In this document: piece after piece, positions 1 through 64,000 of the stretch | Layout of the letters: every line of letters starts with the position of its first letter | Position numbering within the stretch: position 1 is the stretch's first letter | Assembly (NCBI RefSeq): GCF_019972115.1 | Contig: NZ_BPFJ01000001.1 | Coordinates: forward strand, 744,001-808,000 | From: Sulfurovum sp. TSL6 | Lineage (GTDB): Bacteria; Campylobacterota; Campylobacteria; Campylobacterales; Sulfurovaceae | Length of the DNA: 64,000 nucleotides | Reading direction: 5' to 3' | Made by a program: the position numbers and the translations under genes | Notes under the pieces: model-generated | What the model saw: only the letters and a program-made list of their open reading frames with translations | Told to the model about the DNA's origin: nothing | Database searches by the model: none

Positions 1-611
1 TGATTCTTTTTATTATGAACCGTATGCATGTTGCCATTAAATCAGCATACATGGTAGTAGGGGTCATCCTGTGGGTTTCAGTACTCAAGTCAGGCGTACA
101 TGCGACACTTGCAGGTGTTGCACTTGCTTTTATGATCCCTCTCTCTTCAAAAGATAAGGAAGGTAATAGCTTCTCCATGGCAAAAGAGATGGAGTATGAT
201 CTTCATAACTGGGTTATATTTATGATTTTGCCTCTCTTTGCTTTTGTGAATGCCGGTGTTGATCTTAAAGGTATCTCCATAGAAGAAATGGCTGGTCCTG
301 TACCACTAGGAATCATGCTTGGTCTTTTTATCGGTAAACAGGTGGGCGTATTCGGGTTCTCTTGGTTAGCCATCAAAATGGGACTTGCATCTTTACCGAA
401 GGGAAGCAACTGGACCTTACTGTATGGGGTCAGTGTCCTGACAGGTATAGGTTTTACCATGAGTCTTTTTGTCGATACCCTGGCCTATAATGATACACAG
501 ATCTATCATTATGCTGACAAACTTGCTATTTTGCTCGGTTCATTCCTCTCCGCTATTGTAGGGTATCTTATTTTACGTCTAAAAACCACCAAACAAGCGC
601 CGATGGAGTAA
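1..611 (+). CDS. nhaA: Na+/H+ antiporter NhaA, C-terminal part
   Basis: The reading frame is already open at base 3, so the gene starts outside the window and the first in-frame ATG at 15 is internal. About 200 C-terminal residues of a roughly 390-residue family are present. The run KSGVHATLAGVALAFMIPL matches the signature of NhaA transmembrane segments around helix VIII/IX. Later hydrophobic stretches (WVIFMILPLFAFVNAGV, GIMLGLFIGKQVGVFGFSW, LTGIGFTMSLFVDTLAY) match the last helices. NhaA exchanges cytoplasmic Na+ for periplasmic H+ across the inner membrane, supporting pH and salt tolerance, as expected for a marine or brackish organism. The identification is firm; whether the missing N-terminal half is intact cannot be seen. 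Confidence 0.93.
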   Translation, partial: ILFIMNRMHVAIKSAYMVVGVILWVSVLKSGVHATLAGVALAFMIPLSSKDKEGNSFSMAKEMEYDLHNWVIFMILPLFAFVNAGVDLKGISIEEMAGPVPLGIMLGLFIGKQVGVFGFSWLAIKMGLASLPKGSNWTLLYGVSVLTGIGFTMSLFVDTLAYNDTQIYHYADKLAILLGSFLSAIVGYLILRLKTTKQAPME

Positions 612-697
612 TGATACTTTAGAGAAATTAAAGTCTTTTTGTTCTATCATATAATAAGGTTATAAAGTAAGAGCCTACAAATATAAAAGGATCAAGA

Positions 698-835
698 ATG
701 ATTGAAAAGAAAAAAGTTAAAAAATACATCAAAAAGCAAATGGACAGCATGCTCAAAAAAGAGTTAAAGCAAGAGATCAAAAAACATATTAAAGACTATA
801 AGAAAAAAGAAAAAGCAGAAAAAAAGAAAAAGTAA
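698..835 (+). CDS. 45-residue lysine-rich basic small protein
   Basis: ATG at 698 follows an AGGA ribosome-binding site by seven bases and opens a 45-codon frame ending with TAA at 833. The product is about half lysine, alternates K/E/I/L in a helical pattern and has no membrane segment or cysteine. It lies alone between nhaA and the convergent nuclease gene and is followed by a strong hairpin at 852-879, so it has its own ribosome site and a possible terminator. I do not recognise a family. It could be a nucleic-acid-binding or ribosome-associated peptide, but that is only inferred from charge. Low-complexity A-rich DNA can also give such a frame by chance. Confidence 0.5.
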   Translation: MIEKKKVKKYIKKQMDSMLKKELKQEIKKHIKDYKKKEKAEKKKK

Positions 836-851
836 AACATGCTACTTTTCA

Positions 852-879
852 CCTCGTTCACTATTACTCATGAACGAGG
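852..879. terminator. Hairpin between convergent genes
   Basis: CCTCGTTCA at 852-860 pairs perfectly with TGAACGAGG at 871-879 around a ten-base loop. It sits between the end of the 45-codon gene and the end of the minus-strand nuclease gene. No clean T-run follows on either strand, so termination is inferred from position and stem strength only. Confidence 0.5.
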
Positions 880-894
880 AATGCCCCAACCTCA

Positions 895-2295
895 TTATCC
901 CAGATAAATAACTTCTTCAGGCTCTACAATATGTGCCTTTTTACCTAAAGCATTTTCTATCACACTGCGCAGTATCACCTGTTTGTCCTCTTCCCCATGT
1001 ATAAGGTATACACGGTAAAGATCTTCCATTTTTGATATCCATTTAATGATCGCGTCTTGATCGGCATGGGCAGAAAAACCGTTGATCGTATGAATACTGG
1101 CTTTGATCAGTATATCTTCATGAAAGATCTTCACCCAGCGCGCACCGTCAACGATGTGACGTCCTAAAGTACCAACTGCCTGATACCCTACAAATATGAC
1201 AGCATTTTTAGGATTCCAAAGACGATTTTTAAAATGATGGATGATCCTTCCCCCTGTACACATACCGCTCCCTGCAATGATAATGGCACGGGTATCTACT
1301 TCATTAATAGCCCTGGAGCCTTCTACATCGGGTGTATAGACAAGATCTTCAAAATCAAAAACCGTCCCATCTCTTTTTTTGTAATCCTGACATTGTTGGC
1401 TTAGTAGGTCACTATGGTTATTATACACTTCTGTCGCACGTGTAGCCATTGGACTATCTAAAAAGATTTTACAGTGAGGAAGTTCTTTTCTATCATGCAT
1501 TTCCTTGAGAATACATAGTATCTCTTGTGTACGTTCCACAGCAAAAGAAGGAATCAATACATTTCCCCAATCACGTAATGTATCAATAATAACACGTTTA
1601 AATTCCACGATACTCGCTTCAATATCCTTATGGTTTCTGTCACCATAAGTTGATTCTACATACAGATAATTAGCATGAGTACATTTCTCCAAGTCTTCCA
1701 TCACTAGATCGTTATCATTGCCGATATCACCTGAAAATACGATGGTCTGTTCTACATTATCTTCCTTATAAGTAATTTCAATAAAAGCTGCCCCCAGAAT
1801 ATGTCCAGCATCACGAAAAGTTACTTTAAGTCCTTCTTGAATAAGAGAGGAGTTATCATATTCTGGATAATGCCAAACAAGATCAAAAGATGCTTCAACA
1901 TCATCCTCATCATATAGAGGTTCTCTTACCTCTCCTTCTTTACCGCGACGCTGTTCTTTTTTAAAATTAGTCTTATAATCCTCTTTCATGATCTTTGCAC
2001 TATCAAGCAGTATGATCTCTGAAATATCACGTGTTGCTTCAGTAGCATAGATCACCCCATTAAAACCTTCTTTTACCAATTTGGGGATACGTCCAACATG
2101 GTCAAGGTGTGCATGGGTTATAAGAAGATAATCTATCTCAGAAGGATCAAAATCGAATGCACTATAATTACGATCTTCTTCAGGTCCCTGAAACATTCCA
2201 CAATCAATGAGGATGCGAGGACCATGTTCGATCGCAAGTAAATGACAAGAGCCTGTAACTACCTTTGCCGCGCCATAAGAGGTTACTGTTGCCAT
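895..2295 (-). CDS. MBL-fold / beta-CASP RNA nuclease (YSH1/CPSF73 type)
   Basis: The 466-residue product has the full metallo-beta-lactamase, beta-CASP and RMMBL order. The HAHLDH zinc motif is near residue 61, DAGHILGAAF near 163, an FSGDIG motif near 190, and the beta-CASP block SPMATRATEVY near 282. GSGMCTGGR near 343, HTINGFSAHADQ near 403 and the final IHGEE complete the fold. This architecture belongs to RNA exonucleases/endonucleases of the COG1236 group, bacterial relatives of eukaryotic CPSF73, which cut or trim single-stranded RNA in the cytoplasm. The length is typical. It starts 38 bases after the ppsA stop on the same strand and may be cotranscribed with it. The specific RNA targets are unknown. 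Confidence 0.88.
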   Translation of the reverse strand: MATVTSYGAAKVVTGSCHLLAIEHGPRILIDCGMFQGPEEDRNYSAFDFDPSEIDYLLITHAHLDHVGRIPKLVKEGFNGVIYATEATRDISEIILLDSAKIMKEDYKTNFKKEQRRGKEGEVREPLYDEDDVEASFDLVWHYPEYDNSSLIQEGLKVTFRDAGHILGAAFIEITYKEDNVEQTIVFSGDIGNDNDLVMEDLEKCTHANYLYVESTYGDRNHKDIEASIVEFKRVIIDTLRDWGNVLIPSFAVERTQEILCILKEMHDRKELPHCKIFLDSPMATRATEVYNNHSDLLSQQCQDYKKRDGTVFDFEDLVYTPDVEGSRAINEVDTRAIIIAGSGMCTGGRIIHHFKNRLWNPKNAVIFVGYQAVGTLGRHIVDGARWVKIFHEDILIKASIHTINGFSAHADQDAIIKWISKMEDLYRVYLIHGEEDKQVILRSVIENALGKKAHIVEPEEVIYLG

Positions 2296-2333
2296 GATGA
2301 CTCCTTTTATATGAATATATTTTATTTTACTTT

Positions 2334-4754
2334 TTAAATAATATCTTTATGCTGAGCTTCTAATTCACTTATATTCTGAATAGTCTGTAGCACTGTATCA
2401 GGATTTAAACTTATAGATTCTATGCCCATTTTTACCAAAGCTTCTGCCATCTCCGGGTAGTCGGAAGGTCCTTGCCCGCATATACCGCTATGTCGGTGAT
2501 TACGTTTAGCACCTTCTACTGCCATTTCTATCATTTTCATCACACCAGGATCACGTTCATCATAATCAAATGCCACTATCTCAGAATCTCGATCAACCCC
2601 AAGTGTCAATTGGGTTAAGTCATTAGAACCTATGCTGATACCATCAAAAAGCGTACAAAATGCATCTATCTGTATCACATTGTTCGGTATCTCACACATA
2701 ACATAGACCTTTAAGCCGTTTTCACCACGTTTAAGACCATATTTCTCCATGGCATCCAATACCCTCTGTCCCTCTTCTACTCTACGACAAAAAGGGATCA
2801 TTAAAATGACATTATCAAAACCCATCTCATCTCTCACATGTTTCATGGCTGCACATTCCAGCGCAAACCCCTCTTCATAGTTTGGATGTGTATAGCGTGA
2901 TGCACCACGAAAACCGATCATAGGGTTGGCTTCATCGATTTCAAAGAACTCTCCTCCCAGCAAAGAGGCATATTCATTGGATTTGAAGTCACTCATTCTT
3001 ACCACACATGGGTTAGGATAAACGGATGAAGCAATAGTGGCTACCCCTTCAGAGAGCACTTTTACAAAATATGACTGTGGACTGTCATATGCCGCTGTAA
3101 GTTGACCGATTTTTTTATCTGTAGCCTCATCAATTTTTTCAGGATGTATCAGTGCCATCGGATGTACTTTAATGGAAGTATTGATGATAAACTCCATTCG
3201 TGCCAACCCGATACCATCAACAGGCAGTGAAGCCAATGAAAATGCCATATCAGGATTACCAAGATTCATCATGATCTTAGTTTTGGTTTTCGATACACTG
3301 CTAAGGTCTGTTTTAATGATCTCAAAATCTAATTTTCCCTCATACACTAAACCTATCTCACCTTCGGCACAACTCACAGTAATTTCTTGACCATCTTCTA
3401 AGATACCTACTGCATTTTCAGCCCCTACTATCGCTGGAATACCCAACTCTCTTGAGACGATGGCTGCATGACATGTTCTTCCCCCACTGTTTGTCACGAT
3501 AGCAGAAGCAATTTTCATCACAGGCTCCCAGTCAGGGCTGGTCGTTTCTGCAACCAATACATCACCTGCTTTAAAATTATCCAGTTTACTTGCATCAACG
3601 ATCTTACATACTTTTCCCGAACCTATCTTTGTACCTACGGCTTGTCCTTCAAGCAATACTTCACTACGTTCTTTAAGATGATACATTTCCAACTGTGTAC
3701 CTTCTTTTCTTGATTCCACCGTTTCCGGACGTGCCTGCACGATATAAATATGTCCATCCAACCCGTCTTTTGCCCACTCCATATCCATCGGCTTCTTATA
3801 TCCTGCCTGTTTTGAATAGTGCTCTTCAATTTTTATAGCGTAATCAGCCAAAAGAAGTACATCATTATCATCGATACAAAACCGTCTTTGATCAGCTTTA
3901 GGGGTATCTATGTTTTTCGTATACTCCACAGCAAGATTACCCTGATGAATAGCCTCTGAGAAGACCATTTTGAGTGCTTTATCGCCAAGTCTTCTTTTGA
4001 GTACTGTACGGTGGCCTTTTTTAAACGTAGGTTTATGCACATAGAAACTGTCTGGAGCAATGCTTCCTTGAACAATATTCTCCCCTAAACCATACGCAGC
4101 ATTGATAAAGACCACATCCTTAAAACCAGTCTCAGAATCAATGGAAAACATGACTCCGCTCTCACCTATATCACTTCTGACCATTTTCATTACAACCACA
4201 CTCAAATAGACTTTCAGGTTGTCAAACCCATGGTCAAACTTGTAATGTATGGAACGATCAGTAAAATTAGAAGCCAAACAGCGCCTATAAGCTTCCAAAA
4301 GAGCATCTAAGCCATGAATATTAAGATAACTCTCATTCTGTCCTGCAAAAGAGGCTTCAGGAGAGTCTTCAGCCGTTGCCGAACTTCTTATCGCCAGCGT
4401 TATATCTTCACCATACTCCACTTTAAGTGCTTCGTAAGCGTCGCTTATCTGTGCAACCATAGTATCAGGAAGTTTACACTCATAGATGATCTCTCGACAA
4501 CGCTTCCCACATGCTTGCAGTTGGACCACATCATCAGGATTCAAACTGTCAAGCTGGGCATGTAACTTCTCCCAGGCATCGTTGGTATCGAGTATTGCTC
4601 GATACGCTTCTGCAGTAATCGCAAAGCCATTAGGGATACGTATACCTTCTTGCGTAAGATTTTGATACATCTCACCTAGCGAAGCATTTTTACCACCCAC
4701 CAGATCAACATCTTCAATACCAAGTTCATTAAACCATTTAATATACTGAGACAT
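2334..4754 (-). CDS. ppsA: Phosphoenolpyruvate synthase (pyruvate, water dikinase)
   Basis: 806 residues, the usual PpsA length. The start MSQYIKWFNELGIEDVDLVG and the following GGKNASLGEMY are the N-terminal ATP-grasp signature. The swivelling phosphohistidine domain carries GGRTCHAAIVSRELGIPAIV near residue 425, with the catalytic His. The PEP/pyruvate-binding TIM barrel has GLARMEFII, RGASRY, FDGISIGSNDLTQL and GICGQGPS, the last with the catalytic Cys. The enzyme converts pyruvate, ATP and water to PEP, AMP and phosphate. In an autotrophic Campylobacterota it would supply PEP from pyruvate made by the reductive TCA cycle. All key motifs are intact. Divergent from the epimerase gene, with an AT-rich promoter region of about 190 bases between them. 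Confidence 0.96.
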   Translation of the reverse strand: MSQYIKWFNELGIEDVDLVGGKNASLGEMYQNLTQEGIRIPNGFAITAEAYRAILDTNDAWEKLHAQLDSLNPDDVVQLQACGKRCREIIYECKLPDTMVAQISDAYEALKVEYGEDITLAIRSSATAEDSPEASFAGQNESYLNIHGLDALLEAYRRCLASNFTDRSIHYKFDHGFDNLKVYLSVVVMKMVRSDIGESGVMFSIDSETGFKDVVFINAAYGLGENIVQGSIAPDSFYVHKPTFKKGHRTVLKRRLGDKALKMVFSEAIHQGNLAVEYTKNIDTPKADQRRFCIDDNDVLLLADYAIKIEEHYSKQAGYKKPMDMEWAKDGLDGHIYIVQARPETVESRKEGTQLEMYHLKERSEVLLEGQAVGTKIGSGKVCKIVDASKLDNFKAGDVLVAETTSPDWEPVMKIASAIVTNSGGRTCHAAIVSRELGIPAIVGAENAVGILEDGQEITVSCAEGEIGLVYEGKLDFEIIKTDLSSVSKTKTKIMMNLGNPDMAFSLASLPVDGIGLARMEFIINTSIKVHPMALIHPEKIDEATDKKIGQLTAAYDSPQSYFVKVLSEGVATIASSVYPNPCVVRMSDFKSNEYASLLGGEFFEIDEANPMIGFRGASRYTHPNYEEGFALECAAMKHVRDEMGFDNVILMIPFCRRVEEGQRVLDAMEKYGLKRGENGLKVYVMCEIPNNVIQIDAFCTLFDGISIGSNDLTQLTLGVDRDSEIVAFDYDERDPGVMKMIEMAVEGAKRNHRHSGICGQGPSDYPEMAEALVKMGIESISLNPDTVLQTIQNISELEAQHKDII

Positions 4755-4947
4755 AATCTATCCTTTTTATCATTCTACTCATAAATAGTTAACAACAGAA
4801 TATATTTTATTATAATATGTATTTATTACAACTACACAAGTATTGCATAAAATACATTTAAAATAACAGAGTAATCGATCTGCTATCAAGTGTATGTAAG
4901 TTATCAAGAGTTGTTTCTTTACACTCAAAATAATGGAGGTTATCGTC

Positions 4948-5805
4948 ATGAAGAAAATAGCAATTATAGGAGCCAATGGTTTTATAGGGGAAAATATGCA
5001 ATCTTTTTTCAAGGCAGAAGGCTTTGATGTGCTCCCTTTAGGTAAAGAAGATACCAAAAAAGATATTGTAGAGATCACCAAGGTGCTTGAAGGTGTAGAT
5101 ATCATTATCAATCTTGCCGGTGCACCCATAATCCATCGGTGGAATGATGCCTATAAAAAAGTACTCTATGATAGCAGGATCGTCACGACCAAGAAGATTG
5201 TAACAGCTATGTCTCACATGAAAAAGAAACCGGAACTTTTTATCTCTACTTCCGCTATCGGTATCTATGCTACAAACGGTCCAATGAGTGAATCAGACTA
5301 TATCTACTCCGATAATTTTTTAGCAAAAATTTGTAAAGATTGGGAATATGAAGCTCAACAGGCGCATGATTTTACCCGAGTCGTCATTTTTCGTTTTGGC
5401 GTTGTACTGGGAAAAGGAGGCGGAGCACTCTCTAAAATGCTGCCATCATTCAAGTTGGGTATTGCAGGAACTATAGGAGATGGGACTGAACCGTTTAGCT
5501 GGGTACATATAACGGACCTTCTGAATGCTTATCTTTTTGTATTTAAGAACAATGACCTGGAGGGGACATTCAATCTCTCTGCACCCTACCCTGTAACAAA
5601 CAAGGTGCTTACTAAAACACTTGGCAAAATCTTGCATAGACCGACAGTGATACCCTTACCAAAATTTGTCCTGAGATTTCTCTACTCAGAAGGTGCAACG
5701 GTATTGACCGAAGGACAATGTGTTATTCCTGAACGATTAGTGAAACATCACTTTATCTTCAAATACCCAACCATAGAAGAGGCGCTTAGAGAAGTATTAG
5801 ATTAA
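4948..5805 (+). CDS. TIGR01777-family NAD(P)-dependent epimerase
   Basis: The ATG at 4948 is chosen over the one at 4933 because GGAGG lies eight bases upstream of it and the protein then begins directly with the Rossmann strand KKIAIIGANGFIG. The 285-residue protein has the GxNGFIG nucleotide loop, INLAGAPI, SRIVTTKKIV, STSAIGIY with the catalytic Ser/Tyr region, FRFGVVLGKGGGAL and SWVHITDLL. These are diagnostic of the YfcH/SDR39U1 group. Members are widespread NAD(P)-binding proteins whose substrate is mostly unknown; some are linked to cell division or sugar nucleotide chemistry. No neighbour points to a substrate, so only the fold and cofactor are safe. Confidence 0.87.
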   Translation: MKKIAIIGANGFIGENMQSFFKAEGFDVLPLGKEDTKKDIVEITKVLEGVDIIINLAGAPIIHRWNDAYKKVLYDSRIVTTKKIVTAMSHMKKKPELFISTSAIGIYATNGPMSESDYIYSDNFLAKICKDWEYEAQQAHDFTRVVIFRFGVVLGKGGGALSKMLPSFKLGIAGTIGDGTEPFSWVHITDLLNAYLFVFKNNDLEGTFNLSAPYPVTNKVLTKTLGKILHRPTVIPLPKFVLRFLYSEGATVLTEGQCVIPERLVKHHFIFKYPTIEEALREVLD

Positions 5806-5861
5806 ATATTTCATGATGTACAAGGAAAAGAAGTACTCTGTATTTATGCTATAATTATTTT

Positions 5862-6626
5862 ATGTTAAACGAATTAAAATCTCTGATCATTAAACCATCA
5901 CTGCATCATCACAGTTATTCTCATGAAGTATGTGATGAGACTGTTCCAAACGAATTCAGTGTGCTTTGCTGGAATGTGCATAAGAACAATGATACTTTTT
6001 CATTCAGTAACTATATTGAAGAGTTTTCTAAAAGGAAACCTGTTGACTTCTATTTATTCCAGGAAGCTGATTTTAAACACAATAAAGAATTAAATCTTCC
6101 GAGTCTCACCTTTAATGCTGCAGCAAATTTAGAAAAAGGGCTTACTTTTTATGGTGTTTTAACAGCAAGTAAGTGCAAAACAGAGTACAGTAAGCCTTTT
6201 CTCTCGCATGGGAAAGAACTCATATTCGGCCCGCGTAAAAGTCTGCTTTTAACCAGACACTCCTTTGCAGACGGTTCCCCATTATTGATCTTAAATCTAC
6301 ATGCGATCAATTTTAGAGAAAATAGACACTACTACAAAGAGATAGACAACATCATGCATATCATCGATGATTACGACGGGGCGATGATCATTGCCGGCGA
6401 TTTTAATTCCTGGAATAAACGCAGAATGAAATTCCTCCACAACAAAATGAAAGAACTGAACTTTGATCCTGTACCATTTTCCAAAAGTGATAGAGTGAAG
6501 TCTTTTATGAGAAATCATTTAGACTTTATTTTTTACAGAGGTATTGAACTTGTTGAGCAGAGTATAGAAAGAAACCATAACCTGTCTGATCATCATCCTT
6601 TATTTGCTAAATTCACCAAGCACTAA
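5862..6626 (+). CDS. Endonuclease/exonuclease/phosphatase (EEP) family protein
   Basis: 254 residues with the EEP motif series: VLCWNVHKN (metal Asn), LFQEAD (metal Glu), LNLHAIN, IIAGDFNSW (catalytic Asp and Asn), LDFIFYRG and the terminal SDHHPLF with Asp-His-His. There is no signal peptide, so it is probably cytoplasmic. The family includes DNA/RNA nucleases, lipid phosphodiesterases and inositol-phosphate phosphatases, and the motifs alone do not separate these. It follows the epimerase gene by 56 bases on the same strand and could be read from the same transcript or from an AT-rich TATAAT-like element just upstream. Confidence 0.85.
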   Translation: MLNELKSLIIKPSLHHHSYSHEVCDETVPNEFSVLCWNVHKNNDTFSFSNYIEEFSKRKPVDFYLFQEADFKHNKELNLPSLTFNAAANLEKGLTFYGVLTASKCKTEYSKPFLSHGKELIFGPRKSLLLTRHSFADGSPLLILNLHAINFRENRHYYKEIDNIMHIIDDYDGAMIIAGDFNSWNKRRMKFLHNKMKELNFDPVPFSKSDRVKSFMRNHLDFIFYRGIELVEQSIERNHNLSDHHPLFAKFTKH

Positions 6627-6648
6627 GAGAGATAGTTTTATATAAGGA

Positions 6649-7326
6649 TCATTGTTTCACTTCATTCTTCACTGCATTGAGCAAAACACGATAAGTATTA
6701 CGGTTAAAGAGGTAAGTTTTGGCATTAAATAAACTTTCGAACATGATCTTCCAAAGTGTTGAAAAGTTTTTCTCATCACGTACACTGCAAAGCTTGGCTT
6801 GCATTTGATACTCAAGTTCACTGAGTGCCTTGGCATGATGGGCATATGCTTTTAAAACAGTGTGATCTACTCCCACTTCCTTAAAATACATCACTAACCT
6901 AATGATACTCGCTTCTCTCTCTGTATAATCATCTTCATGTAAAGGTAACAATATACCATCCTGTAAAAGCGCTTCTAAAAGCGTTGTATCAACCTTGTAA
7001 TATTCAATAAATTCTTCTTTGGTATAATGCTTCGCATCTGAAGGGATATCACTGAGTGTATTCATCAATGGCTGCAACATGGTTGCTGAACTGGATAAAG
7101 ACTGATTTTGATTCTGTAGAGCAAACTTGATCTGCTCGTTGGTACTGCCTATCTCTTCTTTCATATATTTAATATAATGAATAAGTTCAATGTGTTCATC
7201 ACTGTATCGATGCACATTGGATTTGATCTTCTTTGCTTCAGGGAGTAAGCCTTCTCTGATGTAATACAAAATCGTTGATTTAGGAACATCTGTCTTTGCC
7301 ACAAGTTCAGATATCTTATATTCCAT
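6649..7326 (-). CDS. MerR-family transcriptional regulator
   Basis: 225 residues. The N-terminal 70 residues (YKISELVAKTDVPKSTILYYIREGLLPEA, then HRYSDEHIELIHYIKYMKE) are a MerR winged helix with the usual YxxREGLL turn. The C-terminal 150 residues are helical, lack metal-binding cysteine clusters and have no recognised ligand domain. It is divergent from the AhpD-like operon at 7436, and the 109-base gap between them holds a 25-base dyad (7380-7404). This arrangement suggests it controls that operon and perhaps itself. The inducer is unknown; the redox nature of the target genes suggests oxidative or thiol stress, which is inference. Confidence 0.85.
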   Translation of the reverse strand: MEYKISELVAKTDVPKSTILYYIREGLLPEAKKIKSNVHRYSDEHIELIHYIKYMKEEIGSTNEQIKFALQNQNQSLSSSATMLQPLMNTLSDIPSDAKHYTKEEFIEYYKVDTTLLEALLQDGILLPLHEDDYTEREASIIRLVMYFKEVGVDHTVLKAYAHHAKALSELEYQMQAKLCSVRDEKNFSTLWKIMFESLFNAKTYLFNRNTYRVLLNAVKNEVKQ

Positions 7327-7379
7327 CTTTCTGCCTTTTACAATTAACTTTAATTTAAAGAATTATAGCATATAATTTA

Positions 7380-7404
7380 AAACGTTAAGTTAAACTTTAC
7401 GTTT
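7380..7404. promoter_or_regulatory. Near-perfect 25-bp dyad, likely MerR operator
   Basis: The 25 bases start with AAACGTTAAG and end with CTTTACGTTT, matching their own reverse complement except at the centre and one symmetric pair. The site lies 32 bases before the AhpD-like start and 54 before the regulator start. A smaller dyad, CTTTAATTTAAAG, lies at 7348-7360. MerR regulators bind such dyads between promoter elements, so binding by the adjacent regulator is a natural inference. Confidence 0.6.
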
Positions 7405-7435
7405 TTTATAAACCATCATTACACTAAGGAAAGAA

Positions 7436-7969
7436 ATGGCACACATACCATTACCAGAATTTGAAGACATGTCTCCAGAAATTCAGAAAAGAGCACAACC
7501 CATCTTGGAACAAACAGGACAATTGGGTGAAATATTTAAACTGTTAGCCTTGGATGAAAAGATCTATTTTGCAACGGATGGAATGATTCAGAAGTATCTT
7601 TTAGATGAAACAACACTCTCTTATGATACGAAAGAATCCATCGCCCTGCTCATCTCTTTGGAGAATGGTTGCAAAATGTGTGTCGATGTACACAAAGGTA
7701 TTGCAAAAATGCTTGGTATGTCTGAAGATCGAATCAAAGAAGTACTTCAGGGTGTTGATGCCATGCATGTTCCAGAGAGTGAGAAGGCCCTATTGAATTT
7801 TTGTATCAAAGCCTCTGGAAAAGAGAATTATAAAATCCTAAAAGAAGAGATAGATGCACTGAAAGAATATGGCTACAGTGACATTCAAATTCTTGAAGCT
7901 GTATCTATTACAGGGTATTTTAACTATATCAATACCCTTTCAAATGTATTTGGTTTGGGACAGTCATGA
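7436..7969 (+). CDS. Carboxymuconolactone decarboxylase/AhpD-like protein
   Basis: 177 residues, all-helical, with the AhpD CxxC-x-x-H signature in NGCKMCVDVHKG near residue 80, preceded by a conserved acidic helix. Proteins of this fold act as alkylhydroperoxidases or disulfide carriers through the CxxC pair. An AAGGAA ribosome site precedes the ATG by five bases. It is the first gene of a three-gene operon (overlaps of four and one bases), followed by a 64-residue protein and a thioredoxin-fold protein. The operon therefore carries two thiol-active proteins. A dyad at 7380-7404 and the divergent MerR gene suggest inducible expression. Confidence 0.85.
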   Translation: MAHIPLPEFEDMSPEIQKRAQPILEQTGQLGEIFKLLALDEKIYFATDGMIQKYLLDETTLSYDTKESIALLISLENGCKMCVDVHKGIAKMLGMSEDRIKEVLQGVDAMHVPESEKALLNFCIKASGKENYKILKEEIDALKEYGYSDIQILEAVSITGYFNYINTLSNVFGLGQS

Positions 7970-8160
7970 AAACTATATTCGGACTTATAAAGAAATTTCT
8001 CATTGGAGCTTGGGATTTTATCTTCTATCTTGTTGGAGCACCCTATGAACAACAGGCTAAAAAACTGGACTGGGATGAGAAGGATGCTGCGTTTAGAGGT
8101 CCCGAAAATCCAAAAACGAAAAAGACACATTACAGAGCCAATAAAGTGAGTAAACCCTAA
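7966..8160 (+). CDS. 64-residue conserved-looking small protein
   Basis: It overlaps the AhpD-like gene by ATGA and the next gene by TAATG, so it is clearly translated as part of the operon. The N-terminal 25 residues (GLIKKFLIGAWDFIFYLVGAP) form one amphipathic or membrane-touching helix. The rest is charged and rich in Lys, Asp and Pro (WDEKDAAFRGPENPKTKK). No cysteine is present. I do not recognise the family. The translational coupling to two redox proteins suggests a membrane-associated partner of that pathway, which is inference. Confidence 0.7.
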   Translation: MKTIFGLIKKFLIGAWDFIFYLVGAPYEQQAKKLDWDEKDAAFRGPENPKTKKTHYRANKVSKP

Positions 8161-8993
8161 TGAAATTAAGAAAAATACTTCTCTTGGTACTTTTAACCAA
8201 TATCATGACAAACGCTTCGACGATATTTACTCTATCCGGGGTCAACAAACTTTATTTAGTGGTGGAAATATCCGGTAAAACGATTCCCAAATCATATAAA
8301 AGTATGATCATGGAAAATTTACAAACAGTGACCGATGACTTGAAGATCGATACCACAGGTTATGACCCGAGATCTTTAGCTGTACTGGTCAATGAAACAA
8401 AGGTCGATGAGAATACGATGATCAATATTCAACTGATCATTGGTGAAGAAGTAAAACGTTTAGACAACAATGAAAAAACATTTGCATTGACGTACCAAAA
8501 TATGGGGCACTTTGTATTGAATAATGGTGATGATCCAGAGGATGTATTTGAAGATACCTTGGACACAATGCTTGCAAAGTTCTCAGAACAATATATAGAA
8601 GAAAACAAAAAACTCACTAAAGTAATCATCAACGAAGAGAACTTTGCATCTGAAATGAAATATGAAACAAATTATGATGCAGCGGTCAAGAAATCCAAAA
8701 AACTACAAAAAAATATCATGCTTGTACTGGTGTCGAATTTCTGTCCCTGGTGTAGAAAATTTGAACAAAGAGTACTGCTTAAAAATGAGGTAAATGCTCT
8801 TATACAAAAAAACTATATTCCTCTTATTCTGAATAAAGAAAAAGATCCATTTCCAAAGGAATTTGATACGGGATTTACACCTATCATACATTTTATAGAC
8901 TATAAGACACAAAAAAGCTATCAAAATGTCATCGGTTACAACAATAAAGATGAATTTACTTATATACTGAAATCAGACAATTTAGCAAAATAA
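8160..8993 (+). CDS. Periplasmic thioredoxin-fold protein with CPWC motif
   Basis: 277 residues. An N-terminal hydrophobic stretch (ILLLVLLTNIMTNAS) looks like a signal peptide. Residues about 20-155 form an unrecognised domain related to peptidoglycan- or lipid-associated assembly lipoproteins in pattern only. Residues about 165-277 are a thioredoxin-like domain (Thioredoxin_7 type) with SNFCPWCRKFEQRVL carrying the CxxC pair, a following strand and the cis-Pro TGFTPIIHFID. It probably reduces or shuffles disulfides in the periplasm. The start overlaps the stop of the preceding gene by one base. It may receive electrons from, or act with, the AhpD-like protein. Confidence 0.78.
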   Translation: MKLRKILLLVLLTNIMTNASTIFTLSGVNKLYLVVEISGKTIPKSYKSMIMENLQTVTDDLKIDTTGYDPRSLAVLVNETKVDENTMINIQLIIGEEVKRLDNNEKTFALTYQNMGHFVLNNGDDPEDVFEDTLDTMLAKFSEQYIEENKKLTKVIINEENFASEMKYETNYDAAVKKSKKLQKNIMLVLVSNFCPWCRKFEQRVLLKNEVNALIQKNYIPLILNKEKDPFPKEFDTGFTPIIHFIDYKTQKSYQNVIGYNNKDEFTYILKSDNLAK

Positions 8994-9127
8994 TATATTC
9001 AAACTATCTATCATATATGTGCACTTAAGTTAAATAAGATGTAAATATTTGCTTTTTTTTCAACTAAAAGATATAAGATGCATTTTTAGTCTATAATATA
9101 ATCTAGGAAAATATAAAGGACCAATAC

Positions 9128-9895
9128 ATGGGGATCATAAAAGCATATAAATTTGCTGATGGTTTTGATTTTGACCTAATCAGGAAAGAAGTGCTTGGTA
9201 CTTTTCGCGCAAAAGCTTTAAAAGATGTTCTCATCATTGCAAAAGACAACAATCTCTGTTTTTTGTTTAAATATGGTGTTGCTGTCTTCTGGGATTTTGA
9301 AGATGAGGAATACTTTCTGAAAACAATCAGTTCCTCTATTGGTGCAATAAAAATCTTAGAGGACTACAAGTATCATATTTCTACAATTCAGCCAGTCAAA
9401 ATTGAGTTAGATACCATCTATATCGATTCTGATGATGAATTAAAAAAACTTTCCATATCCTATGCTATTGAGCAGTCTATAATGATGGGGAAATTTGAAG
9501 ACTCGATTAAAAAAACACTCGAAGAAACTGAACATATTCCTTTGGATCTTGCAGAAAATGGTCGTGTCCACATGAGTAGACGGGAAATAGCCAAAGAAAG
9601 AGGACGCCTTTTTATTACGAAGTCAAACATATATTTACATTTTGAACTTTTAGATACACCAGAGTTTTTCTGGGAGTATCCTGAACTGGATATTTACTAT
9701 CAAAGTATGAGAAAGTATCTCGAACTGCAACCACGTATCGAAATTCTTAACAGAAAAATGAATGTAATGCAGGAGATATTAGCTATTCTTGCAGATGAGC
9801 AAAACCATAAACACAGCAGTATTTTAGAATGGATAATTATTATTCTTATTGCAATAGAGATTATTTTATTTATCTTCAATGATTTTATATCATAG
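9128..9895 (+). CDS. RMD1/YagE (DUF155) family protein
   Basis: 255 residues with a soluble N-terminal domain (YGVAVFWDFEDEEYFLKTI is the family's VxFWNxxxxE-like core), a helical middle (SYAIEQSIMMGKFEDSI, RLFITKSNIYLHFELLDTPEFFWEYPELDIYY) and one C-terminal membrane helix (LEWIIIILIAIEIILFIF). This order is typical of the RMD1/YagE family, whose eukaryotic members sit in mitochondria and affect translation or division; the bacterial role is not known. It is monocistronic, with a TATAAT-like box shortly upstream. The family call is confident, the function is not. Confidence 0.83.
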   Translation: MGIIKAYKFADGFDFDLIRKEVLGTFRAKALKDVLIIAKDNNLCFLFKYGVAVFWDFEDEEYFLKTISSSIGAIKILEDYKYHISTIQPVKIELDTIYIDSDDELKKLSISYAIEQSIMMGKFEDSIKKTLEETEHIPLDLAENGRVHMSRREIAKERGRLFITKSNIYLHFELLDTPEFFWEYPELDIYYQSMRKYLELQPRIEILNRKMNVMQEILAILADEQNHKHSSILEWIIIILIAIEIILFIFNDFIS

Positions 9896-9941
9896 AATTT
9901 AAGTATCTTTGAAATTATAAGATAAGCTAAATGGTGATACT

Positions 9942-10895
9942 CTACAATACTTCAATGACACCATCTCTACCTAGACGATAGACATCAAAGTCATTGGCTA
10001 TAAAAAGTCTGTTTTTGTACGATTGCTTTATCTCATTATAGATCAACTCTACTCCTTTTTCGCTCTTCATATTATACCTTGGATTAATATGTGTGGCGAT
10101 CAGATTTTTTACACGGTTTTCCTGAACAACAGTACCAAGATCTTTAGCCGTGGTATGCATCACTTTAACTGCAAGGTTATCGTAATCATCTTGCGTGTAG
10201 GTGCATTCATGTACCAACAGATCAAGGTCTTCCAGATAGTCTCCTAAAACATCAGGCTTTCTATTGTCCCCTGCTATGATCAATGATCTTCCTTGTATAG
10301 GGGCAAGCGTATACTCTTCAGGTTTGAGTTCTTTCCCTTGAAAAATGACACTTTTTCCTCTTTGTAATTCACCATACAGTGGTGATGGTTCCAGCCCTAT
10401 TTCTCTTAATTTTTCTTCATTTATCTTGTCATCTGTATCGTTCTCTTTTATATAAAAAGCAAAACTTTCTATGGAATGCTCAAGTGCTAAGACCTTCAAT
10501 GAAAACTTGTCAAAAAGAAAAGAATCTTCAGCTATAAATTCTATGATCTTCAGCTCATAATTCAAGTTCTCAAATGAAACATCCATGACACACTCTAGAA
10601 ATTTTTTGATGCCTTTTGGTCCATATATGGTTAGAGGTCTGAATGCGGTATCAAGTTTTTTAGAGCTCAACAGCCCTGGAAGACCATAGTAATGATCTCC
10701 ATGCATATGCGAAATAAAAATAGTGTCGAGTTTTCCGATGGAGAGACTGCATCGTATCAGCTGATGCTGTGTTCCTTCACCGCAATCAAATAAGTACCAC
10801 TTGTTGTCTTGCTCAAACTCTAATCCAATTGCAGAAACATTTCTTTCTCTAGTCGGTTTTCCGGCACTTGTACCTAAGAATGTCAGTTGCACCAT
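9942..10895 (-). CDS. rnz: Ribonuclease Z
   Basis: 317 residues, typical short-form RNase Z. It begins MVQLTFLGTSAGKPTRERN, followed by YLFDCGEGTQHQLI and the zinc motif SHMHGDHYYGLPGLL near residue 65. IAGDNRKPD near 210, LVHECTY and ATHINPRY complete the catalytic set. It removes 3' trailers from tRNA precursors that lack encoded CCA or need endonucleolytic 3' maturation. It follows the CDP-alcohol phosphatidyltransferase gene by 12 bases on the same strand and is probably cotranscribed with it. Confidence 0.95.
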   Translation of the reverse strand: MVQLTFLGTSAGKPTRERNVSAIGLEFEQDNKWYLFDCGEGTQHQLIRCSLSIGKLDTIFISHMHGDHYYGLPGLLSSKKLDTAFRPLTIYGPKGIKKFLECVMDVSFENLNYELKIIEFIAEDSFLFDKFSLKVLALEHSIESFAFYIKENDTDDKINEEKLREIGLEPSPLYGELQRGKSVIFQGKELKPEEYTLAPIQGRSLIIAGDNRKPDVLGDYLEDLDLLVHECTYTQDDYDNLAVKVMHTTAKDLGTVVQENRVKNLIATHINPRYNMKSEKGVELIYNEIKQSYKNRLFIANDFDVYRLGRDGVIEVL

Positions 10896-10907
10896 TTTCT
10901 CCTTTGT

Positions 10908-11468
10908 CTATGATCTCTCATTCCAGGCATGCCAGATAGAATGGATATTGCTTTTCTGTTTTGAAATGATGAGGGTGATAGCAATATTTTCAATCATTGC
11001 AATCACTAAAAAATAGATCGCACTATGGAACAAAAGGTTATCATCAAAGACAAGAAGCACCAGCACACCGGCACTCATCAGTACCGCAGAGATTTTAGTG
11101 ATCCATGTATGATAACTGGCAAGCTTCCCAAATTTTAAAAGAGAAAAAATGGCAGGCAGTATATAGATCACAATTGCAGCAACGATATAGTAAAGTTCTT
11201 CTTTCACGATATCTGGCCACAGCCACCAGACTGCGATAGGTGTACAAAGGTAGGTCAATATATCTCCATAGCTATCGAGCCTAGAACCTAGTTCACTGGT
11301 TTGATCTAACACTCGTGCTATAATCCCGTCAAGTACATCTGAAAGCAGCAGCATTCCAAAAAGTATAAAAAAGAGTATGGGCATTTCAAACCATCCAGCA
11401 AGCAGTATAAATGGTGCTGCAATAATACGAAATAAACTTAATGTGTTAGGGATATTGTGTGACAACAT
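10908..11468 (-). CDS. CDP-alcohol phosphatidyltransferase family membrane protein
   Basis: 186 residues and about five membrane helices. The CDP-alcohol transferase signature D-G-x2-A-R-x8-G-x3-D-x3-D is present as DVLDGIIARVLDQTSELGSRLDSYGD near residue 45-70 (read as separate blocks DVLDGIIAR and GSRLDSYGD). These enzymes join CDP-diacylglycerol to an alcohol such as glycerol-3-phosphate, serine or inositol. The sequence is too generic to name the acceptor; the shortness and NTLSLFRIIAAPFILL start resemble PgsA-like and cardiolipin-synthase-like members. First gene of a two-gene unit with rnz. Confidence 0.83.
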   Translation of the reverse strand: MLSHNIPNTLSLFRIIAAPFILLAGWFEMPILFFILFGMLLLSDVLDGIIARVLDQTSELGSRLDSYGDILTYLCTPIAVWWLWPDIVKEELYYIVAAIVIYILPAIFSLLKFGKLASYHTWITKISAVLMSAGVLVLLVFDDNLLFHSAIYFLVIAMIENIAITLIISKQKSNIHSIWHAWNERS

Positions 11469-11557
11469 AAAAGCTCCTATCTATGATATTACCCTGCTAA
11501 TATGAGTGAAAGTTACTATAAGAGCTGCAATGTATGCAAACATGACATTCAATAGTT

Positions 11558-11585
11558 AATGAAGAGGAATACGCTCCTCTTCATT
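11558..11585. terminator. Strong hairpin after hsp20
   Basis: AATGAAGAGGA at 11558-11568 pairs perfectly with TCCTCTTCATT at 11575-11585 around six bases. It lies just past the hsp20 stop on the minus strand. There is no T-run, so it may be a 3' stabiliser or an imperfect terminator. Confidence 0.55.
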
Positions 11586-11595
11586 GCGAAAGAGA

Positions 11596-12033
11596 CTACT
11601 TAATTTTGATTTTCTTAGTCTCTTTTTTACTTTTCTTCATCTTCGGAATCACTACTTCCAGTACTCCATCTTGAGAATTTGCTTCGATATTTTCGGCATC
11701 TGTATTATCAGGAAGTGTAAAACTTCTTTGAAACTTACCATAAGAGCTTTCCTTCTTATAGTAATCTTTCTCTTTGATCTCTTTCTTTGTTTTTCTCTCA
11801 CCTGAAATAGTTAAAACATTGTCTTTGAGATCCACATGGATATCATCTTTTTTAACGCCCGGTAGATCTACCTCTACATGATAGGCATAATCTCCTTCTC
11901 TCGTATTGACAGAGGGCGTAAAACCCGAAACATTTGAAAATTCACTTTCAATTTCCGGAAATTTTAATGCCCCCGCCATTCTCTCTTCTAAATCTCTAAA
12001 CTCTCTCATTGGATCAAATTTCGTTAATAACAT
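11596..12033 (-). CDS. Small heat shock protein, Hsp20/alpha-crystallin
   Basis: The ATG at 12033 is chosen because GGAGC lies five bases before it, the protein then starts MLLTKFDPMREFRDLEERM as Hsp20 proteins do, and a promoter lies between it and the longer ATG at 12117. The 145-residue product has the alpha-crystallin domain from about residue 40 to 130 (VNTREGDYAYHVEVDLPGV, VLTISGERK, FQRSFTLPDNTDAENIEA, GVLEVVIPK). The C-terminal tail is lysine-rich, and the usual IxI motif appears as IKIK. It is an ATP-independent holdase that keeps unfolding proteins soluble in stress. Confidence 0.94.
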   Translation of the reverse strand: MLLTKFDPMREFRDLEERMAGALKFPEIESEFSNVSGFTPSVNTREGDYAYHVEVDLPGVKKDDIHVDLKDNVLTISGERKTKKEIKEKDYYKKESSYGKFQRSFTLPDNTDAENIEANSQDGVLEVVIPKMKKSKKETKKIKIK

Positions 12034-12069
12034 TATTGCTCCTTTAGGTTTATTATATGTTATTTTATT

Positions 12070-12098
12070 AGTATATAACTTTTTTATATACTTGTCAA
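12070..12098 (-). promoter_or_regulatory. Sigma-70 type promoter of hsp20
   Basis: On the minus strand TTGACA (12093-12098) and TATACT (12070-12075) are separated by exactly 17 bases and lie about 40 bases before the chosen hsp20 start. This is a near-consensus housekeeping promoter, better than most in this window, and it supports the shorter hsp20 start. Confidence 0.75.
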
Positions 12099-12120
12099 AC
12101 ATATGTATCGTTTGCATTCT

Positions 12121-12162
12121 GTAGTATAGTTACCATTCAGATATCGTAATATGCTATACTAC
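12121..12162. repeat. Inverted repeat in the hsp20 / DJ-1 divergent region
   Basis: GTAGTATAG at 12121-12129 and CTATACTAC at 12154-12162 are perfect 9-base inverted copies, 24 bases apart, with GATATC near the centre. The site lies upstream of both hsp20 and the DJ-1 gene. A two-site operator for a stress regulator is possible but no regulator can be named. Confidence 0.45.
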
Positions 12163-12198
12163 TCTTAACCTGTCACTTTAATGTGTGAGGAGGAAAAC

Positions 12199-12714
12199 AT
12201 GAAAGCTTTGATCATCAGTGCAGACCTTTTTGAAGACTGTGAGTTAAAAATACCCTATCAGTTCCTTCGAGAACTGGGCATAGATGTAGACATCACTTCT
12301 ATGCATAAGGGTGCTATAAAAGGGAAACATGGGTTTAATGTATATCCCACAATCACACTGAATGAAGTGGATCCGGAACAGTATGATATACTGATCCTCC
12401 CTGGAGGCAAAGGCCCTTCTTTGATACGCAAAGATATAAAAGCGCTAGAGATCGCCCGATACTTCTTTGATCATAATAAATTGGTTGCAGCCATATGCCA
12501 TGGTCCCCAGATACTCATTTCAGCAGGCTTAATGAAAGGTAGAGTTGCTACAGGGTATCAAAGTATTGCAGATGAGTTAAAAGAAGCCGGTGCCATATAT
12601 AAAGATGAAGAAGTTGTCGTAGATAAAAATCTGATCACTTCCAGACAACCTTCAGATCTGCATGCTTTTATGAAAGCTATTAAAGAGTATTTATATTATG
12701 AGTCCAAAAGATAA
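12199..12714 (+). CDS. DJ-1/PfpI family protein
   Basis: The ATG at 12199 is preferred over 12181 because GAGGAGG lies five bases upstream. The 171-residue flavodoxin-like protein has the nucleophile elbow AAICHGPQ near residue 100 with Cys-His, preceded by LPGGKGP and an N-terminal Glu region (DLFEDCELKIP). Relatives include DJ-1/YajL-type chaperones and glyoxalase III, and Pfp1-type peptidases. Divergent from hsp20 across a shared region with an inverted repeat, which suggests a stress-linked role. Its end overlaps the start of the ribonucleotide reductase gene by 17 bases, so the two are translated from one message. Confidence 0.87.
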   Translation: MKALIISADLFEDCELKIPYQFLRELGIDVDITSMHKGAIKGKHGFNVYPTITLNEVDPEQYDILILPGGKGPSLIRKDIKALEIARYFFDHNKLVAAICHGPQILISAGLMKGRVATGYQSIADELKEAGAIYKDEEVVVDKNLITSRQPSDLHAFMKAIKEYLYYESKR

Positions 12715-14653
12715 AGAAATACTCCACTCAAAAAACGTTGTCAAAGAACGGTTCACTCTAGAAAAAGATTTTTGTCATGCACTCCTTGTCAAAAAGCCAA
12801 AGTTCGGTTTTGGTGGCTTTGGTGAGGCAGTCTATTACCGTACCTACAGTCGGATCAAATCTGACGGTTCCCAGGAGCATTGGGCCGATACGGTCACTCG
12901 TGTAATCAATGGCGTGATGTCAATACGTAAAAACCATTATGTTTTGAACTCTCTAGTCTGGGATGAAGCAAAATGGCAAAGCTATGCTCAAAAACTTGCT
13001 ATCTCCATGTTCGATATGAAGTGGCTTCCACCAGGAAGAGGTTTATGGATCATGGGTACAGAGTACATTTATGAGCGTGGAGGTGCAGCGTTAAATAATT
13101 GTGGAGCCGTAAATACAACAGATCTTTCGCTGGCAGCAGAATGGACCATGGATATGCTGATGTGCGGTGTTGGAGTCGGTTTCAATACTGCATGGGAAGG
13201 TGAAAATGTTTCTATACCCAACAAAAAGAAAATCACTTACTATGTCATACCCGACAGTAGAGAAGGATGGGCAACCTCAGTACGGTTGCTGATTGAAAGC
13301 TATACAAAACGGGGTATCTGGTTTACATTTGACTATAGCAAGATCCGTCCTAAAGGTTCCATCATTCACGGGTTTGGCGGTACTGCATCGGGTCCTGCCC
13401 CATTAAAGGCACTGCATGAACGTATAGAGCACTATCTAGAGAGCTATTGCAGAGGTCACATTGATCAGACACGTTGTACTGCTGATGTCATGAATGCAAT
13501 CGGTGTTTGTGTCGTTGCAGGTAATGTACGTAGAAGTGCGGAGATAGCCCTTGGATCGGCAGCTGATAAAACTTTTCTTGAACTGAAAGATTATACTAAA
13601 AATCCAGAGCGTGCCGATATCGGCTGGATATCAAACAATACGGTTATATTGGAAGGTACTGAAGATTTTAAAACACTTCCACAGATCGCAAAACATATTC
13701 GTGACAATGGAGAACCGGGCATCATGAACCTGATGAATGTTCAAAAATATGCACGTTACGGTGACAAATCCAAAGACAGTGCATCGCTAGCAAACCCCTG
13801 CTCTGAAATTCCTTTAGAGAGTTTTGAACTCTGTAATCTCTCTGAAGTCTTTCCGTCACGCTGTGTCAATGAGGATGAATTTTATGAAGCATTAGAGTAT
13901 GCGACTTTCTATGCTTCAACAGTCTCTTTGCTACCAACACATCGTCCTGAGACAAACAAAATCATGTTACGAAATCGTAGAATAGGCGTCAGTATTTCCG
14001 GTATTGCAGATATGCTTGATATCTATGGCAAAACAGAGCTCACACGCAGACTGAGAAAAGGTTATACTCTTGTTCGTGCAGTGAATCAAAAATTAGCATC
14101 AGAAGCAGATATTCCTGTATCGATCAGGGTCACAACTGTTAAACCTTCAGGTACTATCAGCCAATTAGTAGGCTGTAGTGCAGGTATGCACTTTCCAACA
14201 TTTCAATATGCAATACGCAGGATGCGGGTCGGTAACACATCTCTTATCTGTAAGGTACTAAAGACAGCAGGTGTACCCTATGAAAATGACCGTTCTACTG
14301 CCAATACAACTGTTTTTGAATTTCCTGTAGATCATGGCAAAACAAGAAATGCAACGCTTGTTTCTGCATGGGAGCAGTTTTCCATCTTAGCAATGTTACA
14401 GAGCGAATGGAGTGATAATATGGTAAGTTGTACTATATATTTTGATCCAAATACAGAAGGTCCCCAAATCGATGACATGCTGAGACAGTTTGTGCCACTC
14501 ATCAAGTCGGTCTCAATGCTGCCACACTCTGATACGGGTGCTTATAACCAAATGCCGTATGAAGGGTTAACAAAAGAGCAATATGAAGCACGTCTTGCAG
14601 AGATGCCCTCTATTGACTGGAACACTTTTGCCAATAACAAAACTATCTCATAA
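12698..14653 (+). CDS. nrdJ: Adenosylcobalamin-dependent ribonucleoside-triphosphate reductase (class II)
   Basis: 651 residues of the monomeric RTPR type. The barrel carries WLPPGRGLW near 110, the first active-site Cys135 in NNCGAV, the radical-bearing Cys368 and general base Glu370 in NPCSEIPLE, and the partner Cys379 in LCNL; the 11-residue spacing of the last two equals that of the Lactobacillus enzyme. It reduces ribonucleotides to deoxyribonucleotides through a B12-generated thiyl radical, without oxygen. It is shorter than the 739-residue Lactobacillus enzyme and ends WNTFANNKTIS without the C-terminal Cys pair that normally relays electrons. Campylobacterota usually rely on class Ia enzymes, so this may be acquired for low-oxygen growth. 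Confidence 0.88.
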   Translation: MSPKDKEILHSKNVVKERFTLEKDFCHALLVKKPKFGFGGFGEAVYYRTYSRIKSDGSQEHWADTVTRVINGVMSIRKNHYVLNSLVWDEAKWQSYAQKLAISMFDMKWLPPGRGLWIMGTEYIYERGGAALNNCGAVNTTDLSLAAEWTMDMLMCGVGVGFNTAWEGENVSIPNKKKITYYVIPDSREGWATSVRLLIESYTKRGIWFTFDYSKIRPKGSIIHGFGGTASGPAPLKALHERIEHYLESYCRGHIDQTRCTADVMNAIGVCVVAGNVRRSAEIALGSAADKTFLELKDYTKNPERADIGWISNNTVILEGTEDFKTLPQIAKHIRDNGEPGIMNLMNVQKYARYGDKSKDSASLANPCSEIPLESFELCNLSEVFPSRCVNEDEFYEALEYATFYASTVSLLPTHRPETNKIMLRNRRIGVSISGIADMLDIYGKTELTRRLRKGYTLVRAVNQKLASEADIPVSIRVTTVKPSGTISQLVGCSAGMHFPTFQYAIRRMRVGNTSLICKVLKTAGVPYENDRSTANTTVFEFPVDHGKTRNATLVSAWEQFSILAMLQSEWSDNMVSCTIYFDPNTEGPQIDDMLRQFVPLIKSVSMLPHSDTGAYNQMPYEGLTKEQYEARLAEMPSIDWNTFANNKTIS

Positions 14654-15428
14654 ATGATGCAATGACCTTTTTGTAATCAGGATGATGATGTACAGTGTTA
14701 TGCCCTACATCACTGAGTCTCACAACTTCAATCTCTCTATACTTAAAAGAATCGATAAGATTTTGGGTATTTTCATAAGGTATTATCCTGTCATTAGCTG
14801 CAACTATGATCAATGTGTCTGTAGTGATCTTATTAGCTCTTCCAGCCGAATCTAATCGTTCTTTCACGATGAGATCCATCGGAAAAAATCTGTAGAGTTT
14901 TTTACCTACACTTACCGCACTATCAAAAGGTGTCACAAGAATAAGCTTATCTACATCACGTTTGGAAGCCAAGTATGTTGCTACAGCCCCTCCTATACTT
15001 CGACCCATGGTCGAGAGTGCACTATGCTGTTTAATAAAATGATCGTAAACAAACAATGCATCACTGTACAAGCCTTCTTCATACGGAGATCCGCTACTGC
15101 CTCCATAACCGCGGTAGTTGACGAGGTAGACTGTACGGTCGGCAAAAAGTGTTCGAAAATCATCGATATTGTATGCAACGTTCTCAGCATTACCTCCAAA
15201 GTAGATAAGCGCTTTCTCTTTGCCCGGGTTAAGTGTCCATACCTTGATACGTACTTCACCTGTATCTAGTACAGTATATGCAGTATCCCGAACACTTACC
15301 TCAGAAGTAGGCAAGTAAATCATCTGTCGTTGAAAGAGAAAAAGTAAAAAACACATGAGCACGTAAGCGATACTCAATACAGCTATAAATGAAACCATTT
15401 TTCTACCCTTTATTGCATTCTCCATCAT
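14643..15428 (-). CDS. Membrane-anchored alpha/beta hydrolase
   Basis: 261 residues. A membrane helix (MVSFIAVLSIAYVLMCFLLFLF) lies at the N terminus. The hydrolase domain has the oxyanion region YFGGNAENV, VNYRGYGGSSGSP, the nucleophile elbow MGRSIGGAV near residue 143, an acid in AANDRIIP and a base in DVGHNTVH near the end. This is the BEM46/ABHD13-like group of serine hydrolases with unknown substrates. The 3' end overlaps the tail-to-tail reductase gene by 11 bases. Confidence 0.84.
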   Translation of the reverse strand: MMENAIKGRKMVSFIAVLSIAYVLMCFLLFLFQRQMIYLPTSEVSVRDTAYTVLDTGEVRIKVWTLNPGKEKALIYFGGNAENVAYNIDDFRTLFADRTVYLVNYRGYGGSSGSPYEEGLYSDALFVYDHFIKQHSALSTMGRSIGGAVATYLASKRDVDKLILVTPFDSAVSVGKKLYRFFPMDLIVKERLDSAGRANKITTDTLIIVAANDRIIPYENTQNLIDSFKYREIEVVRLSDVGHNTVHHHPDYKKVIASFMR

Positions 15429-15503
15429 ACTATGATCCCTTATGCATTAAGATGTAGCAATCCTTGTTAAAAAAGTAACCATCAAGAAGTATGTATGATT
15501 AAG

Positions 15504-16265
15504 CTACTCTTTTACGATTCCCTTCATAAACTGCTGTAGATCTGTCGGGAACGGGAAGATCACTGTATTTGTTTTATCATTGGATATATCACTCAAAGTC
15601 TGCAGGTAACGTAATTGTATTCCATGAGGATTGTCGCTAAGAATTTTAGCCGCTTCAACAAGGTTTTTACTTGCTTCAAGTTCTCCTTTGGCATTGATCA
15701 CTTTCGCACGACGTTCCCGTTCCGCTTCTGCCTGTTTAGCAATGGCACGTACCATGCTTTCATTAAGGTCTACATGCTTGATCTCAACATTGGAGATTTT
15801 GATCCCCCAAGTATCAGTCTGTTTATCAAGTATCTCCTGTATATCATAATTCAATTGTTCCCGTTCTGCAAGCATTTCATCAAGTTCATGTCGACCCAGG
15901 ACGGAACGTAGAGTCGTCTGCGCAAGCTGGCTGGTAGCAGCATAAAAATTCTCTACCTGTATAATCGCTTTTTCAGGGTCAACTACACGAAAGTAGACTA
16001 CTGCATTGACATTCACAGAAACATTATCATGAGAAATAACATCTTGCTCTGGTACATCCAAAACAATAATACGTAGGTCCACCCGTTCCATTCTCTGTAT
16101 AAACGGTATCAATATGATCAGACCTGGGCCTTTCACCCCAGTAAAGCGACCAAGTGTAAAAATTACACCACGCTCATATTCACGTAAGATTCGAATGGCA
16201 GCAGCCAGAAAAATAATCAGTATCATCACGATATAGACGGTGGTCATTGGTAGTATAGGTAACAT
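15504..16265 (-). CDS. SPFH/stomatin-like protein (slipin)
   Basis: 253 residues: an N-terminal hydrophobic hairpin ([17 protein letters not shown]) followed by the Band 7 domain ([70 protein letters not shown]) and a coiled coil ([17 protein letters not shown]). Slipins form oligomeric rings in the membrane and are substrates or partners of NfeD proteases. The gene starts three bases after the nfeD stop, the classic prokaryotic pairing. The two should form one membrane quality-control module. Confidence 0.93.
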
Positions 16266-16268
16266 AAT

Positions 16269-17564
16269 TTACTCCTTTATTGGATTGACGTGCAGAACCA
16301 ATCCTGATAGACTCTCTACACGCACTTTTTGACCGATTTCAAGGTCACTCTTAGATTCAGCATACCATACTTCACCATGGCAACGCACACGATATCTTTT
16401 TTCTGATGATTCAAGGACTTCGGCAATAGAACCGACCATCTCATCTGCACCGGTTACTATTTTGACAGATCTGGATTTGATAAGGAAACGTATCACAAAG
16501 ATGAAAAAAACCAGACTCACCAAGGAGAAGGCTATGATAAGTGGAATGGAAACGCCACTTCCCAGTGTATCGGCATCAAAAAGAAGCAGTGAACCAAAGG
16601 CAAAAGCAGCGACCCCACCTATCCCTAAAATGCCAAATCCTGTGATCAACACTTCAGCAACCATCAATGCAATCCCTAAGAGTATCAGCAGCAATCCCGC
16701 ATAATTAAAAGGAAGCATATTTAATGCATACAAGGAGATCACCCCTGATATGACCCCGATCACTCCTGGGAATATGGCACCTGGATTCATCAATTCAAAA
16801 AAGATCCCATATATGGCTATAAGCAAGAGCATATAGGCAATATTTGGGTTGGTAATAGTCAATAAGAATTGTGTTTTCCAGTCAGGTTTAAACGTTTGTA
16901 TCACTGCATTTTTTGTTCTGAGTGTAATCTCTTTCCCGGAAACAGTAAGTGTTGTTCCATCAAGTTTATTCAATAGCTCAGTGCTATTTTCAGCCATCAG
17001 ATCGATTACATCATAACGCAACGCATCTTTGGCAGAAATACTTTTAGCCTCTTTAACCGCCTCTATTGCCCATGTAATATTACGATCATTTAATTCAGCG
17101 AGACTTTTGATGTAAGCAATGGCATCATTGATCGCTTTTTTCTCAAGCGTAGTGGGACTGGTTGCGTTAGCATCTGCAGTCATAGGCGTGGGCATCAGAC
17201 TAACAGGAGTAGCAGCACCAAGGTTTGTTCCGGGTGCCATGGCTGCAATATGTGAAGCATAAAGAAGATATGTTCCCGCACTTGCAGCCCTTGCACCTTT
17301 TGGAGAGACATAGGTGATCACAGGAAGTGTACTGTTTGTGATCACCTGTATCATCTCACGCATAGAAGTAGAGAGACCTCCAGGTGTATCCAGTTCGATC
17401 AATATCATCTGGGCATTGTGATGCTCTGCAGTTGCCATACCTTCTTTAAGATAGTTACTGCTTGCAGGTCCCACTGTACCTTTTATCTCTAATTTTATGA
17501 TAGTTGAAGTGCTAGAAAAAAGTGGCAAAATTGTTATAAGCAACAAAAAAAGCAAGCGTTTCAT
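16269..17564 (-). CDS. nfeD: NfeD-type membrane serine protease with C-terminal OB domain
   Basis: 431 residues. A signal-like start is followed by a ClpP-class domain: LDTPGGLSTSMREMI, the nucleophile Ser95 in ARAASAGTY, and the general-base Lys region DAIAYIKSLAELNDRN near residue 145. Four or five membrane helices run from about 225 to 360 (IAYMLLLIAIYGIFFELMNPG and following). The C-terminal OB fold ends in GQKVRVESLSGLVLHV. This is the long NfeD1b form. Its archaeal relative cleaves the C-terminal tail of stomatin, and the next gene here is a slipin. Divergent from the acyltransferase fusion at 17626. Confidence 0.92.
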   Translation of the reverse strand: MKRLLFLLLITILPLFSSTSTIIKLEIKGTVGPASSNYLKEGMATAEHHNAQMILIELDTPGGLSTSMREMIQVITNSTLPVITYVSPKGARAASAGTYLLYASHIAAMAPGTNLGAATPVSLMPTPMTADANATSPTTLEKKAINDAIAYIKSLAELNDRNITWAIEAVKEAKSISAKDALRYDVIDLMAENSTELLNKLDGTTLTVSGKEITLRTKNAVIQTFKPDWKTQFLLTITNPNIAYMLLLIAIYGIFFELMNPGAIFPGVIGVISGVISLYALNMLPFNYAGLLLILLGIALMVAEVLITGFGILGIGGVAAFAFGSLLLFDADTLGSGVSIPLIIAFSLVSLVFFIFVIRFLIKSRSVKIVTGADEMVGSIAEVLESSEKRYRVRCHGEVWYAESKSDLEIGQKVRVESLSGLVLHVNPIKE

Positions 17565-17625
17565 CTTAATTCACCTCTCATCAAGCATTAAAGATAACTA
17601 AAATCTATAATACCCAATAAGCAAA

Positions 17626-18930
17626 ATGAAAGTCAAGTATCATAATTCAAAAAATAGGTATACTATTGACATGAATAATCATAAAGAAATTAATATTCTT
17701 AAGATTGAAAGAACTATCCTGAAGCTATCAAATGTGGTCAAAGAGCTTGCAGTCTTTATGCACAACAATCAACTCTTTGCGCTCATCTATCCGAATTTTC
17801 AGGAAGCTAAAGAGTGTAAGATCATACGTCTTGAAAATGAGATAAAATGGTATGCAGTAGAACTCTATAACATCAAAGCCCCAAAAGATCAAAAAATCAA
17901 AGGCTATCAAATCGTACAAACACCTCTTCCAAAGAATGACAAAGGAGAAGTGAAAAGATCTGAACTTGAACGGTTCATGAAAGAAGAAGCACTGCGTAGT
18001 AAAAATCTGGAAGCTGAGCCTAAAGATAAAGTCTATCAAAGTATCAAGCTTTTTCTCTCTACCCTTACTGCCGAGCCTATCACACCATTATCCCATCTTG
18101 AACTCGATCTTCATCTTGACTCGCTGAACTATATTGAGCTTTTTACTTTTATAGAGAATTGTTTCGGTGTAGATATTGACGAAGCACAGTTTTCGCAGAT
18201 GTTGATACTGAATGCACTCTGCAAGTATGTCAATGAAAAAAAACAAAAAATCACTATTAGCGATATAAACTGGAAAACTATTTTAAATGAAAAGATCAGC
18301 TTTGATCTTAACTACTCTCCCCTGCCTATCATGATATATAAAACGTTTTTCTTACCCTTGTATAAAATTTACTTTTCACTAAAGGTCTCAGGCTTTGAAA
18401 ACTTTCCAAAGCAGCCATGCATCATCGCACCAAGTCATCAGAGTATGCTCGATGGTTTTATACTTGCTGCTGCTTTGCCCTATGATGTTTTGAAAAAAAC
18501 ATTTTTTCTAGCTTATCAGGCAGTTTTTGGTACAAAGATCATGCGACCTGTCATACAAAACTCCCAAACTATTCTTATCAATGTCAACAAAGATCTTAAA
18601 GCCTCTATGCAAAAAAGTACTCTTCCGTTAAAAAGTGGACAAAATCTTGTTGTATTTCCAGAAGGAGCAAGGTCACGGGACAGAGAACTTTTAGAGTTTA
18701 AAAAATTTTTTGCGATCCTTTCGATCGAACTTGATATTCCTGTGGTGCCAGTTGTACTGGATGGCACATTTGAAGCGATGCCCGCAGGTAAAATTTTTCC
18801 AAGACCTGCACCTGTCATCATCAAATACCTAGATCCCATCTATCCAAAAGGACTAAGCTATGATGAGCTTGTAAGCAAAGTCAAAGAAGCGATACATAAG
18901 GAGATGATCAAACATCCTCTGTATCGTTGA
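17626..18930 (+). CDS. Acyl-carrier/acyltransferase fusion with remnant of an acyl-ligase domain
   Basis: 434 residues. Residues about 20-125 (ELAVFMHNNQLFALIYPN, IKWYAVELYNIKAPKDQKIKG, LPKNDKGEVKRSELERF) look like the small C-terminal subdomain of an AMP-forming acyl ligase. Residues 140-205 form an acyl carrier domain with the phosphopantetheine Ser in LHLDSLNYIE. Residues 220-434 form a PlsC-type acyltransferase with SHQSMLD (HX4D) and FPEGARSRD. Complete relatives carry the roughly 400-residue adenylating core in front; here the intergenic space to the divergent nfeD is only 61 bases, so that core is absent. No strong ribosome site marks either ATG (17626 or 17674). It probably acylates a lysophospholipid or glycerol phosphate at the membrane. 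Confidence 0.75.
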   Translation: MKVKYHNSKNRYTIDMNNHKEINILKIERTILKLSNVVKELAVFMHNNQLFALIYPNFQEAKECKIIRLENEIKWYAVELYNIKAPKDQKIKGYQIVQTPLPKNDKGEVKRSELERFMKEEALRSKNLEAEPKDKVYQSIKLFLSTLTAEPITPLSHLELDLHLDSLNYIELFTFIENCFGVDIDEAQFSQMLILNALCKYVNEKKQKITISDINWKTILNEKISFDLNYSPLPIMIYKTFFLPLYKIYFSLKVSGFENFPKQPCIIAPSHQSMLDGFILAAALPYDVLKKTFFLAYQAVFGTKIMRPVIQNSQTILINVNKDLKASMQKSTLPLKSGQNLVVFPEGARSRDRELLEFKKFFAILSIELDIPVVPVVLDGTFEAMPAGKIFPRPAPVIIKYLDPIYPKGLSYDELVSKVKEAIHKEMIKHPLYR

Positions 18931-20208
18931 TCAACTAAGTCTGGTGCGCACTTCATCTGCAGCTTTGTTTGCATCCACTTTCATAAGCAGTATTGCACCT
19001 AGGATAAAAAAGATAGCCACAGAAGCGATACCTACTCTGGAATTCTCAGTGATCAAAGCAACCATCCCGATCAAAAATGGTCCTAAGATCGCGGCAGTTT
19101 TCCCCAAAAAATTATAAAATCCAAAAAACTCGGCCGCATATTCATCGGGTATCATCTTGGTATAGTATGATCGGCTCAACGCCTGAATACCTCCCTGCAC
19201 TAATGCAATCATTGTTGCCAATATATAAAATTCATAGATCTCATCCATGAATGCTGCCCAGAATGTGATAATAAGATAGATACATATGGCTAAAAGAATC
19301 GCTTTTTTTGTATCCCAATTTTGGGCCAGTTTGGCAAAAACAAGAGTTGCAGGGAAACCGACAAACTGCACAATCAAAAGTGATAGAACCAAGCTCTTTG
19401 CATCTAAACCTATTGCCATTCCATAATCTACTGCCATTCTTATAATTGTATCTACTCCATCTATATACAGCCAATAAGCCATCAAAAAAAGTAGCAGCCC
19501 TTTGAGATGTTTAATCATTCTGATCGTCTCAGCAACTCTACGGTATCCCTCTAATATGATTTCAACCGTTCTTTTATCTTTTACAGGTTTCTTTTCTTTC
19601 ACAAATAAAAACAGAGGTAGAGAAAAGAGCATCCACCACAAAGCAACAGATATAAAAGATATCTGCACAGCTTCTATAATGCTGCTAAGTCCAAAAAAAG
19701 AAGGATCCTGATACATCCAAATATTAAGTGAAAAAAGTATTCCCCCTCCAAGATATCCTAACGCAAATCCAAGTCCGGAAACGAAATCCACCTTTTTCTC
19801 TTCAGCCACTGACGGTAAAAGTGCATCATAAAAGATGTTTGAACCCATAAAACCTATATTTCCAAGTGCATAAACAAATACAGCTGCTTCCCAGGCACCC
19901 TTATCAACAAAAGAGAGTGCTGCACTCATTAAGATCCCAAGATAGGCGAAAAGAAACAAAAACCTCTTTTTCAACCCACCTGCATCAGCTATAGCACCAA
20001 GCAAAGGAGCGATGAGTACAATGAACAAACTCGAAATAGAATTGGCAAAACCAAGTTGCGCTGTACTAACAGTGACATCAACATTTGCACTAAAGTACCC
20101 TTTGAAAAAAATGGGAAAAAACCCTGCTATGATGGTTGTGACATATGCAGAATTTGCCCAATCATAAAATGCCCATGCATAGATGCTTCTGTTTGTACTT
20201 TTTTCCAT
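18931..20208 (-). CDS. MFS transporter, UMF1/Atg22-like family
   Basis: The start at 20208 (MEKSTNRSIYAWAFYDWANS) is chosen because the family begins with the YDWANSA motif near residue 15. The longer open frame would run through the divergent GDPD gene. The 425-residue product has about twelve membrane helices, with charged loops such as VKEKKPVKDK in the middle as in other MFS proteins. UMF1 members are vacuolar-effluxer-like permeases (amino acid efflux in yeast Atg22); bacterial substrates are unknown. The 3' end abuts the acyltransferase fusion with no gap. Divergent from GDPD across 37 bases. Confidence 0.87.
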   Translation of the reverse strand: MEKSTNRSIYAWAFYDWANSAYVTTIIAGFFPIFFKGYFSANVDVTVSTAQLGFANSISSLFIVLIAPLLGAIADAGGLKKRFLFLFAYLGILMSAALSFVDKGAWEAAVFVYALGNIGFMGSNIFYDALLPSVAEEKKVDFVSGLGFALGYLGGGILFSLNIWMYQDPSFFGLSSIIEAVQISFISVALWWMLFSLPLFLFVKEKKPVKDKRTVEIILEGYRRVAETIRMIKHLKGLLLFLMAYWLYIDGVDTIIRMAVDYGMAIGLDAKSLVLSLLIVQFVGFPATLVFAKLAQNWDTKKAILLAICIYLIITFWAAFMDEIYEFYILATMIALVQGGIQALSRSYYTKMIPDEYAAEFFGFYNFLGKTAAILGPFLIGMVALITENSRVGIASVAIFFILGAILLMKVDANKAADEVRTRLS

Positions 20209-20245
20209 AGCTACATCATGACCTATTTTGGATAAAATAGAGATT

Positions 20246-21001
20246 ATGAATTTTCTAGAACTTTTTAAAAAGCCAAATCTTATCGCAGCACATCGGGGTG
20301 ACCGCTCACAAAAACCGGAAAATACATTAAGTGCAATTAGGTCATGTATCGGTAAATGTGACTTTATCGAAATTGATGTACAGCTTACAAAAGATTTGGT
20401 ACCTGTGATCATCCATGATGATACTCTTAGTCGAACCAGTGATGTCTCAAACATAGAAAAATTTAAAGATCGTACGCCATGGAGAGTCTCTGATTTCACA
20501 CTGAAGGAACTTCAAAGCCTCGATTTTGGCAGTTGGTTTAATCACGGGTATGAACCGATTCTTACTTTGGGAAAAGCACTCCTGTTTGCAAAAGAAGAGC
20601 ATCTTTTTATAAATGTTGAGATCAAAGATATGTCAAACACTTTTGCAGATGATATGGTTGTTAAAATTATTATCGATATGATTAAAAAAACACAAACCGA
20701 GCATTTAGTGCTTCTTTCATCCTTTTATCATCATTATCTTCCCATGTGCAAAAAACTCTCTCCACAGATTCCCACTGCTGCTTTACAAACACATAAACAT
20801 CCAGATAATCTCATCGATTATCTTCATACTTTGCAAGTGGATGCCTATCATCCTGATGATAAGATCACCAACCAAAAAATTGTGTTCTCATTAAGAGAAG
20901 CAGGCTTTTTTGTCAATGTGTTTACGGTCAATAAAACTGAGCGGCGAAAGAAGCTATTTGACTGGGATGTCAATGGTGTTTTTACCGATTATTTAGTGTA
21001 G
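20246..21001 (+). CDS. Glycerophosphodiester phosphodiesterase
   Basis: The ATG at 20246 is taken as start; an upstream TTG at 20228 is less likely. The 251-residue TIM barrel has the family signature LIAAHRGDRSQKPENTLSAI with the catalytic His-Arg, then FIEIDVQLTKD (metal Glu-Asp), PVIIHDDTLSRTS (second His) and LFINVEIKD. It hydrolyses glycerophosphodiesters to glycerol-3-phosphate and an alcohol, recycling phospholipid head groups. No signal peptide is seen, so it is probably cytoplasmic, like UgpQ. Confidence 0.92.
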   Translation: MNFLELFKKPNLIAAHRGDRSQKPENTLSAIRSCIGKCDFIEIDVQLTKDLVPVIIHDDTLSRTSDVSNIEKFKDRTPWRVSDFTLKELQSLDFGSWFNHGYEPILTLGKALLFAKEEHLFINVEIKDMSNTFADDMVVKIIIDMIKKTQTEHLVLLSSFYHHYLPMCKKLSPQIPTAALQTHKHPDNLIDYLHTLQVDAYHPDDKITNQKIVFSLREAGFFVNVFTVNKTERRKKLFDWDVNGVFTDYLV

Positions 21002-21103
21002 AGTATTATTTTTGTGCTAAAATAAATTAAAGGTACCGCTAAAGATCATGTATGATTTTAAGAATTTAGATGCGTCCTTTAAATAAAGTTGTGGAGATCT
21101 TAG

Positions 21104-21352
21104 ATGAAAAATTATATTTATAATACGAACATTGGAACCTTTGAAATACGGCAGATAAGCCATTTGCTTTATCAACTCTGGATGGGGGAAGAACTGCTTG
21201 GTGAATATGCCAGTGCGGAACTGGCTGCAGAAGATGTAGCTGCTTTTGATACTGACTATGCAGCATGGGATCAACTCAAAAATGAACTGGATGATGTGCC
21301 AACGGATCTTTCAAAATGGGCAGCTCGCGTAGAGGAAACACCTCGCAAGTAA
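21104..21352 (+). CDS. 82-residue acidic hypothetical protein
   Basis: GGAG lies before the ATG, and the stop TAA shares its last base with the ATG of the next gene, so the frame is very likely translated. The product is acidic and compact (GTFEIRQISHLLYQLWMGEELLGEYASAELAAEDVAAFD, read as GTFEIRQISHLLYQLW followed by an Ala/Asp-rich helix). No membrane helix, cysteine or known motif is seen. The tight coupling to the Mut7-C protein suggests a shared role in RNA metabolism, but that is only positional. Confidence 0.68.
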   Translation: MKNYIYNTNIGTFEIRQISHLLYQLWMGEELLGEYASAELAAEDVAAFDTDYAAWDQLKNELDDVPTDLSKWAARVEETPRK

Positions 21353-21840
21353 TGCAGTATTCCCATAATTTTGCTAAAAATAACAGCATAAAGTTCATCG
21401 CTGATTGCCATCTTGGAAAGCTGGCAAAATTTCTTCGACTTATGGGTATCGACACGCTTTACTTTCCCCATATAGAAGATGATGCGCTGCTTCAACTAGC
21501 AAAAAATGAGGATCGCACTATTCTTACCAGAGACCGTTGCCTTTCTCAACGTAAAAATGCTCCAGTATTTTTTTTAGAGCCCAAAGAGACTCAATCACAG
21601 CTAAAATTACTGATAGACTTGTATAAGCTAAAAGAACACCCTGCTTCCTTCAGCCGATGTATCGTCTGCAACACTCCACTACAAACGATTGACAAGGAAA
21701 AGATTATAGAAAGACTGCCAGAAAAGGTCAAAAAGTATTTTAATTATTTTGAATACTGTCCTAAATGTGATCGTATCTACTGGCGTGGTGATCATTACCG
21801 ACGTATGAAGGCGTATTTGGATCAGGTATTGGAGTCTTAA
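21352..21840 (+). CDS. Mut7-C RNase-domain (PIN-like) protein
   Basis: The start at 21352 gives a TAATG junction with the previous gene; an ATG at 21316 would overlap it by 37 bases. The 162-residue protein has the Mut7-C pattern: KFIADCHLGKLAKFLRLMGIDT with the first catalytic Asp, DALLQLAKNEDRTILTRDR with the second acidic cluster, and a C-terminal zinc ribbon (SRCIVCNTPL and EYCPKCDRIYWRGDHYRRM). These PIN-fold proteins are predicted nucleases of RNA; the bacterial substrates are unknown. Confidence 0.86.
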   Translation: MQYSHNFAKNNSIKFIADCHLGKLAKFLRLMGIDTLYFPHIEDDALLQLAKNEDRTILTRDRCLSQRKNAPVFFLEPKETQSQLKLLIDLYKLKEHPASFSRCIVCNTPLQTIDKEKIIERLPEKVKKYFNYFEYCPKCDRIYWRGDHYRRMKAYLDQVLES

Positions 21841-21856
21841 CAAATAAAGGATGATA

Positions 21857-22495
21857 ATGTCAAAACAGCTATTGTGGTTGATAATATGGGGTGTAACCTT
21901 TGGATATATGGAGTCAGCTGTCGTTGTATATCTGCGGGAAATATATTATCCCGAAGGTTTTGCATTTCCTTTGGTCATAATTCAAGATCGTATACTGTTG
22001 ACCGAAGTACTCCGTGAAGCAGCAACACTGCTCATACTCTGGGCAACTGTATCTCTGACGTACAAGAGACTGCAAAGCCGTTTCGCAGCTTTTCTCGTAC
22101 TCTTTGGACTATGGGACATCTTTTACTATATATTTTTGAAACTGCTTCTAAACTGGCCAGAAAAGGTGAATACTTGGGATATACTTTTTCTGATCCCTTC
22201 GCCGTGGGTTGGACCGGTCTGGGCACCAATCCTTGTCTCCCTCGGATTTATCTATGCCGGTACGACCATACTGATGCGCAACCATCAAAAATACTTTTTT
22301 CAGTTTGGTAAAGGTTTTATAGTGTTTGAACTTATTGCAGCACTTCTCATTATCATTTCATTTATTATCCCTGGTGTATCTGTGATTGAGCAGAGTCTCC
22401 CAACCCACTTTCCGTGGTATCTATTTCTCACAGGATTTCTCACAGGGCTAGGTATTTTTCTTTATTACTTTCACAATTCTGAGCATACCAAATAA
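21857..22495 (+). CDS. Membrane protein of unknown function, about six helices
   Basis: The ATG at 21857 is favoured over 21851 because AAAGGA then lies at a proper distance. The 212-residue protein has six hydrophobic stretches: LLWLIIWGVTFGYMESAVVV, AATLLILWATVSLTY, FAAFLVLFGLWDIFYYIFL, VGPVWAPILVSLGFIYAG, FIVFELIAALLIIISFIIPG and YLFLTGFLTGLGIFLYYF. The first helix with its GYMESAVVVYLREIYYP loop looks like a conserved active or binding site, because charged residues follow directly. I do not recognise a named family. It follows the Mut7-C gene by 16 bases. Confidence 0.75.
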   Translation: MSKQLLWLIIWGVTFGYMESAVVVYLREIYYPEGFAFPLVIIQDRILLTEVLREAATLLILWATVSLTYKRLQSRFAAFLVLFGLWDIFYYIFLKLLLNWPEKVNTWDILFLIPSPWVGPVWAPILVSLGFIYAGTTILMRNHQKYFFQFGKGFIVFELIAALLIIISFIIPGVSVIEQSLPTHFPWYLFLTGFLTGLGIFLYYFHNSEHTK

Positions 22496-22572
22496 GAACT
22501 AATATTCAAAACATCATATGGGGCAAAATACTATCCAAATCATCTACTGGTCTTTAAAGAATTTACTGCCTG

Positions 22573-23541
22573 CTAATTGATCAGTCCTCTTTCTCTCAGC
22601 CACTCCCTACTGATCTTTACTAATTTTTTTGTCAATTCAGGTTTACGTGGATGCATATGACCTTCATCAAGAATCACAACCGTTTTAGGCTGCGGTACCA
22701 TTCGATGCAGCTTTTCCCAACTGTATCTTGAGACCTGATCATCTCTTGTACCATTGATGAGAAGAAATTCATTATTCATATAGGGTAAATGACGTACTGG
22801 TTCTATACTATAGATAGCCGTTTCACCAAGCAATGCAGCAATTGAGCGCCATGGCGAATCAATTTTATCCATATTCATGTAGAGAAGATCAGATATGTCT
22901 GCACCTGCATAGGCGATAACACCTGGATTTAGTACTTCATCATGGCTGTCAGCCAGATGGTAGATCGCTGGTAAAAACATCGCACCAAAGCTAAAACCTG
23001 CAAATGTAACACGCCCTTTCTCTGTCCACGGTTGTTTGGACACCCATTTATGTAAGGCCACTACTTGAGCCGGTACGTTCAACATCGATTTTCTAATCAC
23101 GGGGATCTCAACAATTGGTGTGCCTTCATACCAATACTCCGGTGTGTAAGGATATTTAAAGATGACATAAATATTTTCTCCCGGATCATGTATGAGTCTA
23201 AAAATATCTGCATCTACTTCAAGACCACCCAAAATAATGACAACAGGAATCCCTTCCTTAGGAATAACTGTCGGCTCAGAAATAATTGCTTTGATATTTC
23301 CCAGGTATTCCGTTGTCAAAACAATATGGCGGTATGTCCGTTCAGGAATCTCATCTAGTGTTAGGTTATATCTAATATCATGAGAGAGTTCAACTTTACC
23401 AGAGTAAAAATCGATGCCTGCCAGGGCATCACGGTTTCGCTCCCAAAGTACCCAGCTACCAAAGACTAGAAAAAGTATCAAAAAGATGGAAAGTAGTCCG
23501 AGTAAAATTACTTTTGCAATTGCAAAGAGTGAAACTTTCAT
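22573..23541 (-). CDS. Membrane-anchored serine hydrolase, alpha/beta fold
   Basis: 322 residues. An N-terminal anchor (VILLGLLSIFLILFLVFGSWVLW) is followed by an extracytoplasmic hydrolase domain: VVIILGGLEVD, the nucleophile elbow FAGFSFGAMFLPA near residue 183, an acid in INGTRDDQVS near 265 and a base in DEGHMHPR near 292. The catalytic triad is complete. No substrate can be named. It stands alone between a convergent membrane-protein gene and the DUF503 gene. Confidence 0.8.
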   Translation of the reverse strand: MKVSLFAIAKVILLGLLSIFLILFLVFGSWVLWERNRDALAGIDFYSGKVELSHDIRYNLTLDEIPERTYRHIVLTTEYLGNIKAIISEPTVIPKEGIPVVIILGGLEVDADIFRLIHDPGENIYVIFKYPYTPEYWYEGTPIVEIPVIRKSMLNVPAQVVALHKWVSKQPWTEKGRVTFAGFSFGAMFLPAIYHLADSHDEVLNPGVIAYAGADISDLLYMNMDKIDSPWRSIAALLGETAIYSIEPVRHLPYMNNEFLLINGTRDDQVSRYSWEKLHRMVPQPKTVVILDEGHMHPRKPELTKKLVKISREWLRERGLIN

Positions 23542-23613
23542 TTCTTAATCTTGATGTTGGCTATTTATCATCACATCATCCTTTTATAAAGCTTTGAAAT
23601 TTATTCCGTGAAT

Positions 23614-23889
23614 TCAAATCTCTTCATACTCCAGTTCAAAGTGATATTCTGAAAAATTCCTCTCAAGCATTTGTTCGATCTTTTCACGATATTGTGTAGA
23701 TTTAAGAGAGTTTGGAGAGAGAAAAACAAAAGCAATATCAGCCTCTTTAGCATACTCACCACTTATATCCATCACTGACAGATTAAATGCCTTAAGCTTT
23801 TCTTTCATACTGTTGGTGACACTTCTTCGTCCTTTGAGTGATTGGACATATGGTAGTTCCAGATGAAGGATACAGCTACAGATGATCAT
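23614..23889 (-). CDS. DUF503 (YlxP-like) family protein
   Basis: The ATG at 23889 is used because the longer start would overlap the Lon-like gene by 32 bases, while this one follows its stop by seven. The 91-residue product MIICSCILHLELPYVQSLKGRRSV matches the DUF503 pattern of a small beta-alpha-beta protein with the SLKxxR motif. YlxP-like relatives often sit beside ribosome-assembly genes. The function is unproven. It is the last gene of the ald-lon-DUF503 run. Confidence 0.72.
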   Translation of the reverse strand: MIICSCILHLELPYVQSLKGRRSVTNSMKEKLKAFNLSVMDISGEYAKEADIAFVFLSPNSLKSTQYREKIEQMLERNFSEYHFELEYEEI

Positions 23890-23896
23890 AAGTCTC

Positions 23897-26284
23897 TCAT
23901 ATCTTTTTTTGTTTGCTCTTATTGGCAAAAAGCTTCAACTTCTCTTCTACAAGGTAATTGATACTCTCTTTTGGGAAATGACCGTTTGCATCTTTTGTAC
24001 CGCTTACTTTACCTGTGAGTATCTCCAAGCCCTCATTCACACTCTCAATAGCATAGATCTTAAAGGTATCATTTTTTACTGCTTCCAACACTTCTTCTTT
24101 CAACATCAAATGCTTGACATTGGATGCAGGAATGATAATACCATGCGTTTTTTGACCATTGACTAAACTACAGATATCATAAATACCTTCTATTTTTTCA
24201 TTGATCCCCCCTACTGCCTGAACCTGACCATTTTGATTGACTGAGCCGGTCACTGCAATGGACTGATCGAGCGCTACATCGCTTAATGAAGAGAGTAACG
24301 CAAAGAGCTCTGCACATGAAGCACTATCACCATCAATTCTTCCGTAGGATTGTTCAAAAACCAGTGTTGCGGTTATGCTTAAAGGGAAATCTTTTGCATA
24401 GGTAGCCGCCAAATAAGATGAAAGGATCATCATCCCCTTATCATGGGTCGGACCGCTGAGCTTTGCTTCTCTTTCTATATTTATCACACCGCCTTTACCC
24501 AGTCGAGTGAGTGCTGTGATCTTTGAAGGATTACCGAAAGAGAAGTTTCCAAGATCAAGTACAGCAACACCATTGATCTGACCTATAGCAGATCCTTCTG
24601 TCTTTATCAGTATGGTTCCTCTCTGGATCGCTTCATACATCTTATCTTTGATCCTGTCTGATCTTTCTATCTTCTCCATAATGGCTTGATCTATCTGTAC
24701 TTTTGAAATATGATCCATATGTTCTTGAGAAGCGATAAAGTCAGCCTCATGTATCAGATCACTTAAACCTGCTAAATGTGTGGTGAGTTTTTGGCTGTCC
24801 TCAGCCATACGAGAACTGTATTCGATCACCTTGCCAACTGCCTGTTTATCCAATGGTAAAAGGCCATTATCTCTTGCTATCATACCTATCATTCTGGCAT
24901 AAAGCTGAATATTATCATCATTCCTGTCTGTCTCATTTTCAAAATCAGCATTGATCTTAAAGAGTTCCCTAAATTCAGGATCATAATTATATAGGAGATA
25001 ATAGAGTAATCTATCGCCTATAAGTACGATCTTTATATCCAGTTCAATGGTCTCAGGCTCCAAAGAAAGCGTACTTATCAAACTCAATGAACGAGCAAGC
25101 GGCTCTATACGGATCTCGGAAGATTTCAGCATCCTTTTAAGTCCTTCCCAAACAAATGGCTGCATTAATACCTTTGAAGCATCTAATATCAGATATCCTC
25201 CATTCGCTTTATGCAATGCTCCAGCTTTGATCAGATTGAAATCGGTTACAAGTGCGCCCATTTGTGCCATGTGCTCGATTTCACCAAATAAATTTGTGTA
25301 GGTTGGATTATTCTCATAAACGATGGGTGCACCCTCTACATCCTTATGTGCTACGATGACATTGACATTGTATCTGTTAAAAATACCACTTTGTTTGGCA
25401 TAGTTCATTCCCATAGTTGCAAGATTGTTTTGAGCAGAAATTAAAAAATCTTGTGAATTATCTATAATGTCTTCTTCAACATTCTCTAAATAGGCTACGA
25501 CTTTTTCATAATCTTGATACTTGCCCTTTAATTCATCAATACTTGCATCTACAGCTTTTTTTGTCATTTTTCTTTCAAGTTCTCGAATCTCTTTTTGCTG
25601 TATTTTACTCTCTATCACAATATCTTGAACGATATTTTCCAGTTCATTCCTAAATGTAAGTATTTTCTCCTGTATATGCTCTTTATCTTGCGTACTGAGT
25701 GCTTGATATTCTTCTTTCCCAAGTACTTTTCCATCATCGCTCATAGGTGAAAGTGTATAGCCTGCTGGAGTGTAGTTGATATAAATATCATTCTTTTTGG
25801 CTCTCTCTTTCAATTCTAGGAGAGATTTCTCTTTAGCCTCGGTCAGTTTATCTATAATTGCCTGTTTTTGTATACGATACTCTTCACTTTCAAATATAGA
25901 GGGAATGACAGTTTGTAATTCTTCTATAAGCTCTAGCATATCCTTTCTAAGCTGTACGCCCATAGAAGCTTCAAGCTTAAGATAGATCGGTTTTCTAGGG
26001 TCTTCGAAATTATTGACATAACACCAGTCACCTGGTTTCTTTTCATCTTTTGCCTTACTCTGGATAAACTTTTCTACCACTGTATGTTTTCCGCTGCCAA
26101 GTTTTCCCATCGCATAAAGATTGTATCCCTCTTTTTTGATACCTATACCAAAACTGATGGCTTTAAGTGCTCTGCGCTGCCCTATGATCTCATCAAGTTC
26201 TTCAAGCTCATCTGTTGTTTTAAAATCAAACAACGCTAAATCACAATGGTTATAAAGTTTTTCAGTACTAAGTGGTTTCATCAT
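23897..26284 (-). CDS. Lon-like ATP-dependent protease (COG1067 type)
   Basis: The ATG at 26284 overlaps the ald stop by ATGA. The 795-residue protein has an N-terminal ATPase piece with Walker A GKLGSGKHT near residue 55, a long coiled-coil segment (about 150-260), an AAA block with LHKANGGYLILDASKVL (Walker B), and a C-terminal S16 protease domain. That domain has the catalytic Ser in DGDSASCAELFALLS and the Lys in INEKIEGIYD. The IQ/GTI block (EGSAIGQINGVAVLDLG) precedes the protease. It is a cytoplasmic protease that unfolds and degrades proteins, distinct from canonical LonA. Confidence 0.9.
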   Translation of the reverse strand: MMKPLSTEKLYNHCDLALFDFKTTDELEELDEIIGQRRALKAISFGIGIKKEGYNLYAMGKLGSGKHTVVEKFIQSKAKDEKKPGDWCYVNNFEDPRKPIYLKLEASMGVQLRKDMLELIEELQTVIPSIFESEEYRIQKQAIIDKLTEAKEKSLLELKERAKKNDIYINYTPAGYTLSPMSDDGKVLGKEEYQALSTQDKEHIQEKILTFRNELENIVQDIVIESKIQQKEIRELERKMTKKAVDASIDELKGKYQDYEKVVAYLENVEEDIIDNSQDFLISAQNNLATMGMNYAKQSGIFNRYNVNVIVAHKDVEGAPIVYENNPTYTNLFGEIEHMAQMGALVTDFNLIKAGALHKANGGYLILDASKVLMQPFVWEGLKRMLKSSEIRIEPLARSLSLISTLSLEPETIELDIKIVLIGDRLLYYLLYNYDPEFRELFKINADFENETDRNDDNIQLYARMIGMIARDNGLLPLDKQAVGKVIEYSSRMAEDSQKLTTHLAGLSDLIHEADFIASQEHMDHISKVQIDQAIMEKIERSDRIKDKMYEAIQRGTILIKTEGSAIGQINGVAVLDLGNFSFGNPSKITALTRLGKGGVINIEREAKLSGPTHDKGMMILSSYLAATYAKDFPLSITATLVFEQSYGRIDGDSASCAELFALLSSLSDVALDQSIAVTGSVNQNGQVQAVGGINEKIEGIYDICSLVNGQKTHGIIIPASNVKHLMLKEEVLEAVKNDTFKIYAIESVNEGLEILTGKVSGTKDANGHFPKESINYLVEEKLKLFANKSKQKKI

Positions 26285-27420
26285 AGTGTATCTCCAAATT
26301 CTGTACAATGGTACAGGATATCTTTTAACATATGGTAGTCCATTTTGTGTGCATTAGCTACAGCCTCGTCAGTCACAAATCCACCTGCAACATTAACACC
26401 GCTGTATATGGCTTCATCTTTTAAACATGCATTCTTCCACCCCATATCTGCCATCTTCTTTATATAGGGTATCGTTGCATTTGACAATGCTTGAGTGGCA
26501 GTTAGAGGATAATCCCCAGGTATATTGGCTACACAATAGTGGAGCACACCATCAACTTCAAAAACAGGGTCATCATGGGTTGTAGGTCTGGAAGTCTCTA
26601 TACATCCTCCCTGATCAATAGCAACATCAACCAACACTGCTCCTTTTTTACAGTAAGAAAGCATTTTTTTAGTAATGAGTTGCGGTGTTTTTTCACCAGT
26701 GACATAAACAGCACAAATAACAATGTCTACTAAAGGCAAGACCTTTTCCATATTATAAGCATTGGAGTAAAGGGTTGAGACATTTGCACTCATAGACTCT
26801 TCAATCGATTTCATACTATGTGGATTTCTTCCCATCACTATAACATCCGCACCCATTCCTGATGCAATTTTGGTTGCATTTTTTGCTACAGTCCCACTAC
26901 CGATGACCAAAACTTTGGAAGGAAGTATACCGGTTGAACCGCCTATCAATGTACCCATTCCCTTATTATGCATTGAAAGAAAATAACTTGCAACCATGGG
27001 AGCGACTCTGCCCGCTATTTGACTCATGGGTGAAAGTAGAGGCAATCTTCCATTATCTTCAACTGTTTCATAGCCTATGGCTGTCACTTTTTTTTCAAGC
27101 AGTATCTCTGTTAACTTTTTATTGGGAGCAAGATGTAGAAAGGTAAAGAGTATTTGTCCAGATTTTAAAAGATCATACTCCTCTGGCAGGGGCTCTTTCA
27201 CTTTAACGATCATTTCACAGTTCTCAAATATCTCTTTGGAATCTTCAAGGATCACAGCACCGGCTTGTTTATACTCGCTATTAGGAAATCCGCTTTTCTC
27301 TCCAGCATTCTTTTGTATATAGACATCATGTCCACTTTCTACAAGTAACCTTACACCAGAGGGGATCATCCCTACTCTATATTCCTTACTCTTCATCTCT
27401 TTTGGAATACCAATTTTCAT
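26281..27420 (-). CDS. ald: Alanine dehydrogenase
   Basis: 379 residues, normal length. MKIGIPKEMKSKEYRVGM is the family start with the substrate-binding Arg. The lysine K75-region appears as MIVKVKEPLPEEY, the catalytic His as FTFLHLAPN, and the NAD-binding loop as VLVIGSGTVAKNATKIASGMG. VDVAIDQGGC and HYCVANIPGDYP follow, all characteristic. It converts alanine reversibly to pyruvate and ammonium with NAD. One atypical feature is the GSGTVA loop where GxGVVG is usual. It leads into the Lon-like gene by a four-base overlap. Confidence 0.93.
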   Translation of the reverse strand: MKIGIPKEMKSKEYRVGMIPSGVRLLVESGHDVYIQKNAGEKSGFPNSEYKQAGAVILEDSKEIFENCEMIVKVKEPLPEEYDLLKSGQILFTFLHLAPNKKLTEILLEKKVTAIGYETVEDNGRLPLLSPMSQIAGRVAPMVASYFLSMHNKGMGTLIGGSTGILPSKVLVIGSGTVAKNATKIASGMGADVIVMGRNPHSMKSIEESMSANVSTLYSNAYNMEKVLPLVDIVICAVYVTGEKTPQLITKKMLSYCKKGAVLVDVAIDQGGCIETSRPTTHDDPVFEVDGVLHYCVANIPGDYPLTATQALSNATIPYIKKMADMGWKNACLKDEAIYSGVNVAGGFVTDEAVANAHKMDYHMLKDILYHCTEFGDTL

Positions 27421-27534
27421 TTGAAAATTTCCCTTCTCTCTAATGTAAATTCACTTAAATATTTTTTTCATATACACTTAACATGAGACAAAATAAAACA
27501 ATCACTATTTATGATGCAATTCTTTAATTTTATA

Positions 27535-27867
27535 CTAAACCTTGGTTCTAGCAATAGGGTTGATTCTTAAGCGCTCCTCAGGTATCGGTTTTGCACTTTC
27601 TTCACAAATTCCGAAAGTTCCATTTTTTATTTTTCCAAGTGCATGGAGCGTCTCTTTCAGCTCATTTTCCTGCTGATCTAAAAGAGTATTGTCTTTACTG
27701 CTGAGACTTTGAAGTGATGCAAGATCTTCCATATCATTAATCCCATCATCAGTTCCGACACTCTCAAGCTCTGATCGAAGCTGTTCAATATTACTTTCAA
27801 TATGTGCTAATTTCTCTTTTAATATTTTCTCAAATTCATTAAAGTCCAGATCATCTCTCTTTTTCAT
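27535..27867 (-). CDS. TraR/DksA-like protein without zinc-finger cysteines
   Basis: 110 residues: an N-terminal coiled coil (FEKILKEKLAHIESNIEQL, ELKETLHALGKIKNGTFGIC) followed by the C-terminal block CEESAKPIPEERLRINPIARTKV. The usual DksA/TraR pattern is CxxC...CxxC around GEPIPxxRLxxxPxA; here only the first Cys is left and the chain stops before the last pair. The coil tip acidic residues that enter the RNA polymerase secondary channel are present (DDGINDMEDLASLQ). It may be a zinc-free ppGpp-type polymerase factor, comparable to known cysteine-poor DksA paralogues. It lies between uspA-like and ald on the same strand. Confidence 0.82.
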   Translation of the reverse strand: MKKRDDLDFNEFEKILKEKLAHIESNIEQLRSELESVGTDDGINDMEDLASLQSLSSKDNTLLDQQENELKETLHALGKIKNGTFGICEESAKPIPEERLRINPIARTKV

Positions 27868-27912
27868 ACTCTACTCCTTAGTTTAAATATACAATTCTAT
27901 CATGGTGTGGTT

Positions 27913-28773
27913 CTACGGTACATATATCAAGATATCTTTTGAAGTTTCTCTTAAAATATAATTTGCCACACTTCCCAATAAAGCATTCAATCCTACTGTA
28001 CCGCGAGATCCGACGACTACAAGGTCATACGACCCCTCCTTGATATAATTGACCAGTGTCTCTTTCGTATAGAGTTCACCATCGATCACTTTACCCTTTT
28101 TGACAGATACATCTTCCATAAATTTTTTTAAATCACTTTTGGCACAAGATTTTGCGACTTCATTATATTGTGATAGATCACGACCTACTACAGCATAAGG
28201 TCCTTCCATATAGATGGTATCAAAAGCATTGACTACATTTATTTTTGCACTTGGAAAGATATCTTTTGCAAATAAAATACTTTGCTTTGATTGCATTCCG
28301 AAGTCTGTTGGTGCTATGATGTTATTATAGGGGGTTTTTGCACTGTTTTTAACGATCAACACAGGCAAATGACTTAGATGTGCTACTTTTTGTGCTGTCG
28401 TACCTAAGAAACCTTTTTTCCCTTTTGCCTTACTATGCGCACCTATGACGATCATATCAGTTTGATTTAATTTTGATTCATAGAGTATGATATCTTCTGC
28501 ATTACCTTCTTTTACAAAGACAAAGCAGTTGACTTTAAACTCTCGGTTCAATGTCTTGATCTTTTTTTCTATATTTTGAGTGATACCCTCTTTATCTATA
28601 TCAATATCTTGACCACCAAAATAACTTGGTACTCCAACCCAAGGTGTACGTACAGCATGAACAATAAACAGATCAGCTTTGTGTTCATTGGCTATACTTA
28701 AAGCTCTTTTTAAAACATTATTTGATTTCTCAGTAACATCTAACCCTACCAGTACTCTTTTTAATTCTTTCAT
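27913..28773 (-). CDS. Tandem universal stress protein (UspA)
   Basis: The start at 28773 (MKELKRVLVGLDVTEKSN) follows an AGAGG site by eight bases. The 286-residue protein consists of two Usp domains (about 1-140 and 145-286). The first has VLVGLDVTEKSNNVLKRA and the ATP-type loop GAHSKAKGKKGFLGTTAQKV; the second has IAPTDFGMQSKQSI and GSRGTVGLNALLGSVA, with the G-2x-G-9x-G(S/T) signature in both. Such proteins bind ATP or other nucleotides and act in stress survival. A palindrome (28802-28816) lies 29 bases upstream of the start. Confidence 0.9.
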   Translation of the reverse strand: MKELKRVLVGLDVTEKSNNVLKRALSIANEHKADLFIVHAVRTPWVGVPSYFGGQDIDIDKEGITQNIEKKIKTLNREFKVNCFVFVKEGNAEDIILYESKLNQTDMIVIGAHSKAKGKKGFLGTTAQKVAHLSHLPVLIVKNSAKTPYNNIIAPTDFGMQSKQSILFAKDIFPSAKINVVNAFDTIYMEGPYAVVGRDLSQYNEVAKSCAKSDLKKFMEDVSVKKGKVIDGELYTKETLVNYIKEGSYDLVVVGSRGTVGLNALLGSVANYILRETSKDILIYVP

Positions 28774-28801
28774 GATATACACCTCTTTCTAAAGTTTTAA
28801 A

Positions 28802-28816
28802 ACATACATTGTATGT
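28802..28816. promoter_or_regulatory. Palindrome upstream of the Usp gene
   Basis: ACATACATTGTATGT is symmetric except at its centre base and lies 29 bases before the Usp start and 106 bases before the P-type ATPase start. It is a plausible operator; the regulator is unknown. Confidence 0.35.
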
Positions 28817-28921
28817 AACTATTTATATTCTACTATTAAAAAACTTAATAAAGCAACTCAAACATATTAATGAAATTGTTAAAATAAAGAGTGTAAAATA
28901 GATTATATTTGAAATAAATAT

Positions 28922-31543
28922 GTGCTAGATCTTAGTCATAAAAAGAGGTTGAACATCAATTTTCATACTAAAACGATTGAACAGACATTTTCAATTTTAG
29001 AATCCACTCATTCTGGCTTGACAGGGGATACAGTCCTTGAGCGTCAGGAAAAATATGGTCTAAATATTTTACCTTCAAAGCCTGACATGTCACTCTTAGG
29101 ACATTTTCTCCAACAATTTAAGAGTCCGATCATCTATGTTTTGCTTATAGCAACATTCATGGCACTCATTATCCAAGAGTATACAGATGCAGGTTTTATA
29201 CTACTTGTTTTACTTCTTAATGCAGTTATTGGAACCTATCAAGAGTATTCTGCATCGCAAAAAGCAAAACATCTGCAAAATCTTATCAAAACCAGTGTCA
29301 TGGTGCTAAGAGATGGTGAGATACAGGAAGTGGATAGCCGACAAATTGTTACAGGGGATATACTGATCTTTGAACCTGGTACCAAAGTGGGTGCTGATGT
29401 CAGAATGGTTGAGACTAACAACCTCATGGTAGATGAATCATTACTTACAGGAGAATCCATTGATGTGAATAAAGATGCACTCTTTGTCAGCGCTAATGAA
29501 GATCTTCTCATTCCAGAGCGAAAAAATATGCTCTTTGCAGGTACCTATATTTCCAGTGGTAGAGGGATGGGTGTTGTGACAGCTATAGGTCAAGATACCG
29601 AAGCCGGTAAGATAGCGCAGTTGCTTAGTAAAAAAAGTAAAGCCAAAATACCTTTGGTTGAAAAAATGGAAAAGCTCTCTTTTACTATTTCTATTGCCAT
29701 AGCTATTATGGTAGTAGTACTTTTTACAGTAGGTTTACTCAAAGGGATGGAGTTTTATGCACTCTTTCTTTTTTCCGTTGCCCTTGCGGTTTCTACCATA
29801 CCTGAAGGTCTGCCTGTAGCCATTACTGTGGCTTTGACATCCGCTTCTTTATCCATGTCTAAAAAAAATGTCATTATACGTAAATTAGCTGCCATAGAGG
29901 GACTGGGTGCCTGTACACTGATAGCCAGTGATAAAACAGGAACACTCACACAAAACAGGCTCAGTGTGGAGTACTTCATCTCACAAAGTCAAGTCTATGA
30001 CACCAATACATTACATGAAGCCCATGATAAAGTCTATCTCGCTTCTATTCTCTGTAATGAAATACGTTATGATTTTTCTCAAGAAGGCAAGGTTGATTTT
30101 TTGGGTGATCAGGTAGATATCGCCTTGGCACAGTTTGCTGCAAATGCAGATGAATCTTACATAACAAGTGCAAGATCATACAGAAAAATAGATGAGATAC
30201 CTTATGAACCTATCAACCGTTTTTCTGCAGTGATGATGGAACTTGATGATACGATTTTTCAATTTAGCAAAGGTTCGCCTGAAACAGTACTTGAACACTG
30301 TAATATCACACAAGAAGAGAAAAAAGATATCTTATCAGAGGTAGATGCATGGGCCCTTAAAGGATACAGAACGATTGCACTTGCATATAAAGAGTCATCA
30401 GATGAATCTTCTATTAACCTGAAAAATTTTACCTATCTTGGCTTTGTTGCCATTATTGATCCTGTGAGAGAAGAGAGTCCCGAAGCTATTAAAAAAGCTC
30501 AAGAAGCGGGTATCAAAGTAGTCATGGTCACAGGAGATCATCCCAATACAGCACTAAGCATTGCACAAGAGCTTGGCATTGCCGCTTCTCATGAAGAAGT
30601 TATGAGCGAAAAAGAGTTACGAACATGGGAAGACAATGGCTCCAAAGCAGAAGATCTAAAAGATAAAAGCGTTTTTTCCCGTGTTACACCCGCACAAAAA
30701 ATGAAGATCGTTATAGCGTATCAATCCCTTGGACACTATGTTGCAGTCACAGGAGACGGTGTCAATGATGCCCCTGCCCTTAGACATGCCAACATTGGTG
30801 TTGCAATGGGTGAAAGTGGTACAGATATTGCCAAAGCGTCCAGTGATCTTATTTTAACGGATGATAACTTTGCTTCTATCGTTAATGGAATCGAAGAAGG
30901 AAGACGAGCACATGATAACATCCGGAAAGTGATCTATCTGCTGATATCAACGGGGTTTTCAGAATTGGTCCTGGTGATGCTTTCTTTTATTACAGGAATG
31001 CCTTTACCTCTGCTTCCTGTACAACTTTTATGGCTCAATCTTGTGACCAATGGAATAGAAGATGTGATACTTGGATTGGAAAAAGCTGAACCAGGACTCT
31101 TGCAAAGAAAACCTAGGTCACCTAAAGAACCTATCTTTAACCGGCTCATGCTTAGACGTATCTTTGTTGGTGGTCTCTATATAGGTATCACCTCTTTTGT
31201 ACTTTTTTATTTTTTACTACAAGGTGGAGAGAGTGTAGAGAGTGCAAGGAACATTATTTTGCTTCTTATGGTTCTATTTGAAAATGTACATGTCTTTAAT
31301 GCCAGAACCGAGATTAATTTTCTACATAAAATTGGCTATAGAAGTAGTATGTTTTTGATTTTATGGGTTATCTTTACACAGCTTTTACATATAGCCTGTA
31401 TGCACATACCGTTTATGCAAAACGTACTCTCTACACAACCTGTCTCGTTTGATCTATGGCTGGAACTTGCAATCATTGCTATAGGATTGGTTATTGTAAT
31501 GGAAGCTGATAAGTGGTTGATGTTAAAAAAGAGATATGCATAA
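28922..31543 (+). CDS. P-type cation-transporting ATPase (type IIA-like)
   Basis: 873 residues from a GTG start; no ATG is available before residue 50 and the ribosome site is weak. It has the N-terminal cation-ATPase domain, the actuator motif DESLLTGESIDV, the M4 ion loop STIPEGLPVAITV, the phosphorylated Asp337 in ASDKTGTLTQNR, nucleotide-binding FSKGSPETVLEHC, and the hinge VTGDGVNDAPAL. About ten membrane helices follow the P2 layout. M6 reads LWLNLVTNGIEDV, with Asn where calcium pumps have Asp. Cation specificity is therefore uncertain. Faces a second P-type ATPase tail to tail. Confidence 0.88.
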   Translation: MLDLSHKKRLNINFHTKTIEQTFSILESTHSGLTGDTVLERQEKYGLNILPSKPDMSLLGHFLQQFKSPIIYVLLIATFMALIIQEYTDAGFILLVLLLNAVIGTYQEYSASQKAKHLQNLIKTSVMVLRDGEIQEVDSRQIVTGDILIFEPGTKVGADVRMVETNNLMVDESLLTGESIDVNKDALFVSANEDLLIPERKNMLFAGTYISSGRGMGVVTAIGQDTEAGKIAQLLSKKSKAKIPLVEKMEKLSFTISIAIAIMVVVLFTVGLLKGMEFYALFLFSVALAVSTIPEGLPVAITVALTSASLSMSKKNVIIRKLAAIEGLGACTLIASDKTGTLTQNRLSVEYFISQSQVYDTNTLHEAHDKVYLASILCNEIRYDFSQEGKVDFLGDQVDIALAQFAANADESYITSARSYRKIDEIPYEPINRFSAVMMELDDTIFQFSKGSPETVLEHCNITQEEKKDILSEVDAWALKGYRTIALAYKESSDESSINLKNFTYLGFVAIIDPVREESPEAIKKAQEAGIKVVMVTGDHPNTALSIAQELGIAASHEEVMSEKELRTWEDNGSKAEDLKDKSVFSRVTPAQKMKIVIAYQSLGHYVAVTGDGVNDAPALRHANIGVAMGESGTDIAKASSDLILTDDNFASIVNGIEEGRRAHDNIRKVIYLLISTGFSELVLVMLSFITGMPLPLLPVQLLWLNLVTNGIEDVILGLEKAEPGLLQRKPRSPKEPIFNRLMLRRIFVGGLYIGITSFVLFYFLLQGGESVESARNIILLLMVLFENVHVFNARTEINFLHKIGYRSSMFLILWVIFTQLLHIACMHIPFMQNVLSTQPVSFDLWLELAIIAIGLVIVMEADKWLMLKKRYA

Positions 31544-31570
31544 TCTATTGATGCAATTTCTTTTTCAATT

Positions 31571-34081
31571 TTACCTACTTTTCCAGAAATACTCACCCCA
31601 CTTACGTATTTCGATCATAGTAAATACCCATAGTGCCATTATCCCTATTATCATTAATGAATCAGAATTTAGTGGCAGTGTGTGAAATACTTCTGAAAGC
31701 AGATAAATAGCACATAGCTGTAGGATGATTCCTATACTTATACCGTAAAAAATATACGGGTTGATCTGTAGTGATTTTTTAATATTTTTCAAAAAAGGTT
31801 CATGCTCCTTGAGTGACTGCAGACCATTCATCCATGTGGCCATAATGAAAGCTGTGAAAATTGTGGAGACTGCATACTCTTTTGTGTAGTGCTCCAGCAT
31901 CCAAATATATAAAAAGAGTGCACCCAGACTGATGACAAAAACAACATAAAGTACACGTAAAAGCTGTACTTTATCTAAAAATTGTTCATGTAGTTTGCTT
32001 GGGGCCCTATTCATCACATCCTCTTCATCTTTTAAAAAAGGAAATGTTTTATCCAAAGCACTATTGGCAACGAGATTGATCCATAAAATTTGTATAGGAT
32101 AAAGTGGTAACGGTAACGCCATCAAAATAGCACCTGTAATGAGAATCACTTCATCCAAAGATGTAGAGAGTAGAAAATAGATCGTTTTTCGGATATTATT
32201 GGCAATAGAACGTCCCTGTTTTATCGCTTCAACAATAACAGAAAGATTATTATCTGCAAGTACCATATTTGCAGTAGATTTTGCCGCGTCTGTTCCCTCT
32301 CCCATAGCTATTCCTAAATCAGCAGCCCTGAGTGCAGGTACATCATTGACACCGTCTCCTGTGACTGCAACGATCTCTCCTTGTTTTTGAAGTGCCTTGA
32401 CGATGCGGTACTTGTGCTCAGGAAGTACTCTTGCCCACACAGTGACCTTTGGCAAGATTCTTTCAAGTGTTTCATTATCCATGTCGTTGAGTTCTTTACC
32501 CGTAACAACTAAATCTCCCTCTTTGTAAATATTGACAGATTTAGCAATAGCAGCGGCAGTTAGTGCATTATCCCCTGTGATCATCATAACTTTGACTCCT
32601 GCTTTTTGTGCTATATGTACTGCCTCTAGAACACCTTCTTTAGGAGGATCTATAAACCCTACCAGTCCAACGATTTCAATTTGCCATTTTTCTATATCAT
32701 CCGTCGTATGTTCTCCCATACCTAAGGCTATCACCCTTAAACCGTTCGAAGCCAGTCTATCATGCTCTTTTTCAAGTATGCTAAAATCATCCTGATTCGT
32801 AGCAAACTGCTTGAGAGATTCAAAGGCACCTTTGACAAAAACTTTATGCTCTTTCTCGATCATATTTGAACTTGCCATCAATCTATGCTTGGAATCGAAA
32901 GGATAGAGGTTGACTCGCGGGTATTTCTCACGTATATCTTCATACGCATTACCGACCCAGAGTGCAAGGGCTGTATCAACAGGATCACCCTTGCCTTCTA
33001 TAGATTCATTCGCAAGTGCTGAAACGGTTTGAGAAAAAGTATCATGGAGTGAAAAGACTTCTTCTACTTTAAGATTACCCTGCGTGATGGTCCCAGTTTT
33101 ATCTGAAGCGATAACTGTAGTACTGCCTAAAGTTTCAACCGAGGGTAAATGACGTATGTAGACTTTTCTCACACTCAGTGCCATAGCCCCTATAGTAAGG
33201 ACCAACGTGATGACAATAGGCAAACCTTCTGGTACAGAAGCAACCAGCAAAGCGATGACCAGATAAGTGACTTCAACGATCTCTCTACCTTCAAAAAAGG
33301 AGAGCATAGCAATGATAAAGATCATGATAAATACAACAACCATATGTTTTTTAATAAAAACTTCCAATGCTTTGCTCAATGGTGTCTCACGGGACTCCTC
33401 TTCAGCTTTAGTAGAAATAGATGCCAAGTACGTTTTTTGTCCGGTAAATACGACAAAACCTTCTGCATTTCCTTTGGTTACTGTAGTGCCTGAGAGTGCC
33501 ATATTATCCATTTCATAGGGAAGCGTCTCTTTGGGCAAAGTGAGTTTTGCATCTTTTTCCACAGGTATAGACTCTCCTGTAAGGATCGATTCATCGATGA
33601 CACATCCATTGGTATCAAACAGACGTATATCCGCAGGTACTATATCTCCTTCTGACAGGATAATCACATCTCCGGGAACAAGTTCAGAGGAAGAGATCTC
33701 AACTACCTTATTATCACGTTTGACCTTTGTTTTGCTTTCTGTAAGTTTTTTTAGTGCTTTAATGGAACTAAGCGCTTTAAGCTCCTGCCAAAACCCTATA
33801 AGTGCATTAAGCAAAAGTATAATCAGTATCAGCACACCTTCATGTATATTTCCTAAAAAAAGAGAAAGCATTACTGCTATTACCAGTACATAGACCAAAG
33901 GACTTTTGAACTGTAAAAGAAAGAGTATAAAAAGATTATGTTTTTTTTCTTTTATCTCATTCAAACCATAAATGGAAAGATTTTTTTTTGCGTCATCTGT
34001 GCTTAAACCTTCTTTGGAAATTTCCATTTTTTGGGCTAAGGACTCAATCGTTTCAAAATGGGGATACTCTGGAATAGTCAT
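31571..34081 (-). CDS. P-type cation-transporting ATPase (type IIA/IIIA-like)
   Basis: 836 residues. Key blocks are DESILTGESIPVEKDA (actuator), VASVPEGLPIVITLVL (M4), Asp327 in ASDKTGTITQGNL, VFVKGAFESLKQF (nucleotide domain), MMITGDNALTAAAIA and VTGDGVNDVPALRAADLGIAMG (hinge). M6 reads ILWINLVANSALDKT, also lacking the Asp of calcium pumps. It is only distantly similar to the partner at 28922, so the pair is not a recent duplication. Convergent with that gene, 27 bases apart, and divergent from the hydrogenase operon. The transported ion is not determined by the sequence. Confidence 0.88.
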   Translation of the reverse strand: MTIPEYPHFETIESLAQKMEISKEGLSTDDAKKNLSIYGLNEIKEKKHNLFILFLLQFKSPLVYVLVIAVMLSLFLGNIHEGVLILIILLLNALIGFWQELKALSSIKALKKLTESKTKVKRDNKVVEISSSELVPGDVIILSEGDIVPADIRLFDTNGCVIDESILTGESIPVEKDAKLTLPKETLPYEMDNMALSGTTVTKGNAEGFVVFTGQKTYLASISTKAEEESRETPLSKALEVFIKKHMVVVFIMIFIIAMLSFFEGREIVEVTYLVIALLVASVPEGLPIVITLVLTIGAMALSVRKVYIRHLPSVETLGSTTVIASDKTGTITQGNLKVEEVFSLHDTFSQTVSALANESIEGKGDPVDTALALWVGNAYEDIREKYPRVNLYPFDSKHRLMASSNMIEKEHKVFVKGAFESLKQFATNQDDFSILEKEHDRLASNGLRVIALGMGEHTTDDIEKWQIEIVGLVGFIDPPKEGVLEAVHIAQKAGVKVMMITGDNALTAAAIAKSVNIYKEGDLVVTGKELNDMDNETLERILPKVTVWARVLPEHKYRIVKALQKQGEIVAVTGDGVNDVPALRAADLGIAMGEGTDAAKSTANMVLADNNLSVIVEAIKQGRSIANNIRKTIYFLLSTSLDEVILITGAILMALPLPLYPIQILWINLVANSALDKTFPFLKDEEDVMNRAPSKLHEQFLDKVQLLRVLYVVFVISLGALFLYIWMLEHYTKEYAVSTIFTAFIMATWMNGLQSLKEHEPFLKNIKKSLQINPYIFYGISIGIILQLCAIYLLSEVFHTLPLNSDSLMIIGIMALWVFTMIEIRKWGEYFWKSR

Positions 34082-34186
34082 TGGTTCTTCCTGTATTTCA
34101 TCTACATTAGTGTAACATATTTTATTTGTAATAATTATCTAAGAAAGTTACTGTAAACTATTACATATGCTGAACGGAGAGATACT

Positions 34187-36655
34187 ATGCGAATTGTAAT
34201 CATAGGCGGTGGAATCGCTGCAGCTTACATGGCCAACTCGATTTTAGAGCAGGCTTCTGAGCATGAGGTGTTGATCGTATCAAAAGAATCAAACCCTCCC
34301 TATGATCGTATCCATCTGTGCTCTCTGATCAAAGGTACATCGCATATTAATGATATTGCCTTGCCTCTTCCTCCCGGTGTCAAACTTGAACTTGATTCTG
34401 AAGTGATCAAAATAGACAAGGATGCCAAACGGATCTACACAAAGAATTCGAGTTTCCGCTATGATATCCTCATCATCGCAACCGGTTCTGATCCTAAAAC
34501 ACTCTTTGATATAAAGGGTATAAAAAATGCAAGGACCTTTAGAAGTGCTGCTGACAGTGAATGTATAGCTGAATGCAGCAAGGGCAAAAATGTTGTCATG
34601 ATGGGAGTTGGTCCTATTGGGCTGGAACTTCTAGACACGCTTTGCGGATTGGATGGGCCTGAGAAGATCTATCTTGTCTCACGAGGTATGCATCTTTATG
34701 ATAAAGCACTCAGCCCTGTTGCCGTAGAGATGATGAAGAGTATTTATGAAGAGAGTGACTCCCGTGTTCAGATATTGCTGGAAGAGGAGATCCTCGATAA
34801 GAAGATCGAAGGTGATGAGATCACACAGATCATCATGAAGTCACACACTATAAATAATCCTTTTGTTATTTTTGGAGTGGGGATCTCGCCGAGTACTGAG
34901 TGTGCTAAGGGGACCCTTGATATAGACAAAGGCATCCTTGTGGATGAACATATGCGTACCTCAGATCCGTATATATATGCCGTTGGTGAAGTCGCACAGA
35001 TGCCGGATGGTTTTATTGCCGGAAGGGTCAGAGAATGTACCCTTCAGGCAGATGCCGCTATATCTTCGATTTTAGGGATAGAAGGTGAGGGTTTTAAAGA
35101 GTTTGTTACGGTTGACGGACTCAAAGTCGGTTCTTTTTTGCTTGCAGACGTCACCTCGACACTTTATGATCCTAAAGATAAAGCGAATGAAGATATTGTT
35201 CTTTCATCAAAGCAAGAAAAACGTATTGATCAATATATTATTAATAAAGATAGGCTGGTCCGTTTTATTGGCATAAATACAAACGTTGATGTAATAGAGT
35301 TAAAAAAAATGATGGAAGAGGACAAAAAGATTGATACCTCTTCTTTTTACTCCAATCGTCTTGTCAGTGAGCGCGGTAGACTTATCTGCAGCTGTGCAAG
35401 CGGCTATAAGAACGACCTTGTTGATATTATCAAGACCAACTGTGTTGAGAGTTTTGCAGAACTTAAGCCCTTTAGTGAGGCCGGCCGGATCTGCGGACGT
35501 TGTAAAAAAGACGTGGAGCAGTTGATCATAGATACTCCGGTCGATCCCGAAGAGGCACGACGTATCAAGGCAGAACGAGAAGAGCAGGAAAAGGCAAAAG
35601 AATTAGAAAAAGTCCAGCGGCGCATTGACAAATATAATGCCTTGCATCCAAAGAACCAGATAGAGGGGGAGAATCTTGAAGAAGCAATAAAAGCCTTTGA
35701 TTTGAAAAAGGAATACAATAGCTGGGTCTCCATGATCACTGCAAATATGCGTCTAAGACCGGAATATGAAGACCTGGTCAGCCAGGGACTTGAACATCTA
35801 AACAAAATACCGATCATCTGGCTTGAACTAGCCGACTGTTCGGGAAACTCGGAAGGATTTATTAAGTCCGCTCATCCCAAGGTCGATGACCTTATTTTGA
35901 AATATATCTCTTTGGATTATCATGAACTTCTTATGACGGCATCAGGAGATCAGTCAGAATCTGTACTTGAGAGTATTATTGAAAATGATGCAGGCAGATA
36001 TATCCTGATGGTAGAGGGAGCTGTTCCTTTGGGGATGGATGGAAAATTTCTGAGAATCGGACCAAAGGGTGAGACAGGACATACCTTGCTCAAGCGTGTT
36101 GCTAAAAATGCAGCAGCCGTACTTGCTGTAGGTTCTTGTGCTTTTGACGGCGGTGTTGTAGCGGCAAAGCCCAATCCTACCGGTGCGGTAGGTGTTGCAG
36201 AAGCCTTGGGAAGGAATGATATCATCAATCTTCCAGGCTGTCCGGTAAATCCGATCAATATTGTAGGGACTTTGCTGCACTACATCATGTTCGGTGAATT
36301 TCCGAAGCTTGATGAGAAAAACCGTCCTGAATGGGCCTATGGTTTCAGGATCCATGACAATTGTGAAAGACGCGGGCATTATGAGCTGGGTGAATTTGTT
36401 GAAGAGTGGGGAGATGAAGGAGCAAAAAAAGGCTGGTGTCTGTTCAAGATGGGATGCAAGGGTCCTTATGCCAATCTCAACTGCTCTTTAGTAAAATTCA
36501 ATGAAGGAACAAGCTGGCCGGTGCAGGCAGGACATGGCTGTTTCGGCTGTGCACTTGGAAAGATCGCATTTGACCACTTGGCAAATCACAGAGAAGTGGA
36601 TGATGAGACGAAAAAACTTTTAGAAGAAGCAGGGAAAAATAATGGCAAGTCGTAA
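34187..36655 (+). CDS. Oxidoreductase - BFD [2Fe-2S] - NiFe hydrogenase small subunit fusion
   Basis: 822 residues in three parts. Residues 1-390 are an FAD/NAD(P) oxidoreductase of the nitrite-reductase/rubredoxin-reductase type (IVIIGGGIAAAYMA, second nucleotide loop GVGPIGLEL, and SDPYIYAVGEVA as the FAD Asp motif). Residues 401-439 form a BFD-like [2Fe-2S] domain with Cys401, 403, 436 and 439. After a charged coiled coil (450-495) residues 541-822 are a hydrogenase small subunit: ADCSGNSEG, GSCAFDGG (Cys651), LPGCP (Cys685), NCERRGHYELGEF, MGCKGPYANLNC and GHGCFGC. Where the normal CxxC has its second Cys, residue 554 is Asn. No Tat signal exists, so the enzyme is cytoplasmic. It should pass electrons between H2 and NAD(P) or a small carrier. 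GGAGAG lies seven bases before the ATG. Confidence 0.9.
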   Translation: MRIVIIGGGIAAAYMANSILEQASEHEVLIVSKESNPPYDRIHLCSLIKGTSHINDIALPLPPGVKLELDSEVIKIDKDAKRIYTKNSSFRYDILIIATGSDPKTLFDIKGIKNARTFRSAADSECIAECSKGKNVVMMGVGPIGLELLDTLCGLDGPEKIYLVSRGMHLYDKALSPVAVEMMKSIYEESDSRVQILLEEEILDKKIEGDEITQIIMKSHTINNPFVIFGVGISPSTECAKGTLDIDKGILVDEHMRTSDPYIYAVGEVAQMPDGFIAGRVRECTLQADAAISSILGIEGEGFKEFVTVDGLKVGSFLLADVTSTLYDPKDKANEDIVLSSKQEKRIDQYIINKDRLVRFIGINTNVDVIELKKMMEEDKKIDTSSFYSNRLVSERGRLICSCASGYKNDLVDIIKTNCVESFAELKPFSEAGRICGRCKKDVEQLIIDTPVDPEEARRIKAEREEQEKAKELEKVQRRIDKYNALHPKNQIEGENLEEAIKAFDLKKEYNSWVSMITANMRLRPEYEDLVSQGLEHLNKIPIIWLELADCSGNSEGFIKSAHPKVDDLILKYISLDYHELLMTASGDQSESVLESIIENDAGRYILMVEGAVPLGMDGKFLRIGPKGETGHTLLKRVAKNAAAVLAVGSCAFDGGVVAAKPNPTGAVGVAEALGRNDIINLPGCPVNPINIVGTLLHYIMFGEFPKLDEKNRPEWAYGFRIHDNCERRGHYELGEFVEEWGDEGAKKGWCLFKMGCKGPYANLNCSLVKFNEGTSWPVQAGHGCFGCALGKIAFDHLANHREVDDETKKLLEEAGKNNGKS

Positions 36656-38336
36656 AATTGTAATAGATCCGATCACAAGGATTGAAGGGCATTTACGTAT
36701 CGAAGTCGAAGTCGATAAGAACAATGTGGTCACTGAAGCGTGGGCTTCCGGACAGTTGTTTCGCGGTATTGAGATCATCCTGAAAGGACGTGATCCTCGT
36801 GATGTCGGACTGATCGCTCAGCGTATTTGCGGGGTCTGTACCAATGTGCATTACCGTGCTTCCATCAGTGCAGTAGAAGATGCTTACAATATCGCCTTGC
36901 CGAAAAATGCAGAGATCATTAGAGATTTGGTGACACTGGCACTTTTTGTTCAAGATCATATTGTTCATTATTACCATCTGCATTCTCTTGATTATGTTGA
37001 TGTGGTCTCAGCACTTGAAGCAGACCCTGAAAAAGCATCACAAGTCGCAAAAGAATACCATGAGCACCCATATCTAAGTTCAGCTGAACATTTGAAACAT
37101 GTACAAGAAAAGTTGGATTCATTTGTCAAAGCAGGACGGCTTGGTCTTTTTGCTAACGGTTACTGGGGTCATTCGGCCTATAAGTTCACACCAGAAGAGA
37201 ACCTTGTACATATGAGCCATTATCTCGAAGCTTTGAACATCCAGCGTGAGATGAGCAAGGCTATTGCAATCTTTGCGGGCAAGACACCGCATCCTCAAAA
37301 CCTTGTAGTCGGCGGAGTGACAAGCGTGGCAGATATGCTTAACCCTCAACGTCTGAATGACTTTATGTTTATCCTAAAAGATGCGCGTGACTTTATCGAG
37401 CGCGCTTATATCCCTGACATGAAAATGGCAGTCAAAGCTTATAAAAATGAGATCAAATCCGGTTTTGGACGAGGAAGCGGTAATTTTATGGCGGTTGGTG
37501 GTTACAGTTTTGGCAAGTCAGAACAGCTTTTTGAAGGAGGAGTTATCTATTCTCATGATTTTAAGACTATAGACGCATTTGATGAAGCATACATCACTGA
37601 AGAAGCCTCACGGTCTTGGTACGAATATGATGAACCTCTATCGCCATATGATGGAGAGACTACGCCTTTTTATACGGACTTGAATGATGATGGAAGCTTA
37701 AAGACAGAGGGTAAATACAGCTGGGTTAAGGCTCCTCGCTATAAAGGTAAACCGATGGAAGTTGGACCAGTTTCACGTATGATTGTGGGCTATAGCAAAG
37801 AATCTAAGACCATAAAACCTTATATGCAGGACTTTATGGATGCAACAGGTCTCGAGCTTTTAGATTTTTCTACAACATTGGGACGCAATGCGGCGCGCGC
37901 TGTAGAGTCTCAGGTCTGTTGTGACCATATCTTTGATTTTTGCAGCGAGCTTATCGAAAATATCAAATACTATGATGAAGAGACCTGGACAAAGTATGTC
38001 TTCGAAGAACTTTCTTTACAGGCAAAAGGGCGTGGAATCTTTGAAGTCCCTCGCGGAGTACTGTCACATTTTGTCTGTATTGAAGATGCCAAGATATCGA
38101 ATTATCAGGCCGTTGTTCCAACCACATGGAACGCTTCGCCCAAGGATGCATCAGGTATCCGCGGTCCTTATGAAGAGTCACTTATCGGTATCACACTTGC
38201 TGATCCCTCTAATCCTTTGGAAGTGTTGCGGGTAGTGCATTCCTTTGATCCCTGTCTTGCATGTGCCGTGCATGTCATTGATCTAAAAGGCATTGATCTT
38301 GGCCACTATAAGATCAATGCCTCTTGCAGCATTTAA
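36642..38336 (+). CDS. NiFe hydrogenase large (catalytic) subunit
   Basis: 564 residues, overlapping the fusion gene by 14 bases and hence cotranslated. The L1 motif RICGVCTNVH gives Cys63 and Cys66; the L2 motif DPCLACAVH gives Cys538 and Cys541, the four nickel ligands. His544 is followed by a 20-residue tail (VIDLKGIDLGHY...), the usual C-terminal peptide cut by an endopeptidase after nickel insertion. PITRIEGHLRIEVEVD at the start is the family signature. It oxidises or produces H2 with the NiFe(CN)2CO centre. No hyp or maturation protease gene is in the window, so these must lie elsewhere. Confidence 0.96.
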   Translation: MASRKIVIDPITRIEGHLRIEVEVDKNNVVTEAWASGQLFRGIEIILKGRDPRDVGLIAQRICGVCTNVHYRASISAVEDAYNIALPKNAEIIRDLVTLALFVQDHIVHYYHLHSLDYVDVVSALEADPEKASQVAKEYHEHPYLSSAEHLKHVQEKLDSFVKAGRLGLFANGYWGHSAYKFTPEENLVHMSHYLEALNIQREMSKAIAIFAGKTPHPQNLVVGGVTSVADMLNPQRLNDFMFILKDARDFIERAYIPDMKMAVKAYKNEIKSGFGRGSGNFMAVGGYSFGKSEQLFEGGVIYSHDFKTIDAFDEAYITEEASRSWYEYDEPLSPYDGETTPFYTDLNDDGSLKTEGKYSWVKAPRYKGKPMEVGPVSRMIVGYSKESKTIKPYMQDFMDATGLELLDFSTTLGRNAARAVESQVCCDHIFDFCSELIENIKYYDEETWTKYVFEELSLQAKGRGIFEVPRGVLSHFVCIEDAKISNYQAVVPTTWNASPKDASGIRGPYEESLIGITLADPSNPLEVLRVVHSFDPCLACAVHVIDLKGIDLGHYKINASCSI

Positions 38337-38356
38337 AAGCATGCTACGCTTTTAAA
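38332..38356. terminator. Bidirectional hairpin between hydrogenase and metK
   Basis: TTTAAAAGC (38332-38340) pairs with GCTTTTAAA (38348-38356) around seven bases, overlapping both convergent stop codons. The T-rich arms can serve as terminator for either strand. Confidence 0.5.
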
Positions 38357-39546
38357 GATTGAAACCAATCCAGTTCATCCAAAAATTCCCATGGATACTC
38401 TGGATACCCTATCTGTCCCTTTGCGGCGATATCAGCATACAGGAAATGCTCTTTGCTTGGTTGATCTAATGCAAATTTTTCAGTGATCCATCTAGGGGTA
38501 AGCGGGAACTTGTCTGCAATGATCTGGGAGAGTGTTTCATCCTTCATCTCGGTCAATCCCGTATGTTGTGTATCGACAGTCACTGAAGAAGGTCTCGTCT
38601 CAGCGATCACATAAGAGATCTGTACCAGTGCCTTCTTGGCAAGCCCTGCTGCAACAATATGTTTAGCCAGCCATCTTGCAGCATAAAGAGCTGTACGATC
38701 CACTTTGGAATAATCTTTTGAGCTTTGTGATCCACCCCCTATAGGTGCATATCCGCCATAAGTATCACATACTACTTTCCTTCCCGTCAAACCCGAATCT
38801 GCAATAGGCGAATGCTGTACAAACCTTCCTGTATTGTTGATATAGAATTCTACAGCATCTTCATCAAAATGCCCTGCTTCAAATGTTACATTCTGGGTAA
38901 TGATCTCTTTGACCAATCTTTTTACTTCTTTTTCTTCTACCGTTTTGTTATGTGCAATGGCTACAATGATCTTTGCGATACGTTGTGGCTTGCACTGATC
39001 AAAGTTTTCTTTAGTCTCGTAATCCATGACCACTTCCGTTTTCATATCCACACCAAATGTCTCCGGATGCTTAAGTGCATAGGTATAGAGTACATCCCTG
39101 ATCTCTCTGGCATAGGAAAAAGCACTGGGCATATAATCAGCTCTCTCAGAACTTGCATACCCAAACATCATTCCCTGGTCACCAGCACCTATCTCATGAT
39201 CTTCCTTTTCCACACCCATGGTAATATCTGGTGATTGTGCACTGACATACACATGTACCTCTGCTTCATCAGGGAAAAAGGTTTCCCCACTCTCAAACCC
39301 TGCTTCAGGATACCCGATCTGTTTCAGTGCATTGATAGCGATCTTTTCATAAAAAGCAGTGTCAACAGGCACTTTGCTTTTTACTTCGCCACCTATGATA
39401 ATATGCTTCCCGCTGATGAACACTTCCGTTGCTACTTTAGCATCAGGGTCACGTTGTAGTAACATATCCACAATACTGTCTGCAATAATATCAGCACATT
39501 TATCAGGGTGCCCTGCCGAAACAGCCTCTGAAGTAAAAAGATACAT
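38344..39546 (-). CDS. metK: S-adenosylmethionine synthetase
   Basis: 400 residues. FTSEAVSAGHPDKCADIIAD is the N-terminal ATP-binding signature, GAGDQGMMFGYA the methionine/ATP loop near residue 120, and GGGSQSSKDYSKVDRTALYAARW the phosphate-binding loop where GGGAFSGKDPxKVDRS is usual. DTYGGYAPIGG precedes it. It makes S-adenosylmethionine from methionine and ATP. The GGGSQSSKDYSKVD variant is slightly unusual but keeps the key Lys and Asp. Confidence 0.95.
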   Translation of the reverse strand: MYLFTSEAVSAGHPDKCADIIADSIVDMLLQRDPDAKVATEVFISGKHIIIGGEVKSKVPVDTAFYEKIAINALKQIGYPEAGFESGETFFPDEAEVHVYVSAQSPDITMGVEKEDHEIGAGDQGMMFGYASSERADYMPSAFSYAREIRDVLYTYALKHPETFGVDMKTEVVMDYETKENFDQCKPQRIAKIIVAIAHNKTVEEKEVKRLVKEIITQNVTFEAGHFDEDAVEFYINNTGRFVQHSPIADSGLTGRKVVCDTYGGYAPIGGGSQSSKDYSKVDRTALYAARWLAKHIVAAGLAKKALVQISYVIAETRPSSVTVDTQHTGLTEMKDETLSQIIADKFPLTPRWITEKFALDQPSKEHFLYADIAAKGQIGYPEYPWEFLDELDWFQSLKA

Positions 39547-39609
39547 CCTATCTCCTTTTCTTTCATTACTAATTATTATATTAACAAAACTATACTTTAA
39601 TCAGGACTT

Positions 39610-40134
39610 TCAGACTTCTTCTATCGCTTTTAGAAATAGTTCTCTATCTTCATCATTATGAAAAACAAAATGTACTTTCATACCCTCTTTTCTCTCTAAA
39701 AAATGCTTCACCTCTTCATAGGCTACAGTAGCCGCTTTATCTTTAGGATAGGCGTATATTCCTGTAGAAATAGCGGGGAAGGCAATATCCTTGCACCCCA
39801 GATTATCTGCCAACTTAAGGGACTCGCTGTAACATGAAGCAAGCAATTTGGCACATTGATCCCCACATTGGTGATAGATCGGTCCTACCGTGTGGATGAC
39901 ATACAATGAAGGCAGGTTACCCGCATTTGTGGCTACAGATTTTCCCGTAGGCAAACCATCAGGGTATTTCTCTTGGCGTATCTTTTTGCATGCCTCAAGG
40001 ATTTCATCTCCTCCTGCTTTGTGGATAGCACCGTCTACACCACCCCCGCCCATCAGTGAACTGTTCGCTGCATTGACGATCGCACAGACTTTTTCTTTCG
40101 TAATGTCACCTGTTTTGATAATGATCCTGTCCAT
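39610..40134 (-). CDS. Macro-domain protein (O-acetyl-ADP-ribose deacetylase type)
   Basis: 174 residues covering one macro domain. IVNAANSSLMGGGGVDGAIHKAGG near residue 20-45 contains the ADP-ribose binding Asn-Ala-Ala-Asn, GGGGVDGAIH and catalytic Asp of the YmdB class. AFPAISTGIYAYP near 125 is the diphosphate loop. It hydrolyses O-acetyl-ADP-ribose and removes ADP-ribose from acidic residues. It follows metK with 63 bases between on the same strand. Confidence 0.92.
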   Translation of the reverse strand: MDRIIIKTGDITKEKVCAIVNAANSSLMGGGGVDGAIHKAGGDEILEACKKIRQEKYPDGLPTGKSVATNAGNLPSLYVIHTVGPIYHQCGDQCAKLLASCYSESLKLADNLGCKDIAFPAISTGIYAYPKDKAATVAYEEVKHFLERKEGMKVHFVFHNDEDRELFLKAIEEV

Positions 40135-40192
40135 CCTTTTGCCTTTAAAAAAGATTTATCCTATAATAACATAAAGTAAGGAGCAGATCATC

Positions 40193-40417
40193 ATGACAGA
40201 TATTGGGAAAAGTCTTATCATTATAGGTTTTGTGGTCATCATCATAGGTACTGTGTTACTCTTTAGTGACAAACTTCCATTCAATCTTGGAAAACTCCCC
40301 GGTGATATCTCCTTCAAAAAAGAAAACTTCTCTTTTTATTTCCCGATCACAACGTCTATCTTGATCAGTGTTATTTTATCACTTCTGTTTTATCTCTTTG
40401 GTAGGTTCTTTAGATAA
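40193..40417 (+). CDS. DUF2905 small membrane protein
   Basis: 74 residues with two hydrophobic helices (SLIIIGFVVIIIGTVLLF and FPITTSILISVILSLLFYLF) joined by the conserved loop LPGDISFKKENFSFYFP, the DUF2905 signature. It is common in bacteria and has no known function. AAGGAGC lies before the ATG at a good distance. It precedes the DUF2238 gene on the same strand by 46 bases. Confidence 0.85.
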   Translation: MTDIGKSLIIIGFVVIIIGTVLLFSDKLPFNLGKLPGDISFKKENFSFYFPITTSILISVILSLLFYLFGRFFR

Positions 40418-40463
40418 GAACTTCCAATATGGTGTTATAATACTAAAGGAAAAAGGAGAGGAT

Positions 40464-41063
40464 ATGCCAAAATCACACAAGTTAATCTATACAATATATC
40501 TGGTTATTTGGGTCATTATGGCGATCAATCCCAAATATCCCGCTGATTGGCTTATTGAAAATGTATTGATATTCATTTGTGTTCCTTTTATTATCTGGAT
40601 GGATACCAAGCATCAATTTACACTTTTAAGCATGATTTTTCTTCTCATATTTTCCAGCCTGCACTCTTTAGGATCGCACTATACCTATTCAGAGATGGTG
40701 CACTTTAACACCATCACACAGTTTTTTGGCTTTGAGAGAAATCATTTTGACCGCTTGGTACATTTTCTGTTTGGATTACTTCTCTTTAGGGTACTGTTTG
40801 AGATGATTGCTCCTAGTACAACTACGGTTAAAACTGCTTTACTCTTTACCTTTACGATGATTCTTTCTATCTCCACACTCTATGAACTGCTTGAATGGCT
40901 TGCAGTGGTTATATTGCACCCTGAACTCGGGATGGCTTTTTTAGGCACACAGGGAGATATATGGGATGCGCACAAAGACTCTGCTCTTGCCATGACAGGT
41001 GCTTTGATCAATATACTTTTTTATCAAAGCTATAAGCATTTATGGCTATTAAAAAGAGGATAA
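40464..41063 (+). CDS. DUF2238 (YjdF-like) membrane protein
   Basis: The ATG at 40464 follows AGGAGAGG and is preferred to a longer frame that overlaps the DUF2905 gene. The 199-residue protein has five to six membrane helices. The conserved signature HYTYSEMVHFNTITQFFGFERNHFDRLVHF (seen as HYTYSEM then ERNHFDRLVHF) and LGTQGDIWDAHKDSALAMTGA mark DUF2238/YjdF. The charged H/D/E residues within membrane segments suggest metal or substrate binding, but the role is unknown. Confidence 0.86.
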   Translation: MPKSHKLIYTIYLVIWVIMAINPKYPADWLIENVLIFICVPFIIWMDTKHQFTLLSMIFLLIFSSLHSLGSHYTYSEMVHFNTITQFFGFERNHFDRLVHFLFGLLLFRVLFEMIAPSTTTVKTALLFTFTMILSISTLYELLEWLAVVILHPELGMAFLGTQGDIWDAHKDSALAMTGALINILFYQSYKHLWLLKRG

Positions 41064-41091
41064 AAGCTATCTATGAAAGAGCTGTAGTAGG

Positions 41092-41817
41092 TTATAAGCC
41101 TAATCTCTTTTTCTTGTATTTTACAATGCGTCCGTCATCATCTGCAAGATACACATTATCTTTCGCATCAAAGGCTATACCTTCCCAGGCACCCTTCTCC
41201 AATTTAACTTTTTGTACAATTTTCTTCTTTTGAAGATCATACTTGATCAAAAGATCTTCTTTATCACTCACCATATAAAGATATCCATCATAAAAAGTAA
41301 GTCCTGCAGTGTCAGCAACATGATGTTCAATCACATCAATGATCCTTGAAGGATAAGGCATCAATCTGACTACAGCAATGAAAGATTTCTTTTTCTTCTT
41401 GGATTGTTTGGCTAGATAGACTCTATTGCCTACTTTTGCAATGCCTTCTATTCCCGATTTTTTGTTAAACAGCGGTAACTTTTTCCCATGATAGATGGTA
41501 TCCAAAGGAATTTCCTTCTTTTCACCTGTCAGAGTGTCAACCATTAACAACCCTTTATTTTCAAGAGCAAAAATCATCTGTGACTCTTCACATACAATAC
41601 CTTCAAGATCATACTTCCCCAGCTTTATTTTTTGAAGTATCTTTCCTTTTCGGTGGATCTTATAGTAAGCCCCTTCATCATTGGCGACAACAAGTGTATC
41701 ATCACTGGTACAATAACTTACCCCTGAAGCTTCTGGGATCTTTGCGATCACCTTTCCTTTGGGATCAGCACAGGCACTAACCCATAATACAAAAGGAAGC
41801 CATACATAATATTTCAT
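41092..41817 (-). CDS. Beta-propeller-like lipoprotein (SdiA-regulated type)
   Basis: The start at 41817 overlaps the pfkA stop by ATGA. The 241-residue protein has a lipoprotein signal (WLPFVLWVSAC). A propeller-like repeat follows: ASGVSYCTSDDTLVVANDEG, LEGIVCEESQMIFALENKG, IEGIAKVGNRVYLAKQ, TAGLTFYDGYLYMVSDKED and WEGIAFDAKDNVYLADDDG. The repeated xGIxxxxxDxxYxxxD blocks match the SdiA-regulated/strictosidine-synthase-like group. It probably lies at the outer or periplasmic side of a membrane. The ligand is unknown. Confidence 0.78.
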   Translation of the reverse strand: MKYYVWLPFVLWVSACADPKGKVIAKIPEASGVSYCTSDDTLVVANDEGAYYKIHRKGKILQKIKLGKYDLEGIVCEESQMIFALENKGLLMVDTLTGEKKEIPLDTIYHGKKLPLFNKKSGIEGIAKVGNRVYLAKQSKKKKKSFIAVVRLMPYPSRIIDVIEHHVADTAGLTFYDGYLYMVSDKEDLLIKYDLQKKKIVQKVKLEKGAWEGIAFDAKDNVYLADDDGRIVKYKKKRLGL

Positions 41818-42785
41818 ATATGGCACCCGAACTCCATTCCAAGCTTCAATAATTCAGCGTTTATTTCGTATTTTTTAAAAGCAACATCTTCAATATCTTT
41901 ATGATTAAATCCACTTTTATTGTAACAGATCACGGAGCTTTTATTGCCTTCAAGCAAACCATCTATAGCCTGGGTCACAAAATCAAAAGCCATAAGACGG
42001 TCATACACTGTAGGATTTCCCCCACGTTGCATGTGACCCAGTACTGTAATACGGGATTCTATACCTATCTCTTCTTCAAACCACTGTGCAACATCTTCTG
42101 AATTTTTCATAGCTTCAGAGACCACTGCGATAAAATACTCTCTGCCCTCTTGTATCTGTTTTTTAAAACATGATTTATAATCGTTTAGTTCATAGGGTAT
42201 TTCCGGTATTAAGCACATCTCTGCCCCAGAGGTCAGTGCTGAGACAAGTGCCAGATAGCCACACTCTCTTCCCATCGCTTCTATGACAAATGCACGGCTA
42301 AAGGATGATGCAGTATCTCTGATAGAGTCTATGGCATACTTAATGACATTAAGTGCTGTATCTACACCAAGACAGTACTCTGTTCCAGCAATATCATTGT
42401 CGATCGTAGCAGGAATACCGGCAAAGCTTAACCCTTCACTCTCGTCACTCAGTGCCTGCATCCCTTTAAAGGAACCATCACCACCCAAAACGACCAAATA
42501 ACCTATATTATGTGCCTTGAGGTTATCAAGTGCCTGTTTACGATAAGACTGCTCCATAAAACGTTTTGAACGAGAAGAGCGTATCTTTGTCCCACCACGT
42601 GAAATGATACCTGCAACATCACGGTAACCTGCCTTATAGATGTTGTTGTCTATCAAACCTTCAAAACCATTATTTACAAAATACGGTGTAAGTCCTTTCC
42701 CAATGCTGTATTCAACAAAACGCTTGAGTGCAGCATTCATTCCTGAAACATCACCACCTGAACAGAGTATCGCTATATTTTTCAT
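41814..42785 (-). CDS. pfkA: ATP-dependent 6-phosphofructokinase
   Basis: 323 residues. IAILCSGGDVSGMNAALKRF is the ATP loop, VVLGGDGSFKGMQAL the glycine-rich ATP-specific motif (Gly rather than the Asp of pyrophosphate enzymes), IPATIDNDIAGTEYCLG the catalytic Asp region and EAMGRECGYLAL the substrate-binding Arg. It phosphorylates fructose-6-phosphate. Many Campylobacterota lack Pfk, so its presence suggests sugar storage breakdown or glycogen use. The start is preceded by only short AT-rich DNA. Confidence 0.92.
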   Translation of the reverse strand: MKNIAILCSGGDVSGMNAALKRFVEYSIGKGLTPYFVNNGFEGLIDNNIYKAGYRDVAGIISRGGTKIRSSRSKRFMEQSYRKQALDNLKAHNIGYLVVLGGDGSFKGMQALSDESEGLSFAGIPATIDNDIAGTEYCLGVDTALNVIKYAIDSIRDTASSFSRAFVIEAMGRECGYLALVSALTSGAEMCLIPEIPYELNDYKSCFKKQIQEGREYFIAVVSEAMKNSEDVAQWFEEEIGIESRITVLGHMQRGGNPTVYDRLMAFDFVTQAIDGLLEGNKSSVICYNKSGFNHKDIEDVAFKKYEINAELLKLGMEFGCHI

Positions 42786-42884
42786 GGTTTAGCCTTTGTA
42801 CATTCATATAAAAAATTATAACATTAAAATGTATTCAAAGGAATTCATTCAAAAAATATGTATAATATCCATAGAGGTACCAGT

Positions 42885-43757
42885 ATGAAAAAAAAGTCCA
42901 ATAATTATTCTGACACGTTAAAACAGATCAAAACCATCGTCAATGATCCATCTTATGAAATTGCAGAGGAAGATAAAAATTTTATCTATTCTGATGAGGC
43001 CAGAGGAGTAAGACTTCAGCTTGATTATCTCAAAGCAGAGGTAAAAATGCAAAAACAGGGTGTGGACCATACAATTGTGGTTTTTGGTAGTGCCCGTATT
43101 GTTGAATTTGATATTGCTATAAAAGAATTGAAAAAGATCGAAAAGGAGTTGGAGGCTTCTCCTCATTCAGAAGCACTTCTTATTGCACTTAAAAAAGCGG
43201 AAAGTATAGTAAGAAAGAGTCATTACTATGACGAAGCACGTAAATTTGGTCAACTGGTAGGGAAAAGCGGTAAAAGCCCTGAAGATATGCATGTCACCTT
43301 AATGACAGGAGGTGGTCCTGGTATTATGGAAGCAGCAAACCGCGGTGCTTCTGATGTGGGTTCCAAATCTATCGGTCTCAATATAGACCTCTCACATGAA
43401 CAATTCCCTAACCCATACATTACACCTGAACTCTGTTTCCAGTTTCGATATTTTGCCGTACGTAAACTCCATTTTATGCAACGCGCCAAGGCGCTGGTCA
43501 TCTTTCCAGGAGGTTTTGGTACCCTTGATGAACTCTTTGAAGTATTAACACTGATACAAACAAAAAAAAGTCACCCTATACCCGTCATTCTGCTTGGAAA
43601 AGAGTACTGGAACCGTATGATTGATTTTGATTTTTTACAAGAAGAGGATGCCATAGCGTCTCATGATCTAGATATATTATCGTATGTAGATAATGCAGAG
43701 GAAGCATGGGATGCCATTATACAATGGCACAAAAAGAACAAAACTCCACTCTTTTAA
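42885..43757 (+). CDS. LOG-family protein (TIGR00730 type)
   Basis: The ATG at 42885 follows GAGGTACC, so the upstream ATG at 42858 is not used. The 290-residue protein has an N-terminal helical part and a Rossmann LOG domain: VVFGSARI, LMTGGGPGIMEAANRGA near residue 145, and FPGGFGTLDELFEVLTLIQ near 210 with the PGGxGTxxE motif. LOG enzymes release ribose-5-phosphate from nucleoside monophosphates, producing free bases (cytokinins in plants). The catalytic Arg and Glu are present. Confidence 0.9.
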   Translation: MKKKSNNYSDTLKQIKTIVNDPSYEIAEEDKNFIYSDEARGVRLQLDYLKAEVKMQKQGVDHTIVVFGSARIVEFDIAIKELKKIEKELEASPHSEALLIALKKAESIVRKSHYYDEARKFGQLVGKSGKSPEDMHVTLMTGGGPGIMEAANRGASDVGSKSIGLNIDLSHEQFPNPYITPELCFQFRYFAVRKLHFMQRAKALVIFPGGFGTLDELFEVLTLIQTKKSHPIPVILLGKEYWNRMIDFDFLQEEDAIASHDLDILSYVDNAEEAWDAIIQWHKKNKTPLF

Positions 43758-43825
43758 GCCCTGCCATAAAAGAAAAAGCACCATTACGCTATAATCGCGA
43801 CAATATTATCATGTAGGATAGTCTG

Positions 43826-46459
43826 ATGAGCGAATCAACTGAAAAAAAAGCAACATATAACCCAAAAGAAGTAGAAGATAATTACTATAAACTCTGTGAA
43901 GAGCGTGGGTACTTTGAAATAGATGGAAATAAGCGTATCCAGGAGGAAGGGAAAAACTTTTCTATTATGATGCCTCCTCCAAATGTTACAGGGTCTCTGC
44001 ATATCGGTCATGCACTTACATTTACACTCCAAGATATCATTACACGTTATAAGCGTATGGATGGGTTTAAAACACTTTGGCAACCTGGTACTGACCATGC
44101 AGGTATTGCTACTCAGAACATTGTAGAAAAGCAGCTTTTAGCCGAAGGTACGACAAAAGAAGAGATAGGAAGAGAGAAATTCTTAGAGCGTGCATGGTTG
44201 CAAAAAGAGACAAGTGGCGGCAACATCGTACACCAGATGAGAAAGCTGGGAGTCACACCTGCATGGAAACGTGAGCGTTTTACCATGGATGAGGGGCTTA
44301 AAGAAGCCGTCAAAGAAGCATTTGTCTCACTTTACAATGAAGGTCACATCACTCAAAATAATTATATGGTCAACTGGTGTACCCATGATGGTGCATTGTC
44401 TGACATTGAAGTAGAACACGAAGAGGTCAATGGCAAATTCTACACGATGATCTATAAATTTGCTGATGGTTCAGGAGAGCTTGAAGTAGCGACTACTAGA
44501 CCTGAGACATACTTCGGTGATACCGCGATCATGGTACACCCTGATGATGATCGTTATACAGACATCGTTGGTAAAGAGGTTCTTTTACCACTGACGGATA
44601 GAAAGATCAAGGTTATTACGGATGAATATGTAGATATGGAGTTTGGAACAGGTGTGGTTAAAGTGACACCTGCACATGACCAAAATGACTATGCGGTAGG
44701 GAAAAGACATAACTTAGAGTTCATCAAGGTCTTTGATGAAAAAGGGATATTAAATGACTACTGTGGTGATTTTGCTGGTTTAGAGCGTCTAGAAGCGCGT
44801 CCAGTGATCGTAAAAGCACTTGAAGATGCCGGACATATCGTGAAAATAGAAGAGCATATTCATCAAGTAGGACACTGTTACAGATGTAAGAATATCGTTG
44901 AACCTTTTATCTCTCAACAGTGGTTCTTGAGTGAAAAAATAGCTGAAAATTCTATCAAAGAGACTAAAAAACACAACAACTTCCACCCTGCCCACTGGAT
45001 AAACTCTTATACAGCATGGATGGATGAACTTCGTCCTTGGTGTATCTCTCGTCAACTATGGTGGGGACACCGTATACCGGTATTTACCTGTGATGACTGT
45101 GGCCATCAATGGGCAGACAGGGAAGATGAACCTGAAACATGTCCAAAATGTGCATCAAAGAAAATAACACAAGACCCTGACGTACTCGATACATGGTTCT
45201 CTTCAGCCTTATGGGCAATGTCACCTTTAGGTTGGGGAAATAACGGTAAGCTTACAGAACTCTATAATGAAACTGACATGGAAGATTTTTACCCTAATTC
45301 ACTGCTCATTACAGGTTTTGACATCATGTTCTTCTGGGTAGCAAGAATGATGATGATGGGTGAACATTTTACAGGGAAACTACCATTTGAAGACATCTAT
45401 ATGCATGCGCTTGTAAGAGATGAACACGGTGCGAAGATGTCAAAGTCAAAAGGCAATGTGATCGATCCACTTGATATGGTGGAAGAACATTCAGCAGATA
45501 TTATCAGATTTACTTTGGCATACCTGGCTGTACAGGGTCGTGACATAAAACTGGGTGCTAAAAATCTAGAGCAGTTTAGAAACTTTACGAACAAACTTTA
45601 CAATGCAACAAACTACTTGCAACTCAATGTAGATACTTTTCCAGAACTCAAAGATATAGAAGTTAAAACACTGCTTGGGCGCTATATGCAAAGCCGTTTG
45701 AGTCTTGCGGTAGAGAAGATTCGTACCTCAATTGAGTCTTATAAATTTGATGAGTCTGCAAAAACACTCTACAACTTTGTATGGAATGAGTTTTGTGATT
45801 GGGGTATCGAATACTCTAAAGCCGACAGAGAAAGCATCGTAGAGCTTGGTGCGATCTTCAAAGAGACACTTAAAATGGTTTCTCCGTTCATGCCGTTTAT
45901 CTCTGATCATCTTTACCACAAACTCTCAGGTACTACACTAGAAGGTGGTGATTCATTAATGGTCATGAACTTCCCTAAAGAGATAACAAGAGACGTAGAA
46001 GCTGAAAACATGTTTGCGATCATCGAAGAGTCTATCACTGCTCTGAGACGTGCTAAAGTAGTCATCGATATGGGTAATAGCAAGATAGAAAAAGCCTACA
46101 TCAAACTAGATGTAAATATCGATACAGAGATGGCTCGTCCATTCATACAGAAATTGGCTAAAGTGGAAAATATTGAGTTTGTGGATGCAAAAGTAGCAGA
46201 CTCCATTACGGATGTTTCTGATAATTTAGAAGTGTATCTGCCAACGGGTGAGATAGATATGACACCTATCATCAACAAACTGACTAAACAAAAAGAGAAG
46301 CTAGAAAAAGAGATACAAAAATTAAGTGGTATGCTCAATAATGAAAAGTTTGTTGCCAATGCACCAGCAGAAGTACTTGCCACAAATAAGCAAGCACTTG
46401 AAGATGCGCAAAGCAAGATAGAAAAAGTGAGTGCAGAACTTGCAGGGTTTGGTGTATAA
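43826..46459 (+). CDS. valS: Valyl-tRNA synthetase
   Basis: 877 residues. HIGHALTFTLQD is the class I HIGH motif near residue 54, AKMSKSKGNVIDP the KMSKS loop near 535, and the CP1 editing domain (ATTRPETYFGDTAIMVHP, ALSDIEVEHEEV) lies between. The C-terminal coiled coil (INKLTKQKEKLEKEIQKLSGMLNNEKFVANAP) is the valine-specific tRNA-binding arm. It charges tRNA-Val. Its stop overlaps the start of the Sel1 gene by one base. Confidence 0.97.
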   Translation: MSESTEKKATYNPKEVEDNYYKLCEERGYFEIDGNKRIQEEGKNFSIMMPPPNVTGSLHIGHALTFTLQDIITRYKRMDGFKTLWQPGTDHAGIATQNIVEKQLLAEGTTKEEIGREKFLERAWLQKETSGGNIVHQMRKLGVTPAWKRERFTMDEGLKEAVKEAFVSLYNEGHITQNNYMVNWCTHDGALSDIEVEHEEVNGKFYTMIYKFADGSGELEVATTRPETYFGDTAIMVHPDDDRYTDIVGKEVLLPLTDRKIKVITDEYVDMEFGTGVVKVTPAHDQNDYAVGKRHNLEFIKVFDEKGILNDYCGDFAGLERLEARPVIVKALEDAGHIVKIEEHIHQVGHCYRCKNIVEPFISQQWFLSEKIAENSIKETKKHNNFHPAHWINSYTAWMDELRPWCISRQLWWGHRIPVFTCDDCGHQWADREDEPETCPKCASKKITQDPDVLDTWFSSALWAMSPLGWGNNGKLTELYNETDMEDFYPNSLLITGFDIMFFWVARMMMMGEHFTGKLPFEDIYMHALVRDEHGAKMSKSKGNVIDPLDMVEEHSADIIRFTLAYLAVQGRDIKLGAKNLEQFRNFTNKLYNATNYLQLNVDTFPELKDIEVKTLLGRYMQSRLSLAVEKIRTSIESYKFDESAKTLYNFVWNEFCDWGIEYSKADRESIVELGAIFKETLKMVSPFMPFISDHLYHKLSGTTLEGGDSLMVMNFPKEITRDVEAENMFAIIEESITALRRAKVVIDMGNSKIEKAYIKLDVNIDTEMARPFIQKLAKVENIEFVDAKVADSITDVSDNLEVYLPTGEIDMTPIINKLTKQKEKLEKEIQKLSGMLNNEKFVANAPAEVLATNKQALEDAQSKIEKVSAELAGFGV

Positions 46460-47043
46460 TGACTCCTCTAGCACAAGAAGCGTACAACGCATTACTCGCA
46501 AAAGAATACGATAAGGCCCTTGAGCTCTATACTGCTCTAGAAAAACAAAATGACCCTGTATCTTATTACTATCTAGGTTTTCTATATTTTAGAGGCTATG
46601 GTGTCAACCAAGATACTAAAAAAGCCTTTGACTACTATCTAGAATCTGCAACCAGAGAAGTACCTTTGGCACAGTTTGAAGTGGCATTGATGCTAGAAAA
46701 CGGTGAAGGGTGTGAGAAAAATGAATCAGAAGCAGCCTTCTGGTACGAAGAAGCAGCCAAAAGAGGCAACATAGATGCCTTTAATAACCTTGGTGCCATG
46801 TACAAAGAGGGTCGTGGTGTACACCAGGATTACAAAAAGGCATTCATACTCTTCTCTAAAGCAGCTCAGGCAGGCAATGCCAAAGCACAGTTTAACCTGG
46901 GCGCATTATATGACATGGGGTTAGGTTGCGAAGAGGATAAAGAGAAAGCCATAGAGTGGTGTAGAAAAGCTGCCTATCAAGGCCATGAGATGGCAAAAGG
47001 TATTATCAAACGTATGCAGCAAGACGGGCAGATCGTTTTTTAA
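46459..47043 (+). CDS. Sel1-repeat protein
   Basis: 194 residues with four Sel1-like repeats of about 36 residues: PVSYYYLGFLYFRGYGVNQD, PLAQFEVALMLENGEGCEKN, IDAFNNLGAMYKEGRGVHQD and AKAQFNLGALYDMGLGCEED, each followed by an A/W-rich helix. No signal peptide is seen. Such helical solenoids act as protein scaffolds. The TAATG junction with valS means translational coupling. It could be a regulator or interaction partner, but nothing in the sequence says of what. Confidence 0.9.
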   Translation: MTPLAQEAYNALLAKEYDKALELYTALEKQNDPVSYYYLGFLYFRGYGVNQDTKKAFDYYLESATREVPLAQFEVALMLENGEGCEKNESEAAFWYEEAAKRGNIDAFNNLGAMYKEGRGVHQDYKKAFILFSKAAQAGNAKAQFNLGALYDMGLGCEEDKEKAIEWCRKAAYQGHEMAKGIIKRMQQDGQIVF

Positions 47044-47076
47044 AATACTTGTAGAGAATTGTTCTAAGCAGCATAT

Positions 47077-47106
47077 AAAAAGAGATTAGATTATTTATCT
47101 CTTTTT
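47077..47106 (+). terminator. Terminator of the valS-Sel1 unit
   Basis: AAAAAGAGAT (47077-47086) pairs perfectly with ATCTCTTTTT (47097-47106) around ten bases, ending in a T-run. The A-run on the other side makes it usable for the minus-strand lipoprotein gene as well. Confidence 0.8.
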
Positions 47107-47109
47107 ACT

Positions 47110-47137
47110 CCAGACACATACTTTGTATGCAGTCTGG
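47110..47137. terminator. Second hairpin between convergent genes
   Basis: CCAGAC at 47110-47115 pairs with GTCTGG at 47132-47137, and CATAC with GTATG further in, giving a long hairpin with a short TTT loop. It lies 17 bases past the DUF4382 gene stop and probably helps end that minus-strand transcript. Confidence 0.55.
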
Positions 47138-47154
47138 AATATATTCAATACATT

Positions 47155-48042
47155 TTAGTTTGAAGTATTGATATCAACCAATGTTGTTTGTCCTTTCAAG
47201 ACTTCAACATTATGTTTTTCATAGAAAAATTCATTATATATACCACCTGCTAGGTAGTCTGCCGTAATAAGAGTATAGTTTCCTTCACCAAGGTATGCCA
47301 ACGTAAAGTTACCATCACTAATATTGACATCGTCTGAGCTTACAGCATTCGGGAAAGGATCTAATTCATCATTCCAATCACCTTCTTTGTAAGCAAAAAC
47401 CCTCAAATTATTATGGTCTGAAAAATCAAGAACTGTTCCCCTAATCATACCTGAAAGTTCAGTGACCACCAATCTAATCACTGGTTTTAAATTATATTTT
47501 CCACTTCCTGTCGGAACAATTGATTTATATATATCGAAATCTGCAGTCACTTCGATTTTTGCATCAGCCGTGATATCAAATGCACCTTTACCTTTATAAC
47601 CGCTTTGTCCTCCACTAGGAACAAATAATGGCGCAGATGATCCATCAGACCATGTTATATTACAATCTGGATTACTTTTAACTTCTGACTCTTTTGTAGG
47701 GGCAGCCAATTTAAAGCGAATCTCCTGATAGTGACCTGCCGGCAGAATCATATTTCCCAAATGAAGTGATTTACCATCATGAAGTTCAAATAGGTTGAAT
47801 GTCTGAGGCTCGAAATCTTCAGCAGTGATCCAATTTCCCTCATAATTGTATTCAATACCAATAACAGCAATATTCACTTCTGTTACATTTACATCGTTTT
47901 CTTTATCCAACTGAGGTTGCGCATCAGTGATACTGAGTGATAAAGTACCCGTTGGAGTAGAAGAACCGCCTCCACAGCCTGTGATGAGTGTGATTAGTGT
48001 AAAAGCTAACACAATAGCTATCATATTATGAAATTTTTTCAT
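47155..48042 (-). CDS. DUF4382 surface lipoprotein
   Basis: 295 residues. The signal ends at the lipobox LITGC with Cys23, followed by GGGSSTP. DUF4382 covers about residues 30-200: GTLSLSITDAQPQLD, VTEVNIAVIGIEYNYEG, FNLFELHDGKSLHLGNMILPAGHYQEIRF and YNLKPVIRLVVTELSGMIRG. The last hundred residues look like a carboxypeptidase-regulatory-type beta sandwich (GNFTLAYLGEGNYTLITADYL). The protein is probably displayed on the cell surface. AAGGG lies six bases before the ATG. Two riboswitch-like RNAs precede it in the 5' leader (48090-48318), so its synthesis likely follows c-di-GMP levels, fitting an adhesion or matrix role (inference). Confidence 0.87.
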   Translation of the reverse strand: MKKFHNMIAIVLAFTLITLITGCGGGSSTPTGTLSLSITDAQPQLDKENDVNVTEVNIAVIGIEYNYEGNWITAEDFEPQTFNLFELHDGKSLHLGNMILPAGHYQEIRFKLAAPTKESEVKSNPDCNITWSDGSSAPLFVPSGGQSGYKGKGAFDITADAKIEVTADFDIYKSIVPTGSGKYNLKPVIRLVVTELSGMIRGTVLDFSDHNNLRVFAYKEGDWNDELDPFPNAVSSDDVNISDGNFTLAYLGEGNYTLITADYLAGGIYNEFFYEKHNVEVLKGQTTLVDINTSN

Positions 48043-48089
48043 AAATACCCTTTTTTATATATTGGATGTTGCGCAAAAGAAATATGAAT

Positions 48090-48173
48090 TTATTTTGGCA
48101 GCCTGGCGATCTTAAAATGAAGACCCATAGCTTTCCGTCCCTGCTTCACAACAGGTTTGGCACAACAAAATAA
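48090..48173 (-). ncRNA. Cyclic di-GMP-I riboswitch (GEMM-I), copy A
   Basis: Read on the minus strand, the RNA has an 8-bp closing stem P1 (UUAUUUUG with CAAAAUAA, 48166-48173 and 48090-48097). It also has GCCAAACC, a stem CCUGUU/AGCAGG capped by a GUGA tetraloop, the core GGGACGGAAAGC, a second stem with variable loop (GUCUU/AAGAU) and the closing GCCAGGCUGCC. This follows the GEMM-I plan, including a GNRA loop. The base before the core pair is G, as in c-di-GMP rather than cGAMP-type members. It lies 47 bases before the DUF4382 start, without an obvious terminator after it, which favours translational control. Copy B is 67 bases upstream. Confidence 0.85.
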
Positions 48174-48240
48174 TTTTGAATTAAATAGAATTTGCAGGCA
48201 GAACAAGTTGTAAAAGCAAAATAATACTTTTAGTATTGGT

Positions 48241-48318
48241 ATTTGGCAACCTGGCGATCTTAGAGTTAAGACCCATAGCTTTCCGTCCCTGCTTCACAAC
48301 AGGTTTGGCACAACAAAT
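48241..48318 (-). ncRNA. Cyclic di-GMP-I riboswitch (GEMM-I), copy B (upstream of copy A)
   Basis: The same core as copy A is present, but P1 differs (AUUUG with CAAAU, 48314-48318 and 48241-48245) and the second stem is longer (GUCUUA/UAAGAU with loop ACUC). Changes that preserve pairing are good evidence for a folded RNA. After it, on the minus strand, comes a weak hairpin AATACT/AGTATT (48223-48237) followed by a T-rich stretch, a possible attenuator. With copy A it forms a tandem sensor in the leader of the DUF4382 gene. A TATAAT box (minus strand, 48353-48358) lies 34 bases upstream. Confidence 0.85.
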
Positions 48319-48352
48319 TATATTTAAAAAGTCTCTTTACTATAACGTAGGT

Positions 48353-48358
48353 ATTATA
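48353..48358 (-). promoter_or_regulatory. Putative -10 box of the riboswitch leader
   Basis: TATAAT on the minus strand, 34 bases before the first base of riboswitch copy B. The same element at 55693-55698 lies 30 bases before copy C. No good -35 is visible, which is usual in Campylobacterota promoters. Confidence 0.45.
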
Positions 48359-48408
48359 TATCATTATGAATTAGATACATCTTGAATGATCCAAACTTGC
48401 ATAATATT

Positions 48409-50709
48409 TTATAATATTGGAACTTCAGTAACATTTTGTAAAAACTGTTTCTCAAACTCTTCTACATCTACAGCTTTGGAAAAATGATATCCTTGATACC
48501 TAAGTTTTGGATCTAGCCCTCTAAGCAGCTCTAGTTGCTGTTCGTTTTCAATACCTTCTATAATGATGTTATAGTTGAATTGTCTTCCTATGTCCAATAT
48601 ACTTGAAACAAGATGTACTTCACTAGGGTTGAATTCTATATTTTTTATAAATTCCTTATCTATTTTCAATGTATGGAAAGAAAGCTTCTTTAGATAAGAT
48701 AAAGAAGAGTAGCCTGTACCAAAATCATCAATGGCACATCTTACTCCTTGCCTACGTAACTCATTAATGACATCCTCTGTATTATCAAAATTATCAATCA
48801 GTGATCGTTCTGTGATCTCTATCATGATGTCATGAGTCTCTAGTCCATATTTTCTTAACTTGTTAAGGAATTCCCTAGCAAAATTATTTTCTACAAATTG
48901 CTGTGCATTCACATTGATCGAAACATACTCCAGGTTCCAGCTATTCTCTTTTTTCCATTGAGCTATATGCTGGCATACATTATCAAGAACCCACCATGTA
49001 ATCTGTGAGATCAAACCTGCTTTAATAGCCAATGGTATAAAATCCTGCGGTGACAGGGCTCCTCTTGTCGGATGATCCCAACGTACAAGTGCCTCAGCAG
49101 AGCACACTACATCTTCATCTATGGAAACTACGGGTTGATAAAAAAGACCCAACTGATTATTTTTGACTGCATATACCAGGTCATGCTGAAGCATAAATAG
49201 CTCTTTTTGTTGTTTGTCTAAAGAAGAATCATAATATGCAACATGTCCATTATCATTCTTTGCTTGATACATTGAAAGATCTGCATGTCTTATGATCTCT
49301 ACGATATTCGTATAAGCAGGTTTCATAATAACGATACCTATACTTGATTTAATATGTAAATGCATCTCTTTGATGATAAAGGGTTCTAAGAAAAGATCCT
49401 GTATCTCTCTAGAAAACTCTTCAGCTTCTTTATGAGCCATGTTTTTATCTTCTGATACATGTGGAATAATAATGATAAATTCATCTCCACCCAATCTGCT
49501 GACCATACAATCTTTTCCTAAGTTATCGGTCAAACGTTTAGATACAGCAAGAAGTACATCATCTCCCACTTGATGCCCCAAAGAGTCATTAATGCTTTTA
49601 AACTGATTAAGATCAAGATAAAAAAGTATTGAAAAATATGTTTTATGTTTTACACTCGTTACAAGTTTCTCCATATAGTTCCTAAAACCTCTACGATTGA
49701 ACAAACCGGTAAGTACATCATGTTGCACCAAATATTCAAGCTCTGTTAAGGCGGTATGTTCTTTCGTTTTATCCTCTATCATACCTACGCCACCCAAAAC
49801 ATTATTATCTGAATCACTAAAAGAAAAAACTTTTGCATCTATCCAAAATGGCTTATTATTGAGGGATACATATGGACCTTCATAAGATTGTGTACCCTCA
49901 CTAATTGCATTTTTTAATACTTTTAATATACGTCTGTCTGGAAGCATACGAAGATCCATTCCTGTGATCTTCTCTTTTTCATGCTCAAATAATGTCTTTA
50001 ATTGTTCATTACACTCTAGTACCTTTAAATCTTTATTATAGGTAAAGATACCAAGAGGTGCATTTTTAAATAAACTATTTAAAAGCATATGTTCCGATTG
50101 CAACATATTAAAAGCATTTTTTTGTTGATACATATTATAGATGTTGGTCACTTGTGCAAGAAAATACAAGATCAGTGAAATGGTAAGTATGATATGCAAA
50201 GGCGTATCATGAAGCAATGCCATAGAAAAAATAAGAGGCAATAAAAGAATAGTTGAATACATGATATTGAGTCGTGCATCTGCCGATAAAGAAACTGTAG
50301 AACCTAAAGACAATCCTAAAAGTACCGCAACAATATAAAGTTGATAATAGTGATCTACCTGATGTATAAAAATAAAACCTAATGTTGAAAAAACAAGTGC
50401 AGTCAATATTGCATCAACGACAAATTTTTTATACCATAATGCCATGGAGTATTTTTTAGGATTTTGTTTAAAACTATAAGCAGAATAAAGTCTATATCCT
50501 GTTAAGATCATCAAGATCAGTGACCACACTAGAATACTGCCATCAAGTATTGGGTATAAAGCTACAATGATTAAAATAGCTAATAGAACAACAACTAACA
50601 GTGCTCTCGTCGAAAGTGTATACAATGAATTGACTACAGAGTCATCAACCGTTTGAAGCTCTTTTATGTTCGAGAATAATCTTTTTAAATTCATACAACA
50701 TTGTAGCAT
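48409..50709 (-). CDS. Membrane GGDEF-EAL protein with PAS domain
   Basis: 766 residues: about six membrane helices in residues 30-195, a PAS domain (SLFKNAPLGIFTYNKDLKVLECNEQ) at 205-320, a GGDEF domain at 335-490 with RLGGDEFIIII intact but no upstream RxxD inhibitory site, and an EAL domain at 505-755. The EAL residues are all present: SAEALVRW, INVNAQQ, EITER, AIDDFGTGYSS, LKIDKEF and EGIENE. It should be able to break down c-di-GMP and perhaps make it, in response to a membrane or PAS signal. Its start, ATG at 50709, follows AGGG; an alternative is 50694. It lies just upstream of, and on the same strand as, the tandem riboswitches. Confidence 0.92.
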   Translation of the reverse strand: MLQCCMNLKRLFSNIKELQTVDDSVVNSLYTLSTRALLVVVLLAILIIVALYPILDGSILVWSLILMILTGYRLYSAYSFKQNPKKYSMALWYKKFVVDAILTALVFSTLGFIFIHQVDHYYQLYIVAVLLGLSLGSTVSLSADARLNIMYSTILLLPLIFSMALLHDTPLHIILTISLILYFLAQVTNIYNMYQQKNAFNMLQSEHMLLNSLFKNAPLGIFTYNKDLKVLECNEQLKTLFEHEKEKITGMDLRMLPDRRILKVLKNAISEGTQSYEGPYVSLNNKPFWIDAKVFSFSDSDNNVLGGVGMIEDKTKEHTALTELEYLVQHDVLTGLFNRRGFRNYMEKLVTSVKHKTYFSILFYLDLNQFKSINDSLGHQVGDDVLLAVSKRLTDNLGKDCMVSRLGGDEFIIIIPHVSEDKNMAHKEAEEFSREIQDLFLEPFIIKEMHLHIKSSIGIVIMKPAYTNIVEIIRHADLSMYQAKNDNGHVAYYDSSLDKQQKELFMLQHDLVYAVKNNQLGLFYQPVVSIDEDVVCSAEALVRWDHPTRGALSPQDFIPLAIKAGLISQITWWVLDNVCQHIAQWKKENSWNLEYVSINVNAQQFVENNFAREFLNKLRKYGLETHDIMIEITERSLIDNFDNTEDVINELRRQGVRCAIDDFGTGYSSLSYLKKLSFHTLKIDKEFIKNIEFNPSEVHLVSSILDIGRQFNYNIIIEGIENEQQLELLRGLDPKLRYQGYHFSKAVDVEEFEKQFLQNVTEVPIL

Positions 50710-50734
50710 GAAACCCTAATAAGTTGAATATATT

Positions 50735-52003
50735 TTAAAGTTCATTTCCTGTTTTAATGATATCCAGCCCAAAACGTGCTCTTAACGCATGTATATTTTG
50801 ATGTAATTGTTTTTCTTTGCTGTCGTCATGGAAATCTATCAGTGAAAGTGTCTTCAGGTTAAGTGAAGCAAAACTTGAAACGTTCAATGTCAGTTTGATA
50901 GCTCCTTTATTGCTCTGGGCTATCTCTTCATACATGTCTGAAAGCATAGACTTAAAGAGTGTTTCAGAAAAAACCCTGTTCACAGTTAGTGTCTTTTTAA
51001 CTTTTACACCATACTCATACCCTATCTTCAAATAATAGCTTGTAGGGTTCACCTCCATAGCCATCACCATATAGATAATATGCCTTGCCATGATCATAAT
51101 ACGTCTTTTGATCTCAGCATTATCATGTATGGCATCAAATGTTCGACTGATGCCTATGGACTTCCTCTCCCCTCTGCTGCTGATACCTTCATGATCTGTT
51201 CCGGTAACACGTCCATAGAGTTGGATACCAGGTTTTTTCCATGATTCAAGCAGTCTTTTGTTTCGCTTTATATCACCAAGTGTAGAGATATAATGTGCTT
51301 CCAGCCTCTTTTGAAATCCTTTTCCTATACCTGGAAACGCTTTAATAGGAATATTTTCTATATAGGTATCTATATCTTTCACCTCATACACACCATAAGG
51401 CTTGGCAGACTCTGTTGCCAGTTTGGCGATCCATTTTGCCTTTGCAATCCCTATCGAAACAGGAATGTCAAAATATTCCAGTATCTTTGCCTGTAACTCT
51501 TGAGCAAAACCATACACCTCTTCATCTTTTTTCCAACCGCTGACATCACCAAAAAACTCATCAATGCTGTACTGTTCTACCTTGGGAATATGTGCCAACA
51601 TGAAATCATGTATCTTATGCGAAAGCTTATGATAAAGTGGATAGTTCGAAGGTATCACCGTCATCTCAGGGCAAAGATGTAATGCCTGTGCTATGGGCAT
51701 AGCCGTTTTCACTCCACATAATCTCGCTTCATAACTTGCAGTAGTTACGATGCCCCGTATCTTTTTTCTTCCTTCTATCTCATCTACAAAATAAGTCTCA
51801 AACGTTTTCTTTTTATCACTATAGAACACAGGAGCAACAAACGCACCGGAATTATCATTCATAAGCCTAATATGGGTGCGTTTTTTATTAAATATCTCAA
51901 GGTTACTGCGAGACCCGACACACATAGGTATACCTTTTAAAGCATGATTTACACTCCGTTCGGCAGAAGCAAAAAAACTGTCTATGTCGATATGCAAAAA
52001 CAT
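50735..52003 (-). CDS. Y-family DNA polymerase with an inserted segment
   Basis: 422 residues. FLHIDIDSFFASAERS carries the first catalytic Asp pair and EQYSIDEFFGDVSG the second (SIDE). TASYEARLCGVKTAMPIAQA, IGIAKAKWIAKLATESAKPYG and FPGIGKGFQKRLE are the palm, thumb and helix-hairpin-helix blocks. Between PMCVGSRSN and VTTASYEAR lie about 45 residues not present in DinB (EIFNKKRTHIRLMNDNSG, PVFYSDKKKTFETYF). The end lacks a clear beta-clamp motif. It bypasses DNA damage with low fidelity. It precedes the GGDEF-EAL gene by 25 bases on the same strand. Confidence 0.88.
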   Translation of the reverse strand: MFLHIDIDSFFASAERSVNHALKGIPMCVGSRSNLEIFNKKRTHIRLMNDNSGAFVAPVFYSDKKKTFETYFVDEIEGRKKIRGIVTTASYEARLCGVKTAMPIAQALHLCPEMTVIPSNYPLYHKLSHKIHDFMLAHIPKVEQYSIDEFFGDVSGWKKDEEVYGFAQELQAKILEYFDIPVSIGIAKAKWIAKLATESAKPYGVYEVKDIDTYIENIPIKAFPGIGKGFQKRLEAHYISTLGDIKRNKRLLESWKKPGIQLYGRVTGTDHEGISSRGERKSIGISRTFDAIHDNAEIKRRIMIMARHIIYMVMAMEVNPTSYYLKIGYEYGVKVKKTLTVNRVFSETLFKSMLSDMYEEIAQSNKGAIKLTLNVSSFASLNLKTLSLIDFHDDSKEKQLHQNIHALRARFGLDIIKTGNEL

Positions 52004-52147
52004 ACTATTTAACCTTCTCTATCGTATTTGGAAAAGTATATCCGGCTTTAAAAGCAAACATTAAAAATATGACAAAATGTCATAGATTTTTCCAATGTTT
52101 TTCAAAAATATAAAATAAATAATTTTTATTTATAAGTTAAATATTAT

Positions 52148-52168
52148 TTAACACTTACTTAACACTTA
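52148..52168 (+). promoter_or_regulatory. Direct repeat, likely response-regulator site
   Basis: TTAACACTTA occurs twice (52148-52157, 52159-52168) with one base between, an 11-base period matching one DNA turn, typical of OmpR/PhoB-type binding. It lies upstream of an AT-rich -10-like stretch and the cytochrome leader. Confidence 0.5.
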
Positions 52169-52183
52169 TATTCTAGAATTAAA

Positions 52184-52256
52184 ATGGATTGTTTTATAAC
52201 AATCCATAGGGGGGATATTAGTATTCTAATATCAATTAGGTTTGACACTTGGTGTC
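52184..52256 (+). promoter_or_regulatory. Three consecutive hairpins in the cytochrome 5' leader
   Basis: Hairpin 1: ATGGATTGTT/AACAATCCAT (52184-52207, loop TTAT). Hairpin 2: GATATTAG/CTAATATC (52214-52233, loop TATT). Hairpin 3: GACAC/GTGTC (52244-52256). All are perfect and lie 31 bases or more before the cytochrome ATG at 52287. No riboswitch class known to me fits; the stretch may stabilise the mRNA or regulate translation. Confidence 0.55.
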
Positions 52257-52286
52257 TTGAACATAATTAGACTAAAAGGAAGAAGA

Positions 52287-54704
52287 ATGAAGTTAAATAC
52301 TAAAGCATTAATGCTTTTGTTAACTGTGGGAGTCGTTTTTTCATTAAGCGGATGTGGTGATGGTAGCAGCACATCTACAGTAACAACAGTTACAGACAGT
52401 GATCCTGCTCCAGGCGAGTTAGGCTATCAGATAGTTACAGATCAAAATATCACCTATGTCGACTACACCGGAGGTACACGTGTATCACCGCTATCTGCTG
52501 CAGCAGCTGAATATCATACTGGCATAAAATACGGAAATACACTCTTTGACAGTGCCGATAATAAATGTATGAACTGTCATAATGAACTCTATGACACATG
52601 GAAAGGTTCTATGCATGGAAAATCGTGGACAGATCCGATATTCCAATCTAAGTTCCAGGATTTCTTACGTACACACTTAGCAAAAATTGGTGAGGTAAAA
52701 GATATAGAATACCAGCAAAAAGACATTATTAATGGTACTTCTGTAGGAACTAACAACATGTTTAGTGGTGCAGCACAAACATGTATCAAATGTCATGCTC
52801 CAGGTGCTTACTATGCAGGTGATGTAAGAGTAACAGTAACTGATGTAGGAAGTGCACTAGACCTTAACAATACAGAGTTAAAAGGTCTAAAGGCATTACA
52901 TGAACCAGCAGTACAGGATCCAAATGGAGAGATCGCAGTTATTGCTGCAAATCCTCAAACAGATAGAGTATATAAAGCAACATTCCAGATCGGACATGAA
53001 GCCAATCGTGAAGGTATTAACTGTGCGTTCTGTCATAGCATAGAGACGCCTAGACTAATGAAAGAATATGGTATGGATAACGGTATTTATACTTTAGCTA
53101 AAGATATGCGTGTAGGCCCTCATGGACCTATCAAGCAAGAAGCAGGAACTGATCTAACATATCATGATGATGCTACTCATGCTAATATGAATAAATTCTT
53201 TAGACTTTGGGGACCTGAAAAATATGCTGACTACAATGCAACACCAAAAGGTGTGAATTACTTGGCTGATGCAGGTGAATTTGATGAAGGTAAAACCGTT
53301 GATGGTCGTTATACAATGACAAGTAAAGATATCAATGGAACAAATGGCAAAGTACACTTTACTGGTGGACCGTTCTACGGACCATATGGTGTCACAGGTA
53401 CTAACAATGAAAACGAAACAGATCAGACAGATAGAAAAGCACAGATCAATCCACATTATGAAGTGGAATTAAACAACCACTTTGGAGAAAGCGGTAAAGG
53501 CTTATGTCTTTCATGTCATCAACGTTCTGCAGGGGCAGCAGTACCAGGCGGTGAAGATGGTGAAGGTCACTTTATGGAACTTTGTTCAACACAAATGGCT
53601 GTGACTACAGGTACTGATGTAGCTTCCAGTGACACATTAAGTTCACCGAAATGTCAAAAATGTCATATGGAAAGAATAGAAGGTACAGTACTACACCAAT
53701 GGGCACGTCCAGATAAGTTATGGACACTCGCAGATAATCCTAATCTAACTGCTCACTTTGATCCTACGGATCCAGAAAGTCATGGTGATGAAAACCCTGT
53801 AGCTGCTGGTTGGTTAAACTCACATGCATTCTTAGGTGCAAGTAAAACAGGTCAAAAAACAAGTGTTACTGCTAAGATCCAAAGTGGATTTGAAGCGAAA
53901 GTAAATGAATCAGTGTCAAATGATGGTAACGCATTAACAGTGACTACTGCACTAACAAATAAGACTGCACACATGTTCCCAGGTGCACACCCTATGCGTC
54001 GTGTATTAACACGTTTGATCGTGACATCTGACCAAGGTATAGTTCCTATTAGTACTAGTACTGGTGACTCTTCCTTTGATTATATTGAAAATAATGTACA
54101 ACCATTAGCTGGTAAAGTACTTCACTCAAGTGCATTAACTCCAGTTCCAGTTGCCAATAATGGAAGCGAAAATTTAGACTTCCCTGGAAAAGTAACAGAC
54201 TTGAATGGCTCAGAAGTAAGTGGGCAGAAATTTGATGGTACAAAATACACTATTACGGGTGTAGATGCAACAGTAAGCTTCGACACGCAATCTACAGATA
54301 ACAGTGGAGTAACAACAGGTACTGTAACAAATGCAGCGATAGTCGTAGATAGTAATAACTCTACGTTTACTCGTATTTATGGACATGAAACAGGTAAAAG
54401 GTATGATGCAAATGGTAAGCCAAGTAAGAACACTAGCGATACCTTTATTGTACGTCCTGGATTTGACTCATGGATGGTTGAAAAAGATAACCGCCTAAGT
54501 CCTAATGAAACAGAAACATATACACTGACTTACGATATCACAGGTAAAACGAATGTGAAAGTAGAATATAGAGTATACTACATGCAAAAAGGTGCTAATG
54601 GTAAATTCGTCGTTGATCCGGCTACTGGTTTCCTAGACCAAGCTAAGAGTGATGCGAAGAAACTATTGGTTACAGAAGTATATAGATATCCAGAATCACC
54701 TTAG
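52287..54704 (+). CDS. Five-heme c-type cytochrome lipoprotein
   Basis: The ATG at 52287 follows AGGAAGAAG; a longer start at 52242 lies inside the leader hairpins. The 805-residue protein has a lipobox LSGC (Cys23). Five CxxCH heme sites follow: CMNCH 94-98, CIKCH 166-170, CAFCH 246-250, CLSCH 407-411 and CQKCH 456-460. The N-terminal 460 residues resemble cytochrome c554-type multiheme proteins. Residues 461-805 are beta-rich without hemes (NALTVTTALTNKTAHMFPGAHPMRR is notable). It is probably anchored to the outer membrane and carries electrons; the exact partner is unknown. No porin gene is near. A good terminator follows. Confidence 0.86.
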   Translation: MKLNTKALMLLLTVGVVFSLSGCGDGSSTSTVTTVTDSDPAPGELGYQIVTDQNITYVDYTGGTRVSPLSAAAAEYHTGIKYGNTLFDSADNKCMNCHNELYDTWKGSMHGKSWTDPIFQSKFQDFLRTHLAKIGEVKDIEYQQKDIINGTSVGTNNMFSGAAQTCIKCHAPGAYYAGDVRVTVTDVGSALDLNNTELKGLKALHEPAVQDPNGEIAVIAANPQTDRVYKATFQIGHEANREGINCAFCHSIETPRLMKEYGMDNGIYTLAKDMRVGPHGPIKQEAGTDLTYHDDATHANMNKFFRLWGPEKYADYNATPKGVNYLADAGEFDEGKTVDGRYTMTSKDINGTNGKVHFTGGPFYGPYGVTGTNNENETDQTDRKAQINPHYEVELNNHFGESGKGLCLSCHQRSAGAAVPGGEDGEGHFMELCSTQMAVTTGTDVASSDTLSSPKCQKCHMERIEGTVLHQWARPDKLWTLADNPNLTAHFDPTDPESHGDENPVAAGWLNSHAFLGASKTGQKTSVTAKIQSGFEAKVNESVSNDGNALTVTTALTNKTAHMFPGAHPMRRVLTRLIVTSDQGIVPISTSTGDSSFDYIENNVQPLAGKVLHSSALTPVPVANNGSENLDFPGKVTDLNGSEVSGQKFDGTKYTITGVDATVSFDTQSTDNSGVTTGTVTNAAIVVDSNNSTFTRIYGHETGKRYDANGKPSKNTSDTFIVRPGFDSWMVEKDNRLSPNETETYTLTYDITGKTNVKVEYRVYYMQKGANGKFVVDPATGFLDQAKSDAKKLLVTEVYRYPESP

Positions 54705-54716
54705 GTAAACTTCTTG

Positions 54717-54741
54717 ATTCCACCCCAGTTGAGGGTGGAAT
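54717..54741 (+). terminator. Terminator of the cytochrome gene
   Basis: ATTCCACCC (54717-54725) pairs with GGGTGGAAT (54733-54741) around seven bases, 13 bases after the stop. The following stretch is pyrimidine-rich further on (CTCTTCTTTT). Between here and 54961 I see no gene, only AT-rich DNA. Confidence 0.75.
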
Positions 54742-54961
54742 AACACTACTCTTCTTTTACATGCTTTTATAACTACTTACAAATATTATCTATAAAACTA
54801 CATACAAAAGCTAGTTTTTCATACTCATTTTTTACAATTTTGTGCCTAAATTTGAAATAAAAATAGTAGAAAATGATTATATAGTGGATGAGTCTAATGT
54901 AAACTTTGAAAGGTATACTGTCAAAAGATGTAATTAAGTGTATAGAGCATTATCTAAGCAA

Positions 54962-54985
54962 CATAATGAGTGTTTACTCATTATG
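54962..54985. terminator. Hairpin abutting the end of the 145-aa gene
   Basis: CATAATGAGT (54962-54971) pairs perfectly with ACTCATTATG (54976-54985) around GTTT. It begins directly after the minus-strand stop codon at 54986. No T-run follows. Confidence 0.5.
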
Positions 54986-55423
54986 CTAAGGAATAAAAAA
55001 AGCCAAGACAGCACCAACAGTTATAAACAAATACGCACCTATAGACCATAATTCAATGGTAGTAGGTACTTCCTGCACACCAAGAAAATTACTGATGGAC
55101 ATACCGCCATAGAAATAAAATAAAAAATAGCTAATCACGAACCCCAAAGTATAAGGTATAAAGACAATCCCTAGAAGTAAAGAAACCTCTGCATATTTCT
55201 TAAAAAGATCAGTCAATTCATTTTTTAGAGTAAACTTAGGGCCTAATTTTTGACTTTTGACACGGTTTTTCAAAAATGTTTTCTTTGGTTTAGAGAAAGG
55301 GTCATGAGAAACAGTTTCTTCTTTCGTATCCTCTATAAGTTGTTCTTGATTATCTTTTGATACTTGTGTAAGCGCATCCCAGTCTAAATTTTCTTCTTCT
55401 ATAGTCTCTTCTCTTACGTACAT
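54986..55423 (-). CDS. 145-residue two-helix membrane protein under riboswitch control
   Basis: AAAGGA lies seven bases before the ATG. Residues 1-75 are acidic and then basic (ETIEEENLDWDALTQVSKDN, KPKKTFLKNRVKSQKLGPKF). Two membrane helices follow (VSLLLGIVFIPYTLGFVISYFLFYF and LWSIGAYLFITVGAVLAFFI), joined by a GGMSISNFLGVQEVP loop. I do not recognise the family. A c-di-GMP-I riboswitch-like RNA lies about 165 bases upstream (55588-55662), so the gene is probably a c-di-GMP target; pili, secretion or attachment roles are possible but not shown by the sequence. Confidence 0.75.
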   Translation of the reverse strand: MYVREETIEEENLDWDALTQVSKDNQEQLIEDTKEETVSHDPFSKPKKTFLKNRVKSQKLGPKFTLKNELTDLFKKYAEVSLLLGIVFIPYTLGFVISYFLFYFYGGMSISNFLGVQEVPTTIELWSIGAYLFITVGAVLAFFIP

Positions 55424-55587
55424 GATGATCCTTTACTGTAGGTATTGCATCTTTAAAAACTCTGTTTAAGTGTCATACACTATATGATATGGGTTCGTTT
55501 TTATTAGAACAAAATAATTTAAATTAAATAAGATTTATGCATAAAAGAGTAAAGTAGAACATATACATAAAATACAAGTATTCGTAT

Positions 55588-55662
55588 GTAGCAACCTGGC
55601 AATCTTAATCTACTAAGACCCATAGCTTTCCGTCCCTGCTTCACAACAAGTTTGGCTCAATC
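55588..55662 (-). ncRNA. Cyclic di-GMP-I riboswitch (GEMM-I), copy C
   Basis: On the minus strand it has GAGCCAAAC, the stem CUUGUU/AGCAGG with GUGA loop (one C-G pair now U-G), the identical core GGGACGGAAAGC, a second stem GUCUUA/UAAGAU with loop GUAGAU-like variation, and GCCAGGUUGC. P1 is weaker than in copies A and B. A TATAAT box lies at 55693-55698 (minus). No clear terminator lies in the 165 bases before the 145-aa gene, so the expression platform is unresolved. Most of the gene-free stretch from 55663 to 55882 is AT-rich DNA in which I see nothing else. Confidence 0.82.
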
Positions 55663-55882
55663 AATAATATTTAAAAATAACTTTCGTAATTGATTATATT
55701 GGATATATAATTAAATAAATCTTACACTCTATTCAATAAGCAGAGGCATTTGCAAAACAAATAATTATATTTATCCTTTATTATTTTTGGCCATTTTTAA
55801 TGATCTTTTACTATGAATACCAAGCCAATAGACTTCATATCTACACGTGTCATTATTATTTTTTAGAAAAATAGACATCTAT

Positions 55883-55910
55883 TTGTCTTCTTTAAAATAT
55901 ATTGTATAAT
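55883..55910 (+). promoter_or_regulatory. Promoter of the 155-aa gene
   Basis: TTGTCT (55883-55888) and TATAAT (55905-55910) are separated by 16 bases, about 20 bases before the ATG at 55932. A short leader with GGAAGG as ribosome site follows. Confidence 0.6.
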
Positions 55911-55931
55911 ATTAAGAAGGAAGGAAGGTGT

Positions 55932-56399
55932 ATGATAGAGATGTTGAGAAAAATATTTGGTAAAAAAAAGGAAAAAACCGAAGTCCAAAATCCCCCAGGA
56001 AGAACCTTCAATAGAGTTCTAACAGGAAGATATTTTGGCTGTGAAGATGTAAATGCAGATGAAGAGACTATTGCCAAAGCAAAGCAGGACAAGATAGACC
56101 AGATAAAAGAACTGGAACTGATACCTATGTTTATAAGATACTCTTACGATAGAAAAAGAGGAGATGGCATTGACAGTGAAGAAGATCATCCTACATCTGC
56201 TCATGTTGCATTCCAAAAAGAGGTGTTTGCTGAAAACTGGAACATGGTGCATGTGACGGAAATTTCATTCACAGTATATTATTCAGACTTTGATGAATTT
56301 GAAAAAATGGCAGGGGTAAGTCTCAATGATGACTTTAAAGATCTCACCTCTACTATGTTCAATGGAAAAGACAGAAGAAAAGAAGAAAGAGAAGCATAA
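55932..56399 (+). CDS. 155-residue hypothetical soluble protein
   Basis: The ATG at 55932 follows GGAAGG by six bases; an upstream TTG frame extension has no ribosome site. The product starts MIEMLRKIFGKKKEKTEVQ, a basic, partly amphipathic helix, then RTFNRVLTGRYFGCEDVNADEE and a charged alpha/beta body (FIRYSYDRKRGDGIDSEEDHP, VTEISFTVYYSDFDEFEKMAGV). One Cys, no signal peptide. No known motif is recognised. Its own promoter lies at 55883-55910, facing away from riboswitch copy C. Confidence 0.7.
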   Translation: MIEMLRKIFGKKKEKTEVQNPPGRTFNRVLTGRYFGCEDVNADEETIAKAKQDKIDQIKELELIPMFIRYSYDRKRGDGIDSEEDHPTSAHVAFQKEVFAENWNMVHVTEISFTVYYSDFDEFEKMAGVSLNDDFKDLTSTMFNGKDRRKEEREA

Positions 56400-56621
56400 C
56401 AAGTTCTTAGAGAAATTTACATCTTTAGTATGTTTACCTTAACTATGACACTTTTCTTTCGAGTCATCTCTTATATTTTATACGAATGCTTCTATTAAGA
56501 ATTACTAAACATCTCATAACACTTCAGTTCAATTACATTAAAGTTAAGAATAAACTATTATAATCTATAATAATAAATTTAAGAGGTCTGATTAACAAAT
56601 ACATATACTTAGCTGGATAAC

Positions 56622-59270
56622 ATGTTTAGAAAAATATTAGTTTTATTAGTTTTATCTGTAGTGACATCATATCCCGCCGTTACACTTACAGATAAAAAAG
56701 AACAATATGACCACTTTACACTCTACTATTATTATGATCACAGCAATACACTTGATATTAACACTATTGAAAAGATAGATTTTACCAAGGTGATACCAAG
56801 TCAATTTTCTCAAGGTTATTATACGGGGACAGCATGGATAAAACTACATGTAACAAATCATAGTGATAATGAAGATTATGTACTTTATTTTACAGAGCCT
56901 TTTTGGTCAACATTAGATCTGTATACAAAAAATAATGATGCATGGGATATACAGAAAAATGGTCTCAATGTAAGGCTTCAAGAAAGAAGTATTCAAAATT
57001 ACAATCCAGCCTATAAACTACATATCTCACCAAACGAAAGTGCGACATATTATATAAAAGGCAAGACAGATTCGGGACATATTGGGGAATTTAAGATCTT
57101 GACTGAAGAAGAGTTTTTTAGACCCAACCGTATTGATATTACAGATATCTATATTATCTATGCTGGTATATTATTCATTATAGTCTTATTCAGTATGTAT
57201 AATTTAATCATCATTAAAAATCGTATCTTCGCATATTACATTGCATATATACTCTCTTTTATTGTATTTATAGCTATGAAAAGTGGTTTTTACTTAGAGC
57301 TTGGTTTTTCTGGTTGGAGTGAAGGGCTGCATGTTGTTGGCACTATTGTAGTATTGTTCCTGGTTCTGTTCTCAGGTCGTTTTTTAGAGTTGCAAAAACG
57401 CATGCCAATGATCGATAAGCTTTTTAAGATATCAGCAGCAGTTTTTTTACTTTTTGCACTGCTTATATCACAAGATATCCCCTATGCATGTTTAATGTTT
57501 AACATTTATTCATCATTGTTCTTTACTCTTCTTCTTGTTATCGCAGTCAAAGCCTGGTATCAAGGTCTTATAGGTGCCAGATACTATCTTATTGCACTTA
57601 TCATTTATATGCCTGCTATGGGTATGATGACTTTAACCTTTAATGGTGTCTTAGACAATACAGACATAAACAGATACGCTTTTCTTGCAGGTTCATTTAT
57701 TGAGATCATCTTCTTTACACTTATCTTGAGCAACAAGTACAGTGAACTGAATCTCAAGAAGATACAAAAACAAAAGCTACTTTTAAAAGCAAAAAAGAGC
57801 AATCAAAAGTTTTTGGAAACTAAGATTCTACAAAAAACAAATGATCTTCTTACGATAAATCAACAATTATTAAAGAAAACAAAAGAGCTTGAGATCACTA
57901 AAGAGCAGTTAACCAAAGATATTCTTGATCGTACAGAAACTGAAAAAGAAGTAGAAAAACAAAAAAATATTTTGCATCACCAAGCTAATCATGATTCACT
58001 TACAGGACTTCCTAACCGTGCACTATTTAACACTCGTTTGAAACAAGGGATTACAAAGGCAAAAAAGAAAGAGAGAGGATTGGCACTATTTTTTATCGAC
58101 TTGGATAAATTTAAAGAGATCAATGATTCATTGGGTCATGACGTAGGAGATAGAGTTTTAAAAGTAATAACAGAAATACTTAAGAGTTCTATACGTAAAG
58201 AAGACACGCTTGCCCGTTTAGCCGGAGATGAATTTACCATTATCATGGAAGATGTCATCTATTCAGAAGATGCATCTAAATTAGGACATGCTATTCTCAA
58301 TATGTTTTCAGAACCCATACATGTTAATCAGCATGTATTATATATTACAAGCAGTATCGGTATTAGTCTTTATCCCCAAGATGCAGACAATGAAAAAGAT
58401 CTTTTAAAGTATGCTGATACGGCTATGTATAGGGCAAAAGAAAGCGGACGCAACAACTTTCAGTTCTATAGACCAGAAATGACAAAACATGCACTGGAAC
58501 AAATGCATATGAAAACCAGTTTACGTCAAGCTATTGATAATGAAGAATTTATCATTCACTATCAACCACAGATCGACATAAATACCGATAAATTGGTCGG
58601 GATTGAGGCACTATTACGATGGCAGCACCCAACAAAAGGTTTGCTGATACCTAAAAAATTTATTTCTATGGCAGAAGAGACTGGTATGATACTTGAAATT
58701 GATGACTGGGTGATGCATACCGCTATGAAACAGGTTTCCAAATGGCATAATGACGGATTAGACCCTGGTAAACTTGCATTAAATATTTCAATGAGACAAT
58801 TAGAGTCCACTCATTTCATTCATAGAATTCAAAATACTATGGATACTTACGGTTTTAAACCAGAGTGGCTGGAATTTGAAATTACAGAAGGTCATATGAT
58901 GAAGAATGCTATGGAAATCATTAATAAACTGAAACAGCTCAATAAGCTGGGTATCAATATTTCCATCGATGATTTTGGAACAGGATACTCTTCATTGTCT
59001 CTTTTAAAACGTCTACCCATCAACAGACTCAAGATCGATAAATCATTTATTGAAAACATACCTGAAGATGAAGAGGATATTGCTATTATCAAATCGATCA
59101 TAGCACTTGCAAAGAGTCTCAATCTTAAGGTCATTGCCGAAGGTGTAGAAACGATAGAACAGATCAATTTTTTAAAAAGTAAAAAGTGTAAGTACGTCCA
59201 GGGACACTACTATTTTTACCCTATGTCGGCAGATGAACTTCAAGAAATACTTTTAAACAAAAATGCATAG
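56622..59270 (+). CDS. 7TMR-DISM sensor with GGDEF and EAL domains
   Basis: 882 residues. A signal peptide (MFRKILVLLVLSVVTSYPA) and a periplasmic 7TMR-DISMED2 domain (about 30-160, WIKLHVTNHSDNEDYVLYF) come first. Seven membrane helices follow (175-385), then a coiled coil (385-455). GGDEF lies at 460-615 with RLAGDEFTIIM (AGDEF) and an RKED inhibitory site just before it. EAL lies at 625-878 with IEALLRW, ISMRQL, EITEG, SIDDFGTGYSS, LKIDKSF and EGVET all intact. It is a ligand-sensing enzyme for c-di-GMP turnover, probably a phosphodiesterase with possible cyclase activity. The ribosome site is weak (GGATAAC). Confidence 0.92.
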   Translation: MFRKILVLLVLSVVTSYPAVTLTDKKEQYDHFTLYYYYDHSNTLDINTIEKIDFTKVIPSQFSQGYYTGTAWIKLHVTNHSDNEDYVLYFTEPFWSTLDLYTKNNDAWDIQKNGLNVRLQERSIQNYNPAYKLHISPNESATYYIKGKTDSGHIGEFKILTEEEFFRPNRIDITDIYIIYAGILFIIVLFSMYNLIIIKNRIFAYYIAYILSFIVFIAMKSGFYLELGFSGWSEGLHVVGTIVVLFLVLFSGRFLELQKRMPMIDKLFKISAAVFLLFALLISQDIPYACLMFNIYSSLFFTLLLVIAVKAWYQGLIGARYYLIALIIYMPAMGMMTLTFNGVLDNTDINRYAFLAGSFIEIIFFTLILSNKYSELNLKKIQKQKLLLKAKKSNQKFLETKILQKTNDLLTINQQLLKKTKELEITKEQLTKDILDRTETEKEVEKQKNILHHQANHDSLTGLPNRALFNTRLKQGITKAKKKERGLALFFIDLDKFKEINDSLGHDVGDRVLKVITEILKSSIRKEDTLARLAGDEFTIIMEDVIYSEDASKLGHAILNMFSEPIHVNQHVLYITSSIGISLYPQDADNEKDLLKYADTAMYRAKESGRNNFQFYRPEMTKHALEQMHMKTSLRQAIDNEEFIIHYQPQIDINTDKLVGIEALLRWQHPTKGLLIPKKFISMAEETGMILEIDDWVMHTAMKQVSKWHNDGLDPGKLALNISMRQLESTHFIHRIQNTMDTYGFKPEWLEFEITEGHMMKNAMEIINKLKQLNKLGINISIDDFGTGYSSLSLLKRLPINRLKIDKSFIENIPEDEEDIAIIKSIIALAKSLNLKVIAEGVETIEQINFLKSKKCKYVQGHYYFYPMSADELQEILLNKNA

Positions 59271-59313
59271 CAGGATCTATTGGCATTCTTACATTTCTCT
59301 ACACTAAAAATGT

Positions 59314-60147
59314 TTACTCTGATTCTTTTTTCATCTTATCATAAAAATAGTTTGTTGCTTCAACAAAACCATCAACACTTCCACAGTCAAAGCGTTTCCC
59401 TTTAAACTTATAGGCTAAAACCATACCTTTTTTGGCATGATTCATCAAAGCATCAGTAATTTGTAGTTCTCCATTTTTACCAGGTTTGGTTTCTTCTATG
59501 GTTCTAAAAATATCAGGGGTAAGAATGTATCGTCCTATAATCGCTAGATTCGAAGGTGCATCTTCAGGGTCTGGTTTTTCTACCATATCTGATATCATAA
59601 AAACATCATCTTGGATCTCTTTTCCTTCGATCACTCCATATTTGTAGGTCTCTTCTTTAGGCACTTCTTGAATGGCAACTACACAACATTTATATTTGTC
59701 ATAGATCTTTACCAACTGGGCTAAAACATTATCCCCCTCTTCATTCACACAAAGATCATCTGCCAGAATCACACCAAAAGGCTCATTACCGATCAAAGGC
59801 TCACCTTTTAAAATGGCATGACCGAGTCCCAACATCTCTGTTTGTCTGGTAAATGTAAAGGTACATTTATCCATCATCTCTCGCGTACTCTTCAGTAATG
59901 CTTCTTTGGAACTTCCTTTAATTTGATGCTCTAGCTCATAAGAGATATCAAAATGTTCTACCAAAGCCCTTTTACCACGTCCAGTAATGATCGCCATAAC
60001 ATCCATGCCAGCATCACTGGCTTCTTCTACCCCATACTGTATCAGAGGTTTGGTCAAGATGGGAAGCATCTCTTTTGGTGTTGCTTTGGTTGCGGGCAAA
60101 AAGCGTGTGCCATATCCAGCAGCTGGGAATAAACATTTTTTAATCAT
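59314..60147 (-). CDS. galU: UTP-glucose-1-phosphate uridylyltransferase
   Basis: 277 residues. FPAAGYGTRFLPATKATPKEML is the nucleotide-binding and catalytic start, followed by VEEASDAGM, LADDLCVNEEG (metal Asp), YGVIEGKEI, DMVEKPDPEDAPSNLAIIGRY and KRFDCGSVDGF, all typical. It makes UDP-glucose from glucose-1-phosphate and UTP. It overlaps the preceding phosphorylase gene by eight bases and is the last gene of the glucosylglycerate-type operon, where it would supply the sugar donor or recover the phosphorylase product. Confidence 0.95.
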   Translation of the reverse strand: MIKKCLFPAAGYGTRFLPATKATPKEMLPILTKPLIQYGVEEASDAGMDVMAIITGRGKRALVEHFDISYELEHQIKGSSKEALLKSTREMMDKCTFTFTRQTEMLGLGHAILKGEPLIGNEPFGVILADDLCVNEEGDNVLAQLVKIYDKYKCCVVAIQEVPKEETYKYGVIEGKEIQDDVFMISDMVEKPDPEDAPSNLAIIGRYILTPDIFRTIEETKPGKNGELQITDALMNHAKKGMVLAYKFKGKRFDCGSVDGFVEATNYFYDKMKKESE

Positions 60148-61882
60148 TTTTCTTTTCTCCTTCTTTTAATGGTTTTAACCACAATATCTCATAGGGTTGC
60201 ATGATAAATATTCCTTCTTTTATCTGTCGATGTGAAATAATATCCATAAATACATCTTCTTTATAGGGTGACAAATCCACTTCAATTTCTGTTTTTTGGA
60301 AATTGTGTAGAGCGATAAGAAATTCATTACTCTCTTTACCATAATGTTTTATAGCAAAAACCTCTTTACCCAGTGATAAAAATTCAAACTTGGCAAAAGG
60401 GTCAAAACAAGGTTCATGAATACGTATCGAAATGAGTTGTTTATAACGTTTTAACAAATTATTACGTAGACTTCCTTCTTCACTCAGCTCCTCTATGATG
60501 TTGTCAAAATTTAATCTTTCACGATTGATGGCTCGATTTCGTCTCGTTTTTCTCACTGCTTCATGATAATTTCGAGATCCGACAAGTGAGTGAAAATAGA
60601 TACCTGGAACCCCAGGCATGGCTAATACAACAGCTTGGGAAAGTATCATACGTTTAAGTCGCAATGTATCATCCTCATCAGGGTGGGTTAAAATATCTAT
60701 ATAGCTACAGTTTAACTCATAAGGAGATTTCTCCTCCTCACCCACACTTCGATATGAGACTAAACCACCATGTGCGTTGCAAGAGTTCACTAAGAAGTTC
60801 AACTCATCCTTATCAAGAATATTACTCACTGCCCGTACTCCGATACCATCATGACTGGCTGTAAAATTAAAGAAACAGACCCTGTCACTCGGAAGAGTTA
60901 AGCTCTTAGCCCATGCTGTCAATTTAGTGGTGTCTCCCGATAAAACAGAAAATGCCAAGAGTGGCGGAAGGGCAAAGTTATAAACCATATGTGCTTCGTC
61001 AGTCCCATTACCAAAATAGGAGATATTTTCATCATGTGGCACATTGGTCTCAGTAATGATAATGATCTCAGGAGCCACAGCATGGATCACCTCACGCATA
61101 AGTTGTATCAGTTCATGGGTCTGTGGCAGATGCACACAGTTTGTGCCTATCTCTTTCCAGATAAAGGCAATTGCATCAAGTCTTACAAGCGATGCACCTT
61201 TTTCTATATAAAAAAGCAGTACATCCAACACTTTGAGCAAGACCTTATAGTTCGCATAATTTAAATCCACTTGATCAGCACTGAATGTTGTCCAAATATG
61301 ACGGATACTTCCTTCATCATCATTGAACTCAGTGAGTAAGGGGGTCGTCCGTGGTCGTACTACAGCCGATAGATCGAGCGAAGGATCAAGTTCGGTGAAA
61401 AAGTTATAATATTCAGGATCATTGGCCAAATACTTTTCAAACCAATGGCTCAGTTGACTCATGTGGTTAATGACACCATCAAACATAAGACGGTGATTTT
61501 GATTCAGTGCTTTAATATCTTTCCATGAACCTTTTAAAGGGCAGACGCCTTTATAATCTACAATGGAAAAACCATCATCACTCGAATAAGGGTAAAATGG
61601 CAAAATATGTACACTGTTAATGCAGTCTTGGGCATACTCATTTAAAAATCTCTTAAGCGTAGCTAATGCCGTTTCTCCTTCATGAAAGATCTGGTCACCG
61701 TAGGTAATCAGTATCACATCTTTTTCAGTCATCACATAGGGTTTGCTTTCAACCTTTTCCTGATACTCCTTGATCATTGCACATACGGCATCATATGCCA
61801 AAGAGGCATCCTCTTTGCTGTAGATACTTTCAAGATAATATTTAATAAGGTCCAATCTTTCTTTACTATCTCTTTCTAACAT
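60140..61882 (-). CDS. GH13_18 glucoside phosphorylase (sucrose/glucosylglycerate phosphorylase type)
   Basis: 580 residues with the GH13 barrel: YGDQIFHEGE at the start, DGVINHMS, the nucleophile Asp in LVRLDAIAF near residue 235, the acid/base Glu in IITETNVPH near 280 and the stabiliser Asp in TASHDGIGVRA. The size and order fit GH13 subfamily 18, whose members split sucrose, sucrose-6-phosphate or glucosylglycerate with phosphate to give glucose-1-phosphate. Next to a GT81-like synthase and a glycerate kinase, glucosylglycerate is the likelier substrate, by context rather than by seen specificity residues. It overlaps the GT gene by seven bases. Confidence 0.85.
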   Translation of the reverse strand: MLERDSKERLDLIKYYLESIYSKEDASLAYDAVCAMIKEYQEKVESKPYVMTEKDVILITYGDQIFHEGETALATLKRFLNEYAQDCINSVHILPFYPYSSDDGFSIVDYKGVCPLKGSWKDIKALNQNHRLMFDGVINHMSQLSHWFEKYLANDPEYYNFFTELDPSLDLSAVVRPRTTPLLTEFNDDEGSIRHIWTTFSADQVDLNYANYKVLLKVLDVLLFYIEKGASLVRLDAIAFIWKEIGTNCVHLPQTHELIQLMREVIHAVAPEIIIITETNVPHDENISYFGNGTDEAHMVYNFALPPLLAFSVLSGDTTKLTAWAKSLTLPSDRVCFFNFTASHDGIGVRAVSNILDKDELNFLVNSCNAHGGLVSYRSVGEEEKSPYELNCSYIDILTHPDEDDTLRLKRMILSQAVVLAMPGVPGIYFHSLVGSRNYHEAVRKTRRNRAINRERLNFDNIIEELSEEGSLRNNLLKRYKQLISIRIHEPCFDPFAKFEFLSLGKEVFAIKHYGKESNEFLIALHNFQKTEIEVDLSPYKEDVFMDIISHRQIKEGIFIMQPYEILWLKPLKEGEKKND

Positions 61883-63105
61883 GAGCCATTATCCTTATTG
61901 ACAGCTTCTTTAAATAGATCTGATATCTCTGGCAATACAGAACGTATACTTGTCCATGCTGAAAGGGAAGGAACCCCCAGTGGATCTGCAAGAAAACTTT
62001 CACACGCCTCTTTGAGTGCATTATCAAAAGTTTCAACGGCATCTATCTCTTTTTTTCTATCAAAATTCAAAGCATTAAATTTAGCTACTGCATCATAGCG
62101 GGAAATGGCTCTTCGACTCTCATGAAAAAATGAGCTTCGCAGTGTGGTCAGTGACTCTTTAGAAAATGTCACCCCACTCTGTGTCATGACCCTGAAAATA
62201 GTTTGTGCAATATCAATGGCCATCTTTGCTACTCCACCTTCAAGCTCCTGGGCAGGGTTTTCTCCTAAGAGTTCTTGGTGTTTATGCTCATAACTCTCCA
62301 TGATCTCTGTTTGACAAATACGTCGCACAGAAGTTTTATCATAGACTTCACTCAGCGTTGATACCTCTAAGCCCCAGGTAGGTGAAATACGAATCCCCCG
62401 CGCAAGTGTACGGGTAAAGGCAAATTCTCCTGAAAGTGCATACCTGAAACTGTCCATATAGTTTAAATAGGCACTCTCTCCATAGGTACTTTTAAGTGCT
62501 TTGATCAGCGGAGTGTAAAAGAGCCTTGTGACACGTCCATGCAGCTTGTCTGTCACACGTGAGTAGTAGCCTTTGTTAAATTCAAAATCCAGTGCCGGGT
62601 GAATGATCGGGTAAAAAAGCCGAGCAGGAACTTCACGACTGTAGTTTACAATGTCGCAATCATGCAGGGCAAATGCAAAGGCATTTTTATCTGCAAGGGC
62701 ATAGCCCAGCATCGTCCATACATTTCGACCTTTTCCTTTAATCTTAATACTGTTAAATCCTAGATCACTAAACTCTTGGTAGAGTTTTTGAACATTAGGC
62801 CCATCATTCCAAAGTACTTCTACCCTCACATCGAGTGTGGACATGATCTCTTTAACCTTTTCAAACTCCTCTTCCGTTGCTCTGTCTAAGCCCAAAATGA
62901 TCTTATAAAGATATTTTATCCCTTTCAGTTCTTTAAGGATCTGTTGCATAGCCGGTGTTTCAAATTCTGAGTAAAGTGCAGGCAGAAGCAGCACCATATT
63001 GTGTCTTTTTGAGAACTTTTCTAACTCAACCTCCATCTCATCAAGTGTTCTATTTGAGAGATTTTGTAGTGTTGTGATTAATCCGTTTTGAAAAAAATCT
63101 GCCAT
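61876..63105 (-). CDS. GT81-like glucosyl-3-phosphoglycerate synthase
   Basis: 409 residues. The GT-A fold shows VLLLPALYSEFETPAMQQIL, LYKIILGLDRATEEEF, IKIKGKGRNVW and the metal motif HDCDIVNY near residue 150. PTWGLEVSTLSEVY and the C-terminal helical part match the GpgS/MpgS group, which joins a nucleotide-sugar hexose to 3-phosphoglycerate. With galU supplying UDP-glucose, the product would be glucosyl-3-phosphoglycerate, precursor of the compatible solute glucosylglycerate. No phosphatase (GpgP) gene is visible in the window. A CTCC-type ribosome site precedes the ATG (GGAGAA on the minus strand). Confidence 0.82.
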   Translation of the reverse strand: MADFFQNGLITTLQNLSNRTLDEMEVELEKFSKRHNMVLLLPALYSEFETPAMQQILKELKGIKYLYKIILGLDRATEEEFEKVKEIMSTLDVRVEVLWNDGPNVQKLYQEFSDLGFNSIKIKGKGRNVWTMLGYALADKNAFAFALHDCDIVNYSREVPARLFYPIIHPALDFEFNKGYYSRVTDKLHGRVTRLFYTPLIKALKSTYGESAYLNYMDSFRYALSGEFAFTRTLARGIRISPTWGLEVSTLSEVYDKTSVRRICQTEIMESYEHKHQELLGENPAQELEGGVAKMAIDIAQTIFRVMTQSGVTFSKESLTTLRSSFFHESRRAISRYDAVAKFNALNFDRKKEIDAVETFDNALKEACESFLADPLGVPSLSAWTSIRSVLPEISDLFKEAVNKDNGSC

Positions 63106-63115
63106 TGCTTCTCCT

Positions 63116-64000
63116 TTATTTTTTTAAGATGATCATAAAATCCATCACATTCGTTCCTGTAGAACCTATGGTAAAATCGGAATTTAGTGCTTTAAAAAAA
63201 GTATAACTGTCACTGTTTTTTAAATATGTTTTTGGTTTTAAGCCTTTTATTTTCATTTTTTTGTAAATATTTGATTCTAAAAAGGCGCCTGTTGCAGGCG
63301 AATTTCCATCGATACCATCACTCCCTGCAATTAAAATAGAGATCTTGTCCGAAACCAATGCATCTTCCAGCAGTCTTAGAGCCAACTCCTGGTTGCGACC
63401 TCCTTTACCCGTACCTTTGACTTCTGTGGTCGTCTCTCCGCCAAAAAGCAGACAAAAAGAGTCATATCTTTTGTCATACTCTTTTATTTTTTTAATTAGA
63501 TATTTCGCAGCCTCTTTAGAAGGTCCGTTGAGTGTATTCGTTACTATTTTTACCCTCTCAACTTTGCCTTTGATATACTTTTTTGCCTCTTTTAAAGCAA
63601 TCGTATTGTTTCCGATAATATGGTGAGGTATTTTACCGTTCATCATTGGAGCAGAACCGATAGTCTGTAGATCATCACCGATCACATCACTCAATACCAA
63701 AACCACCCCTTTGGCCTTTGTATGGTTCGCCAGTTTTCCACCTTTGATCTGAGAGATAGCTTTTCGTACACTGTTCATTGTTTGAATATCTATACCCGAA
63801 CCTAGCAATGCGGAGGATATTTTTTGAAAATTCTCTAAAGTGATGCCATCAATAGGTTTTTCGATCATGGCTGAAGCCCCACCTGAAAGACAGAAGATGA
63901 AAAAGTCATCTTCACCCATGGTTTGCATAGCTTCGATCAGTTTTTCTGCAGCGTCAATACTCTTTTGTGAAACTAAAGGATGTGTTGAAGTATGGTGTTC
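63116..64000 (-). CDS. Glycerate kinase (MOFRL/GckA type), cut by the window end
   Basis: The frame stays open through base 64000, so the N terminus is outside the window; the ATG at 63928 is internal. The visible 295 residues include HPLVSQKSIDAAEKLIEAM, FCLSGGASAMIEKP (the glycerate-binding SGGxSA motif), VLVLSDVIGDDLQTIGSAPM, LLFGGETTTEVKGTGKGGRNQELAL and AGSDGIDGNSPATGAFL. These are diagnostic of the type 2 glycerate kinase with MOFRL domain. It phosphorylates glycerate to 2- or 3-phosphoglycerate, fitting a cluster that makes or breaks down glucosylglycerate. Confidence 0.93.
   Translation of the reverse strand, partial: EHHTSTHPLVSQKSIDAAEKLIEAMQTMGEDDFFIFCLSGGASAMIEKPIDGITLENFQKISSALLGSGIDIQTMNSVRKAISQIKGGKLANHTKAKGVVLVLSDVIGDDLQTIGSAPMMNGKIPHHIIGNNTIALKEAKKYIKGKVERVKIVTNTLNGPSKEAAKYLIKKIKEYDKRYDSFCLLFGGETTTEVKGTGKGGRNQELALRLLEDALVSDKISILIAGSDGIDGNSPATGAFLESNIYKKMKIKGLKPKTYLKNSDSYTFFKALNSDFTIGSTGTNVMDFMIILKK

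Follow-up and report, generated by a model that had tools for sequence, protein, structure and literature searches.

The 5' leader of the DUF4382 lipoprotein gene of Sulfurovum sp. TSL6 carries a complete pair of c-di-GMP-I aptamers, and their sequence and setting make it likely, with a probability of about 85%, that they act as cis-acting c-di-GMP switches. Throughout the text, the window is the whole 64-kb stretch of DNA analysed. The gene, the aptamers and the elements around them are all on the minus strand:

48409..50709, minus strand: gene for a PAS-GGDEF-EAL protein, the immediate upstream neighbour, ending 90 nt 5' of copy 1
48353..48358, minus strand: candidate -10 element TATAAT, from sequence, 35-40 nt 5' of copy 1
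48339-48344, minus strand: second candidate -10 element, TATAGT
48241..48318, minus strand: upstream c-di-GMP-I aptamer (copy 1); cmscan RF03167 59.5 bits, RF01051 59.7 bits; contact residues (Vc2 numbering) G20 = 48309, A47 = 48282, C92 = 48246
48093..48170, minus strand: downstream c-di-GMP-I aptamer (copy 2), P1 reaching out to 48173 and 48090; cmscan RF03167 61.7 bits, RF01051 58.6 bits; contact residues G20 = 48161, A47 = 48134, C92 = 48098
48067..48082, minus strand: candidate switching strand of copy 2, proposed from pairing potential conserved in 13 aligned leaders
48074-48082, minus strand: UUUCUUUUG, which could base-pair with the 3' P1 strand CAAAA of copy 2
48067-48074, minus strand: GCGCAACA, able to pair with J1/2 UGUUGUGC
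48048..48054, minus strand: Shine-Dalgarno-like (SD) AAAAGGG, from sequence, 5' of the ATG at 48042
47155..48042, minus strand: DUF4382 lipoprotein, 295 aa; PF14321 99.5 bits over the whole profile

Detection and fold of the aptamer pair

A first-pass annotation had proposed tandem GEMM-I elements in this leader and named an Infernal search with RF01051 as the check. The elements are real: cmscan finds two complete aptamers of the same class within one leader, each with a match of 78 nt and the second ending 50 nt from the ATG of the DUF4382 gene, and the RF01051 scores of both lie far above the gathering cut-off of 35 bits. The cut-off of RF03167 (c-di-GMP-I-GGC), 59 bits, is exceeded barely, with E-values over the whole window of 3.8e-12 for copy 2 and 1.6e-11 for copy 1. 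A covariance model was trained on 30 aptamers taken from the genus and its neighbours, both window copies being among them; with this model and with filters off, the pair scored 92.7 and 93.6 bits and a third aptamer 86.0 bits, against a best background score of 10.9 bits elsewhere in the 64 kb. In the alignment of the same 30 aptamers 98.5% of cells are paired and two-sided changes occur in 10 of the 18 pairs, a covariation that covers the P2 and P3 helices of the c-di-GMP-I fold and was as high in none of 500 shuffles.

The motifs GCCAAACC, GGGACGGAAAGC and GCCAGG and the GUGA (GNRA) loop pointed out in the annotation are present in both copies, and its P1 stems, UUAUUUUG/CAAAAUAA (48166-48173 with 48090-48097) and AUUUG/CAAAU, were confirmed. 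Compared with Vc2-type c-di-GMP-I riboswitches (RF01051), the window copies are the same in fold, in the GNRA-capped P2 and in G20/A47/C92, but they have C21-G46 where Vc2 has G21-C46, and the leader adds platform strands that hardly vary and are complementary to J1/2 and P1. J1/2 also differs: it reads GUUGUG in both copies, with G at position 18, which departs from the usual consensus, and by the alignment it is probably one nucleotide shorter. The P1 pair to C93 is made by a G one place closer to G20 than in the consensus, and the expected P1 pair is flagged as non-standard in the cmscan alignment of the window copies.

The exact hexamer TATAAT is enriched upstream of the aptamers of the genus (35 of 177, against 13.6 in shuffles); the candidate at 48353..48358 was not listed by a two-hexamer promoter scan.

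Ligand prediction

Since both copies carry G20, A47 and C92, c-di-GMP, and not cGAMP, is the predicted ligand of both aptamers. The same three residues are found in 174 of the 178 distinct aptamers sampled, nearly all of them from the genus. The two-input response that had been considered for the tandem is unlikely in the form of a two-ligand gate, because the three contact residues are identical in the two copies.

It could be argued that the pair are cGAMP riboswitches (GEMM-Ib) as in Geobacter, where GEMM elements precede electron-transfer genes (PMC8683041), given that GEMM-Ib and the window aptamers belong to the same fold family and that a gene for a multihaem cytochrome-like lipoprotein lies near the aptamers in the window. 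We regard this as extremely improbable: GEMM-Ib is recognised by A at position 20, both copies have G20, cGAMP binding has been linked with G20A (and c-di-AMP binding with G20A/C92U; PMC7288161), A20 is combined with C92 in none of the 178 distinct aptamers sampled, and the cytochrome gene is on the opposite strand and without an aptamer. The product of this gene (52242-54704, plus strand) has several CXXCH motifs, and all its Pfam matches are below their cut-offs.

If the listed match of both copies to RF03167 (61.7 and 59.5 bits) were taken at face value, the pair would be placed in the c-di-GMP-I-GGC variant class and would have a different ligand or specificity. The copies resemble this family overall, with scores just above the cut-off, but its consensus has G at position 47, whereas both window copies have A in the printed alignment, as do 177 of the 178 distinct aptamers sampled, and RF01051 scores both copies about as well. 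From the name and the consensus we read "GGC" as residues 20/47/92. Membership in this class is thus very unlikely, and c-di-GMP is retained as the predicted ligand.

One aptamer 5' of a DUF4382 gene in another genome, G021 (L065:569-647, minus strand), has A20 and U92, a combination that binds c-di-AMP in an engineered Vc2 mutant (PMC7288161). It may represent a natural change of specificity or decay.

The DUF4382 lipoprotein and its association with aptamers

The assignment of the gene product to DUF4382 holds, with a score nearly 100 bits against the PF14321 cut-off of 25 bits and the lipobox LITGC. The protein consists of a signal peptide with the lipobox, the DUF4382 domain (31-187) and a C-terminal beta-sandwich (about 193-295), and its AlphaFold model (pLDDT 85.6) has two beta-sandwich domains. 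In fold comparison the C-terminal domain matches the rhamnogalacturonan lyase beta domain (Z 10.8, rmsd 2.4, 86 aligned) and also carboxypeptidase-regulatory/CnaB-like domains. For the DUF4382 domain by itself the matches are weak (best Z 6.6, rmsd 2.6, 94 aligned) and include several Bacteroides putative adhesins and fimbrillins; with the best Z under 8, they indicate only a shared arrangement. The modelled folds are compatible with a surface role and are not evidence of one. A sequence search of solved structures gave no match for DUF4382, no relative of the lipoprotein was found in viral contigs, and no significant fold match to it was found in BFVD. The same combination of DUF4382 domain and lipobox occurs in HVO_1030 of Haloferax volcanii, which appears in a published list as a lipobox protein with N-glycosylation (PMC8241124).

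A genus-wide search of Sulfurovum yielded 22 DUF4382 genes over the cut-off, and 19 of them, the window gene included, have one or two aptamers in the leader. The genes lacking an aptamer are the single-domain L059 and L061 and the two-domain paralogue L066; the genome of the window has a single DUF4382 gene. When 40 named DUF4382 loci were scanned, aptamers were present at all eight Sulfurovum-type loci and at none of the 32 outside Sulfurovum (L145 being without upstream sequence). Two intact copies occur at 10 of the 19 aptamer-bearing leaders, and several relatives have a single intact copy, so the tandem is not required for the association with DUF4382. In the window the gene directly upstream encodes a PAS-GGDEF-EAL protein with intact GGDEF and EAL motifs, and a homologous EAL-containing ORF is in the same place at loci L057, L058, L062 and L063. 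The upstream genes differ between locus groups, with several gene neighbourhoods, which means that the linkage of aptamer and DUF4382 is not merely shared synteny.

The lipoprotein had been described in the first-pass annotation as a c-di-GMP-controlled surface component. The first half of this description is a strong inference from the complete aptamers, their c-di-GMP-type residues and the conserved DUF4382 link; the second half agrees with the lipobox and with the over-representation of secreted proteins among genes that follow other aptamers of the genus. As the pairing of aptamers and DUF4382 recurs in Sulfurovum, the family is very probably part of a c-di-GMP-controlled surface programme.

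How the leader may switch

In the proposed mechanism c-di-GMP would bind and stabilise P1 and the J1/2 pocket. The competing pairings would be those of the 3' P1 strand CAAAA with the downstream UUCUUUUG and of J1/2 UGUUGUGC with the downstream GCAACA, and the balance between P1-J1/2 stabilisation and these alternatives would change translation of the lipoprotein, in either direction. A sharper response would be expected from a pair of copies that share one ligand, in line with tandem c-di-GMP-I systems already described. Since the terminator scan found no intrinsic terminator on the minus strand of this leader, translation is the more likely level of control. The platform strands UUC-UUUG and CAACA, together with their P1 and J1/2 partners, are near-invariant in the 13 aligned leaders, and one variable J1/2-platform pair occurs as U-G, C-G and U-A. 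Such conservation would be in keeping with a switch whose P1/J1/2, once ligand-bound, shuts out the platform pairings.

Folding gave a mixed picture. When P1 of the isolated copy 2 was locked, exposure of the SD dropped by a group mean of 0.206, compared with no more than 0.127 in any of 40 shuffles, although such group statistics are not independent because the leaders are related; for the window leader by itself, between 3 and 18 of 200 shuffles were as high, depending on the settings. This modelled result suggests OFF control. When the whole leader with its two aptamers was folded, little of this effect was left, the SD exposure being 0.56 when free and 0.42 with both aptamers locked. For copy 1, five of ten leaders reached at most 13 of 200 shuffles, with no consistent terminator. 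An energetic proof of the copy 2 switch was sought and abandoned: the energy gap between the best fold and the P1 state was no larger than with shuffled platforms. A complementarity between the SD and P1 of copy 1 (GGUAUUU/AAAUACC), seen by eye, was also discarded as AT-rich and probably due to chance.

Full-leader folds allow pairing between the GCGCAACA strand and J1/2 of copy 1 as well. This strand lies near the start codon and is complementary to J1/2 of either aptamer, so it might be freed only with both aptamers ligand-bound. Hence the idea that both aptamers share one platform, with J1/2 as the switching strand and an AND-type read-out of one ligand, which we consider unlikely. If true, it would give an AND-type response to a single ligand by way of J1/2.

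A terminator mechanism common to the aptamers of the genus was rejected, a good hairpin with a U-tract within about 110 nt being present at 16 of 176 aptamers and at 5 of 176 shuffled ones. Terminators with the 5' arm over the 3' P1 strand numbered 15 against 5.05 expected (at most 8 in 20 shuffles), and other terminators near the aptamers were not enriched. By analogy with Bc3-5, the P1-overlapping terminators suggest ON switches elsewhere in the genus.

A third aptamer and a possible history of the tandem cassettes

Further along the window, outside the region first annotated, the following features were found:

55587..55666, minus strand: third c-di-GMP-I aptamer, RF01051 59.9 bits
55508..55536, minus strand: relic behind the third aptamer, consisting of the inter-aptamer spacer and the 5' P1 strand left by a second aptamer that was lost
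54986-55423, minus strand: gene behind the third aptamer, a 145-aa membrane protein with family unassigned

The relic and the tandem leader share a collinear match of 30 nt at 87% identity (E 2e-5). A related observation comes from a locus 5' of an OMP-like gene (L017:1501-1580, minus strand, at C2:493685-493764 of the genome), where a loss of about 14 nt between GTTGTG repeats has removed part of the ligand pocket from the second member of a tandem pair. At most tandem loci the two copies are as alike as, or more alike than, copies of other loci; in the window pair the identity is 94.8% within the locus versus 89.9% and 86.4% between loci. The relic, the lost pocket and the likeness within loci together suggest, as a reading of the sequences, duplication, homogenisation and loss of the tandem cassettes.

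As loss occurs in the same genome, both in the second copy at C2:493685 and in the relic, and as the DUF4382 genes at L060 and L062 are preceded by degraded first copies, one or both of the window copies might likewise be decaying, with regulation lost. However, the window copies retain all contact residues and full pairing, and both have a compensatory C18-G31 where most relatives have U-A, which makes decay highly unlikely here.

Aptamers across Sulfurovum

The genome of the window (2.25 Mb) has 17 c-di-GMP-I matches and its relatives have up to 21. Such matches occur in 35 of the 37 Sulfurovum genomes sampled and, outside the genus, in 2 of 23 genomes of the order. The 123 genes behind aptamers were collected by the riboswitch search and are independent of DUF4382 except for two members. 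A hydrophobic N-terminus, by a crude pattern, was found in 66 of them (54%) versus 10 of 50 window ORFs (20%). The most frequent families were PAS (19), LysM (8), NlpC/P60 (7), CAP (7) and carboxypeptidase-regulatory (7), followed by DUF11, OMP barrel, Ig- and cadherin-like and NIT sensor domains. Secreted proteins are over-represented among the products of these genes, as are the PAS, LysM/NlpC, CAP and adhesin-like families. Those in the genome of the window encode, among others, hybrid histidine kinases, a further GGDEF-EAL protein, an OMP-like protein and lipoproteins of the carboxypeptidase-regulatory type.

Small proteins with PAS alone (about 137-150 aa; for example at L009, L012, L201, L203 and L253) are the commonest gene type behind the aptamers of the genus, which suggests c-di-GMP control of aerotaxis-like or redox sensing. 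On a 395-kb plasmid of Sulfurovum mangrovi (NZ_CP087125.1) we observed a c-di-GMP-I aptamer absent from the feature table (L260:2491-2571), about 100 nt 5' of an L,D-transpeptidase family gene.

Relation to known systems and significance

A tandem c-di-GMP-I pair is an already known arrangement, with 347 doublets and 12 triplets reported (PMC9481103), found here in a little-noticed clade; Campylobacterota are unmentioned in the main text of a 2025 survey of contiguous riboswitches. Bc3-5, the triple tandem before cspABCDE in Bacillus thuringiensis (PMC4759541), likewise consists of complete same-class aptamers before genes of cell-surface proteins. Bc3-5 has a terminator per copy and turns transcription ON, whereas no such terminator was found in the window leader. 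The library searched, from which most subscription papers are absent, covers DUF4382 by a single table entry in one paper and contained no description of the DUF4382-aptamer tie, of the expansion in Sulfurovum or of a c-di-GMP regulon there.

With a predicted c-di-GMP sensor conserved before DUF4382 in a single genus, there is now a condition under which use of this protein can be tested. In addition, the number of riboswitches in Sulfurovum sketches out a c-di-GMP regulon in Campylobacterota that would comprise surface, PAS/kinase and cell-wall genes.
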